Of a DNA stretch of 54,866 bases, positions 1-54,866 are shown one piece after another; the stretch's first letter is position 1; each line of letters starts with the position of its first letter. A program made the translations under genes and the position numbers. Under the pieces are notes generated by a model that had not been told where the DNA came from, ran no database searches, and worked only from the letters and a program-made list of their open reading frames with translations. This stretch comes from an uncultured Gammaproteobacteria bacterium (lineage in GTDB: Bacteria; Pseudomonadota; Gammaproteobacteria; CAKMZV01), in NCBI GenBank assembly GCA_929200535.1, contig CAKMZV010000012.1:1-54866 (forward strand), written 5' to 3'.

Positions 1-121
1 AAAAATTGTTCTGACTGAGGCGTGAAACGCAGCCAATACGTCCGTCTTCGCAAGTTTCACAACGAAAATCAGGGCAATTTTTTGCTTTTTTACTTGTCAT
101 ATCTTTTGTGCAAAGGTCTCA
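1..121. repeat. GAGACC element, copy A (cut by window edge, internally deleted)
   Basis: This matches the 228-bp element at 19271-19498 in the same orientation, and its right end reads CTTTTGTGCAAAGGTCTC. Compared with that copy it lacks roughly 75-80 bp of the middle, the part that carries TACTCT...AGAGTA. Its left end lies outside the window. It stops about 5 bp beyond the bioC stop codon, so it sits directly at the 3' end of that gene. No ORF is present, so it is non-autonomous. Confidence 0.75.
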
Positions 122-126
122 CAACG

Positions 127-981
127 CTATTTTTTTAACTCACTAAGTGGTATTTCATAGGGTTGTGGATATTTCGCTGGAGGCGGTGGCGAATTAAAAC
201 AATGTGCATTAATAATTTCCCACGTTAATGGATATTTGCCATTCTCTTGACGAGGGTAATTATTTTTCATTTTATTCCAAGTATTTTTTGTACTGAGTCC
301 TTTATTTTTATTAGGATGGGTTAAAGTGGAGCCAATACCTTTAAGGTCCTCAATAAGAGTCTCTATTTTAGAATAGTTTATTGTTAATTTATCCCTATCT
401 ACTACAGGGTGAGAAAATCCTAAGCGCATTAAAAAATCTCCTATATCGTGCATATCAACAAAGGTGTTTGTATATTGCTTATACGGGTCTGTTTTAAACC
501 ATGCTTCTTTCCATTCGTAAAGTGTATCAACACCATAGGTAGTAAATATAAATAGCCCATTTTCTTTGAGAATACGCTTACTTTCCTTAAGTAACTGATT
601 TAGTTCTAAAGACCAATGAAGCACAGCATTTGAAATAATAACTTCAGTGCTATTATCTTGCAAAGGGAGTTTATGGGCATCAGCAACAATTGGATAAATT
701 TTAATTTTATCAGCATATTCTTTGTTAGACAGCATTTGTTCCGCAAAATCTAAGCTAAATATATTGGCTTGTGGATATAGCTCAGTTAGTGCTTGACTAA
801 GTTCGCCTTTACCGCACCCTAAATCAAGAATATTTTTTGGATTAATATTAAAAAAACTTAAACGTTCAAGTAAATTTTCTGCCATTTTTTGCTGTGCAAT
901 GGCATATTTTTTATAGTTATTTGCACTCTTATTAAACCGTTTTATAAGTTTTTTTTGGAGATGATTTGTGTTTGTACCCAT
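127..981 (-). CDS. bioC: malonyl-[acyl-carrier protein] O-methyltransferase BioC
   Basis: BioC methylates malonyl-ACP from S-adenosylmethionine, which disguises it as a fatty-acid primer for the first stage of biotin synthesis in the cytosol. The 284-residue protein begins with the K-x-x-I/L-K-x-x-F-N-x-x-A pattern usual for BioC. A class I methyltransferase SAM site follows (ILDLGCGKGELSQAL, about residues 51-65), then a post-I acidic stretch and ISNAVLHWSLELNQLL near residues 115-130, matching the BioC HWxxD region with Ser-Leu after Trp. It is the last gene of a minus-strand run rsfS-yhdP-bioC, with a 24-bp gap from the gene before it. The other bio genes are not in the window. A GAGACC repeat element lies immediately downstream of the stop. 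Confidence 0.88.
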   Translation of the reverse strand: MGTNTNHLQKKLIKRFNKSANNYKKYAIAQQKMAENLLERLSFFNINPKNILDLGCGKGELSQALTELYPQANIFSLDFAEQMLSNKEYADKIKIYPIVADAHKLPLQDNSTEVIISNAVLHWSLELNQLLKESKRILKENGLFIFTTYGVDTLYEWKEAWFKTDPYKQYTNTFVDMHDIGDFLMRLGFSHPVVDRDKLTINYSKIETLIEDLKGIGSTLTHPNKNKGLSTKNTWNKMKNNYPRQENGKYPLTWEIINAHCFNSPPPPAKYPQPYEIPLSELKK

Positions 982-1005
982 TGGGCATATTTGCTTTAAG
1001 TTAAC

Positions 1006-4000
1006 TTATTCATTTTCTTCTTTAATGAATTCTGCATTATCAATATCTCCTTTGATTTTCACATTATAGGTAAGCAAATAATCATCAAGATTGAAGAACC
1101 TTAATATTTCTGAAGAACCAGCAAGAATTAAGCCGGCAATTGGACCACCAAAAAGAGTGGTTAAGGTAACTGCTGTTGGAATGAGCTCAGGTTTTACATT
1201 TGCTACTAAATCATATATATTTTGTATAGAATCAACTGTGCCTTTAAGTTTAACGACTGCAAGTGATGAGTCAACTCTTAATCTTTTTATATCAAGAATA
1301 CCATTGTCAATACCTGCGTTGAACTCAATTTTTTCAAAACTCATACCTTGTTTTTCAAACTCTTCTTTTTTTGTACGAAGTTCTTTACTATCTTGCAATC
1401 GCTCTAACAATATTTTAAAGTTAAGTAGAGATAAAATTCGCCCTAAACCAGGTTCCATTCCTTTGAAAGCTCCAAGTCCAAATTCAGCTTCTATATTTCC
1501 TATAACATTGTTTTTTGTGATGCACCAAGGGGCACCTTTCCAATTTAAGTTACCATTAATGGCAACATCTTGAGCAAGGTAGTTTGGATAATCAAACTTT
1601 AAACTTGTCAGAAATTCTTGTAAAGACTTTGATTTGAGGTTGAAATCAACTTGAGTCTTTGTTTTGTACTTTATTTTTTCAGATAGTGGTAAGGGGTGAA
1701 TTAAGTTTGAAAGCGTGAGTATAGTATTGGGGTTTGTAATTTGCATTTCATCTAATTTCAATACACTGTTATCTAAAGAGCCTTTTGCTATAACAGTGCT
1801 TGGTATTGCATTTGACTCACCATAAATGAGTTCAGAAATATTCAGGTAGATTCTTGGATATTTTTTACTGCCAAGATCTACAAAGAAGCATTTTTTCACA
1901 TCATTATAAAGCGGAGAAAGGACAGTTGTTATTGTTGACGTTTTTTCTGTATTTGTTGTTGCTGGTATTAATAATTTATCAATATTTATGTCTAATAATT
2001 TGTCTTCTACATAATACGCTTTCATATTGCTTTCTGTAGAAGCAAAATTAATTAACCAACGCTTCTTTTTTTCTTGTGTGAATAGCTTAACATCGGTAAA
2101 AATATATTTTCTCCATTTAACTTTATCCGCTTTAACAGAAATGCTTGGAAAAACAAGTTCAGGCATAGGGAGGTCGTTCTTTTCATCAAAATATTTTCCT
2201 AAAGCAAACCATTCTTCCAAGTCAATTTCTGGCAAATCAATACCTATATACCCGCCTTTTTCAATTTTTTTAATCTTTGCTTTACCAATGGCAATAGCAA
2301 AAGGCTCAATGAGATTTTTTTTAGAATCATAAGTTGCTTTGATTTTTTGCTTATCAAAAGTAATATCAAAATCTAACAGCGTTCCGTTTTGGATAATATT
2401 TGCTTCAAAGAGTTTTTTTTCACCACTTTCTTTTTTGAAAACAGAAGGTAAATTTAGAGTTAAATTTTGCAACTCACTACGTATTGAAAATACGGACTTA
2501 TATGCTTCTCCTTCCACTTTAATATTAGGTAATTTAATTTCCCCCTCAAGCATAACATTTCCTTGAGCAAAATCTATAAAATTTTCTGCTTTTTTAAGGT
2601 TTATTGAATAAAGTATGTGTTGTTTTTCAGAGGGGGTTTGTGGTTTTAAAGCACGCAAAATAACTGGAGAATCATCAGATACAAGCCCGGTCATTGTGCT
2701 AGTATAAATAGAGTCATTATCAATATAAATTTTGCCTCGAGCTTGTTCTATCTCCCAGCCGTCATATTCGATTGTTGCACCTTCAACATTTAAGGTTAGA
2801 TCTAAATTAAAAGAGCTATCGCTTTCAGTAGTTTCCGTAAGTGGCAGCTTGAGTTTTAAATCACCTGTGATAGCTCCTTTTATATTTAAGGCGGTTAATA
2901 TTTCTTCTAAATTAGTTATTTGGGGAATAGGAGATAGTCGCACAAAATTAATAGCTTGATTATGTTGTGTTTTTAACTTCCCATTTAGAGTTAGGTATTT
3001 CTCATCATTTTTATTATCAGGCTTTATTGATAAGGCAATTTTTTCTAATGTTGCTTCACTTCTCACTGCAACAGCTTTTTCTGCATTAAGCGAAATTGAA
3101 TTATTTTTATATGAAATATTAATATCTTCAAGTTTTAAAGTTGGCCAATTATCATGAGGAATAAGTGTAATGTGTTTTAATAATAAAGATAAATTTACGT
3201 CACTCTCAGAATTTTTTTGTGTTAAGAGATTTGAGAGTTTATACTTGCAATGAAACGTTAGTTTAGTAACTTCCCCTGATAAAACATTATTAGATAACCA
3301 ATCAGTGGCAAAATTGTTTTCAGGAATTTTACTAAGAATATTTTGCAACATTGATACTGAAGAATTTTCTAACTGCATTGTAAACTCAACATTTTTCTTT
3401 TTTTGTTCTTTGGGGTTGTATTTTGCCCGAATGGAGACTTTTTCTTGGGCAATTAAAAAAGAACCCTTGGAGATGGAAATTTCATTAATATTTCTTATGT
3501 CACCCCCAAAATCCACTTCTAAATTCAATTCCTCTAAAGTGATACGATCATCTTTGTTATGTGGCTTTAACATAATATCAACTTTAGGGATAGATATAAG
3601 TAGTTTTTGTTGATTTTTTTTATGCAAGAAATGGATTGAGAGATTGCTTACTTTTGGAATAATAGGATTATCAAAAATCAACTCTATATCGGGAATTGCT
3701 ATCTGTAAGTTTTCAAGAATATCGTCTTTATAGTTGTATTTAATGTTGAAAGTGATCGCTTTCCCCTGTATTTTTTGTATCTTCAATTTTGAACTTAAAG
3801 AGGGGAACAAGAATTGCAAAAGAGTAAGTTGAAAATCAGAACTTGATGCATTTAAGGTGCGTTGAGGAAAATTAAGGCGTATGAAAAGGTCACCGAAGTC
3901 TGCTTTATCAAGGCGTGAATTTGATAGATTTAGAGTGATAATAGGTTCATTTTTCTCAACCAGCAAATGAGCTTTTATTTTTGAAGTAAAACGTTTCTCA

Positions 4001-4926
4001 TTTTTTGTTTTCCCTTTTACTGAGGCATCAACTGTAATCGCCTTTATTTGGTACGGGTCAATATCTATATTCCCCTTAACCTCAACTTGAACTAACGTAT
4101 TGAAATTGGTGGGTATTTTAGTTTTTAATGCGTTTATTTCTCCATAAAATTTCCAATGTCCAATATCCTCAATGGGTAAAGAACGACTTTGAGTCATATG
4201 TACTATAACCCCTTGATATTTTGAGTCTTCGTGAATAATTTCCTTAGTGTGAAAACTCAATTTTCTTTCATTATTACTAACTGAATCATAAGTTATTTGT
4301 GTAGTATTAAAAAGAACATCATTAGGCGTGGTAATGAAGGCATTATAGATATTGATAAGTATTGGACTACGAAACAATGCAAAACTGATTACCTCTATTC
4401 CAAAATAATTTAAAAAGTCATTGCTATAAGGCACGCTCCTAATTAAATTTAAAGAATCTTGAAGAGCATCATCTTCTTGTGCTATTTTGGATTCTTGCTT
4501 AGCTTTGGGTAAGTTATCTTTGAGTAGTAAGGTTCCTAAAGTATATAGTTTGGCATTAACATTTTTAACGGTGAATATAGAAACGTTATTATCTTTTTCC
4601 GTATTAAAAAATTCTTCTAAAAAGAAAAGAGAGGCCTCTAAAGAATCTAAAGATATATTGACATGCCTATTGGTAATAGAGAGTTTTTTGGCATTTATCT
4701 TCCAATTATTAAAATTTCTGTCATAGGTAAAATTATCATAAGTGATTTTTGTACCAAATCTCTTATCCATATAAGAAATAAAGGAACCAGTTTCAATAGC
4801 TTGCTTTATTTCTTGATCAAAAATTCTTATTGCAATCATTACAATAAGCACAATTGATAAAACTGCCATTGAGACAATAAGCAGAATTTTTATAATAAGA
4901 GCCAGGACCTTAGAACTAAGGGGCAT
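1006..4926 (-). CDS. yhdP: YhdP-like AsmA-family inner-membrane/periplasmic protein
   Basis: This 1306-residue protein has one N-terminal membrane segment (about residues 9-33) followed by a very long beta-rich region. The length and layout are those of YhdP (about 1270 residues in E. coli), an AsmA-like bridge protein implicated in phospholipid transport between inner and outer membranes. The C-terminal part, with ALGLG-like LGAFKGMEPGLGRILSLLNF near residues 1135-1155 and a final Leu-Gly-Pro-rich hydrophobic stretch (TLFGGPIAGLILAGSSE), resembles the conserved YhdP/DUF3971 terminus. It lies 22 bp after rsfS and 24 bp before bioC on the same strand, so the three are probably cotranscribed. 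Sequence in the middle is highly divergent, as is usual for this family. Family assignment is firm; function is by homology. Confidence 0.82.
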   Translation of the reverse strand: MPLSSKVLALIIKILLIVSMAVLSIVLIVMIAIRIFDQEIKQAIETGSFISYMDKRFGTKITYDNFTYDRNFNNWKINAKKLSITNRHVNISLDSLEASLFFLEEFFNTEKDNNVSIFTVKNVNAKLYTLGTLLLKDNLPKAKQESKIAQEDDALQDSLNLIRSVPYSNDFLNYFGIEVISFALFRSPILINIYNAFITTPNDVLFNTTQITYDSVSNNERKLSFHTKEIIHEDSKYQGVIVHMTQSRSLPIEDIGHWKFYGEINALKTKIPTNFNTLVQVEVKGNIDIDPYQIKAITVDASVKGKTKNEKRFTSKIKAHLLVEKNEPIITLNLSNSRLDKADFGDLFIRLNFPQRTLNASSSDFQLTLLQFLFPSLSSKLKIQKIQGKAITFNIKYNYKDDILENLQIAIPDIELIFDNPIIPKVSNLSIHFLHKKNQQKLLISIPKVDIMLKPHNKDDRITLEELNLEVDFGGDIRNINEISISKGSFLIAQEKVSIRAKYNPKEQKKKNVEFTMQLENSSVSMLQNILSKIPENNFATDWLSNNVLSGEVTKLTFHCKYKLSNLLTQKNSESDVNLSLLLKHITLIPHDNWPTLKLEDINISYKNNSISLNAEKAVAVRSEATLEKIALSIKPDNKNDEKYLTLNGKLKTQHNQAINFVRLSPIPQITNLEEILTALNIKGAITGDLKLKLPLTETTESDSSFNLDLTLNVEGATIEYDGWEIEQARGKIYIDNDSIYTSTMTGLVSDDSPVILRALKPQTPSEKQHILYSINLKKAENFIDFAQGNVMLEGEIKLPNIKVEGEAYKSVFSIRSELQNLTLNLPSVFKKESGEKKLFEANIIQNGTLLDFDITFDKQKIKATYDSKKNLIEPFAIAIGKAKIKKIEKGGYIGIDLPEIDLEEWFALGKYFDEKNDLPMPELVFPSISVKADKVKWRKYIFTDVKLFTQEKKKRWLINFASTESNMKAYYVEDKLLDINIDKLLIPATTNTEKTSTITTVLSPLYNDVKKCFFVDLGSKKYPRIYLNISELIYGESNAIPSTVIAKGSLDNSVLKLDEMQITNPNTILTLSNLIHPLPLSEKIKYKTKTQVDFNLKSKSLQEFLTSLKFDYPNYLAQDVAINGNLNWKGAPWCITKNNVIGNIEAEFGLGAFKGMEPGLGRILSLLNFKILLERLQDSKELRTKKEEFEKQGMSFEKIEFNAGIDNGILDIKRLRVDSSLAVVKLKGTVDSIQNIYDLVANVKPELIPTAVTLTTLFGGPIAGLILAGSSEILRFFNLDDYLLTYNVKIKGDIDNAEFIKEENE

Positions 4927-4948
4927 TATAGGAGTGTGATAATAGCAT

Positions 4949-5263
4949 TTACTGTAATTCGTTATGCCATAATTTTTCTAAAGCGTATAAAGCACGAGCA
5001 TCTTCTTGCATGATATGTACAACGACATCAATAAAATCAACAATAATCCATTCGCCAATTTCTTTTCCTTCAATTAGAGGAGAGAGGCTGCCCAGTTGTT
5101 TTTGTTCTTCACATAAATGCTCTGCTAACGCCTGAACATGACGCTTTGAAGTTCCTGTGCATATAATCATATAGTCAGTAAACTGACAACTCTCTTTAAC
5201 ATTAAGAGAAGTAATTGTATTTGCTTTATGTTTGTCTAAACAATTTATGATGTTCTCAATCAC
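4949..5263 (-). CDS. rsfS: ribosome silencing factor RsfS
   Basis: RsfS binds ribosomal protein uL14 on the 50S subunit and blocks joining with 30S under nutrient limitation. The 104-residue protein covers the whole family: an N-terminal helix, the FTDYMIICTGTSKRHVQALA segment (residues 28-47) and the C-terminal WIIVDFIDVVVHIM strand-helix, then EDARALYALEKLW. The apparent start is GTG at 5263, since no in-frame ATG lies upstream. In many gammaproteobacteria rsfS sits with nadD and rlmH; here it precedes a yhdP-like gene and bioC instead. Confidence 0.9.
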   Translation of the reverse strand: MIENIINCLDKHKANTITSLNVKESCQFTDYMIICTGTSKRHVQALAEHLCEEQKQLGSLSPLIEGKEIGEWIIVDFIDVVVHIMQEDARALYALEKLWHNELQ

Positions 5264-5473
5264 TTTTTTATGCGCAGAAATATGTTTTTCTTTCTAAAAA
5301 ATTTTGAATCAGTTTTCTCATTACATAAAATTATACTTTGTAATCCTATGTTAATTTTTCTTACTTGATTATGACAAAATTTTCTATCAAGGTCTCTCTC
5401 TTTGAACGATAATCTACTGTTATAATTAACTCTGAGATTGTGTTTCTTATGCGATTTATATTTTTACGAAGTT
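5264..5473. other. intergenic region between divergent rsfS and tRNA-Val
   Basis: No gene is visible in this 210-bp AT-rich stretch. A perfect TATAAT at 5421-5426 lies about 48 bp before tRNA-Val and could be the -10 of the tRNA operon, but no good -35 hexamer stands at normal spacing. It presumably also holds the rsfS promoter on the other strand. Confidence 0.35.
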
Positions 5474-5549
5474 GGGTGCTTAGCTCAGTTGGGAGAGCAC
5501 CGCCCTTACAAGGCGGGGGTCACAGGTTCAAGCCCTGTAGCACCCACCA
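5474..5549 (+). tRNA. tRNA-Val (anticodon UAC)
   Basis: A complete cloverleaf can be drawn. The acceptor stem is GGGTGCT/AGCACCC, the D arm contains TAGCTCAGTTGGGAGAGCA, the anticodon arm is CCGCCCTTACAAGGCGG with anticodon TAC, and the T arm contains GGTTCAAGCC. The discriminator is A and CCA is encoded. The tRNA decodes GUA and probably GUG valine codons. It is followed 72 bp later by tRNA-Asp, probably in one transcript. Confidence 0.97.
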
Positions 5550-5621
5550 CATTTTTAGATGATTTTGTATTAACTGAACGCAAGCATTTTTCTAAAGTCA
5601 CTTTATCTTTGTAAATAAATC

Positions 5622-5698
5622 GGAGCGGTAGTTCAGTTGGTTAGAATACCGGCCTGTCACGCCGGGGGTCGCGGGTTCGAGTCCCGTCCGCTCCGCCA
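5622..5698 (+). tRNA. tRNA-Asp (anticodon GUC)
   Basis: A complete cloverleaf is present. The acceptor stem is GGAGCGG/CCGCTCC, the D arm contains TAGTTCAGTTGGTTAGAATA, the anticodon stem-loop is CCGGCCTGTCACGCCGG with anticodon GTC, and the T arm contains GGGTTCGAGTCCC. The discriminator is G and CCA is encoded. The Val-Asp tRNA pair is common in gammaproteobacteria. Confidence 0.97.
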
Positions 5699-5969
5699 TT
5701 TTTTGACTTTTTAGTGTTTTCTAAGTGATTAGATCAAAATTGCATAAATAAAAAAACGCACTGGCTTTTGTTATCAAACGCATAGAACAATAGCTGGCTA
5801 AATTTGGTATCTTTGCCGTCGCTTTAATGCACAATCCTTAACGTAGAAGGTTTTCGATATATTAACAACAAATAATATTGTTTATTCTTTACATATCGAT
5901 GTGATTTGAGCATTCCCTCCTAAAAAATCGTAATAAAATTCTCAACGAGGATAGCCACATAAAATTAGT
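5699..5969. other. leader region upstream of the Calvin-cycle gene cluster
   Basis: No gene is visible in these 271 bp. The tRNA is followed by T-rich sequence without a clear hairpin. The promoter of the tkt cluster should lie here. A weak candidate is TTGAGC at 5906-5911 with TAATAA at 5931-5936 (19-bp spacer). A GAGGA motif at 5946-5950 lies about 20 bp before the tkt ATG. I saw no convincing CbbR (LysR-type) inverted repeat. Confidence 0.3.
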
Positions 5970-7967
5970 ATGTCTGAGAGTTTAAATAAAAAAATGGCAG
6001 ACTGTATTCGTATCCTTTCTATGGATGCGGTGCAGCAAGCTAATTCAGGACATCCTGGCTTACCAATGGGTATGGCGGATGTTACCACCGTTCTTTATAG
6101 CAAATTCATAAATCACTACCCCTTAGATCCCGAATGGGTTAATCGTGATCGTTTTGTCTTATCCGCAGGACATGGCTCGGCATTATTATATTCTTTGCTA
6201 CACCTCACAGGCTATGAAGACTTTTCATTGCAGCAATTACAACAATTTCGCCAATTAAATAGTTTGACCGCTGGACATCCAGAATATGGGCATGGGAGAG
6301 GGGTTGAAACAACCACAGGTCCCTTAGGGCAGGGCTTTGCTAATGCGGTAGGAATGGCTATTGCAGAAAAAAAACTACAGATAGAATTTGGTGAAGAGTT
6401 AATCAATCATCGTACCTACACTATTATGGGAGATGGTTGCTTAATGGAAGGAATAAGCTATGAAGCCGCTGCTCTTGCAGGGCATTATAAACTAAATAAA
6501 TTAATTGCTTTATGGGATGACAATCAAATTACGATTGATGGCAGCGTTTCTCTTTCAAGTTCTGAAAATATATTGATGCGTTTTGAGGCAGCAGGTTGGC
6601 AGGTTTTAAGTTGTGATGGACATAATTTTCAAGAAATTGAAAAGGCAATCACAACGGCTCAACAATCAACGGATAAACCGGTATTTATTGCGTGTAAAAC
6701 CATTATCGGCAAAGGCTCTCCAAATAAAGCGGGAACCTCAGCTACTCACGGGGCTCCATTGGGAAATGAGGAAATTGCACTCACTCGCCAAAACCTCGGT
6801 TGGGAAAGTCAAGTTCCTTTTGAAATTCCACCGGAGTTGATGGATGAATGGCATAAAGTCGGTCAGCGTTCATTTGAGGATTATCAACAATGGAAGCAAA
6901 TATATAATGCACACTCTCAAAAAGAAGAATTTGCACGACGTATATCAGGAAAATTATCGCATGAAGCTGATGCGGTTTTTCAACAAATAAAAAAACAAAT
7001 TTCCACCGAAAAACCGAAGATGGCAACACGTCAATCTTCGCAATACGTACTCAATCATATCCTGCCAAAAATGCCAGAATTATTGGGTGGTTCAGCGGAT
7101 TTAACGGGTTCAAACTTAACCCGTGGTAGCGAACAAGTTAATTTTGTTGAGGATGTGCGTGGCTCCTATATTCATTATGGCATTCGTGAACATTCAATGG
7201 CAGCTATAATGAACGGTATTGCTTTACATGGTGGTTATACTCCTTATGGGGGAACCTTTTTAGTTTTTTCAGATTATTGTCGTCCAGCAATGAGATTAGC
7301 TGCACTGATGAATGTCCGTGTTATTTATGTGATGACACATGACTCTATTGGCGTAGGGGAAGATGGTCCCACCCACCAACCAGTTGAAACAATGACTGCC
7401 TTGCGTTGCATTCCTAATTTATTGGTGTTTCGCCCTTGTGATACGATTGAAACAGCTGAGTGCTGGCAGTTATCCTTACAAAATCAAGGCAGTAAGGCGA
7501 GTGTATTAGCCTTAAGTCGCCAAGGCTTACCCACCTTGCGTTCGGATGCTACAGAACAAAATTCGTGTCGTTATGGAGGCTATATATTGAGATATGAGCA
7601 AACAACTAATCAAAAACTACACGCAACCATTCTTGCCTCTGGTTCTGAGGTAAGTAACGCAGTAGAGGCTCAAGAAGAATTACAGAAAAAAGGGCTTAAT
7701 ATACGAGTGGTTTCTGTGCCTTGCATTGATTTATTTTCGGCTCAGACCTCTAAATATCGCAAAGAGGTTATAGGTGACTATGAGATTCTTGCGAGTATTG
7801 AAGCCGGTTTAACGCAAAGTTGGCAGGCATTGCGTGAGCGTCCGGACATTAGCATTGGGATTGAATCTTTTGGTGCATCCGCCCCAGGCAATCAAGTCTT
7901 TGAAAAATTTGGCATTACCACAAAAAACTTAGTTGAGCAGATTGAACAAAAACTATGCAAGAACTAA
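5970..7967 (+). CDS. tkt: transketolase
   Basis: Transketolase moves two-carbon units between sugar phosphates with thiamine diphosphate. In the Calvin cycle it makes xylulose 5-phosphate plus erythrose 4-phosphate or ribose 5-phosphate. The 665-residue length is normal. Visible motifs are the N-terminal SGHPGLPMGMAD and SAGHGSALLYSLLHL, the ThDP/metal motif GDGCLMEGISYEAAALAGHY through the Asn in DDNQITIDG, and the central pyrimidine-domain signature GIREHSMAAIMNGIALHGG followed by THDSIGVGEDGPTHQPVE. It opens a tightly packed cluster tkt-rpe-gph-pgk-prk-gap-fba, so a Calvin role (cbbT) is likely, although it would also serve the pentose phosphate pathway. The 3' end overlaps rpe by 13 bp. 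Confidence 0.97.
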   Translation: MSESLNKKMADCIRILSMDAVQQANSGHPGLPMGMADVTTVLYSKFINHYPLDPEWVNRDRFVLSAGHGSALLYSLLHLTGYEDFSLQQLQQFRQLNSLTAGHPEYGHGRGVETTTGPLGQGFANAVGMAIAEKKLQIEFGEELINHRTYTIMGDGCLMEGISYEAAALAGHYKLNKLIALWDDNQITIDGSVSLSSSENILMRFEAAGWQVLSCDGHNFQEIEKAITTAQQSTDKPVFIACKTIIGKGSPNKAGTSATHGAPLGNEEIALTRQNLGWESQVPFEIPPELMDEWHKVGQRSFEDYQQWKQIYNAHSQKEEFARRISGKLSHEADAVFQQIKKQISTEKPKMATRQSSQYVLNHILPKMPELLGGSADLTGSNLTRGSEQVNFVEDVRGSYIHYGIREHSMAAIMNGIALHGGYTPYGGTFLVFSDYCRPAMRLAALMNVRVIYVMTHDSIGVGEDGPTHQPVETMTALRCIPNLLVFRPCDTIETAECWQLSLQNQGSKASVLALSRQGLPTLRSDATEQNSCRYGGYILRYEQTTNQKLHATILASGSEVSNAVEAQEELQKKGLNIRVVSVPCIDLFSAQTSKYRKEVIGDYEILASIEAGLTQSWQALRERPDISIGIESFGASAPGNQVFEKFGITTKNLVEQIEQKLCKN

Positions 7968-8614
7968 TTATTGCCCCCTCCATCCTTTCTGCAGATTTTT
8001 CACGCCTTGACGATGAAATTATTGCCTTAGAAAAAAGCCAAGCAAATTGGATTCATATTGATGTAATGGATGGGGTTTTTGTACCATCTTTAAGTTTTGG
8101 ACTACCAGTTATTCGCTCCATTCGCCCACTTACCACCTTGCCATTTGATGTGCATTTAATGATTTCTAACGCCGAACAATACATTGAAGATTATGCCCAG
8201 GCGGGAGCGGATTCAATTACCATACATTGCGAGGCAGTACAACATTTAGATCGTGCATTACAACATATTAAAGACTGTGGAAAGAAAGCAGGCGTGGCAC
8301 TAAACCCCTCAACTTCAATTGATTTTTTACCCTGGGTGCTTGATAAATTGGATTTAATTCTTATTATGACAGTCAATCCGGGATATGCAGCACAGTCTTA
8401 CATTACCTCACAGCAAGAAAAAATTCGCAAAGTTCATTCCTTGCTGGAACAGACAGGATATAAGGATAAAATTATGATACAGGTTGATGGTGGCATTAAT
8501 AATCAAACGGCAATACTCTCTCGCCAAGCAGGTGCCAATAATTTAGTTGCTGGCTCCTATGTTTTTTCTGGAGATTATGCTGAGAAAATTAAAAATTTAA
8601 GAGTCGCCTTATAG
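7955..8614 (+). CDS. rpe: ribulose-phosphate 3-epimerase
   Basis: This TIM-barrel enzyme interconverts xylulose 5-phosphate and ribulose 5-phosphate, the step just before phosphoribulokinase. The 219 residues show the family landmarks IAPSILSADFSRL, WIHIDVMDGVFVP (metal His and catalytic Asp), PFDVHLMI, ITIHCEA and MTVNPGYAAQ, and the closing QVDGGIN with the second catalytic Asp. The start lies inside tkt (13-bp overlap), which suggests translational coupling. Only 5 bp separate its stop from gph. Confidence 0.96.
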   Translation: MQELIIAPSILSADFSRLDDEIIALEKSQANWIHIDVMDGVFVPSLSFGLPVIRSIRPLTTLPFDVHLMISNAEQYIEDYAQAGADSITIHCEAVQHLDRALQHIKDCGKKAGVALNPSTSIDFLPWVLDKLDLILIMTVNPGYAAQSYITSQQEKIRKVHSLLEQTGYKDKIMIQVDGGINNQTAILSRQAGANNLVAGSYVFSGDYAEKIKNLRVAL

Positions 8615-8619
8615 CATTT

Positions 8620-9297
8620 ATGCCACAGCCTCAAGTGCTTGAAACCATTGTCTTTGATCTTGATGGTACTTTGATTGATAGTGCCCCTGATATTGCCAAG
8701 GCAATCAATCTCTTACTCGAACATTATCAATATGAAGAAAGATTAACTGATCGACAAATTATTGTCAATGTAGGGAATGGGGCGAGGGCACTAATAAAAA
8801 AAGTGTGGAAACAGCTTAATTTGCCCACCCATACAGAAGAAGCGTTGGATGAAGCACTGCAAGAATTTCAGAGATTATATTATCCTATTTGCTCGCAATC
8901 TTCTACTTTATACGATGGTGTTTTATCAAGTATTGAGTTTTTATATCAGGCAGGATTTAAATTAGCTGTTTGTACCAATAAACCAGAAGTACACGCAAAG
9001 AAAATCTTACAAGATTATCATCTAACAAAATACTTCTCTTTTTGTTGTGGCGGAGATACTTTTTCAGTTAAGAAACCTGATCCTAAACCACTATTAGAAA
9101 CCATTAATGCCATTGGTAGCACAACGGAAAAAACGTGTTTTATTGGTGATAGCGAAGTTGATTACCAAACTGCCAGTAAAGCAAAAGTGAATTTTATTTT
9201 TTTAGATTTTGGCTACAATAATGGGTATAACCCCAACCCTGAAGAGGTTGTAATTTGTAGTCATTTTTCAGATATTTTAAAAGTAATTAATTTATAA
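8620..9297 (+). CDS. gph: phosphoglycolate phosphatase (HAD superfamily)
   Basis: This HAD hydrolase dephosphorylates 2-phosphoglycolate, the product of RuBisCO oxygenation. The 225-residue protein shows the nucleophile motif FDLDGTLIDSAPDIAKA at the start, motif II VCTNKP, the Lys of motif III in VKKPDPKPLLE, and motif IV FIGDSEVDYQTASKA. The helical cap between motifs I and II makes it a subfamily IA enzyme like Gph/CbbZ. Its place between rpe and pgk in a Calvin cluster supports the phosphoglycolate role; other HAD substrates cannot be excluded. It ends 2 bp before the pgk start. Confidence 0.9.
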   Translation: MPQPQVLETIVFDLDGTLIDSAPDIAKAINLLLEHYQYEERLTDRQIIVNVGNGARALIKKVWKQLNLPTHTEEALDEALQEFQRLYYPICSQSSTLYDGVLSSIEFLYQAGFKLAVCTNKPEVHAKKILQDYHLTKYFSFCCGGDTFSVKKPDPKPLLETINAIGSTTEKTCFIGDSEVDYQTASKAKVNFIFLDFGYNNGYNPNPEEVVICSHFSDILKVINL

Positions 9298-9299
9298 AA

Positions 9300-10487
9300 A
9301 TGCCAGACGTACTATCTTTATCTTCTATCGATGTTAAAGGGAAGAGAGTGCTTATTCGCTCAGATTTAAATGTGCCTATCAAAGATGGCAGCGTTGCCTC
9401 TGAGCAACGCATCATAGCCTCCTTGCCAACCATTGAGTATTGCTTACAAAATGGGGCAGAGGTTATGCTAATGTCTCACCTTGGTCGCCCGAAAGCAGGG
9501 CAATATGCAGCAGAATTTTCTTTACTCCCCGTTGCCAAATGCTTACAGCAGAAACTCAACACCCCAGTGCATTTGATGCAAAACTGGTTAGAGGAAGAAA
9601 AAATCAACGTTAATAAGGGCGAGATTGCACTTTTGGAAAACGTGCGATTTAACGTCGGTGAAACCGACAATGATGAAATACTTGGCAGAAAAATGGCAAA
9701 TTTGTGTGATATTTTTATAATGGATGCTTTTGGCACCGCACATAGAGCACATTCCTCAACTTATGCGGTTGCCAAATATGCCCCTCTTGCTTGTGCAGGT
9801 CCTTTATTGATGAATGAATTAGAGGCTTTAGAGAAAGCATTATCTACCCCCAAGAAACCATTAATTGCACTTGTAGGTGGTGCCAAAGTATCGACAAAAT
9901 TAGAAGTCCTGCTTTCATTAGCAGATAAGGTCGATGGGCTAATTGCTGGCGGAGGAATAGCCAATACGTTTATGCTTGCCAATAACTTGCCAATTGGCAA
10001 ATCGTTATGCGAACCTGAACTTATTGATACCGCTCAAAAACTCAGTGCAAAAATGCACGATAGAGGAGCGACAATTCCCTTAGTAGAGGATGTGGTCGTT
10101 GCCGACTCTTTAACAGAAAACGCTAAGGCAACAGAAAAAGAAGTGAATCAAATCCAAGAACACGATTGCATACTTGATCTCGGGAAAAAAACCATAGATA
10201 AACTTTGTGAGCTCATTCATCAAGCAGGTACGATTGTGTGGAATGGTCCGATAGGGGTTTTTGAATATCCGCAATTTGCCAAAGGCACAGAACGAATTGC
10301 AAAAGCGATTGCTAACAGCAATGCCTTTTCCATTGCTGGAGGTGGTGATACTTTGGCAGCAATTGAGAAATTTGGCGTGCAACAAGATATTTCTTATATA
10401 TCTACTGGAGGAGGGGCGTTTTTAGAATTTTTGGAAGGGAAAACTTTACCATCAGTCGCCATTTTACAAGAAAGAAAAAATAGTTAA
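9300..10487 (+). CDS. pgk: phosphoglycerate kinase
   Basis: This enzyme phosphorylates 3-phosphoglycerate with ATP in the carbon-fixing direction, or makes ATP in glycolysis. The 395-residue length is typical. Family motifs are KRVLIRSDLNVPI at residues 14-26, MSHLGRPK, LLENVRFN, DAFGTAHRAHSST (substrate site), ALVGGAKVSTKLEVL, and the C-terminal nucleotide-binding region WNGPIGVFEYPQFAKGT and IAGGGDTLAAIEKFG. It sits between gph (2-bp gap) and phosphoribulokinase (10-bp gap) in the Calvin cluster. Confidence 0.97.
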   Translation: MPDVLSLSSIDVKGKRVLIRSDLNVPIKDGSVASEQRIIASLPTIEYCLQNGAEVMLMSHLGRPKAGQYAAEFSLLPVAKCLQQKLNTPVHLMQNWLEEEKINVNKGEIALLENVRFNVGETDNDEILGRKMANLCDIFIMDAFGTAHRAHSSTYAVAKYAPLACAGPLLMNELEALEKALSTPKKPLIALVGGAKVSTKLEVLLSLADKVDGLIAGGGIANTFMLANNLPIGKSLCEPELIDTAQKLSAKMHDRGATIPLVEDVVVADSLTENAKATEKEVNQIQEHDCILDLGKKTIDKLCELIHQAGTIVWNGPIGVFEYPQFAKGTERIAKAIANSNAFSIAGGGDTLAAIEKFGVQQDISYISTGGGAFLEFLEGKTLPSVAILQERKNS

Positions 10488-10497
10488 AGAATAACTT

Positions 10498-11400
10498 ATG
10501 TCAGCCTCTCACCCCATTATCGCAGTAATTGGAGCCAGTGGTGCGGGCAAGACAATAGTTAAGCAACATTTTTATGATTTATTTAAAGCAAATAATCTTG
10601 CCGTCGCAATAATTGAGGGAGATAGCTTTCATCGCTATTCACGTAAAAAAATGCTTAAAAAACAACAAAAACATAAGCAATTGGGACGCTCATTAACGCA
10701 TTATTCGCATCATGCCAATAATTTGAAGCAATTAGAGCAACTATTTCAGGAATACTCACAACAGGGCACTGGTAAAAGACGTTTTTATGTGCATAATGAC
10801 GTAGAAGCAGAACGATTAAGCAAGCGATTTAACAAAATAATTAAAAAAGGTGAACTTTCCCCTCTTGAAGATTTACCAACGAATACTAAAGCATTGTTTT
10901 ATGAAGGCTTGCACGGTGGGGCAGTGGATGAAGATCAAGGAATTAATGTTGCTAAATTAGTTGATTTTTTAATTGGAGTTGTACCTACAATCAATCTTGA
11001 ATGGAAGCAAAAAATCACACGCGATGTTTTAGAAAGAGGCTATAGCCGAGAACAAGTTATTGACTCCATTACGGAAAGATTACCCGATTATATTGATTTT
11101 ATTATCCCACAATTTTCACGAACTCATCTCAATATTCAATACATTCCGTTAATGGATACCAGCAATCCTTTTGCCGACTTTACCGGCAATGAAAAAATAG
11201 GGGATTGGACTAACAATGCCTTGGTTGCCTTTAGCATTAAAGACAACAGGATTGATATAGAGAAAATTAAGGCATCAATTAAAGGAGCAAAAATCACCAA
11301 AGAGGGCAATATCATTATTGATAATGATAAATTATTTCAGGCTTTAGATGTGATAGTCAAATCACAATTAAGTCAAATAAGCGATAATTTTAATTTTTAA
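10498..11400 (+). CDS. cbbP: phosphoribulokinase
   Basis: Phosphoribulokinase phosphorylates ribulose 5-phosphate to the RuBisCO substrate ribulose 1,5-bisphosphate. It is diagnostic of the Calvin cycle. The 300-residue protein is of the proteobacterial (class I) length. It shows a P-loop (GASGAGKT, residues 13-20), the substrate-binding IEGDSFHRYSR region (about 39-49) and LFYEGLHGG with the Walker B-like acidic residues. The later VPTINLEWKQKITRD segment is also conserved in the family. RuBisCO is not in this window and must be encoded elsewhere for the pathway to run. Confidence 0.96.
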   Translation: MSASHPIIAVIGASGAGKTIVKQHFYDLFKANNLAVAIIEGDSFHRYSRKKMLKKQQKHKQLGRSLTHYSHHANNLKQLEQLFQEYSQQGTGKRRFYVHNDVEAERLSKRFNKIIKKGELSPLEDLPTNTKALFYEGLHGGAVDEDQGINVAKLVDFLIGVVPTINLEWKQKITRDVLERGYSREQVIDSITERLPDYIDFIIPQFSRTHLNIQYIPLMDTSNPFADFTGNEKIGDWTNNALVAFSIKDNRIDIEKIKASIKGAKITKEGNIIIDNDKLFQALDVIVKSQLSQISDNFNF

Positions 11401-11426
11401 TTTATTTTTATATTTAAGGAGCACAA

Positions 11427-12419
11427 ATGTCAGTAAGAGTAGCAATTAACGGGTATGGCAGAATTGGTCGTAATACTTTAAGAGCAGCTTTTGAAGAGAA
11501 TTATGATGATGTAGAGATTGTTGCTATCAATGCTATGGGTAGCTTGGATGTTAATGCACATCTTACTAAATACGATACCGTACATGGTAAATTCCCTGCA
11601 ACGGTTGAAGTTGATGGCAATTATTTAGTGATTGATGGTAAACGTATTCGTGTTTTTAGTGATCGAAATCCAGCAAATTTACCTTGGGAAGAATTAGGGG
11701 TCGATGTTGTGCATGAATGTACTGGTGCATTTAAAACGGGAGAAGCATGCCAGCCTCATTTAGCTTCAGGAGCAAAAAAAGTCTTAATCTCAGCACCAGC
11801 CAAAAAAGTTGATAAAACAATTGTATATGGAGTTAATGATCACATTCTAACCAAAGACGATAAAGTCATTTCAAACGCCTCTTGTACCACCAATTGCTTA
11901 GCACCAATGTCTAAGGTAATGCATGAAAAAATGGGGATTATGAGTGGGACTATGATTACTATCCATTCATACACCAATGACCAAGTATTGACCGACGTTT
12001 ATCATTCTGATCTTAGACGTGCACGATCAGCAACTTCATCTATTATTCCTACCACAACAGGTGCCGCCTCAAGCATAGGCATTGTTATTCCAGAATTAGC
12101 TGGTAAGATGGATGGTTATGCGGTTCGTGTTCCTACGGCAAATGTATCTATGGTGATGCTAAACTTTGTTGCACCAAAAAATACCAGTGCAGAAGAGATA
12201 AATAGCTTAATGAAAGAAGCCGCAGATGGCAAAATCCTTTCCTACACAGATTTACCATTGGTTTCTATTGATTTTAATCACAGTAGCACCAGTTGTAATT
12301 TTGATTCTACTTTAACTAAGGTGCATGATTCTTTGGTCAGTATCAGTGCTTACTATGACAATGAATGGGGCTATTCTTGTCGTATGTTAGACACAACAAT
12401 CGCAATGATGAATGTTTAA
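11427..12419 (+). CDS. gap: glyceraldehyde-3-phosphate dehydrogenase, probably NADP-accepting
   Basis: GAPDH reduces 1,3-bisphosphoglycerate to glyceraldehyde 3-phosphate in the Calvin cycle. The 330 residues show the Rossmann motif INGYGRIGR, the catalytic [12 protein letters not shown] with Cys153, [15 protein letters not shown], and the C-terminal [11 protein letters not shown]. At the end of the second beta strand the acidic residue that normally selects NAD (Asp after Asn, as in AIND) is Ala36 (AINAMGS). The same change is seen in NADP-preferring enzymes such as B. subtilis GapB, so NADPH use is likely but inferred. A strong Shine-Dalgarno AAGGAG sits 8 bp before the ATG. Confidence 0.96.
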
Positions 12420-12435
12420 AATATAAGGAGTAATT

Positions 12436-13500
12436 ATGGCAGTCGTATCACTTAGACAATTAATGGATTATGCGGCAGAGCACAGCTTTGGAATGCCTGC
12501 ATTTAATGTTAACAATATGGAACAAGTCAAATCCATTATGCAAGCTGCTGATGAAGTGGACTCACCAGTGATACTTCAAGGTTCTGCTGGTGCAAGAGAA
12601 TATGCTGGAGAGACTTTTTTAAGGCATTTGGTGCTTGCAGCGGTTGAAGCCTACCCACATATCCCCGTGGTGATGCACCAAGATCATGGCAGTACACCGG
12701 GTGTTTGTATGCGTGCTATTCAATCGGGTTTTTCCTCGGTAATGATGGATGGCTCTTTACGTGAAGATATGAAAACACCTGCCGATTTTGCTTACAACAC
12801 CAATGTGACTCGCACAGTAGTCGATTTTGCACATACGGCTGGCGTTTCTGTAGAAGGAGAATTAGGCTGTCTTGGTTCTTTAGAAACTGGCGAAATGGGT
12901 GAAGAAGATGGACACGGAGCAGAAGGTAAATTAGATGCCGACTTATTACTAACCGATGTTGAAGAAGCAGTAGAATTTGTCAAAAAAACCAATGTTGATT
13001 GTCTTGCCATTGCGATTGGAACTTCCCATGGTGCTTATAAATTCACTCGAAAACCTGATGGAGCGGTACTGCGTATAGACCGTATTAAAGAAATACATCA
13101 AAGGCTACCCTCGACCCATTTAGTAATGCACGGTTCATCCTCTGTGCCACAAGATTGGTTAGAAATTATCAATAATTATGGTGGTGATATGGGCTCTACT
13201 TACGGTGTTCCCGTTGAGGAAATTACTGAAGGTATTAAGCACGGCGTACGGAAAATAAACATTGATACTGATTTACGTATGGCATCTACTGGCTCTATCC
13301 GCCGTCATATGAGTGAAAATCCAAGTAATTTTGACCCTCGAAAATATTTAAAAGAAGCTACCAAGGCAATGCAACAAATTTGTCGTCAGCGTCTTGAGAG
13401 CTTTGGCTGTGCTGGTCATGCGAGTAAGATTAAACCTATCACCTTGAATAATATGGCAAAACGCTATGCCGAGGGGAGTTTAAATCAAAGCACTTCCTAG
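12436..13500 (+). CDS. fba: class II fructose-bisphosphate aldolase
   Basis: The zinc aldolase condenses dihydroxyacetone phosphate with glyceraldehyde 3-phosphate, and with erythrose 4-phosphate gives sedoheptulose bisphosphate in the Calvin cycle. The 354-residue protein is of the CbbA/Fba subtype that is frequent in Calvin clusters. Motifs are [19 protein letters not shown] with metal and catalytic residues, SVMMDGS, the [10 protein letters not shown] metal-Glu segment, [12 protein letters not shown] with a metal His, [10 protein letters not shown] and [15 protein letters not shown] strong AAGGAG lies 8 bp before the ATG and it is 16 bp from gap. It closes the cassette, and no clear terminator hairpin was seen in the 56 bp after it. 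Confidence 0.96.
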
Positions 13501-13556
13501 TTTATAATTTCGTACATAGACGACAGATTTTTAATAAGTAAAATTACGAGAATTAT

Positions 13557-14744
13557 ATGAATATAACGACCTCATCTACAGAAATATCCGTACGAATTTT
13601 TCTATTTGAAGATATTGATATAGACTCTTTTGATGAAAAGTTTGAAGATTTTATTAGCAAAAACTCTGATCTTTTGTCTCTACCAATATATATTCAATTT
13701 AGCAATAAAATTGAAATTGATGTTCCGAGCCTTTCGATATTAGTAGATTCTTTGAAAGATAGACAGGTACTCATAAGTGGCTTAATTGTTAAAGATAAGA
13801 GCATACGAAAATTTGCAGCTTATCTTGGTATTCCTGCTTTTAAATCACTTGAGAAACTCAAAAATTTTTCTATCAAAAATCAGCAAACACTTCCCACTGC
13901 ACCACCACCACAACAAACATCCCCTCAGCCCACCACTCCAAATGTTATTGTTGAAAAAATAGACCCCTATAAAAATAACGGACTAACTCGACCTAACGTA
14001 CTGCCATTTATTGTCAAAGAAGATATCCCATTGGGCGTCAATCTTAAACACGATGGAGACGTTATTGTTTTGGGTGAAATTAAACGTGGTGGAATTATTT
14101 GTGCTACTGGTTCCGTTCACTGCTACAACAAAGTTAACGGCACTATTTTGGCAGGCTCTCTGGGAGATAAACAAGCCCGAATTTACTTAAAAGAACTCAA
14201 TGCCGAAGCAATGGCATTAGCAGGTTATTATGCAAAGAATCATCAATATAGCCATGTTTCATCTAAAGCCCCGTTAATGGTTTCTCTACAAAATGGTAAC
14301 TTAAATTTTAATTCCATCCCCAAACTTCCTTCAATTGAAATTACTAAAGCAAATGGTTCAGTGGCACAACAGAAAAATAAAGAAGAAAGTGAAGGCAGTA
14401 AAGCAATACCTGATAATGCCTACACTAAGCAAGAGAAAAATGAAAACCCTCATCAATTAGATGAAATTTCTGTTGATTTTTCAAAATTTAGCGATGAAAT
14501 GGAAATTAGACATCCTAAAACTACTACTAAGGAAAATGACGTTATATCATCAACGAATAGCATTATAGATAATCCCGACAAAGCTGTTAAAATAGAAAAA
14601 GATTACTTTTCTTCCCCTTCTGTATTATCTTCACTTGAAGAAATAGATGAAGTAGAGCATTCAGAAACAGAAGATAAAACTGACAAGGAAAATAAAAAAG
14701 ACTTGTCTAAATATAACCATATAACACCACCTCTTGGTACTTAA
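13557..14744 (+). CDS. minC: MinC-like septum-site protein with a long acidic C-terminal tail
   Basis: Residues 1-105 look like a MinC N-terminal domain and 110-135 form a Pro/Gln/Thr linker. Residues 145-255 match the MinC C-terminal beta-helix, with GDVIVLGEIKRGGIICATGS and NGTILAGSLGDKQARIYLKE, then MALAGYY. In E. coli MinC inhibits FtsZ polymers and is carried by MinD. Three things are odd. About 140 polar, acidic, low-complexity residues follow the beta-helix (normal MinC is about 230 residues). The MinD-binding RSGQ motif aligns with IPLG (residues 157-160). No minD or minE is adjacent. It could be a divergent true MinC or a polymer-forming relative. It lies between the Calvin cluster and the tesA-ybbAP group. 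Confidence 0.75.
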   Translation: MNITTSSTEISVRIFLFEDIDIDSFDEKFEDFISKNSDLLSLPIYIQFSNKIEIDVPSLSILVDSLKDRQVLISGLIVKDKSIRKFAAYLGIPAFKSLEKLKNFSIKNQQTLPTAPPPQQTSPQPTTPNVIVEKIDPYKNNGLTRPNVLPFIVKEDIPLGVNLKHDGDVIVLGEIKRGGIICATGSVHCYNKVNGTILAGSLGDKQARIYLKELNAEAMALAGYYAKNHQYSHVSSKAPLMVSLQNGNLNFNSIPKLPSIEITKANGSVAQQKNKEESEGSKAIPDNAYTKQEKNENPHQLDEISVDFSKFSDEMEIRHPKTTTKENDVISSTNSIIDNPDKAVKIEKDYFSSPSVLSSLEEIDEVEHSETEDKTDKENKKDLSKYNHITPPLGT

Positions 14745-14765
14745 TATATACAAAAATTTTATTCA

Positions 14766-15419
14766 TTGAAATTGAAACCTTTTTTCTCGGTACTTATTTT
14801 TTTATGTTGTGGTCTCTTTGGACAAGCTACAGCCAATAATACCTCGCCTCCAATCAAAATTCTTTTTCTCGGTGATTCACTTACCGAAGGTTATGGTATT
14901 CAGCACAACAAAGCATACGCCGATATTGTTGCAGAAAAATTAAAGACTAATTATCCAAACAAAAATATTGTCGTTATTAAAAATGGCATTAACGGTTCAA
15001 CTTCAGCCAGTGCTCTGGGGCGATTAAAATGGCAATTAAGAGCCCCCATCAAACCAAAAATCCTTGTTCTCGCTCTCGGTGCAAATGATGGTCTAAGAGG
15101 ATTGAAAACCTCCTCAATATATGAAAATTTATCCAAGGCGATTGAATTAGCACAAAATAATAAAATTATTGTTGTACTTGCTGGAATGAAAGCACTACCT
15201 AATTATGGGAAAAAATACGTTGCTGAATATGACAAAGTATTTAGCAATTTACATAACAAATACTCTCCTGTTTTTATGCCCTTTCTCCTTAAAGACGTTG
15301 CTGGAATATCCAAGCATAATATTTCCGATGGCATCCACCCCAATGAAATAGGACATCAATTAATTGCCAACAATCTTTATCCTTTTATCAAACAAGCAAT
15401 AGCTCTCACTAATGAATGA
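14766..15419 (+). CDS. tesA: TesA-like periplasmic esterase/lysophospholipase (SGNH/GDSL)
   Basis: This is an SGNH-family esterase like TesA, a broad thioesterase/lysophospholipase L1. The start is TTG at 14766, giving an N-terminal signal peptide (KLKPFFSVLIFLCCGLF, cleavage likely after ATA near residue 23). The four blocks are visible: LFLGDSLTEGYG (Ser nucleophile), NGINGSTSA (Gly), LVLALGANDGLRG (Asn), and the Asp/His pair in SDGIHPNEIGHQLIA. Its last 8 bp overlap ybbA, the same tesA-ybbA-ybbP arrangement found in many proteobacteria, though there tesA and ybbA are often divergent. Confidence 0.9.
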   Translation: MKLKPFFSVLIFLCCGLFGQATANNTSPPIKILFLGDSLTEGYGIQHNKAYADIVAEKLKTNYPNKNIVVIKNGINGSTSASALGRLKWQLRAPIKPKILVLALGANDGLRGLKTSSIYENLSKAIELAQNNKIIVVLAGMKALPNYGKKYVAEYDKVFSNLHNKYSPVFMPFLLKDVAGISKHNISDGIHPNEIGHQLIANNLYPFIKQAIALTNE

Positions 15420-16098
15420 ATCATCCGTTATCCTAAACGCCCAAAAAATCAATAAGAATAACACCAGTGGAAGTGGTGAAATAATCAATATTATTAATCA
15501 ATTAGACTTACTTATTAAACAAAGTGAAACGCACGCAATTACAGGTCATTCAGGAAGCGGAAAAACAACTTTATTATCATTACTTGCAGGCTTAGATAAC
15601 ATCGACAGCGGAGAAATTACCGTAGGCAATTATGAACTTTCAAAAATGAATGAAAACCAACTTGCTGAATTTAGAGCCTCAATGATAGGCATTGTATTCC
15701 AACAATTTTATTTAATGGGACATCTTTCAGCCGTTGAAAATGTGATGCTTCCGTTGGAAATTCTACGCAAGCCCAATGCTTATGATAAAGCGGTTTCATT
15801 ACTAAGACAAGTCAATTTAGAAAACCGACAAAATCACCTACCAAGCGAACTTAGCGGTGGCGAAATACAACGTGTCGCAATTGCCCGTTCCTTAGTGTGC
15901 GAACCCATTATTTTATTTGCTGATGAGCCAACCGGTAACTTAGACACAAAAAATGGCACAATGATTAGCGAATTACTTTTTGACTTAGTAAAAAAACAAA
16001 ATATGACCCTTGTTTTGGTCACTCACAACTTAGAATTAGCCAACCGTTGCGAATACATTTGGGAGCTTAATCAAGGTAAACTCTTAAATAAAAAATAG
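15412..16098 (+). CDS. ybbA: YbbA-like ABC transporter ATPase
   Basis: This is a LolD/MacB-class ATPase of 228 residues that should power the YbbP permease encoded next. Walker A is GHSGSGKTT, the signature is LSGGEIQRVAIARSL, Walker B is IILFADEPTGNLD, and the switch His follows in LVLVTHN. The N-terminal ATG overlaps the tesA stop region by 8 bp. Systems of this type act in extraction or export of envelope lipids or lipoproteins rather than import; the YbbAP substrate is not known from sequence. Confidence 0.9.
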   Translation: MNESSVILNAQKINKNNTSGSGEIINIINQLDLLIKQSETHAITGHSGSGKTTLLSLLAGLDNIDSGEITVGNYELSKMNENQLAEFRASMIGIVFQQFYLMGHLSAVENVMLPLEILRKPNAYDKAVSLLRQVNLENRQNHLPSELSGGEIQRVAIARSLVCEPIILFADEPTGNLDTKNGTMISELLFDLVKKQNMTLVLVTHNLELANRCEYIWELNQGKLLNKK

Positions 16099-16128
16099 AA
16101 ATAAAATAAAGACTATTTTCACAAAACG

Positions 16129-18729
16129 ATGTTTAACTGGCTACTTATTTTCAAAACAATTCAGCGTGAGATTACCCGCCATATAACATTCAATAGCTTT
16201 TTTGTATTAAATTTATCGCTCGGATTAGTTGGCTTGATAATGATCAACTCCCTGCAAGATTCAATTAAACTGTATTTAAACGATAATTTACGCAATAGTC
16301 TTGGTGGAGATATATCGATTACCAGCCAACAACCCATTACCGATGAAGAACAGAAAATCATCAAACAAAGCGGTGATATATTTCTAAGCAGTACTAAAAA
16401 AGTAGAGTTCTTCTCAATGCTCAACACCCCTCAAAGCGCACGCTTGGTTAATGTGATTGCAATTGATGAAAATTTCCCACTCTATGGTACTCTACAATTA
16501 CTCAACGGTAATAAAATAACCGCCGATTTTTCCACAAAAGAAACGCAAAAATCCCCACGTATCTGGATGCTTCCAGATACTCGCAAAACTTTAGGCTTGG
16601 AAATAGGTGAGGGCGTTTCTATTGGCAATGCTCAATATCAAATAGGACAAGATATATCCCCAGATTCAACGGCTAACGGTATATCTATTGGTTTTGCCCC
16701 TAAAGTTTATGTGCAAATATCCCACCTTGACTATGCGTATTTACAAACTCGAGGGAGTCGTATTAATTACTCACAACTTATTCGTCTTAAAGAAAGCAAA
16801 GCCGCAGTTTCTATTGCCGCTAAAATAAATGATGATTTCTATCAAAAATTCACCAATCAAACTGCCCCAAGAATAAGAACTTACATTAATTCAAACAACC
16901 AAATCTCTAATTTACTTAATCGAGCATCGGGCTATATCTCAATGTTTGCCCTTATTGCTTTATTTTTATCAGGTATTGGAGCAATATACCTTTACCGAGG
17001 GCTGATTACTCAACGCTACACCCAAATGGCAATTATGCACTCACTCGGTATTAAAAAAGCAGAAATTTTCACCACCTATACCATTCACGCCTTTGTGCTT
17101 GGAGCAACTGCCACCTTAATTTCTTTATTATTAGCGTTTTTCCTACTACCATTTCTCAATCAATTTTTAGAGGGTCTAAGCATAGGCAGTATTGAATTAC
17201 AATTAAGCTACAAAAGCATTATCCTTGGTTTATTAATTGGCTGTCTCGGTAGTCTTGCCTTTTGCTATCCAGCATTACAGCAAATTTCTCACGTTAATTC
17301 ACAAAGCCTATTAAAATTTGGCACTGAAATAGAAAATAATAGCCCGCGAGGCTATATCAAAAAGATACTACCCTATTTCTCAGTGCTTGCCTTTATTTTA
17401 TTAGTGAGTATCTATCAATCCTCATTGATAGACGGCTTAATTTTTCTTAGTGTTTTTTCAATAGGATTAATTGCAATGGGCTTAACGGCTTTATTGTTAA
17501 TTAAATTATGTGAAATCATATCTCGGCATCAACATCGATATTTGAAAATTGCCCTAAGAAATATTGTGCGCCATCGCTGGGGATCAATGATTACCTTTAT
17601 TGTGCTTGGCTTAGGGGCATTTTTGCTCAATATTGTGCCCCAAACCTATCAAGGACTACAACACGAAATTGACGCCTCAGATACACAAAACGTACCCAGT
17701 TTATTACTATTTGACATTCAACCTGAGCAAATTTCATCCTTAAAAAAACAAATTGCTAAACAGCAACACTCGCTTGCCTCGCTCACCCCAATGATACGAG
17801 GAAGATTACAAAAAATAGATGGTCAAGCCCCTGAGACTCGACATTTTGAAGAACAAACAATGAGCCGTAGTGATACCCAAGGAGAATCCCAAAATCGCAA
17901 TCTATTTCGTGGGGTAAATATCACCTACCGCTCATCGACTCTACCCGCTGAAAGCATCTTTCAAGGTAAAGCATTTACGAATAACTATCAAGGGCAAGGT
18001 GATAAACAAAACCCAATCGAAGCCTCAGTAGAAGATCGCTTTGCAAAACGCTTAGGCATTAAACTCGGGAGCCTATTAGAATTTAGCGTTCAAGGCATTC
18101 CCATTTATGCCAAAGTAGTTAATATTCGCAAAGTGAAATGGAACAGCTTTCAACCGAATTTTTTCATCGTACTACAACCTGGATTATTAGAAGATGCACC
18201 ACAAACCTTTTTAGCAACCATTCAAAAAACCAGCTTAGATAACCGCCTAAAACTACAAAATAGTATTGTCAAAAAATTCCCCAACATTTCGATTATCGAC
18301 GTGACAGATTTAGTTAAAAAAATTATTGATTTGAGTGGCAAAATAACTCTCGCCATTACCATTATTGCACTATTCGCTATTATTGTTGGCTTTCTGGTAA
18401 TCTACTCAATTAGCCACACAGAAACCAAACGAAAAAGCAATGAAATGAACCTTCTCAAAGTGCTTGGAGGTACGCAAAAAAGCATCTACAGTATATTTAT
18501 TTTTGAATTTGGACTGATTAGTCTTCTTGCCTCTCTATTAGGAATTACAATGAGCATTATCGCAACCATTGCAATATCCATCTATTTATTTGAAAGCCTA
18601 TGGCAAATCGATGGCTGGCTAATTATAATCTCACTATTTCTATTGAATGTACTCACAATAACCCTCACCTTATTTTCCGCACGTAATACAATTGAAAAAA
18701 GGCCTCACAAACTACTACAATCAAGATAA
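16129..18729 (+). CDS. ybbP: YbbP-like FtsX/MacB-type permease
   Basis: This 866-residue inner-membrane permease has an N-terminal membrane segment (about 24-40), a large periplasmic domain (about 45-260) and a cluster of three or four segments at 265-410. A second pair-plus cluster follows from about 415, with a second periplasmic domain around 500-740 and a terminal FtsX-type three-helix bundle at about 745-850. The duplicated FtsX arrangement and length match YbbP. The stop and the next start share bases in TAATG, so the phosphoribosyltransferase downstream is likely translationally coupled. Confidence 0.87.
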   Translation: MFNWLLIFKTIQREITRHITFNSFFVLNLSLGLVGLIMINSLQDSIKLYLNDNLRNSLGGDISITSQQPITDEEQKIIKQSGDIFLSSTKKVEFFSMLNTPQSARLVNVIAIDENFPLYGTLQLLNGNKITADFSTKETQKSPRIWMLPDTRKTLGLEIGEGVSIGNAQYQIGQDISPDSTANGISIGFAPKVYVQISHLDYAYLQTRGSRINYSQLIRLKESKAAVSIAAKINDDFYQKFTNQTAPRIRTYINSNNQISNLLNRASGYISMFALIALFLSGIGAIYLYRGLITQRYTQMAIMHSLGIKKAEIFTTYTIHAFVLGATATLISLLLAFFLLPFLNQFLEGLSIGSIELQLSYKSIILGLLIGCLGSLAFCYPALQQISHVNSQSLLKFGTEIENNSPRGYIKKILPYFSVLAFILLVSIYQSSLIDGLIFLSVFSIGLIAMGLTALLLIKLCEIISRHQHRYLKIALRNIVRHRWGSMITFIVLGLGAFLLNIVPQTYQGLQHEIDASDTQNVPSLLLFDIQPEQISSLKKQIAKQQHSLASLTPMIRGRLQKIDGQAPETRHFEEQTMSRSDTQGESQNRNLFRGVNITYRSSTLPAESIFQGKAFTNNYQGQGDKQNPIEASVEDRFAKRLGIKLGSLLEFSVQGIPIYAKVVNIRKVKWNSFQPNFFIVLQPGLLEDAPQTFLATIQKTSLDNRLKLQNSIVKKFPNISIIDVTDLVKKIIDLSGKITLAITIIALFAIIVGFLVIYSISHTETKRKSNEMNLLKVLGGTQKSIYSIFIFEFGLISLLASLLGITMSIIATIAISIYLFESLWQIDGWLIIISLFLLNVLTITLTLFSARNTIEKRPHKLLQSR

Positions 18730-19310
18730 TGAAAAAAATTTACCTCGACGCAAATGACTTATTGCTAAAAAGCTATCAACTTGCAGTTAATATTCTTAAC
18801 AGCGGTTTCAAACCAGATTTTATTCTTGCAATTTGGCGAGGCGGTACTCCAGTTGGTATTGCGGTACAAGAATTGATGGAATATGTTGGCGTTTCAACTG
18901 ATCATATCGCCATTAGAACTTCATCCTATATCGGACTTGATAAACGTGATAAAAAAGTGAGAGTGCATAACCTTGGATATCTCCTTGATAATATCAATGA
19001 TAATAATAAACTCTTAATTGTGGATGATGTTTTTGATACTGGCAAAAGCATTGAAGCTGTACTCGCAACTCTTCATAAAAAAGCACGCAAAAACACCCCC
19101 AAAGAAATCAAAATAGCGACCCCTTATTACAAACCAGAAAAAAATAAAACTAACCTTATCCCGGATTTTTATATTGAAAAAACAGAAGAATGGTTAGTAT
19201 TCCCTCACGAACTGTGCGGCTTAGAAAGAGAAGAGATTTATGAAAACAAAACTGGCATCAAAGATATTTTGAGACCTTTTCATAAAAGTATGGCAAAAGA
19301 AAAAAGATAA
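18729..19310 (+). CDS. purine-type phosphoribosyltransferase with repeat-derived C-terminus
   Basis: This 193-residue type I phosphoribosyltransferase carries the PRPP-binding motif LLIVDDVFDTGKSI (about residues 96-109) and an upstream AIWRGGTPVG loop. It is closest in look to bacterial hypoxanthine/xanthine-guanine phosphoribosyltransferases, so purine-base salvage is the likely role; the exact base is unknown. The start overlaps the ybbP stop (TAATG). From the third base of codon 181 onward (…RPFHKSMAKEKR and stop) the sequence is the terminal inverted repeat of the GAGACC element at 19271-19498, so the native C-terminus has been replaced. The core fold appears intact. Confidence 0.82.
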   Translation: MKKIYLDANDLLLKSYQLAVNILNSGFKPDFILAIWRGGTPVGIAVQELMEYVGVSTDHIAIRTSSYIGLDKRDKKVRVHNLGYLLDNINDNNKLLIVDDVFDTGKSIEAVLATLHKKARKNTPKEIKIATPYYKPEKNKTNLIPDFYIEKTEEWLVFPHELCGLEREEIYENKTGIKDILRPFHKSMAKEKR

Positions 19311-19498
19311 AAAATCGTTCTGATTGAGGCGTGAAATGAAGCTAATACGTCCGTCTTTGCAAATTTCACAACACAAAAAGCGTTTTTACTCTTGGTGAGT
19401 TTACGAACCTTAGAGTAACAGCGTTTGAAGCGCTTGCGAATAAAAATTAGAGCGATTTTTTACTTTTTTACTTGTCATATCTTTTGTGCAAAGGTCTC
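19271..19498. mobile_element. GAGACC element, copy B (complete 228-bp MITE-like element)
   Basis: The element runs from GAGACCTTTTCATAAAAG on the left to CTTTTGTGCAAAGGTCTC on the right. The ends are imperfect inverted repeats of about 55 bp. A direct repeat ATTTT flanks it (19266-19270 and 19499-19503), a good 5-bp target-site duplication. The middle holds a shorter palindrome, TTACTCT at about 19388 against AGAGTAA. There is no ORF for a transposase, so it would need one in trans. Four further partial or shortened copies lie in this window. It overlaps the last 13 codons of the phosphoribosyltransferase gene. Confidence 0.85.
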
Positions 19499-19503
19499 AT
19501 TTT

Positions 19504-19634
19504 AAAAGAATTAAAATTGTGATAAACAGATACAACAATGCTCGCTCTAATGTCATTCAAACGATAAACAAAAATTAATTTTTATCAGCAAATTAGTCAG
19601 CCTTTACAAAAAAGGTCTCAATACCTCATCTACT
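19504..19634. other. intergenic spacer before the hydroxyacid dehydrogenase
   Basis: This 131-bp AT-rich spacer holds no gene. A short GGTCTC at 19614-19619 preceded by an A-run looks like a further, badly degenerated end of the GAGACC repeat, but the match is too short to assert. No clear Shine-Dalgarno precedes the ATG at 19635. Confidence 0.3.
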
Positions 19635-20579
19635 ATGCCTCTTCCCACCGTTGTTTTTCTTGAGATAGATAGCCTCCCAAAGCGGATTTCAATTCCACTA
19701 ATTAGCGAGCCACACCAATTAAAAACCTACTCGCAAACCTCCCCAGAGCAAGTTATTGAACGCCTGCAAGGGGCAACTGTTGTCGTCGTCAATAAAATTA
19801 TTTTAAATGAGCGTATCCTCTCCCAATGCCCTGATATTAAACTCATTGCCCTCGCTGCCACAGGAGTCAATAATATCGATATAGAATACTGCAAAGCAAA
19901 AGGGATTACGGTTAAAAATGTTGCTGGCTATGCAAAAACCACCGTTGCCGAACACACCCTAATGATGATACTTGCCCTACAAAGAAACCTCAATGCCTAC
20001 CGCCAACAAGTGATTAATGGCGACTGGGGAAAATCATCCTTATTCTATCTTGGTGATAATGAAATCGTTGATCTTAACGGTCTCACCTTAGGAATTATTG
20101 GCAAAGGTGCGATAGGCGAACGCGTAGCTGATTTGGGAAAAGCCTTTGGAATGCACGTGCAATTTTTGGGGAGAAAAGAACAAAAAGCAGAAGAGGGCAA
20201 AATACCCTTTGAAAAAGGCTTAGAAACCTCTGATATTATCTCCATCCACTGCCCACTCACTCCCCAAACACAAGACCTAATTTCCCATAAAGAACTGAAA
20301 AAAATGAAAAAAACTGCCCTGCTAATCAATACAGCACGCGGTGGAATTATTGATGAAACAGCCCTTGTCGAAGCCATAAATAATAAAGAAATCAAAGGTG
20401 CCGCTCTCGATGTCGTCAGCACCGAACCACTCCCAGAAAATCACCCTCTAACAACTATCGCCGCAAACCCAAACATCATCATCACCCCCCACTGCTCATG
20501 GCTAAGCGACGATGCCCTAAGCAAACTCACCACCCAAATGATTGATAATATTAACTCGTTTTTATCAGATGAGGCTTAA
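19635..20579 (+). CDS. D-2-hydroxyacid dehydrogenase (glycerate dehydrogenase/hydroxypyruvate reductase-like)
   Basis: This 314-residue NAD(P)-dependent dehydrogenase has the family layout: an N-terminal catalytic lobe (AATGVNNIDIEYCKAKGI), then the nucleotide fold GLTLGIIGKGAIGERVADLG (about residues 151-170). The catalytic Arg follows in LINTARGGIIDE, the Glu in LDVVSTEPLP, and the His in IITPHCSWLS. The best fit is the glycerate dehydrogenase/hydroxypyruvate reductase branch, which would reduce hydroxypyruvate or glyoxylate, compatible with disposal of glycolate-derived carbon in an autotroph. Substrate cannot be fixed by eye. Confidence 0.85.
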   Translation: MPLPTVVFLEIDSLPKRISIPLISEPHQLKTYSQTSPEQVIERLQGATVVVVNKIILNERILSQCPDIKLIALAATGVNNIDIEYCKAKGITVKNVAGYAKTTVAEHTLMMILALQRNLNAYRQQVINGDWGKSSLFYLGDNEIVDLNGLTLGIIGKGAIGERVADLGKAFGMHVQFLGRKEQKAEEGKIPFEKGLETSDIISIHCPLTPQTQDLISHKELKKMKKTALLINTARGGIIDETALVEAINNKEIKGAALDVVSTEPLPENHPLTTIAANPNIIITPHCSWLSDDALSKLTTQMIDNINSFLSDEA

Positions 20580-20661
20580 AGATAGATACGGTAAAATTTT
20601 CTTAGGGATCTAAAAAACTAAAATATATTTTTTCAATCTTAAAATAAATGGTCAAAAAATT

Positions 20662-20871
20662 ATGCAATTAACAGCAATTTTAACTCCAGCACTTGAGGGT
20701 GGATTTATCGCAACAAATCCTGAAACTGGTACTTGTACCCAAGGTGAATCTGTTGAAGAAGCCATAAGCAATTTGCAAGAAGCGACAGCATTATACTTAG
20801 AAGAATTTCCAATGAAAATTAATCAAAAATCACTTCTAACAACTATAGAAGTTCCTTTGCATGCCTCCTAA
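20662..20871 (+). CDS. hicB: HicB-family antitoxin
   Basis: This 69-residue protein has the HicB partial RNase H-like fold pattern: LTAILTPALEGGFIATNPET, TCTQGESVEEAISNLQEATAL and YLEE. HicB antitoxins bind and neutralise HicA, an mRNA interferase, and often repress the operon. There is no C-terminal DNA-binding domain, as in short HicB proteins. The next frame begins 11 bp before its stop and starts like HicA but breaks off, so this antitoxin appears to have lost its toxin. It may be a relic or an orphan able to neutralise other HicA proteins. Confidence 0.8.
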   Translation: MQLTAILTPALEGGFIATNPETGTCTQGESVEEAISNLQEATALYLEEFPMKINQKSLLTTIEVPLHAS

Positions 20872-21889
20872 ATTACCGACAATTTCAGGAAAAGAAGTTG
20901 TTCGCAGACTTGAAAAATTAGGATTTATAGTGGCTCTTCAAATGTATCTGCGGATATTTAAGCAATTTTTACTAAAATATCGTGTTTCTTGCTTATTGAT
21001 TTCCATCTTCATAAGCATCTTTTTAGTCTTTTTATGTTTTTATCTTACAGAAGACCCGTTCATAAATATAATTTTTTCCAATGAACGAATACGAAGTGGA
21101 ATATTTTTTCTTTTATTGGCATTGTTTCCTTCCTTTTACTTATGGTATTTACGTAATCATGATAAACTAACACAAATTCAATTTACCAATCTTTCAACCG
21201 CTATGCAGCTGTTTGTTTCTAAGAATAAAACAAGCAAGGCGATTGGCTTAAAGCTCCTAATGGAATTAAAACATGAAAAATTGTATGAAAATCAAATTGA
21301 CTTAGCAACTCAAGGTTGTGATTTATCTGGTGTAAATCTCAAGGGCGCGAATTTACAAGGAGCAAATTTGCAAGGAGCACATTTACAAAAAGCAAATTTA
21401 CAAGGAGCGGATTTACAAGGAGCGAAGTTACAAGGAGCGAATTTAGAGGAAGCAAATTTACAAGGAGCGGATTTACAAGGAGCGAAGTTACAAGGAGCGA
21501 ATTTAGAGGAAGCAAATTTACAAGGAGCGGATTTACAAGGAGTGAATTTACAAGGAGTGGATTTACAAGGAGCTAATTTACAAGGAGCTAAGTTACAACG
21601 AGCAAATTTACAGAATGCTTTTTTATATCTGACTAACTTAAATGAGAGTAACCTGGAGCATACCAATATTGAGCAGGCATATATTTTGGTTGAGGAGCAC
21701 TCTCTTTTGCTTGATGATAAAGCACAAACAACTACCCAGCGTTTTAGTCGCGATCAAATTGAACAATTTATTCGGGAAGAATCTGTACCTATTTCTAATA
21801 ATACTATATATGTGAAAATTATAAAAGACCCTCACTCTCCTGAACGCTACACGCTGGAATTGTTACCAGACAATCCAAAAAATATATAG
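20861..21889 (+). CDS. HicA N-terminal fragment fused in frame to a membrane pentapeptide-repeat protein
   Basis: Residues 1-25 (MPPKLPTISGKEVVRRLEKL then GFIVA) are a typical HicA start, but the catalytic GSH-x-x-x segment and the rest of HicA are absent. From residue 28 (an in-frame ATG at 20942) the protein changes to a different one. Two membrane segments (about 42-67 and 82-105) and a short helical region are followed by about 18 pentapeptide repeats of A(N/D/K/H)LQx type (about 149-265). An acidic C-terminal tail of about 75 residues with no recognised domain ends it. Either the fusion is translated from 20861 through HicB coupling, or translation begins at 20942. Pentapeptide repeats form a right-handed quadrilateral beta-helix; the function here is unknown. 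Confidence 0.72.
   Translation: MPPKLPTISGKEVVRRLEKLGFIVALQMYLRIFKQFLLKYRVSCLLISIFISIFLVFLCFYLTEDPFINIIFSNERIRSGIFFLLLALFPSFYLWYLRNHDKLTQIQFTNLSTAMQLFVSKNKTSKAIGLKLLMELKHEKLYENQIDLATQGCDLSGVNLKGANLQGANLQGAHLQKANLQGADLQGAKLQGANLEEANLQGADLQGAKLQGANLEEANLQGADLQGVNLQGVDLQGANLQGAKLQRANLQNAFLYLTNLNESNLEHTNIEQAYILVEEHSLLLDDKAQTTTQRFSRDQIEQFIREESVPISNNTIYVKIIKDPHSPERYTLELLPDNPKNI
21391..21540 (+). repeat. 60-bp perfect tandem repeat within the pentapeptide region, 2.5 copies
   Basis: The 60 bases at 21421-21480 are repeated without change at 21481-21540, and the half-unit before them (21391-21420) is also identical. Each unit encodes 20 residues, which is four pentapeptides. Perfect identity at silent positions indicates recent slippage or unequal recombination, not ancient duplication. 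Confidence 0.9.
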
Positions 21890-21933
21890 TTGCAAACTTG
21901 ATTTGACAATAATTTACCTAATATTACTACAAT

Positions 21934-23334
21934 ATGCATAAAATCCAATTCTATAACTCACTCACACAAAAAAAAGAGCCGTTTACGCCGATAGACCCTA
22001 AGCATATTACCTTGTATGTATGTGGTCCTACGATTTATGACTATATCCATATTGGCAATGCACGACCTATTGTGGTTTTTGATGTATTATATCGTTTTTT
22101 ACAGACCCAATTCCCTACAGTAAGCTATATTCGGAATATTACCGATGTGGATGATAAAATCATCAATCGTGCCAATGAAAAAGGAATTACAACGGAGCAA
22201 CTTGTTGACGAATATAATGATTATTTTCATCAAGATATTGCCGCCTTAAATACACTTGCACCCACGGTTGAACCCAAAGCCACTGAGCATATGCCACAGA
22301 TGATTGCTTTGGTAGAAAAATTAATTGCTAAGGGTTATGCTTATGTGGCAGAAAATCACTTGCTTTTTTCCGTATCTGCCAGTGATTTATATGGGCAACT
22401 CTCTCATCGCAAATTGGATGATATGCAAGCAGGGGCGAGGGTAGAGGTGGCATCTTATAAAAGGCATCCCTTAGATTTTGTGCTGTGGAAACCAGCAGAA
22501 GGCGTTTTACCCAAATGGGATAGCCCATGGGGGGCAGGGCGACCGGGTTGGCATTTGGAATGCTCGGCGATGGCTTCGCACTATCTTGGAGAAAGAATTG
22601 ACATTCACGGAGGAGGGCGTGATTTACTCTTTCCACATCATGAAAACGAACGTATTCAAAGTTGCTGTGCCTTTGGGCATAATGAATTTGCTAATTTTTG
22701 GTTACATAATGGCTATGTCACAATGAGCGGTGAGAAAATGTCAAAATCCGTTGGCAATACCTTTAAATTGCACGATTTATTAAAACAACATTCGCCCGAA
22801 GTAATCCGTTTTTTACTCCTTTCCACCCATTACGCCAAACCCTTAGAATGGAATCCGCAATCGGTTGCACTGGCAAAAGAAAATATCAATAAATTCTACG
22901 ATACCTTCCAACGCCATCAATTTAACCCTCAAGATACGAATCATCTTGAAGCTAAAGTATCCGATCAAATAACGGAAAAAATGCAACAAATTCAACAGGC
23001 GCTCGCTGATGATTTAAACACCCCACTTGCTATAGCAGAACTCCATCAAATGCTGCATTTAAGCAATAAAGCAAGTAATGAAACAGAACGTATGGAATGG
23101 CTACAAGGCATTATCCAAGCAGGAGCAGGGTGGTTAGGGTTATTTTCCACCTCATTACAACAATGGGAAGGAAAAGACAGTATAGAAATTGATGTTGAAG
23201 ACTACCTACAGCAACGCAAGGAAGCTCGAAAAAATAAAGACTTCGCCAAAGCCGATGAAATCAGAGACTACCTACTCTCCCAAAACATCGCCATAGAAGA
23301 CACTGCTGATGGTACTCTATGGAAAAAAATCTAA
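21934..23334 (+). CDS. cysS: cysteinyl-tRNA synthetase
   Basis: This class I synthetase charges tRNA-Cys. The 466-residue length is normal. Visible are the HIGH-type motif YIHIGNAR (about residues 35-42), zinc ligands including the Cys in YVCGPTIYDY, LECSAMA and the HHENERIQS His pair, GYVTMSGEKMSKSVGN with the KMSKS loop (about residues 269-273), and the C-terminal RKEARKNKDFAKADEIRDYL helix typical of CysRS. It has an ATG start with no obvious Shine-Dalgarno and stands alone between accessory genes. Confidence 0.97.
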   Translation: MHKIQFYNSLTQKKEPFTPIDPKHITLYVCGPTIYDYIHIGNARPIVVFDVLYRFLQTQFPTVSYIRNITDVDDKIINRANEKGITTEQLVDEYNDYFHQDIAALNTLAPTVEPKATEHMPQMIALVEKLIAKGYAYVAENHLLFSVSASDLYGQLSHRKLDDMQAGARVEVASYKRHPLDFVLWKPAEGVLPKWDSPWGAGRPGWHLECSAMASHYLGERIDIHGGGRDLLFPHHENERIQSCCAFGHNEFANFWLHNGYVTMSGEKMSKSVGNTFKLHDLLKQHSPEVIRFLLLSTHYAKPLEWNPQSVALAKENINKFYDTFQRHQFNPQDTNHLEAKVSDQITEKMQQIQQALADDLNTPLAIAELHQMLHLSNKASNETERMEWLQGIIQAGAGWLGLFSTSLQQWEGKDSIEIDVEDYLQQRKEARKNKDFAKADEIRDYLLSQNIAIEDTADGTLWKKI

Positions 23335-23360
23335 TCTCTCATCTATTATTTGTATTTTGG

Positions 23361-23400
23361 TCATTGCGAAGGAGCGCATTTCAGCGACTGTGGCAATCTG
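23361..23400. repeat. interspersed CATTGC...GCAATC palindromic repeat
   Basis: The intergenic stretch after cysS contains GTCATTGCGAAGGAGCG followed by GCGACTGTGGCAATCT. I recognise this as the widespread short bacterial repeat with the pattern CATTGCGA-GGAG...GTGGCAATC, whose ends (ATTGC/GCAAT) pair. It lies between the convergent cysS and SIR2-TPR genes. Its function is not established; only one copy is seen in this window. Confidence 0.5.
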
Positions 23401-23456
23401 TTGGCGCAAGTAAAAAGTGCGTAGAGCCTTTTATATACCGCCAAAATAATCATTTT

Positions 23457-25184
23457 TTACTTATCGGTTGTAATAATTTTTGCCAATTGAGTTAGCTCAT
23501 CAAGATGTTTATTACCTTCTTTTTTTGCTTGTTCTATATTCTCATCAAAATTCCAACCTACACTACGGACACCGTTATTAATTAATTGTTCTATTTTTAC
23601 TTTATTTTCCGCATAAGTTTCAGGAGAATGTGCTAAGCGATAGAATAATAATTCAAGCTTTAAGTCATCACGAGTGCATATTTTTTCTGCTTTATTTAAA
23701 TAATCAAGTCCTTGTTTTGTGCGTCCTCTTGCAAGTAAAAAACCTGCATAATTTCCATTATTTCCAGCATTCTCAGGCTCAAGCTCTAATGATTTTTTAT
23801 AGTGTATTTCAGCTTGCTCGTAATCCTGACGAATAAAATGGAGAAAAAAAGCATAATTTCCATTGTGGTAAGCATGTTCAGGGGCAAGCTCTAATGCTTT
23901 TTGATAATATATTTCAGCTTGCTCGTAATCCTTACGAATGTTCTTGAGAAAAATTGCATAATTACCATGATAGCCACCGTCTTCAGGCTCAAGCTCTAAT
24001 GCTTTTTGATAATATTTTTCAGCTTGCTTATAATCCTTACGAACCTCATCGAGGAAAATAGCATAATTCCCCATCAATTCATGACTGCTTTTAAACTGTT
24101 CTAATCCTTGTTGATACAGTTCATCTTGTTTGTTTGAGTCACTTTCTTGGTTAATTCTACGTTGGAAATCGACCCAAGTATTGGCTGTAAATAGAGATAA
24201 CCCTTCACTTGAAGGTGTATTTTTGCTAAGCTCATCTACTTTGTTATTGATTTTATGGATTTTCTCTTTTGTCGTTTTCTCAATAGATTCTAATATGGCT
24301 TCAAGTTTTGAAATTTTTCCTTCTGGCATTTTTTGATTTAAATTAAGCATAAAGCTATCAAATCCGCCTTTTTCATCTATTTGGACTAATTTGAATTTTT
24401 TTTCTAAGACTTTCCTTTCTAAGACTTTCTTAGGGATTTTTTGCTCATTTCTAAAACACCAATATAATTTTTCAGGTTCTTGGTAATCTAATAAATGTTG
24501 CATTAAACCTTCACGATCATTACCGCCATAGCCCATAATGATTAAATGATAATTGGTTAATATTTCATCAATTTTTTTCTTCCACGCATCACTCAATTTA
24601 GCGGTATGTTCTTCATTATTTCTGGGCTGAAAGAAAACATCATTATGGATTTTAACAATCGTTGGTTTTTTATTATCTAAAGCCAGTATAGGAAGCATAT
24701 TTTCATGATAAATAACTTTAGAATGTTGGTTAAATACGGTCAACAAGGCTGTTTCAGGCAAACGGTCAAAATTTGTTGTTATAACGATATTATTTTCTGT
24801 TTCTAATAAAAAATTGGCTAGAAGGATATAACCCACGGAAGGCTCAATCGAGTTATGGGTAATGATTTTTTCAATTTCATTGTAGCCATCCCTCGGGTTA
24901 TGTTGAAAACGTTCTTCGAAGATTTTGCTATAATGATGAGCAGGCGAAGGAGTAGAGGAGTCATTAATAAATTCTTGAAGCGTGGAATGTTTTTCAGGAT
25001 TAAATTTCTTCAGTTCTTTTAACCATTTGTTTGCGAGTTCTTCGCCACTTGGTATACCAGAAGAAACCGAAGCCCCAGCACCTAATAAAAAGGCAAATCG
25101 TGTATTGCCATCATCCAAATTATCGGCAATACTTTGGAATAATGCCTGTTGAGGTATTATGTGTGATGTTTCTTGATTGCTCAT
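23457..25184 (-). CDS. SIR2-like domain protein with C-terminal TPR repeats
   Basis: The N-terminal half (about residues 28-270) is a SIR2-like (SIR2_2) fold. It shows the nucleotide loop LLGAGASVSSGIPSG (34-48), the TTNFD motif (136-140) with the catalytic Asn, a KIHND strand whose His180 fits the catalytic His, and IIMGYGGNDREGL (215-227). Residues about 280-330 form a helical linker. About 360-510 hold four TPR-like repeats of about 35 residues, each with NYAxFL and KALELxPE. SIR2-like domains with extra sensor regions act as NAD-depleting effectors in several anti-phage systems, so an abortive-infection role is a fair inference, but no partner gene is adjacent and other roles are possible. 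Confidence 0.8.
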   Translation of the reverse strand: MSNQETSHIIPQQALFQSIADNLDDGNTRFAFLLGAGASVSSGIPSGEELANKWLKELKKFNPEKHSTLQEFINDSSTPSPAHHYSKIFEERFQHNPRDGYNEIEKIITHNSIEPSVGYILLANFLLETENNIVITTNFDRLPETALLTVFNQHSKVIYHENMLPILALDNKKPTIVKIHNDVFFQPRNNEEHTAKLSDAWKKKIDEILTNYHLIIMGYGGNDREGLMQHLLDYQEPEKLYWCFRNEQKIPKKVLERKVLEKKFKLVQIDEKGGFDSFMLNLNQKMPEGKISKLEAILESIEKTTKEKIHKINNKVDELSKNTPSSEGLSLFTANTWVDFQRRINQESDSNKQDELYQQGLEQFKSSHELMGNYAIFLDEVRKDYKQAEKYYQKALELEPEDGGYHGNYAIFLKNIRKDYEQAEIYYQKALELAPEHAYHNGNYAFFLHFIRQDYEQAEIHYKKSLELEPENAGNNGNYAGFLLARGRTKQGLDYLNKAEKICTRDDLKLELLFYRLAHSPETYAENKVKIEQLINNGVRSVGWNFDENIEQAKKEGNKHLDELTQLAKIITTDK

Positions 25185-25260
25185 CTTTATTTAAACCTGT
25201 TGCTTAATTATTTTGTTGATCTGCGCGTGTAGTGACTAAACACCCCAAATCAAAATTATA

Positions 25261-25332
25261 AGTGTAAAACTAATCTATTATATTAATTTTACACTATTCA
25301 TTCGTGATTATCTTAATAATCACGAATGAATA
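25261..25332. other. two tandem inverted repeats between nnrS and the SIR2-TPR gene
   Basis: Arms of 17 bases at 25295-25311 (TATTCATTCGTGATTAT) and 25316-25332 are perfect reverse complements with a 4-base CTTA loop. A second pair, AGTGTAAAA at 25261-25269 and TTTTACACT at 25287-25295, lies directly beside it. No T-run follows on the minus strand, so a simple intrinsic terminator for nnrS is not certain. It lies about 110 bp upstream of the SIR2-TPR start and could equally be an operator or a stable RNA hairpin in its leader. Confidence 0.6.
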
Positions 25333-25383
25333 AAATGAGTTAAATCAATAATTAATGCGTTTTTTTGTTTATATAAGGTTTTT

Positions 25384-26595
25384 TTATTCGTCTTCTTGAG
25401 TTAGTATTGAGTAGTATAGATAGACGAAAATTAGAAATGCGATTATCCAGCAGATTTGTGCTAAGAGTATCCAGATTGTGTAGTAGCTTGGGAATATGAG
25501 GCAAAAAAGTATTCTGAAGATTGCGCCAGTTGTTAGGATGATTAATGCTGTGGTTATGCCTTTAGGTGGTTGATGGATGCTTCTTCCTGTGTGCCCAAGG
25601 GCAACTCTTGCCATCATTCCAAAGGTGATCATTCCAATGCCTCCGTACGCAAATGAATGGATGGATATAAATTTGGATATTTGCCATATTGAGTAAGCTA
25701 TTTCGTGTAAAAAGTGTAATAAAAATCCTAAACTAATAAAGCACATTGCAAGATAAAGGCTCCATAATAAGGGTTTTTTCCATATGAGTTTTGTGTACCA
25801 TCCAGATAGTCTTATGGCATTGGTGATGAAGAGTAATAAGGCTGTGTAGCCTGAGAGTGGTTGAAATTGTTGGCTGAGTTCAGAGATAAAGAAGATGATA
25901 AATAATCCCAAACTGGAGAAGTCAATGAGTTTTGAATTGTAAATTTTTACGGGTTTATCCACTCCTTTTTCAATGAAAAATGGTATCACCCTCCTCCCCA
26001 TCATCATAATGAGTCCAATAATTAGGTACATTCCACCATAAATGCCGAGATAAGTACCATTTTCTATTATATTTAGTGCTCCTAAGTAGAATAGTGAGTT
26101 GCCTATAAAGAGGGTAAATAGTTTGAAAACTATTGCTAATTGCTTCCATTGTTTGGCTTTAATGATAAGGCGAGCGACGGTTATATTTAATACGATGATG
26201 AAGGTTAAGTCAAAAAATCCAGCCCATAATATAATATCACTGATAATCAATATGCGGGCAGTTAGCCAGCATAAGGCAAGTATAAGCAGTGGTTTGCCAG
26301 ATAAACTTTGGAGACCTGTCCAATTTTGGACACCTGTTAGCAAGAAGCCAGCAATGACGGATAGTGCAAATCCATAAATCATTTCGTGGGCGTGCCATTG
26401 GTAGGGAGTAATGGCGTTAAAGGGTAGTGAAATGGATGAGAAGTAGATTAAAGACCAAAGGATAATCGATATAGCGGCAAAGCTTGTCGCAAGTAAGAAA
26501 AAGGGTCTAAATCCTAAGCTAAGAAAGGGATTGGGTGATTTTTTTGTGTTATTTAATTGTGATTTTAAACTCTCGAGGCTTAGGTTCATTTTCAT
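25384..26595 (-). CDS. nnrS: NnrS family membrane protein
   Basis: This 403-residue integral membrane protein has about 12 hydrophobic segments. The start of the fold, PFLSLGFRPFFLLAT, followed by WHAHEMIYGFALSVIAGFLLT, is the NnrS signature. NnrS is a haem- and copper-containing protein linked to nitric-oxide stress and denitrification. Conserved His residues in WHAHEM, in LHFLHEIAYS, and in HSFAYGGIGMITFGMMARVALGHTGR fit haem/metal binding. Its ATG overlaps the stop of the upstream M15-like gene (ATGA), so translation is probably coupled. It is the last gene of a flavoprotein-M15-nnrS run. Confidence 0.9.
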   Translation of the reverse strand: MKMNLSLESLKSQLNNTKKSPNPFLSLGFRPFFLLATSFAAISIILWSLIYFSSISLPFNAITPYQWHAHEMIYGFALSVIAGFLLTGVQNWTGLQSLSGKPLLILALCWLTARILIISDIILWAGFFDLTFIIVLNITVARLIIKAKQWKQLAIVFKLFTLFIGNSLFYLGALNIIENGTYLGIYGGMYLIIGLIMMMGRRVIPFFIEKGVDKPVKIYNSKLIDFSSLGLFIIFFISELSQQFQPLSGYTALLLFITNAIRLSGWYTKLIWKKPLLWSLYLAMCFISLGFLLHFLHEIAYSIWQISKFISIHSFAYGGIGMITFGMMARVALGHTGRSIHQPPKGITTALIILTTGAIFRILFCLIFPSYYTIWILLAQICWIIAFLIFVYLYYSILTQEDE

Positions 26596-27299
26596 AACAG
26601 CTCTGGGCGATATTCAAAATGCATGGTATCGTAGTGATACCATTTCCCACCCCATATAAATCCATATTTTTCAAAGATATCGACTATTTTTTGTGGGATA
26701 TGGTTTTCATATTTTAGTTTGGTGGTTTCTTCTTTGCATTTGCAGTCCCATTGCCAGTAGTTTGATTTTGAGACGTTTATATCTATCGCTATTGCGTAGC
26801 TGTGTAAGCTTAGTCGGTTAGTACCAGCAACTTTTCTCCAATTAAATGTGCCTCCTATGTTGGTCACATAAGGTTTTAAATTAGGATCTTGCTCTAATTC
26901 TGTACTAACGGCTTTTAACTTTATATCAATCCCGTTAATTTTTGTGACTTGTATTTCTTCTCCTAAGAGTTTCGGGCACCATACAATAGAGGTTAAATTA
27001 TTGAGAACTTGTTCTTTGGTGCTTCCATATATCGTTTTGAAAAAATCTTCGTTGGTTATTCTGCCCGGATCTTCTGGAAATTTAGGGGGATTTTTCATCT
27101 CACCCTTTGAGTAGGCATAATGAAATTGATCTTTAATACATGGGTTTTCAAGCAATTGTTGAGGATTTTTAATAATCCCATCATCATATATTAATTTCTT
27201 ATTATTTTTAAAAATAAGGTAGTTATCTTCATAGCCAATAATAGAATCAGGATAACTATTTAATAGTTTATCGACATTTGTAGGATATTGGTGTTTCAT
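26592..27299 (-). CDS. M15-family peptidase-like protein (VanY/endolysin-type), no signal peptide
   Basis: The C-terminal half matches the M15 zinc peptidase core that cuts peptidoglycan cross-peptides. LSLHSYAIAIDINVSKS supplies one zinc His and Asp (with Ala in place of the usual Gly of H-x-x-G-x-A-x-D), and GGKWYHYDTMHFEYRPEL supplies the second zinc His and the catalytic acidic region. Residues 1-90 are not recognised. The 235-residue protein lacks an N-terminal signal or membrane segment and no in-frame start lies upstream, unusual for a chromosomal cell-wall enzyme. It might be exported otherwise or have phage ancestry. It sits 31 bp after the flavoprotein gene and overlaps nnrS by 4 bp. 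Confidence 0.75.
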   Translation of the reverse strand: MKHQYPTNVDKLLNSYPDSIIGYEDNYLIFKNNKKLIYDDGIIKNPQQLLENPCIKDQFHYAYSKGEMKNPPKFPEDPGRITNEDFFKTIYGSTKEQVLNNLTSIVWCPKLLGEEIQVTKINGIDIKLKAVSTELEQDPNLKPYVTNIGGTFNWRKVAGTNRLSLHSYAIAIDINVSKSNYWQWDCKCKEETTKLKYENHIPQKIVDIFEKYGFIWGGKWYHYDTMHFEYRPELL

Positions 27300-27330
27300 T
27301 TTATTTAATCAAGATTTAGGGGTATTTTAA

Positions 27331-29811
27331 TTATGCTCTGATTTTCTCAGATTTCTCATCATAGCAAATAGTAGGCTCTACCATAACTTGATACCTTTTC
27401 CCAAGATATTCAACCCAAAGTTTGTAACCTTGTTGGGAATAAGTTATTGGTAAGTAAGCATAAAGTAATGATTTTTGCACAGTATGCCCAAAATTGGCAC
27501 TGGTCACATAGGCGATGCAATCGCCACCTTCAGCTTGTAAATAAATAGGTTCTTTTCCGAGCAGCACTTGTCCATCTTCAACGCTTAAAGTGCATAGTTT
27601 TTGCTTAATGCCCTCTTCTTTTTGTTTGATAAGTGCCCTCTTCCCTTTAAAAGAATGATTAAAATTAACGATAAAATCTAAGCCTGCTTCAAGTGGAGTA
27701 TGGTCAGGGTCCAAATCCGCTCCCCAACCGCGCATTCCTTTTTCTATGCGTAGTGAGTCAAATGCTCCTTGCCCGCAAGGAATTGCTCCAATAGTCGTTA
27801 ATTTATCCCATAAAGCTAAGGTGTAATCACTTTGTGTATAAATTTCAAAACCAAGTTCACCGACATAAGAAAGTCTGGCAATGGTGACTGGAATTTCATC
27901 AATAAAGGTATTTTTAAATGCAAAAAAACGTAAGTTTTCATTGCTTAAATCTTCGTCACATAAGGGGTTTAAGAATTCACGTGCATTTGGTCCCCACAGC
28001 CCAAAAATGTTATATTGGCTACTAATATCATTGAGATATAATCCTTGTTCTTCAGGAATATTTAGGTTTTGGGCAAGCCAGGCAAAATCATGCGGTCCTG
28101 CCCCTCCACCTGTAGGAATCCAAAAACTATCTTTGGCATGTCGCATTACTGTTAAATCACAGACAATACCACCACGATCATCCAATAAATTAGTATAGGA
28201 CATACGTCCAATTGGAATATCAATATTATTGCTACATAGTGCCTGTAAACGCTCTAAGGCATTAGCACCTTCAAGTGAAAAAATTGCGAAGGCGCTGAGG
28301 TCGTACAGCCCTACTTTGTTGCGTGTTATCCATGCTTCGGCTGCTTCTATTTCAGAATAGTGTTTCGCTGACCATTCATCTCTTTTAGCAGGTATTACCG
28401 GTAAAGCCTCTAATAATTTTTGATTACTTTCATACCATTGCGGACGTTCATAACCAGCCGCTTCTAACATATAGCCTCCAAGTTCAAGGTGCCGATGATG
28501 TAATGGACTTTGACGAATATTTCGAGCCGATAGAGAAGGTTCTTTCGGGTGAAGAATATCATACACTTCTACATATTGCCTAACCCCTCGTGATTTAGTA
28601 AAGGAGCGACTATGAACATGCGAATAAAAGCGGTTAATATCCCCTTCATGACAATCAATTTGAGGCTCACCGTAGTGCATCCATTCTGCTACCATTTTAG
28701 CAAGTCCTGCAGCATGCGTGTACCAAAACGCCTCAGCAGACCAGAAACCTTTTACCTTTAAAGATTCGCCCATCAACGGGCCACCATCGGGAGTAAAGGA
28801 AAAAATACCATTGATTTTATAAGATAATTTCTGCTCCTTACCCAAGCTTGGAAATAAATTAGCTGCTGCCTGCCAGCCACTGTCGAAAGCCCTAGCATCC
28901 CATTCAATCAAAGACGGCATTTCTGGAGCCTCATCAGGTGAAAGCACTTGCTCTGCCCATAAGGGATGAGCCTTATGCCCATAATATCCTACACTCCAGC
29001 AATTATGATGCTGACGAAAATACAAATCATTGTCCTGTGCCCTTGTCATTGGAAGCACCACTTCATCTGTATAGTGTTCAAGCTCAGGTAGAGGTTCGCT
29101 AATAGCGTATAAATGAGCCATTGGCATTAGTGGAATCGGTTGCCCTACCATTTTACCAATTTTGGGACCCCAAAAACCAGCACAGCAAACAATCGTATTG
29201 GTTTCAATATCACCACAGTCGGTAATAATTTTTTTAATGGTAGAATAGCCTAATTTATTTTCTTCTGTTTGTATATCTTGCACCATCACACGACCCACAA
29301 ACTTTACTCCTTTTTGCTCTGCCATTTGGCGAAGTGCTTGAGTGCAAACCAACGCACGCCCTACCCCATCATCCGGCACATAATAACCTGCTTTTATTTT
29401 ACTGGTATCCAAATGAGGTAACATTTTTCCACATTCGGCAGCACTGATAACATTCCCTTCTAAACCAAAAGAACGCCCCAAACCACAACGTCGATGCAAT
29501 TCTCTAACCCGTTCCTCAGTTTCTGCTAATTCAATCCCACCAGTGAGCTCAGCACCTGATACGCCCTCATAATTTAAACTCTTATAAAAATGCACTCCGT
29601 AATGGGCAGATTCCACCATTAATTTTGAGCCATTTGTTTGGAACATCCCACCAGGGGCATGTGAGCTTGAACCACCCGGTTTGGGTAAATTTCCCTGATC
29701 AATCACTAATATATCAGTCCAGCCAAGCTCACTTAAAAAATAAGCCATTGAACAGCCAGTAATACCGCTACCAAGAATAACTACCTGAGCTTTTGTAGGG
29801 AGAGTTTTCAT
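27331..29811 (-). CDS. dimethylglycine/sarcosine dehydrogenase-like flavoprotein
   Basis: This 826-residue protein has an N-terminal FAD-dependent oxidoreductase (VVILGSGITGCSMAYFLSEL, residues 10-29) with the GGSSSHAPGG segment. Its His51 matches the site of covalent FAD in dimethylglycine dehydrogenases. A FAO_M-type linker follows (about 385-430), then a GcvT-like folate-binding half (about 440-825) with YDLSAFAIFSLEGANA, DERGG-like DDRGGIVCDLTVMR and SYVGELGFEIY. Such enzymes demethylate dimethylglycine or sarcosine and pass the one-carbon unit to tetrahydrofolate. Exact substrate is uncertain. It begins a minus-strand group with the M15-like protein and nnrS. Confidence 0.85.
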   Translation of the reverse strand: MKTLPTKAQVVILGSGITGCSMAYFLSELGWTDILVIDQGNLPKPGGSSSHAPGGMFQTNGSKLMVESAHYGVHFYKSLNYEGVSGAELTGGIELAETEERVRELHRRCGLGRSFGLEGNVISAAECGKMLPHLDTSKIKAGYYVPDDGVGRALVCTQALRQMAEQKGVKFVGRVMVQDIQTEENKLGYSTIKKIITDCGDIETNTIVCCAGFWGPKIGKMVGQPIPLMPMAHLYAISEPLPELEHYTDEVVLPMTRAQDNDLYFRQHHNCWSVGYYGHKAHPLWAEQVLSPDEAPEMPSLIEWDARAFDSGWQAAANLFPSLGKEQKLSYKINGIFSFTPDGGPLMGESLKVKGFWSAEAFWYTHAAGLAKMVAEWMHYGEPQIDCHEGDINRFYSHVHSRSFTKSRGVRQYVEVYDILHPKEPSLSARNIRQSPLHHRHLELGGYMLEAAGYERPQWYESNQKLLEALPVIPAKRDEWSAKHYSEIEAAEAWITRNKVGLYDLSAFAIFSLEGANALERLQALCSNNIDIPIGRMSYTNLLDDRGGIVCDLTVMRHAKDSFWIPTGGGAGPHDFAWLAQNLNIPEEQGLYLNDISSQYNIFGLWGPNAREFLNPLCDEDLSNENLRFFAFKNTFIDEIPVTIARLSYVGELGFEIYTQSDYTLALWDKLTTIGAIPCGQGAFDSLRIEKGMRGWGADLDPDHTPLEAGLDFIVNFNHSFKGKRALIKQKEEGIKQKLCTLSVEDGQVLLGKEPIYLQAEGGDCIAYVTSANFGHTVQKSLLYAYLPITYSQQGYKLWVEYLGKRYQVMVEPTICYDEKSEKIRA

Positions 29812-30067
29812 TTTGTTAAGTTAAATTTAGATTAAATAAGTCGTATTTTTATTGTACTATTTTATTAAAAAAATTTGTTCTAATTGCAGTCTAAAACTTA
29901 TAAAAGAATGTCTTTAAATACGTAGTATCGCAAAAGAAAATAGATGGAAATATTTTAATTAAGGCAACAACTATGTTCAGTTGCCTATACAATTGAATTT
30001 GAATGCACTTAAACCTAAAAGTTGGTTTATTAAGTGCGAAAAACGCAAGTAAAAAGAGGAATTTTGT
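29812..30067. other. divergent intergenic region, no gene seen
   Basis: These 256 AT-rich bases separate the start of the flavoprotein gene (minus) from the lipoprotein remnant (plus), so promoters for both should lie here. I see no structured RNA, repeat or ORF of note. Confidence 0.4.
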
Positions 30068-30606
30068 ATGAAAAACTTAACTATTATTTTAATCTCCTTC
30101 TTTCTTATAGGGTGTTCTAAAATGTATGATTTAACTCCGAATCATTAATAAGGATGAAAAAACATTATCATTAGATACCTACAAAATCAATAACATCTAT
30201 TACCATGCAAGTGGACGTGCTGTAAGAAATACGGCTATTTATGAGACATATGAGGTCTATAAAGCTAAAAATGATTCGTGTCAAAATCTAATTGTAGCAA
30301 AATCCTCAACCCATGGTAATTATTATTTTGGCGATACCATAGATGGGGCTATGCTTGATAGGTGATGGTAATTGTGAGATTACTAAGTTGAATAACTTAA
30401 ATTTTATGACCTGTAAAGACAACTCTGAGTCAAACAATCAGAAGCAATTTTTCATTGCTTTTTCCCTATCTCGACTTAACAACACTGTCATTCGTATAGA
30501 AAACTCCTCGTGCATGGAAAAAATAAAAAATCATTTTTACACCAAGAAGGAAACTACAGAGATTCAGTCATATGACCCAAAATCAAAAAAATGGAGTAAA
30601 GAATAA
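30068..30606 (+). pseudogene. decayed lipoprotein gene with two frameshifts
   Basis: Reading starts at ATG 30068 with a lipoprotein signal (KNLTIILISFFLIGCSK, lipobox Leu-Ile-Gly-Cys) preceded by AAAGAGG. It stops after 26 codons at 30146. Continuous coding then follows in the next frame from about 30135 to 30367 (…INKDEKTLSLDTYKINNIYY…), and again in the third frame from about 30343 to 30606 (…GDGNCEITKLNNLNFMTCKD…). The three pieces abut with minimal overlap and would give about 175 residues once joined, so two single-base frameshifts in one lipoprotein gene is the simplest reading. The folded domain is not recognised. Sequencing error is an alternative cause. Confidence 0.6.
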
Positions 30607-30644
30607 GGACATTTCTTTCACTTCTCCCGTTCCTTTCAAATCTA

Positions 30645-30809
30645 AAGCGGTTCAAACGCTGTTACTCTAAGGTTCGTAAACTCACCAAGAGTAAAAACGC
30701 TTTTTGTGTTGTGAAATTTGCGAAGACGGACGTATTAGCTTCATTTCACGCCTCAATCAGAACGATTTTTTATCTTTTTTCTTTTACCATACTTTTATGC
30801 AAAGGTTTG
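30645..30809. repeat. GAGACC element, copy C (inverted, one end missing)
   Basis: Read on the minus strand this matches copy B from the GAGACC-like end (here degraded to CAAACC) through the TGATTGAGGCGTGAAATG and GGTGAGTTTACGAACC blocks to the AGCGTTTGAA block. It then stops, lacking the last roughly 55-60 bp including the second terminal repeat. It occupies most of the 388-bp gap between the decayed lipoprotein gene and the binding-protein gene. Confidence 0.75.
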
Positions 30810-30863
30810 AGCCTATTAAAAATCATTTGTTTTTATAAAGGATTATATATATCTATTGACTTA

Positions 30864-30893
30864 TTGAGTAATAGACAAGAAAATTGTTATCAT
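30864..30893 (+). promoter_or_regulatory. candidate sigma-70 promoter for the binding-protein gene
   Basis: TTGAGT at 30864-30869 and TATCAT at 30888-30893 are separated by 18 bp, about 100 bp before the ATG. A Shine-Dalgarno AGGAG stands at 30982-30986. The site is placed by eye only. Confidence 0.35.
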
Positions 30894-30994
30894 GGCAATA
30901 AGTGTTGGGGTTGTTTTTTTTAATCTTCACTGAATGAGCAGCTTTATTTGCCTTTTCAATTATTTATTCATTTAATTTATTTAGGAGCATTATT

Positions 30995-32242
30995 ATGTCT
31001 TATTATGCAAAAAATACATTTCTACATAGTCTATCTAAGGTGGTTTCTAAAGTTGCCTTTTTTGCTATTTTAGGAATTGGGTTTTCTTTTTCAGTAGCAA
31101 ACGCCAAGACGGTAAAAATTGGCTTGCTTAGCGGTGTTTCTGGTCCCATTGCTTCAATGGCTCCAGCTATTGTATCTGGTTCTCGTTTGGCAATTCGTCA
31201 GGTAAATCAACAAGGCGGTTTGTTTAAAAATGGTAGCACTTTATTAGCTGTATTTGGTGATTCAGGTTGTAATCCACAAAATGCAATTGATGCAGCAACT
31301 AAAGTAGTCAATTTAAATAATATCTCTGCTATGGTGGGTCCTAACTGCTCTGGGGCAACTATTGCCGCTGCTGAGGCAGTTAATATTCCTGCTGGAGTGC
31401 CTCTTATTTCACCTTCTGCAACGGCGCCAACGGTTAGTGCATTAAATGATAATGACTTAGTTTTCCGTACAGTCCCATCCGATGCCTATCAAGGGCAGGC
31501 TTTGGCTCGTACGCTAATTAGCAAAGGTATGAAAAGTGTAGCCGTAGCTTATGTTAATAATGACTATGGTAAAGGAATTGCCGATTCGTTTAAAGCAGAA
31601 TTTGAAAAACAAGGCGGAACAATCAAGGGTTACGAAGGACACGAGGGTGCAAAAGCCTCTTACCGTTCGCAACTTGCGAGCCTTGCAGGTAAAGGTGCTT
31701 CTACCTTGGTAATTTTTGATTATGCCAGTGATTCAGGAATGACAATTCTTCGTCAGTCTTTGGAAAATGGGTTTTTTGAAAATTTTGTCGGTGCTGATGG
31801 TATGAAATCTGATTTACTTGTCAAAGAATTGGGTGAAGAAAATCTTGGAACTTTATTCGTTTCATCACCAATCGGTAAACAAGGCGAGGCATTGGCTCGT
31901 TTTAATAAAGCATTTACTGACTATGGTCAGGATAAAGATGCGGTTTTTGCTAATACCTCTTATGATGCAGCATTTATCTTAGCTTTGGCTATTGAAAAAG
32001 CAGGCTCTGGAGATAGAGCCGCTGTAGCAAAAAATATTCGTTCGGTATCTTCGGCTCCTGGTTTGGTCATTCTTCCAGGCGAATGGGCTAAAGCAAAAAA
32101 AGCGATTAGCAAAGGGCAAGATATTAACTACGAAGGGGCAACTGGCAGTCATGAATTTGATAAAAATGGCGATGTTCCTGGAACTTATGCACTATTTAAA
32201 GTAAGTGGTGGTAATTTGGTTGTTGATGTTAATATGAAGTAA
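30995..32242 (+). CDS. branched-chain amino-acid-type ABC transporter substrate-binding protein
   Basis: This 415-residue periplasmic binding protein of the LivJ/LivK (type I fold) family has an N-terminal signal peptide (hydrophobic 17-35, cleavage near VANAKT). The mature protein starts with VKIGLLSGVSGPIASMAP. Family landmarks follow: GSRLAIRQVNQQGGL, IDAATKVVNLNNISAMVGPNC, PLISPSATAPTVS, VFRTVPSDAYQGQALAR, and VAYVNNDYGKGIADSFKAEF. The ligand may be an amino acid, amide or urea; sequence alone does not tell. No cognate permease or ATPase is adjacent, since the next genes form a metal transporter. A hairpin terminator follows, so it is probably monocistronic and perhaps highly expressed. 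Confidence 0.9.
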   Translation: MSYYAKNTFLHSLSKVVSKVAFFAILGIGFSFSVANAKTVKIGLLSGVSGPIASMAPAIVSGSRLAIRQVNQQGGLFKNGSTLLAVFGDSGCNPQNAIDAATKVVNLNNISAMVGPNCSGATIAAAEAVNIPAGVPLISPSATAPTVSALNDNDLVFRTVPSDAYQGQALARTLISKGMKSVAVAYVNNDYGKGIADSFKAEFEKQGGTIKGYEGHEGAKASYRSQLASLAGKGASTLVIFDYASDSGMTILRQSLENGFFENFVGADGMKSDLLVKELGEENLGTLFVSSPIGKQGEALARFNKAFTDYGQDKDAVFANTSYDAAFILALAIEKAGSGDRAAVAKNIRSVSSAPGLVILPGEWAKAKKAISKGQDINYEGATGSHEFDKNGDVPGTYALFKVSGGNLVVDVNMK

Positions 32243-32264
32243 AGCTATTAACACTATAAAATTG

Positions 32265-32299
32265 AGGGGGAGAAAGTTTCTAAATTTTCTCTCCCTTTT
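32265..32299 (+). terminator. intrinsic terminator after the binding-protein gene
   Basis: AGGGGGAGAAA (32265-32275) can pair with TTTCTCTCCCT (32286-32296), an 11-bp stem containing one G-U pair and a 10-base loop. It is followed by a short T-run. It lies 23 bp after the stop codon and only about 28 bp before the next gene. Confidence 0.6.
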
Positions 32300-32326
32300 G
32301 CGAATTTAATTTCCATTCTTCTCTCT

Positions 32327-33259
32327 TTGTATAATTTGTCCCATCGTATCTTAGGCAAATATTCTTTATTGCCTTTTTTCTTTTCTCTCTTCTTGTTGGT
32401 TATTCTAACCAAGCAAGCCGTTGCAGACAAAACTCCACTAAAAATTGTTGCCACTACTGGGATGATTGCCGATGTGGTAAAAAATATTGGTGGCAATTTA
32501 ATCGAGGTACAAGCCTTGATGGATAGTGGCGTTGATCCACATTTATATCGCCCTACCAGTGGGGATATTCGAGCCCTTACTCAAGCTGAAATAGTATTTT
32601 ATAATGGTTTCCATCTTGAGGGCAGAATGCAGGATGTTTTAAAGAAAATGGCACGCTCACAGGCAACTTATGCGGTTGCTGAAAATGTTGATGCCCCCCT
32701 AATTTATGCTGATGACCAAGTAATTGACCCACATATTTGGATGGATGTTTCTCTCTGGAATAAAGTGGCTACATACGTACATAAAACATTAAGCAAGCAT
32801 TTGCCAGAGAGTTCAAACGAACTTAATAAAAATTTCCAAGCCTATGATGCAAAGTTAAAGCAACTGCATCAACAAGTGATAAAACAAATTGCCTCTATCC
32901 CCTCTAAAAGCCGTATTCTTGTCACTGCCCATGATGCCTTTGCCTATTTTGGTAGGGCTTACAATATTCAAGTAGTTGCTTTACAAGGAATTAACACCGC
33001 TGATGAATTTGGCTTAAATGATTTAATTCGCATTCAAAATGTGATCGTTAAAAATAACATTAAGGCGATTTTTTTAGAAAGTAGCGTACCTGCAAAATTT
33101 ATGAAAAGTCTGCAAAAAGGCTTAATTAGAAAAAATGTGGAGGTTGCTATTGGTGGAGAATTATTTTCTGATGCAATGGGGAAGCCCGACACTGTCGAAG
33201 GAACCTACATTGGTATGATTTCTCATAATACCAAGATTATTGTTAGAGGCTTAAAATAA
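32327..33259 (+). CDS. manganese/zinc ABC transporter substrate-binding lipoprotein-like protein (cluster 9)
   Basis: This protein is 310 residues from a TTG start, with a second TTG at 32336 possible; no in-frame ATG or convincing Shine-Dalgarno exists. A signal peptide (SLLPFFFSLFLLVILTKQAV, cleavage near AVADK) precedes a TroA/MntC/ZnuA fold. Metal-ligand His residues appear in SGVDPHLYRPT and IDPHIWMDV, with the Glu and Asp ligands in VVALQGINTADEFG, IFLESSVP and FSDAMG. The short form without the His/Asp-rich loop of ZnuA fits manganese or iron/manganese better than zinc. It is the first of four genes: binding protein, ATPase and two permeases. Confidence 0.88.
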   Translation: MYNLSHRILGKYSLLPFFFSLFLLVILTKQAVADKTPLKIVATTGMIADVVKNIGGNLIEVQALMDSGVDPHLYRPTSGDIRALTQAEIVFYNGFHLEGRMQDVLKKMARSQATYAVAENVDAPLIYADDQVIDPHIWMDVSLWNKVATYVHKTLSKHLPESSNELNKNFQAYDAKLKQLHQQVIKQIASIPSKSRILVTAHDAFAYFGRAYNIQVVALQGINTADEFGLNDLIRIQNVIVKNNIKAIFLESSVPAKFMKSLQKGLIRKNVEVAIGGELFSDAMGKPDTVEGTYIGMISHNTKIIVRGLK

Positions 33260-33289
33260 GCCTAAGCTACCTCTATTAAATATGGGACG

Positions 33290-34063
33290 ATGTCTGCTGC
33301 TATAACCGTTAATAATTTAAATGTACGCTATAACTATGCTCCTGTGCTTAGTGATATTTCGCTATCAATACCAGAGCAAAATATGGCAGCAATTATCGGT
33401 CCTAATGGAGCAGGCAAATCAAGTTTGCTTAAATCTTTAGTGGGCTTGATTAAGCCCGATAGCGGAGAATTTTCTTTTTTTGGGGCAAATATAGAAAAAC
33501 AACGAATGAATATTGCCTACGTGGCACAACGCCAAGAGGTCGATTGGGATTTTCCAATCACTGTGCGTGAGGTAGTGGAAATGGGACGTTTTGGGCATTT
33601 ATCTTGGTGGCAAAGATTAGATAAAAAAGATTCTCGCATTGTCGATAACGCTATGCAAATGGCAGGTGTTACAAACTTACAAAATCGCCAAATTAGCGAG
33701 CTTTCTGGCGGTCAGCAACAGCGTATGTTTGTTGCTCGTGCTTTGGCACAACAGGCAAATATTTATCTCTTGGATGAGCCTTTTGCTGGGATTGATGTTA
33801 GTACAGAAAAGGCATTGGTTGAACTTTTTAAAAAACTGGTAAAACAAGGTGCAACTATTGTTGCAGTGCATCATGACGTTTCTACCGTCAAAGATTATTT
33901 TGATTATGCTTTATTACTTAATCAATATTTGATTGCCCAAGGAAAAAGCACTGATGTGCTCACTGATGAGAATCTTAAAAAAACCTACACCGCACAGGAA
34001 AGCGTTCAAGATTCTTATAATATGGCGATTAAGCAAAAACAAAAATGGCCAATTCATGATTAA
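33290..34063 (+). CDS. manganese/zinc ABC transporter ATPase
   Basis: This 257-residue ATPase energises the metal importer. It shows Walker A IIGPNGAGKSS, the Q-loop in YVAQRQEVDWDFP (the RxxVDWDFP form is usual for Mn/Zn/Fe chelin-type cluster 9 ATPases), signature ISELSGGQQQRMFVARAL, Walker B IYLLDEPFAGID, and switch His in VAVHHDVS. It lies 30 bp after the binding protein and 10 bp before the first permease gene. Confidence 0.92.
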   Translation: MSAAITVNNLNVRYNYAPVLSDISLSIPEQNMAAIIGPNGAGKSSLLKSLVGLIKPDSGEFSFFGANIEKQRMNIAYVAQRQEVDWDFPITVREVVEMGRFGHLSWWQRLDKKDSRIVDNAMQMAGVTNLQNRQISELSGGQQQRMFVARALAQQANIYLLDEPFAGIDVSTEKALVELFKKLVKQGATIVAVHHDVSTVKDYFDYALLLNQYLIAQGKSTDVLTDENLKKTYTAQESVQDSYNMAIKQKQKWPIHD

Positions 34064-34073
34064 GGTGTAACAG

Positions 34074-35384
34074 GTGGTTGAACTTTCGTTAATTGCACTT
34101 TTTCAAGAACCTAACTTCTTATGGGTTATTTTAGGAGTTTGTATGCTTGCTATTGCCACTTCTTGTGTTGGCACTTTTGCGTGGCTTAATAAGCAATCTT
34201 TGATTGGCGATGCTATGGCTCATTGTGCCTTACCTGGGGTTGCAATCGCTTTTTTATTTTCACAATCTCGCCACCCTCTTATCTTACTCCCGGCAGCCAT
34301 TATTGCTGCTCTTACTGGAAATGCAATTTTAAATTGGTTAGTGAGGCGTACCAAACTCAGCCCCGATTCAGCACTTGCTATTGTGCTTTCAGGCTATTTT
34401 GCCATCGGAGCAATGATTCTTTCACTCATTCAAAAAATGCCTATTGCCGGTAAAGCGGGTATCAATCAAATGCTTTTTGGACAAGCAGCTGCATTAGATA
34501 GCTTGGATGTCAATGTATTAACGATTACCGCTTGTGTGGTGATTTTTATCGTGATGATGGTGTTACCTCGTTTACGTATGGTGATTTTTGACTCTCAATT
34601 TGCCCAAACCACAGGGACTTCAGTTGCCGTTTATAAACAATTGATGGGCGTATTGATTGTGGTTTGTGTGGTAATTGGGATTCAAATTGTAGGCGTTGTA
34701 TTAATGTCTTCCTTGCTTATTTTTCCGGCGATTAATGCCCGCCAATGGAGCAATCATTTACATCGTTTATTGGTTATTTCTGCGATAACTGCTTTGCTTG
34801 CCAGTGTACTTGGCGTGCTTATCTCTTACTATTTTAGCAATATGCCTACCGGTCCTTGGATTGTGGTGTTTTTAACTATTTTCCTACTTTTTTCTTTGTT
34901 GTTTTCGCCTCGCAGTGGCGGGTTGGTTAAACGAATAATTGATTATCGACAACAAACCATCATTCATTCTGAAAACATTACTCGAATTTGGTACTTGCTG
35001 CACCATAAAACAGACAATAAAAACACTGCTGAGTTTACCAAAACGGATGCTCTCAAAGTACGTTCAATGAAATCACAAACATTTAATCGTGGTTTTAAGT
35101 ATGCTCTTAAAAAAGGCTGGTTAGAACCTTGGGGTTATGGCTATCGACTGAGCACACTTGGTTTTTCTAAGGCAGAAAAAATTACACGTCATCATAGACT
35201 ATGGGAGAAATACCTCTCAGAAAATAAACAACTTCCTGCACAACAAGTGCATAATGCAGCCGAATATGCCGAGCATATCATTGATGACAATATTGCCGAC
35301 AAATTAGATGAAATTCTTGGTCATCCAAGTCTTGACCCTCATGGGCAATTCATTCCAATTAAAAAAGATTCCTCTCAAGATTAA
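34074..35384 (+). CDS. metal ABC transporter permease fused to a DtxR-like C-terminal domain
   Basis: The GTG start gives 436 residues. About 1-285 form an ABC-3 family permease with eight or so membrane segments and the conserved SLIGDAMAHCALPGVAIAFL and IVGVVLMSSLLIFPAINARQ motifs. Residues about 310-360 look like a winged-helix region. About 370-436 match the dimerisation/metal-binding domain of DtxR/MntR regulators (RHHRLWEKYLSE, then AAEYAEHIIDD and LDEILGHPSLDPHGQFIP), keeping His and Glu positions that bind metal in MntR. Such fusions are known in cluster 9 transporters of some phyla. The domain may sense cytoplasmic Mn/Fe and gate transport, or bind DNA; this is inference. Confidence 0.88.
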   Translation: MVELSLIALFQEPNFLWVILGVCMLAIATSCVGTFAWLNKQSLIGDAMAHCALPGVAIAFLFSQSRHPLILLPAAIIAALTGNAILNWLVRRTKLSPDSALAIVLSGYFAIGAMILSLIQKMPIAGKAGINQMLFGQAAALDSLDVNVLTITACVVIFIVMMVLPRLRMVIFDSQFAQTTGTSVAVYKQLMGVLIVVCVVIGIQIVGVVLMSSLLIFPAINARQWSNHLHRLLVISAITALLASVLGVLISYYFSNMPTGPWIVVFLTIFLLFSLLFSPRSGGLVKRIIDYRQQTIIHSENITRIWYLLHHKTDNKNTAEFTKTDALKVRSMKSQTFNRGFKYALKKGWLEPWGYGYRLSTLGFSKAEKITRHHRLWEKYLSENKQLPAQQVHNAAEYAEHIIDDNIADKLDEILGHPSLDPHGQFIPIKKDSSQD

Positions 35385-35395
35385 GCGAAAAAATA

Positions 35396-36265
35396 ATGGA
35401 TTCCATCTATTTACTTTATATTATCGCCCTCCTCGCCAGTCTAAGTTGTGCCTTGAGTGGCACTTTGCTGACCGTACAGAAAAAAGCGATGCTCGGGGAT
35501 GCGATTAGCCATTCTGCTCTTTTGGGATTAGTGCTGGCTTATTTAATTAGCGGTGAACGTTCTATTCCGTATATGTTTTTGGGTGCCTTAGTCGCAGGAA
35601 TAGGAACCGCTTATGTAACAGAAAAACTAAAAAACACCTTGCACATTCAGTATGATGCTGCTCTTGGAGTGATTTTTACGGCATCATTTGCTGTCGCTGT
35701 TATTTTAATTTCTCAATATGCCCGCCAAGTGGATCTCGATGCCCAACATTTACTTTTTGGAGAAATTGCCTTAGCACCTTTTGATACTATTTTATTTGGC
35801 AATAGTGATTTAGGACCTCGTGCTATATGGACTCTTTCCCTTGCCCTTTTATGCAACATTGTTGTGATTACCTTGTGTTGGAATCGGCTAAAAGCAACTT
35901 TATTTTCCACCAATTCAATGCAAGCCATTGGCATCAAGGCTCAGTATTGGCAACAACTTTGCTCTATCTTAGTTGCCATTACGGCAGTTAGTGCATTTGA
36001 ATCTGTCGGTGCTATTTTGGTGGTTGCTCTGTTAGTTATCCCCACAAATACTGCCAAACTCTTTGTCAAGCACTCACTCCTACAAACCATCATAATTAGC
36101 CTTGTAATAAGTCTAATCACCAGTATTCAAGGAATTCTTATCTCTTTCTGGTTAGATACAGCAGTTGCTGCAACCATCGCCACTTCACTATTTGTTAATT
36201 TTCTTATCCTTAGCTTAATCCAAAATTGGATATACCCCTCTAAAGCAAATATCCAAACCTCATAA
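35396..36265 (+). CDS. metal ABC transporter permease (second subunit)
   Basis: This 289-residue ABC-3 family permease has about eight membrane segments, pairing with the preceding fused permease. The LTVQKKAMLGDAISHSALLG segment after the first helix and the later ESVGAILVVALLVIPTNTAK segment are family signatures. It starts 12 bp after the fused permease and ends the four-gene transporter set. No regulatory domain is attached to this copy. Confidence 0.9.
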   Translation: MDSIYLLYIIALLASLSCALSGTLLTVQKKAMLGDAISHSALLGLVLAYLISGERSIPYMFLGALVAGIGTAYVTEKLKNTLHIQYDAALGVIFTASFAVAVILISQYARQVDLDAQHLLFGEIALAPFDTILFGNSDLGPRAIWTLSLALLCNIVVITLCWNRLKATLFSTNSMQAIGIKAQYWQQLCSILVAITAVSAFESVGAILVVALLVIPTNTAKLFVKHSLLQTIIISLVISLITSIQGILISFWLDTAVAATIATSLFVNFLILSLIQNWIYPSKANIQTS

Positions 36266-36406
36266 CCCCCCTACTCTAAGGCGTAGAGCTAATCGGGTAA
36301 AATTAAAATAGGTTTTACAATAACCAAATCAACAATTCTATAAACGAGACAGTCATTCCATAAGAATAGCAGTCACTTTCGTTCAATTAATTTTTAAGAG
36401 AAAAAT

Positions 36407-37660
36407 ATGTACGACAAAATCAAAATTCCTAAAAAAGGTGAAGTAGTTTATACTGACAAATATGATAACTTAGTCGTACCTGATAAATTAATTGTTCCTT
36501 TTATTGAAGGCGATGGCATCGGCATTGACATTACACCTGTAATGAAAAAAGTAATTGATGCTGCAATTAAAAAAGCTTACAATGGGCAACGCCAAATTAG
36601 TTGGATGGAAATTTATGCTGGTGAAAAAGCGATGAAAGTTTATGATGGTAAAACTGCCTTGCCTGAAGAGACTTTGGATGCTATACGTAAGTTTAAAATA
36701 GCTATTAAAGGACCTCTAACAACTCCTGTAGGTGGTGGTTTTCGCTCACTCAATGTTGCTTTAAGACAAAAATTAGACCTATTTGTCTGTATGCGCCCTA
36801 TTCGCTATTTTAAAGGGACTCCTTCGGCAATGAAACGTCCGCACGAAACACATATGGAAATTTTTCGTGAAAACTCTGAAGATATTTACGCTGGAATTGA
36901 ATTCCAAGCTGGCACAGAGGAGACCGAAAAACTTATCAGTTTTTTGCGTGAAGAAATGAATGTAACAGAAATTTTATTCCCTAAAACCGCAGGGATTGGG
37001 ATTAAGCCAGTCTCTAAACAAGGGACTGTTCGTTTAGTACGTAAAGCAATTGAATATGCCATTGAGCATAATCGCCCAACTGTCACTTTAGTTCATAAAG
37101 GCAATATTATGAAATATACCGAAGGTGCTTTTAAAGATTGGGGTTATGAGTTAGCTGTACAAGAATTTGATGCTCAGCCGTTAGACGGTGGTCCTTGGCA
37201 TACGCTTAAAAACCCGAATACTAAGAAGGATATTATCATCAAAGATGTTATTGCCGATGCTTTCTTACAACAAATGTTATTGCGCCCTCAAGAGTATGAT
37301 GTCATTGCGACATTAAATCTTAATGGAGATTATATTTCCGATGCCTTAGCTGCTCAAGTGGGTGGTATTGGTATTGCACCTGGGGCGAATTTATCCGATG
37401 ATTTTGCTGTTTTTGAAGCAACACATGGAACAGCTCCAAAATATGCAGGAAAAGATAAGGTAAATCCTGGATCGTTATTGCTCTCAGGTGAAATGATGTT
37501 ACGTCATCTTGGCTGGAATGAAGCTGCAGATTTAATTATCAAGGGCTTAGAAACCGCTATTTCATCAAAAAAAGTAACCTATGACTTTGCTCGCCTAATG
37601 ACTGACGCACAAGAATATAGTTGCTCCGAATTTGGCGATATTATCATTGAAAATTTTTAA
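36407..37660 (+). CDS. icd: NADP-dependent isocitrate dehydrogenase
   Basis: This TCA-cycle enzyme oxidises isocitrate to 2-oxoglutarate with NADP. The 417 residues align along their length with the E. coli homodimer. Substrate and phosphorylation-loop residues are in [13 protein letters not shown] (the Ser that IDH kinase modifies in E. coli). The other substrate sites are [14 protein letters not shown] and [20 protein letters not shown]. The NADP-selecting Lys-Tyr in [17 protein letters not shown] and Tyr/Arg in VTYDFARLM are kept. It is preceded by 141 bp without a gene. It stands 15 bp before rlmE. Confidence 0.96.
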
Positions 37661-37675
37661 TTAGAGGCAACACTC

Positions 37676-38302
37676 TTGAAAGAAAGTGCCAGTAGCAAAA
37701 ACTGGAAACGTCGTCAAGCCAGAGATCCCTTTGTTAAAAAAGCACAAAAAGAAAATTATCGTGCTCGTTCAGCTTATAAATTAGAGGAACTCGATAAAAA
37801 TTTCAATCTTTTTGCACGCTCTAAGGTAGTTATCGATCTTGGGAGTGCTCCAGGAGCTTGGACACAATATGCCATTAGACGCAGTGAACAACTGAGTAAG
37901 AAGATAAAGCTCATTGCCCTTGATTTATTAGAAATGCCCTATATTCCTGAAATTGATTTTTTTCAAGGCGATTTTACGGATGAAGCAATCAAGCAAAAAC
38001 TTAAACTTTGTTTAGCGGATCAAAAAGCACATTTAATTCTTTCCGATATGGCACCTAATATGAGTGGTGTTCGCTCGGTTGATGATGGACGTGCAATAAA
38101 TCTTTGTGAAGAGGTGGTTGAATTTGCTAACGATTGTCTTTCTGCAGAAGGGAATTTGATTTGTAAGTCTTTCCATGGTGCTTATTTTGAAGATTTTCTA
38201 TCTGTCGTTAAAAAAAATTACCATAAAACTCACTGTTTTAAACCACAATCTTCACGCCCTCAAAGTCGTGAAATCTATGTTGTTGGACTGAGCAAAAAAT
38301 AA
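37676..38302 (+). CDS. rlmE: 23S rRNA (uridine(2552)-2'-O)-methyltransferase RlmE
   Basis: RlmE (RrmJ/FtsJ) methylates U2552 in the ribosomal A-loop. The 208 residues start at TTG 37676 with GAGG about 9 bp upstream. They show WKRRQARDPFVKKAQKENYR, catalytic Lys in RARSAYKLEELD, SAM motif VIDLGSAPGAWTQYA, catalytic Asp in LILSDMAPNMSGV, and catalytic Lys in LICKSFHGAYFEDF. The Glu is in SREIYVVG. In most gammaproteobacteria rlmE is followed directly by ftsH; here two accessory genes lie between. Confidence 0.95.
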   Translation: MKESASSKNWKRRQARDPFVKKAQKENYRARSAYKLEELDKNFNLFARSKVVIDLGSAPGAWTQYAIRRSEQLSKKIKLIALDLLEMPYIPEIDFFQGDFTDEAIKQKLKLCLADQKAHLILSDMAPNMSGVRSVDDGRAINLCEEVVEFANDCLSAEGNLICKSFHGAYFEDFLSVVKKNYHKTHCFKPQSSRPQSREIYVVGLSKK

Positions 38303-38428
38303 ACCGCTATTTTATTACTCATAAAAACTGTTATAATAAATTTTTATTATCATATTAAAAATTCAAATATATTAGGCACTCATTTTTTATATGAATCTAT
38401 GAAAAAAATATATAAAATTGCGTAGGTA

Positions 38429-38998
38429 ATGAACAAATACACGCAGATTCTATCTCAACACTCAGAACTATCAGAAAGAGTTGATAAATCAACAAAAAAA
38501 ATACATGATATTCGTGATGAGTTGAAGAAATATACTGAACAAAATAACTTTAAACCATTGTTTTTATTAAATGACATATTACGGTTTTGGAGAACAATTT
38601 GTCTAAATTATGAGGCTCACCGCGAGGATAAAAAAACGACAAACGAATCAGGAGGTAAAAAAAATTTAAACCTACGATTTAGCCGAAAACTGACTGTTTT
38701 TAGCACAATATTACCGATGATTGCCAAGCCAATCACAAGCATTGAAGAAATGAAGAAACTCATCAAAATGGCACCTCTTAAAAGATTTTCTACTGGATTG
38801 GATTATCTTAGTGATGATCATTTGCAAAAAGATTTTGACAGGTTTTTAAACGATTACGAATACTACCTAAATCATAAAGAGACAGATTCTAAATATAAAG
38901 ATATCAAAGAACGGGCTAAATATTTTTCAAATTTTATTTTTAAAGCACTCTCACATAAGTCTATAGATGAAGATTATAAAAAATATCTAATAATATGA
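38429..38998 (+). CDS. uncharacterised helical protein resembling the C-terminal part of some nucleotidyltransferases
   Basis: This 189-residue, mainly helical, Lys-rich soluble protein carries a distinctive centre: FLLNDILRFWRTICLNYEAH (46-65), then NLNLRFSRKLTVFSTILPMI (79-98). From memory this pattern occurs in the helical region after the catalytic domain of certain bacterial nucleotidyltransferase-like proteins. The catalytic G-S...D-x-D motif is absent and no coding remnant of it precedes the gene. It is AT-rich with an AT-rich 126-bp leader, unlike the conserved flanks. Its stop overlaps the next start (ATGA), so the two proteins are made together. Function unknown. Confidence 0.6.
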   Translation: MNKYTQILSQHSELSERVDKSTKKIHDIRDELKKYTEQNNFKPLFLLNDILRFWRTICLNYEAHREDKKTTNESGGKKNLNLRFSRKLTVFSTILPMIAKPITSIEEMKKLIKMAPLKRFSTGLDYLSDDHLQKDFDRFLNDYEYYLNHKETDSKYKDIKERAKYFSNFIFKALSHKSIDEDYKKYLII

Positions 38999-39561
38999 AG
39001 AATAATGCAAATAACAAAAAAGTTTTGTTGATCGATATATTAGATGAAGAAATTAAAGATATATTAGGCAATCTAAAAAAAATATTTTCAAAGGAAGAAT
39101 CTTCTTCAAATAGCATTCATATTACTGTCCGAGGTCCATACTACGATATTACAAAAAAATTTATTCAGGAGTTTGAAAATAAGTCTGGTTCTCATATTAA
39201 CATTAATGGAGTAGGGTTGTTTGAAAACGATAATCAATACGTAGTTTACTACAAGGTGGAATTTCCCGATGAAATAGATATAAAAAGCATTTGGAAAAAA
39301 CCCGACTACCCAAAAAAAAATGGAGTTCATCCACATATTTCAATATATAAAGGCTCTGATAAAAATTTTGCAGATAAAGTTTACAACTTTCTTAAAATAC
39401 AAGGGAAATCATTCACTGCAAAAGATTATAAGTTATCCATGCGTACTCTCCACCAATCAGATAAACCAGATTCATTTGATAATAATATTAACAATGAAGA
39501 ACTCTCTTATCCTATTCTTAAGGATGCTATTAAGCTCGTGGAGCAATATGAGTATGTATAA
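38995..39561 (+). CDS. 2H-phosphoesterase-like protein
   Basis: This 188-residue protein has two His-x-Thr/Ser motifs spaced as in the 2H phosphoesterase (LigT/2'-5' RNA ligase-like) superfamily: IHITVRGPYYDITKKF (His42, Thr44) and VHPHISIYKG (His114, Ser116). This superfamily opens 2',3'-cyclic phosphates or cleaves 2'-5' and cyclic-nucleotide linkages. Similarity outside the motifs is not recognised, so the substrate is open. It overlaps the preceding gene by 4 bp and is followed by 155 bp to ftsH. The pair is inserted into the usual rlmE-ftsH neighbourhood, which suggests acquisition by transfer. Confidence 0.68.
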   Translation: MKNNANNKKVLLIDILDEEIKDILGNLKKIFSKEESSSNSIHITVRGPYYDITKKFIQEFENKSGSHININGVGLFENDNQYVVYYKVEFPDEIDIKSIWKKPDYPKKNGVHPHISIYKGSDKNFADKVYNFLKIQGKSFTAKDYKLSMRTLHQSDKPDSFDNNINNEELSYPILKDAIKLVEQYEYV

Positions 39562-39716
39562 TAATCATAAGGAAAAAAGGATATTCTATCAACAGATTAT
39601 TACTTAATCACGTCTTAATCAATATAAACTATTCCATATCTTTCTCTTGAAAAAATATAAAACGCCTCAATAATCAATTTAACTTTTATTTAATTTTATT
39701 TAAGACCTATATTAAT

Positions 39717-41714
39717 ATGTGGCAAAACATACTTACCTGGATTATCATCACCTTAGTCGTTGTAACACTATTTAGTCATTTCAGAAACAGCGGAGAAGAG
39801 GTTAGACAAGCAATAGAATACAGCACTTTTATAGATCAAGTTAAAAATGATCAAGTATCTTCCGTAACTATTGAAGGGGCTAAAATTAATGGCACTCTCT
39901 CAAGTGGTGCTTCTTTTAAAACCTATAATCCTGGCGACAGCGGCTTGATTGGTGATTTATTAAACCATAAGGTTAGAATTGTTGCACAAGAACCAGAACA
40001 ACCCAATTTCTGGCTTCAGCTTCTTATCTCATGGTTTCCAATGATTTTTTTGGTACTGTTATGGCTATTTGTTATGCGTTCAATGATGGGTGGCGGTGGC
40101 AGTGGCGGACGTGGTAACCCGCTATCATTCGGACGTAGTAAAGCGAAAATGCTGAGTCCAGATCAAGTTAAAACCACTTTTAAAGATGTTGCCGGTGTTG
40201 ATGAGGCAAAAGAAGAAGTTACTGAATTAGTTGATTTTTTAAGAGCTCCAGAAAAATTTCAAAAACTCGGCGGTAAAATTCCTCGTGGCGTATTAATGGT
40301 TGGACAACCTGGAACAGGTAAAACATTACTCGCTAAAGCCATTGCAGGTGAAGCTAAAGTGCCCTTTTTTACAATCTCAGGCTCTGATTTTGTTGAAATG
40401 TTTGTTGGTGTAGGTGCCTCTCGTGTGCGTGATATGTTTACCCAAGCCAAAGCCCATTCGCCTTGTATTATTTTTATTGATGAAATTGATGCAGTCGGCA
40501 GACACCGTGGTGCTGGTATGGGAGGTGGTAATGATGAAAGAGAACAAACGCTTAATCAAATGTTGGTTGAGATGGATGGTTTCGATGGTAATGAAGGAAT
40601 TATTGTGATTGCTGCAACAAACCGCCCTGATGTGCTTGACCCTGCCCTATTACGCCCTGGACGTTTTGATCGCCAAGTGGTTGTACCATTACCCGATATT
40701 AAAGGACGTGAACAAATTCTTAAGGTACATATGAAAAATGTGCCTTTGCATAGTGGTGTTAAAGCCTCTGTTATAGCCCGTGGCACTCCCGGATTCTCTG
40801 GTGCAGACCTTGCCAATATTGTTAATGAGGCTGCCCTTATCTCTGCTCGTAAGAACAAGAAAAAAGTCTCTATGCTGGAATTTGATATGGCAAAGGACAA
40901 AATCATTATGGGCGTTGAACGCAAAAGTATGGTGATGGATGATAAGGAGAAAAAACTTACTGCCTACCACGAAGCTGGACATGCAATTATTGGTTATCTC
41001 GTACCAGAACATGACCCTGTCTATAAAGTGAGTATTATTCCACGTGGCAGAGCACTTGGGGTCACGATGTATTTGCCTGAACAAGATCGTTACAGCCACT
41101 CTAAGCAACGTCTTCTTAGTCAATTATGCTCAATGTACGGCGGACGTATTGCCGAAGAAATGGTATTTGGAGCACAAGGTGTTACAACAGGAGCATCTAA
41201 TGATATTCAAAGAGCAACTCAAATTGCTCGTAATATGGTAATGAAGTGGGGACTTTCAGACAAATTAGGACCGCTACTATACGAAGAAGACGAGGATGAA
41301 GTATTTATTGGAAAAAGTGTTACTCGTAGCAAAAACATTTCAGATGGAACTATGGAAAAAGTAGATGCTGAAATTCATCAAATCATTGAGGAGTGCTATG
41401 CTTCTGCGGAAAAAATTCTTAAGGCTAATGAGAAAAAACTCCATCTAATGGCAGATGCACTTATAAAATATGAAACAATCGAAGCTACCCAAGTTAAACA
41501 AATTATGGAAGACGAAGAAATCACCCCTCCCGATGGCTGGAAAGAGGATGATAGTGCTGATGATAATGATACCTTAAGTTTTGAAGGGCAAACAGAAGAC
41601 GATATAGAAGAAGAAGAAGAAGCAGCAGAAGCACCGGAAGAAAAAACACCAAAAAAGACTAAAGAAAAAACCAAAAAAGCACCCTGGCCTGACCCAAAAG
41701 GTGGATGGCAATAA
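39717..41714 (+). CDS. ftsH: ATP-dependent zinc metalloprotease FtsH
   Basis: FtsH is a membrane-anchored AAA+ protease that degrades misfolded membrane proteins and regulators such as LpxC. The 665-residue protein has membrane segments at about 4-21 and 98-118 around a small periplasmic domain. It has Walker A GQPGTGKT (Gln in place of the more usual Pro), Walker [36 protein letters not shown], the pore FVG loop in [13 protein letters not shown], and the zinc site HEAGH (418-422). The C-terminal tail is long, Glu-rich then Lys/Pro-rich. It precedes folP as in other gammaproteobacteria. Confidence 0.97.
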
Positions 41715-41762
41715 ATAGAAATTAAGCCGATGCTGAGGTCAATTTTCATCGTTTAGCTTATT

Positions 41763-42611
41763 ATGATGAACCATACTGCCTCTATAATGGGCATTCTGAA
41801 TGTAACACCAGATTCTTTTTCAGATGGCGGGAATTATCAGCATTTATCCCAAGCCATCGCCCAAGCTGAAAAAATGGTCGATGCTGGTGCTACTTTGATT
41901 GATATTGGTGGAGAATCAAGCCGTCCAGTAGCTATCAGCATACCCCTTGAAGAGGAAATTAAACGCACTATTCCTGTGATTAAGGCACTCAAAAAGAATA
42001 ATCTTAATGCCCTATTATCACTTGATACTGTTAAACCTGAACTAATGCAACAAGCCATTGATGAGGGTATAGATTTTATCAATGATATTTCAGCTCTACA
42101 AAACACTCAAAGCGTCAAAATAATCAAGCATAACACGGCAATTAAAATATGCATTATGCATATGCAAGGTACACCTCAAACAATGCAAGAAAATCCACAA
42201 TATCAAGATGTCGTCACAGAAATTATGGATTTTTTCAAACAACGCATCAAGGCATTAACTACGCAAGGTATTGAAGCAAGCAGAATTTATCTTGACCCAG
42301 GGTTTGGCTTCGGCAAAACCTTAGAACACAACATTACCCTATTTAAAAATCTTCCTAAATTTAAAGAACTAACAAACTCTTTAGGATGTGCTGGTTTACT
42401 TATCGGTGTTTCTCGTAAAGGTTTTATTGGACAAATTACCCAAGTTAAGGACTCTAAAAATAGACAAGTCGGCAGTGCTGCTGCTGCCGCTCTGGCAGTT
42501 CAATATGGTGCTGATATTGTCCGAGTTCACGATGTAGCACAAACAATGGAAATATTAAAAATAAATAATGCCCTTTATAATTACTCTGAGAGCTTTGCAC
42601 AAAAGATATGA
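41763..42611 (+). CDS. folP: dihydropteroate synthase with repeat-derived C-terminus
   Basis: FolP joins p-aminobenzoate to dihydropterin pyrophosphate in folate synthesis. The 282-residue protein has the family signatures MGILNVTPDSFSDGG, LIDIGGESSRP, FINDISAL, ICIMHMQGTPQTMQ, IYLDPGFGFGKT, LIGVSRKGFIG and VRVHDVAQTM. The last seven codons (ESFAQKI) and stop are the terminal repeat of the GAGACC element at 42588-42737, so the native 3' end has been replaced. The catalytic core, which ends at VRVHDV, is intact. glmM, the common next gene, is absent here. Confidence 0.94.
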   Translation: MMNHTASIMGILNVTPDSFSDGGNYQHLSQAIAQAEKMVDAGATLIDIGGESSRPVAISIPLEEEIKRTIPVIKALKKNNLNALLSLDTVKPELMQQAIDEGIDFINDISALQNTQSVKIIKHNTAIKICIMHMQGTPQTMQENPQYQDVVTEIMDFFKQRIKALTTQGIEASRIYLDPGFGFGKTLEHNITLFKNLPKFKELTNSLGCAGLLIGVSRKGFIGQITQVKDSKNRQVGSAAAAALAVQYGADIVRVHDVAQTMEILKINNALYNYSESFAQKI

Positions 42612-42737
42612 CAAGTGGAAAAGTAAAAAATTGCCCTGATTTTTATTCGCAAGCACTTCAAACGCTGTTACTCTATGGTTCGTAAACTCGCCAAGAGTAA
42701 AAACGTTTTTTGTGCCATACTCTTATGCAAAGGTCTC
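42588..42737. repeat. GAGACC element, copy D (150 bp, internally deleted)
   Basis: The left end is GAGAGCTTTGCACAAAAG, which matches the right end of copy B in inverse orientation, and the right end is CTTATGCAAAGGTCTC. The TTCAAACGCTGTTACTC and AAGAGTAAAAACG middle blocks are kept. About 75-80 bp between them and the right end are missing compared with copy B. No clean target duplication is seen (ACTCT left, ATTTA right). It overlaps the folP 3' end and fills the gap to the SirB2-like gene. Confidence 0.8.
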
Positions 42738-42770
42738 ATTTAAAAAAAAATTAATTCAAACTATTACACA

Positions 42771-43142
42771 ATGATATACACAATTGTTCACCACCTGCAC
42801 TCAACGCTTGCAACGCTTATTCTTTTATTGTTACTTTTTCGTTTATTTCTCAAATTACGTAAAAGCAACTTACTTAATAAACCTTGGGTCAAAATACCTG
42901 CCCACCTTTTTGACACCGTTATTATTCTCCTTGGTTTGACTCTGCTGCACTTTAATAATTGGGTTTTCCATGGTTGGTTAGTCCTTAAACTTATTGCGAT
43001 AATTATTTATATTCTATCTACTTTTTATGCTATGAAAAAAGCAACAAATTCCATACAAGTACTTCTATTTGGAATACTATCCACTGCATCAATTCTATTT
43101 ATTTTTGCTTTGGCACATAGCAAATCGATTTTCTTTCTATAA
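42771..43142 (+). CDS. SirB2-like small membrane protein
   Basis: This 123-residue membrane protein has four hydrophobic helices (about 12-28, 45-62, 65-85 and 95-115). The HxxHSTLA start and FDTVIILLGLTLL...WLVLKLIAIIIYI layout fit the SirB family (invasion gene expression up-regulator SirB). Its biochemical role is not known. It lies between the GAGACC element and clpA (24-bp gap), in the position where clpS would often be found before clpA. Confidence 0.72.
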   Translation: MIYTIVHHLHSTLATLILLLLLFRLFLKLRKSNLLNKPWVKIPAHLFDTVIILLGLTLLHFNNWVFHGWLVLKLIAIIIYILSTFYAMKKATNSIQVLLFGILSTASILFIFALAHSKSIFFL

Positions 43143-43166
43143 ATACTAATTCATCTATTTAAACCA

Positions 43167-54866: not shown

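Follow-up and report, generated by a model that had tools for sequence, protein, structure and literature searches.

Profile comparisons identified the first of two genes lying between rlmE and ftsH in an uncultured gammaproteobacterium as a nucleotidyltransferase of the Polbeta superfamily that has lost its whole palm in frame. The analysis covered a stretch of 54,866 nucleotides of contig CAKMZV010000012.1 (the window). ORF1 (38429..38998, plus strand, 189 aa) is an open frame encoding a palm-less protein of the PDC-M70A type. Its stop codon shares an ATGA overlap with the start codon of ORF2 (38995..39561, plus strand, 188 aa), an open frame for a predicted 2H phosphoesterase. The sequence makes this anatomy close to certain: which family ORF1 belongs to, how the two genes are coupled, and that the palm was lost in frame. 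Three points are new: ORF1 is an internal-deletion nucleotidyltransferase, the pair represents a rare conserved module, and the hydrolase partner in that module is exchangeable.

The pair is flanked on the left by rlmE (37676..38302) and on the right by ftsH (39717..41714), both on the plus strand, and the interval of about 1.4 kb between them contains ORF1 and ORF2 only. Relatives were compared with the host genome at the level of the same class throughout. Among 29 rlmE loci of class relatives, one per family, ftsH adjoined rlmE in 26, with a gap of up to about 430 bp, mostly 50-200 bp; two of the other three loci were cut by contig ends. Each ORF has a GC content of 29%, below that of the window (36%), rlmE (37%) and ftsH (41%), but the GC3 values (25% for ORF1, 26% for ORF2) resemble those of the neighbours and are ordinary for the window. 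No match for ORF1 or ORF2 was found among 369 class genomes besides their own, and a 12-member profile of the ORF2 2H family matched the window alone when run against the class genomes. As the rlmE-ftsH junction is conserved and neither protein was matched in the other class genomes, the pair is evidently an insertion peculiar to the host lineage. The original prediction had placed two AT-rich genes with an ATGA overlap at a junction described as conserved; the coordinates, the overlap, the base composition and the conservation of the junction were all verified, and the search of the 369 class genomes spoke against the pair being fixed at this locus throughout the relatives.

Viral contigs, phages and plasmids gave no match for the 2H protein or for palm-less ORF1, and on this basis a phage or mobile origin of the pair was rejected. 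Two plasmids carry distant nucleotidyltransferases that match ORF1 and are annotated as 'nucleotidyltransferase domain-containing'. Promoter-like sites at the locus showed no excess over shuffled sequences, and a search for a terminator there found none. Two other genes of the window deserve mention. A 575-aa protein encoded at 23457-25184 on the minus strand combines an N-terminal SIR2-like domain with C-terminal TPR repeats; in PADLOC it matched SIR2 proteins associated with short Argonautes (4e-34) and PDC-S65 best, and it is possibly a defence gene. At 20861-21889 on the plus strand a pentapeptide-repeat protein is encoded, the first 25 or so residues of which (PPKLPTISGKEVVRRLEKLGF) look similar to the N-terminus of a HicA toxin, as though the beginning of a HicA gene had been joined to the pentapeptide-repeat gene.

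The assignment of ORF1 rests on several comparisons. The protein has the FLLNDILRFWRT...LRFSRKL core and matched PADLOC PDC-M70A with an E value of 1.5e-12. The conserved helical core, FKPLFLLNDILRFWRTICLNYE...KKNLNLRFSRKL, is encoded at 38558..38698 (plus strand, about residues 42-88), and the LLND..R..RT and LR.SRKL elements typical of the C-terminal helical domain of PDC-M70A-type proteins are present. Against a profile made from eight full-length relatives, with ORF1 itself left out, ORF1 aligned in two blocks, scoring 18.2 and 172.1 bits: model positions 1-37 correspond to residues 1-37, the N-terminal helix of the family, and positions 169-326 to residues 36-189, the C-terminal helical domain that makes up the last 158 positions of the family. 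The N-terminal 36 amino acids alone scored 22.6 bits, a value reached by none of 2000 shuffles (maximum 6.8). Relative to the eight full-length proteins ORF1 lacks an internal stretch of about 131 residues (393 nt), in frame, and the palm with its GSxxR...SDLD active site is gone; the deletion junction is located at 38527..38542 (plus strand), around residues 34-38. The original prediction saw in ORF1 the helical portion of a nucleotidyltransferase-like protein that had no catalytic portion. The PDC-M70A match and the two-block alignment support that view in part, but the protein is not just a helical half, since the N-terminal helix has also been kept and the palm was lost from between the two.

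The GS...DxD motif was found in the main matched frame at 81 of 83 loci, a count that includes the window; the exceptions are L064, where the gene is split by a frameshift, and the window itself, where the motif is absent. All 82 relatives examined encode a palm and the window alone is without one. When the palms of the relatives were compared with the window by tblastn only chance matches were obtained (best E 0.025, far from the locus), and a search of the host genome at E<=0.001 returned just the two segments of ORF1. On the strength of these searches a palm in another frame or elsewhere was rejected.

The part of ORF1 that has been retained is well preserved. It keeps 39 of the 41 helical positions that are invariant in the eight relatives, the two changes being K to R and F to Y, and, measured against how far the coupled 2H protein has diverged, its helical domain is at least as conserved as expected. 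The data speak for constraint on this part until recently, or still: either the palm deletion is recent or the palm-less protein continues to be useful. The predicted structure is all-helical with a mean pLDDT of 81.5, and confidence is lower near the deletion junction and for the loop of residues 61-80. Comparison of the model with the PDB by Foldseek gave no meaningful fold match (best E 0.66); a HEPN fold was rejected, as no HEPN-like match was among the results.

In ORF2 the first 2H motif, H42-I-T44 (inside HITVRGPY), is encoded at 39118..39126 and the second, H114-I-S116 (inside PHISIY), at 39334..39342, both on the plus strand and at exactly the residues named in the original prediction. 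Both His-x-Thr/Ser motifs occur in all 12 members of the family, across which H42, T44, G47, P48, P113 and H114 are invariant, and ORF2 keeps 12 of 14 invariant 2H positions, including both histidines. Searching Pfam, NCBIfam and the PDB with the single ORF2 sequence yielded no useful match, and the protein stays below the gathering threshold of all 2H models in Pfam. An AlphaFold2 model built on 12 homologues had a pLDDT of 81.0 and a pTM of 0.79; its matches of rank 1-14 in a Foldseek search of the PDB were all 2H enzymes (best E 5.1e-4, TM 0.52), as had been anticipated for the fold. They include YjcG, Usb1 (an RNA 3'-end trimming enzyme), the plant Appr>p cyclic phosphodiesterase, a phage phosphodiesterase and LigT. 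By predicted fold and by active site ORF2 is a 2H enzyme and, because both have been kept, the model and the sequence strongly indicate that it should still be an active phosphodiesterase.

A similar domain was seen in a different setting. At L010:1049-3187 (minus strand), adjoining a nucleotidyltransferase/2H-SAK pair, a 712-aa methyltransferase of the Eco57I type is encoded, the N-terminal domain of which resembles the ORF2 2H family, beginning with ...KPHITVRYS and scoring 50 bits against the ORF2-family profile. ORF2 itself gave a weak MTase_II match, probably through the same 2H-like resemblance.

Scanning 84,980 genomes with the ORF1 core located 80 loci. Those closest to ORF1 encode full-length nucleotidyltransferases of about 320-330 aa, with the GSxxR...SDLD palm between the N-terminal helix and the helical domain. 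At 12 loci, from Burkholderiales, Alphaproteobacteria, a Gammaproteobacterium, Spongiihabitans and Nitrospirota, a 2H gene lies 3' of the full nucleotidyltransferase gene, either overlapping it or within 15 bases. Because this arrangement recurs at 12 loci, the nucleotidyltransferase-2H pair is a real, rare and conserved module, the ancestral form of which is a full nucleotidyltransferase with a 2H enzyme; the window carries an in-frame internal-deletion derivative. The expectation of a coupled pair was correct, but where a helical protein had been proposed as the partner of the 2H enzyme, the 12 related loci of other taxa have a full enzyme. Eleven of the downstream 2H proteins are homologues of ORF2, and the one at L010 belongs to the unrelated 2H-SAK family. 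That two different 2H families can occupy the equivalent place argues that 2H activity is what matters at the partner position.

In a tree built on the helical domains, ORF1 of the window falls inside a clade of 15 (13 with 2H partners, two with exonucleases) with support of 100/100. The two exceptions, L017:2914-3588 and L021:192-872, have an upstream overlapping exonuclease gene instead of the 2H gene. The exonuclease of this clade is similar to Rv2179c and RNase T, a 3'-end enzyme, and the L021 protein matched a CBASS-type exonuclease effector of PADLOC (E 3.2e-42). Other branches have other partners: HD proteins upstream of the nucleotidyltransferase at 30 loci, a downstream TIM barrel of the xylose-isomerase type, which is PDC-M70B, at 24, and HIT proteins at two. 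The HD partners resemble SAMHD1/dGTPase-type enzymes; in a sister branch they are about 315-395 aa long and matched generic HD proteins and SAMHD1 best in the PDB. A histidine phosphatase is the third gene at five loci (L035, L038, L046, L050 and L066), downstream of HD-nucleotidyltransferase pairs (E about 1e-29 in L050 and L066), which suggests that the family also has a version with three genes. The distribution of partner types agrees closely with the tree, with 12 changes compared with 43 in shuffles. One nucleotidyltransferase lineage has thus been combined several times with different phosphate-bond-breaking enzymes, the activity of the TIM barrel being presumed. A literature search found no paper on PDC-M70 or on the nucleotidyltransferase-2H operon, and the sources searched gave no substrate or activity for any member of ORF1's nucleotidyltransferase family; the module is thus unstudied in that literature, and the window copy is a catalytically broken or repurposed variant.

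The repeated partnership of a nucleotide-adding enzyme with a bond-breaking one suggests a writer and an eraser. A two-gene module acquired horizontally would have entered the rlmE-ftsH junction; when complete, it would consist of the Polbeta nucleotidyltransferase (the writer) in translational coupling with the 2H phosphoesterase (the eraser or processor). The writer may add nucleotides to an RNA 3' end or make a short oligonucleotide, and the 2H enzyme may open a 2',3'-cyclic phosphate or trim the nucleotide that has been added or linked. In the host genome the writer would be dead and the eraser kept together with a helical fragment, which could bind the 2H enzyme as a non-catalytic partner or be a recent, undecayed relic. 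The arrangement is compatible with three versions: the pair may process RNA 3' ends, it may make a nucleotide messenger and supply the effector or off-switch that goes with it, or it may be a toxin that modifies tRNA and an enzyme that acts as its antidote. The themes of the original prediction (RNA end processing, nucleotide signalling, defence) are all still in play. We favour RNA or oligonucleotide 3'-end chemistry, since the 2H branch exchanges its partner with a 3'-5' exonuclease and since 2H enzymes are specialists for the 3'-end chemistry of RNA and oligonucleotides (PMC5512222; PMC7824862). The presence of Usb1, the Appr>p cyclic phosphodiesterase and LigT among the solved folds nearest to ORF2 was counted in favour of the same reading. 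Some observations speak against it. The partner range, with HD proteins and a CBASS-type exonuclease, fits nucleotide-signal defence equally well, and no RNA ligase or RNA kinase gene adjoins the module in the window; nor did inspection of the sequences, together with clustering, reveal one among the genes directly beside the module in the relatives. From anatomy and neighbours, we put a writer and eraser acting at RNA or nucleotide ends at a little under an even chance.

A messenger made by the full nucleotidyltransferase could instead switch or restrain a hydrolase effector (2H here; HD, exonuclease or TIM barrel elsewhere), as in CloB-CloA, the window carrying a broken copy. The two-gene layout of a nucleotidyltransferase with an interchangeable hydrolase does resemble Clover (PMC12265719), PADLOC lists the nucleotidyltransferase and TIM-barrel pair as the candidate PDC-M70A/B, and both the L021 match to an exonuclease effector and the character of the HD partners point the same way. 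In Clover, however, CloB restrains the HD dGTPase CloA and inactivation of the nucleotidyltransferase makes the effector toxic (PMC12265719), so that the state of the window, with the palm gone and the hydrolase intact, would not be tolerated unless the 2H enzyme were silent. As the writer was lost without loss of the 2H gene, the 2H enzyme is suggested not to be a toxin that needs the writer for restraint. Membership in Clover itself is unsupported: the HD partners are of about 315-395 aa with generic HD/SAMHD1 matches, and no HD gene lies between rlmE and ftsH in the window. We regard signalling of this kind as possible, although rather unlikely. A similar, doubtful standing is given to a pseudoenzyme partnership, in which ORF1, having shed its catalytic domain, would now be only a non-catalytic helical regulator or an RNA- or nucleotide-binding subunit of the 2H phosphoesterase, within a previously undescribed nucleotidyltransferase-2H system whose hydrolase (2H, exonuclease, HD, TIM barrel, HIT) is exchangeable along the tree.

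Plain decay, with the deletion a chance inactivation, palm-less ORF1 doing nothing and both genes on the way out, would agree with a rare, patchy, AT-rich insertion that lacks a catalytic domain and is known from a single genome. It is made improbable, at about one chance in four, by the in-frame junction, by the lack of a stop or frameshift in either gene, and by the preservation of the invariant helical and 2H residues and of the helical domain as a whole described above.

In a toxin-antitoxin system the nucleotidyltransferase would be toxic by extending the 3' ends of tRNA with nucleotides, in the manner of MenT, a Polbeta-type enzyme adding cytidines to tRNA acceptor stems (PMC10435456), and the 2H enzyme, exonuclease or HD protein would be the antidote that removes them. 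The window would then be the expected end state, as the deletion has taken exactly the catalytic part, in frame, leaving the coupling to ORF2 intact; most partners are also enzymes capable of removing terminal nucleotides or phosphates. MenT antitoxins, however, are not 2H enzymes, toxicity of the nucleotidyltransferase family is putative, and the nucleotidyltransferase gene comes first in the 2H branch, an order that is possible for toxin-antitoxin operons but not the commonest; we hold this reading to be improbable. Collapse of about 390 nt of palm during sequencing or assembly is very improbable: the assembly is a draft of 50 contigs and the palm-less form was seen in this one genome only, but the junction is exactly in frame between two complete helical segments and the region holds no repeat able to cause a collapse there.

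For the writer-eraser reading, the natural palm deletion of the window serves as a built-in genetic test: the 2H gene can be carried without the catalysis of its partner, which speaks against the 2H enzyme as an effector restrained by the nucleotidyltransferase and for it as an eraser. The direction of action in the family becomes testable with two purified proteins. More generally, the operons of one nucleotidyltransferase lineage combine it with at least five unrelated hydrolases. Until now, such a writer and eraser layout has been known mostly from recently described defence systems, Clover among them.

Among the closest known systems is the PADLOC candidate PDC-M70. ORF1 and all full-length relatives tested matched PDC-M70A, and in both cases a second enzyme follows close behind the nucleotidyltransferase. 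The differences are that ORF1 is without a palm and that its partner is the 2H protein ORF2 rather than the TIM barrel PDC-M70B, which was matched in the TIM branch only. Clover (the HD dGTPase CloA with the nucleotidyltransferase CloB) shares the two-gene logic of a Polbeta nucleotidyltransferase and a hydrolase, and sister branches of the ORF1 family have HD partners; those of the sister branch compared are shorter than CloA, which extends past residue 450, and the pair in the window differs in its 2H partner and missing palm. Because the palm is absent, ORF1 is not expected to synthesise p3diT, the product of the Clover nucleotidyltransferase. MenAT and HEPN-MNT toxin-antitoxin systems likewise have a Polbeta nucleotidyltransferase in a two-gene operon, but their partner folds are different, ORF1 lacks the palm and it has no HEPN-like match. 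RNA repair modules, in which nucleotide-restoring and cyclic-phosphate-clearing enzymes act on RNA ends (PMC7824862), combine the Polbeta protein RlaP with 2H enzymes and so contain enzymes of similar kinds; an RNA ligase or kinase is their usual companion (PMC7824862), whereas none adjoins the present module, and the relatives of ORF1 do not match RlaP in Pfam. With the 2H superfamily (LigT, Usb1, YjcG, plant CPDase) ORF2 shares the fold, both motifs, their spacing and the size, yet it forms a separate subfamily linked to nucleotidyltransferases and distinguished by an additional invariant Gln154 and a C-terminal helix.
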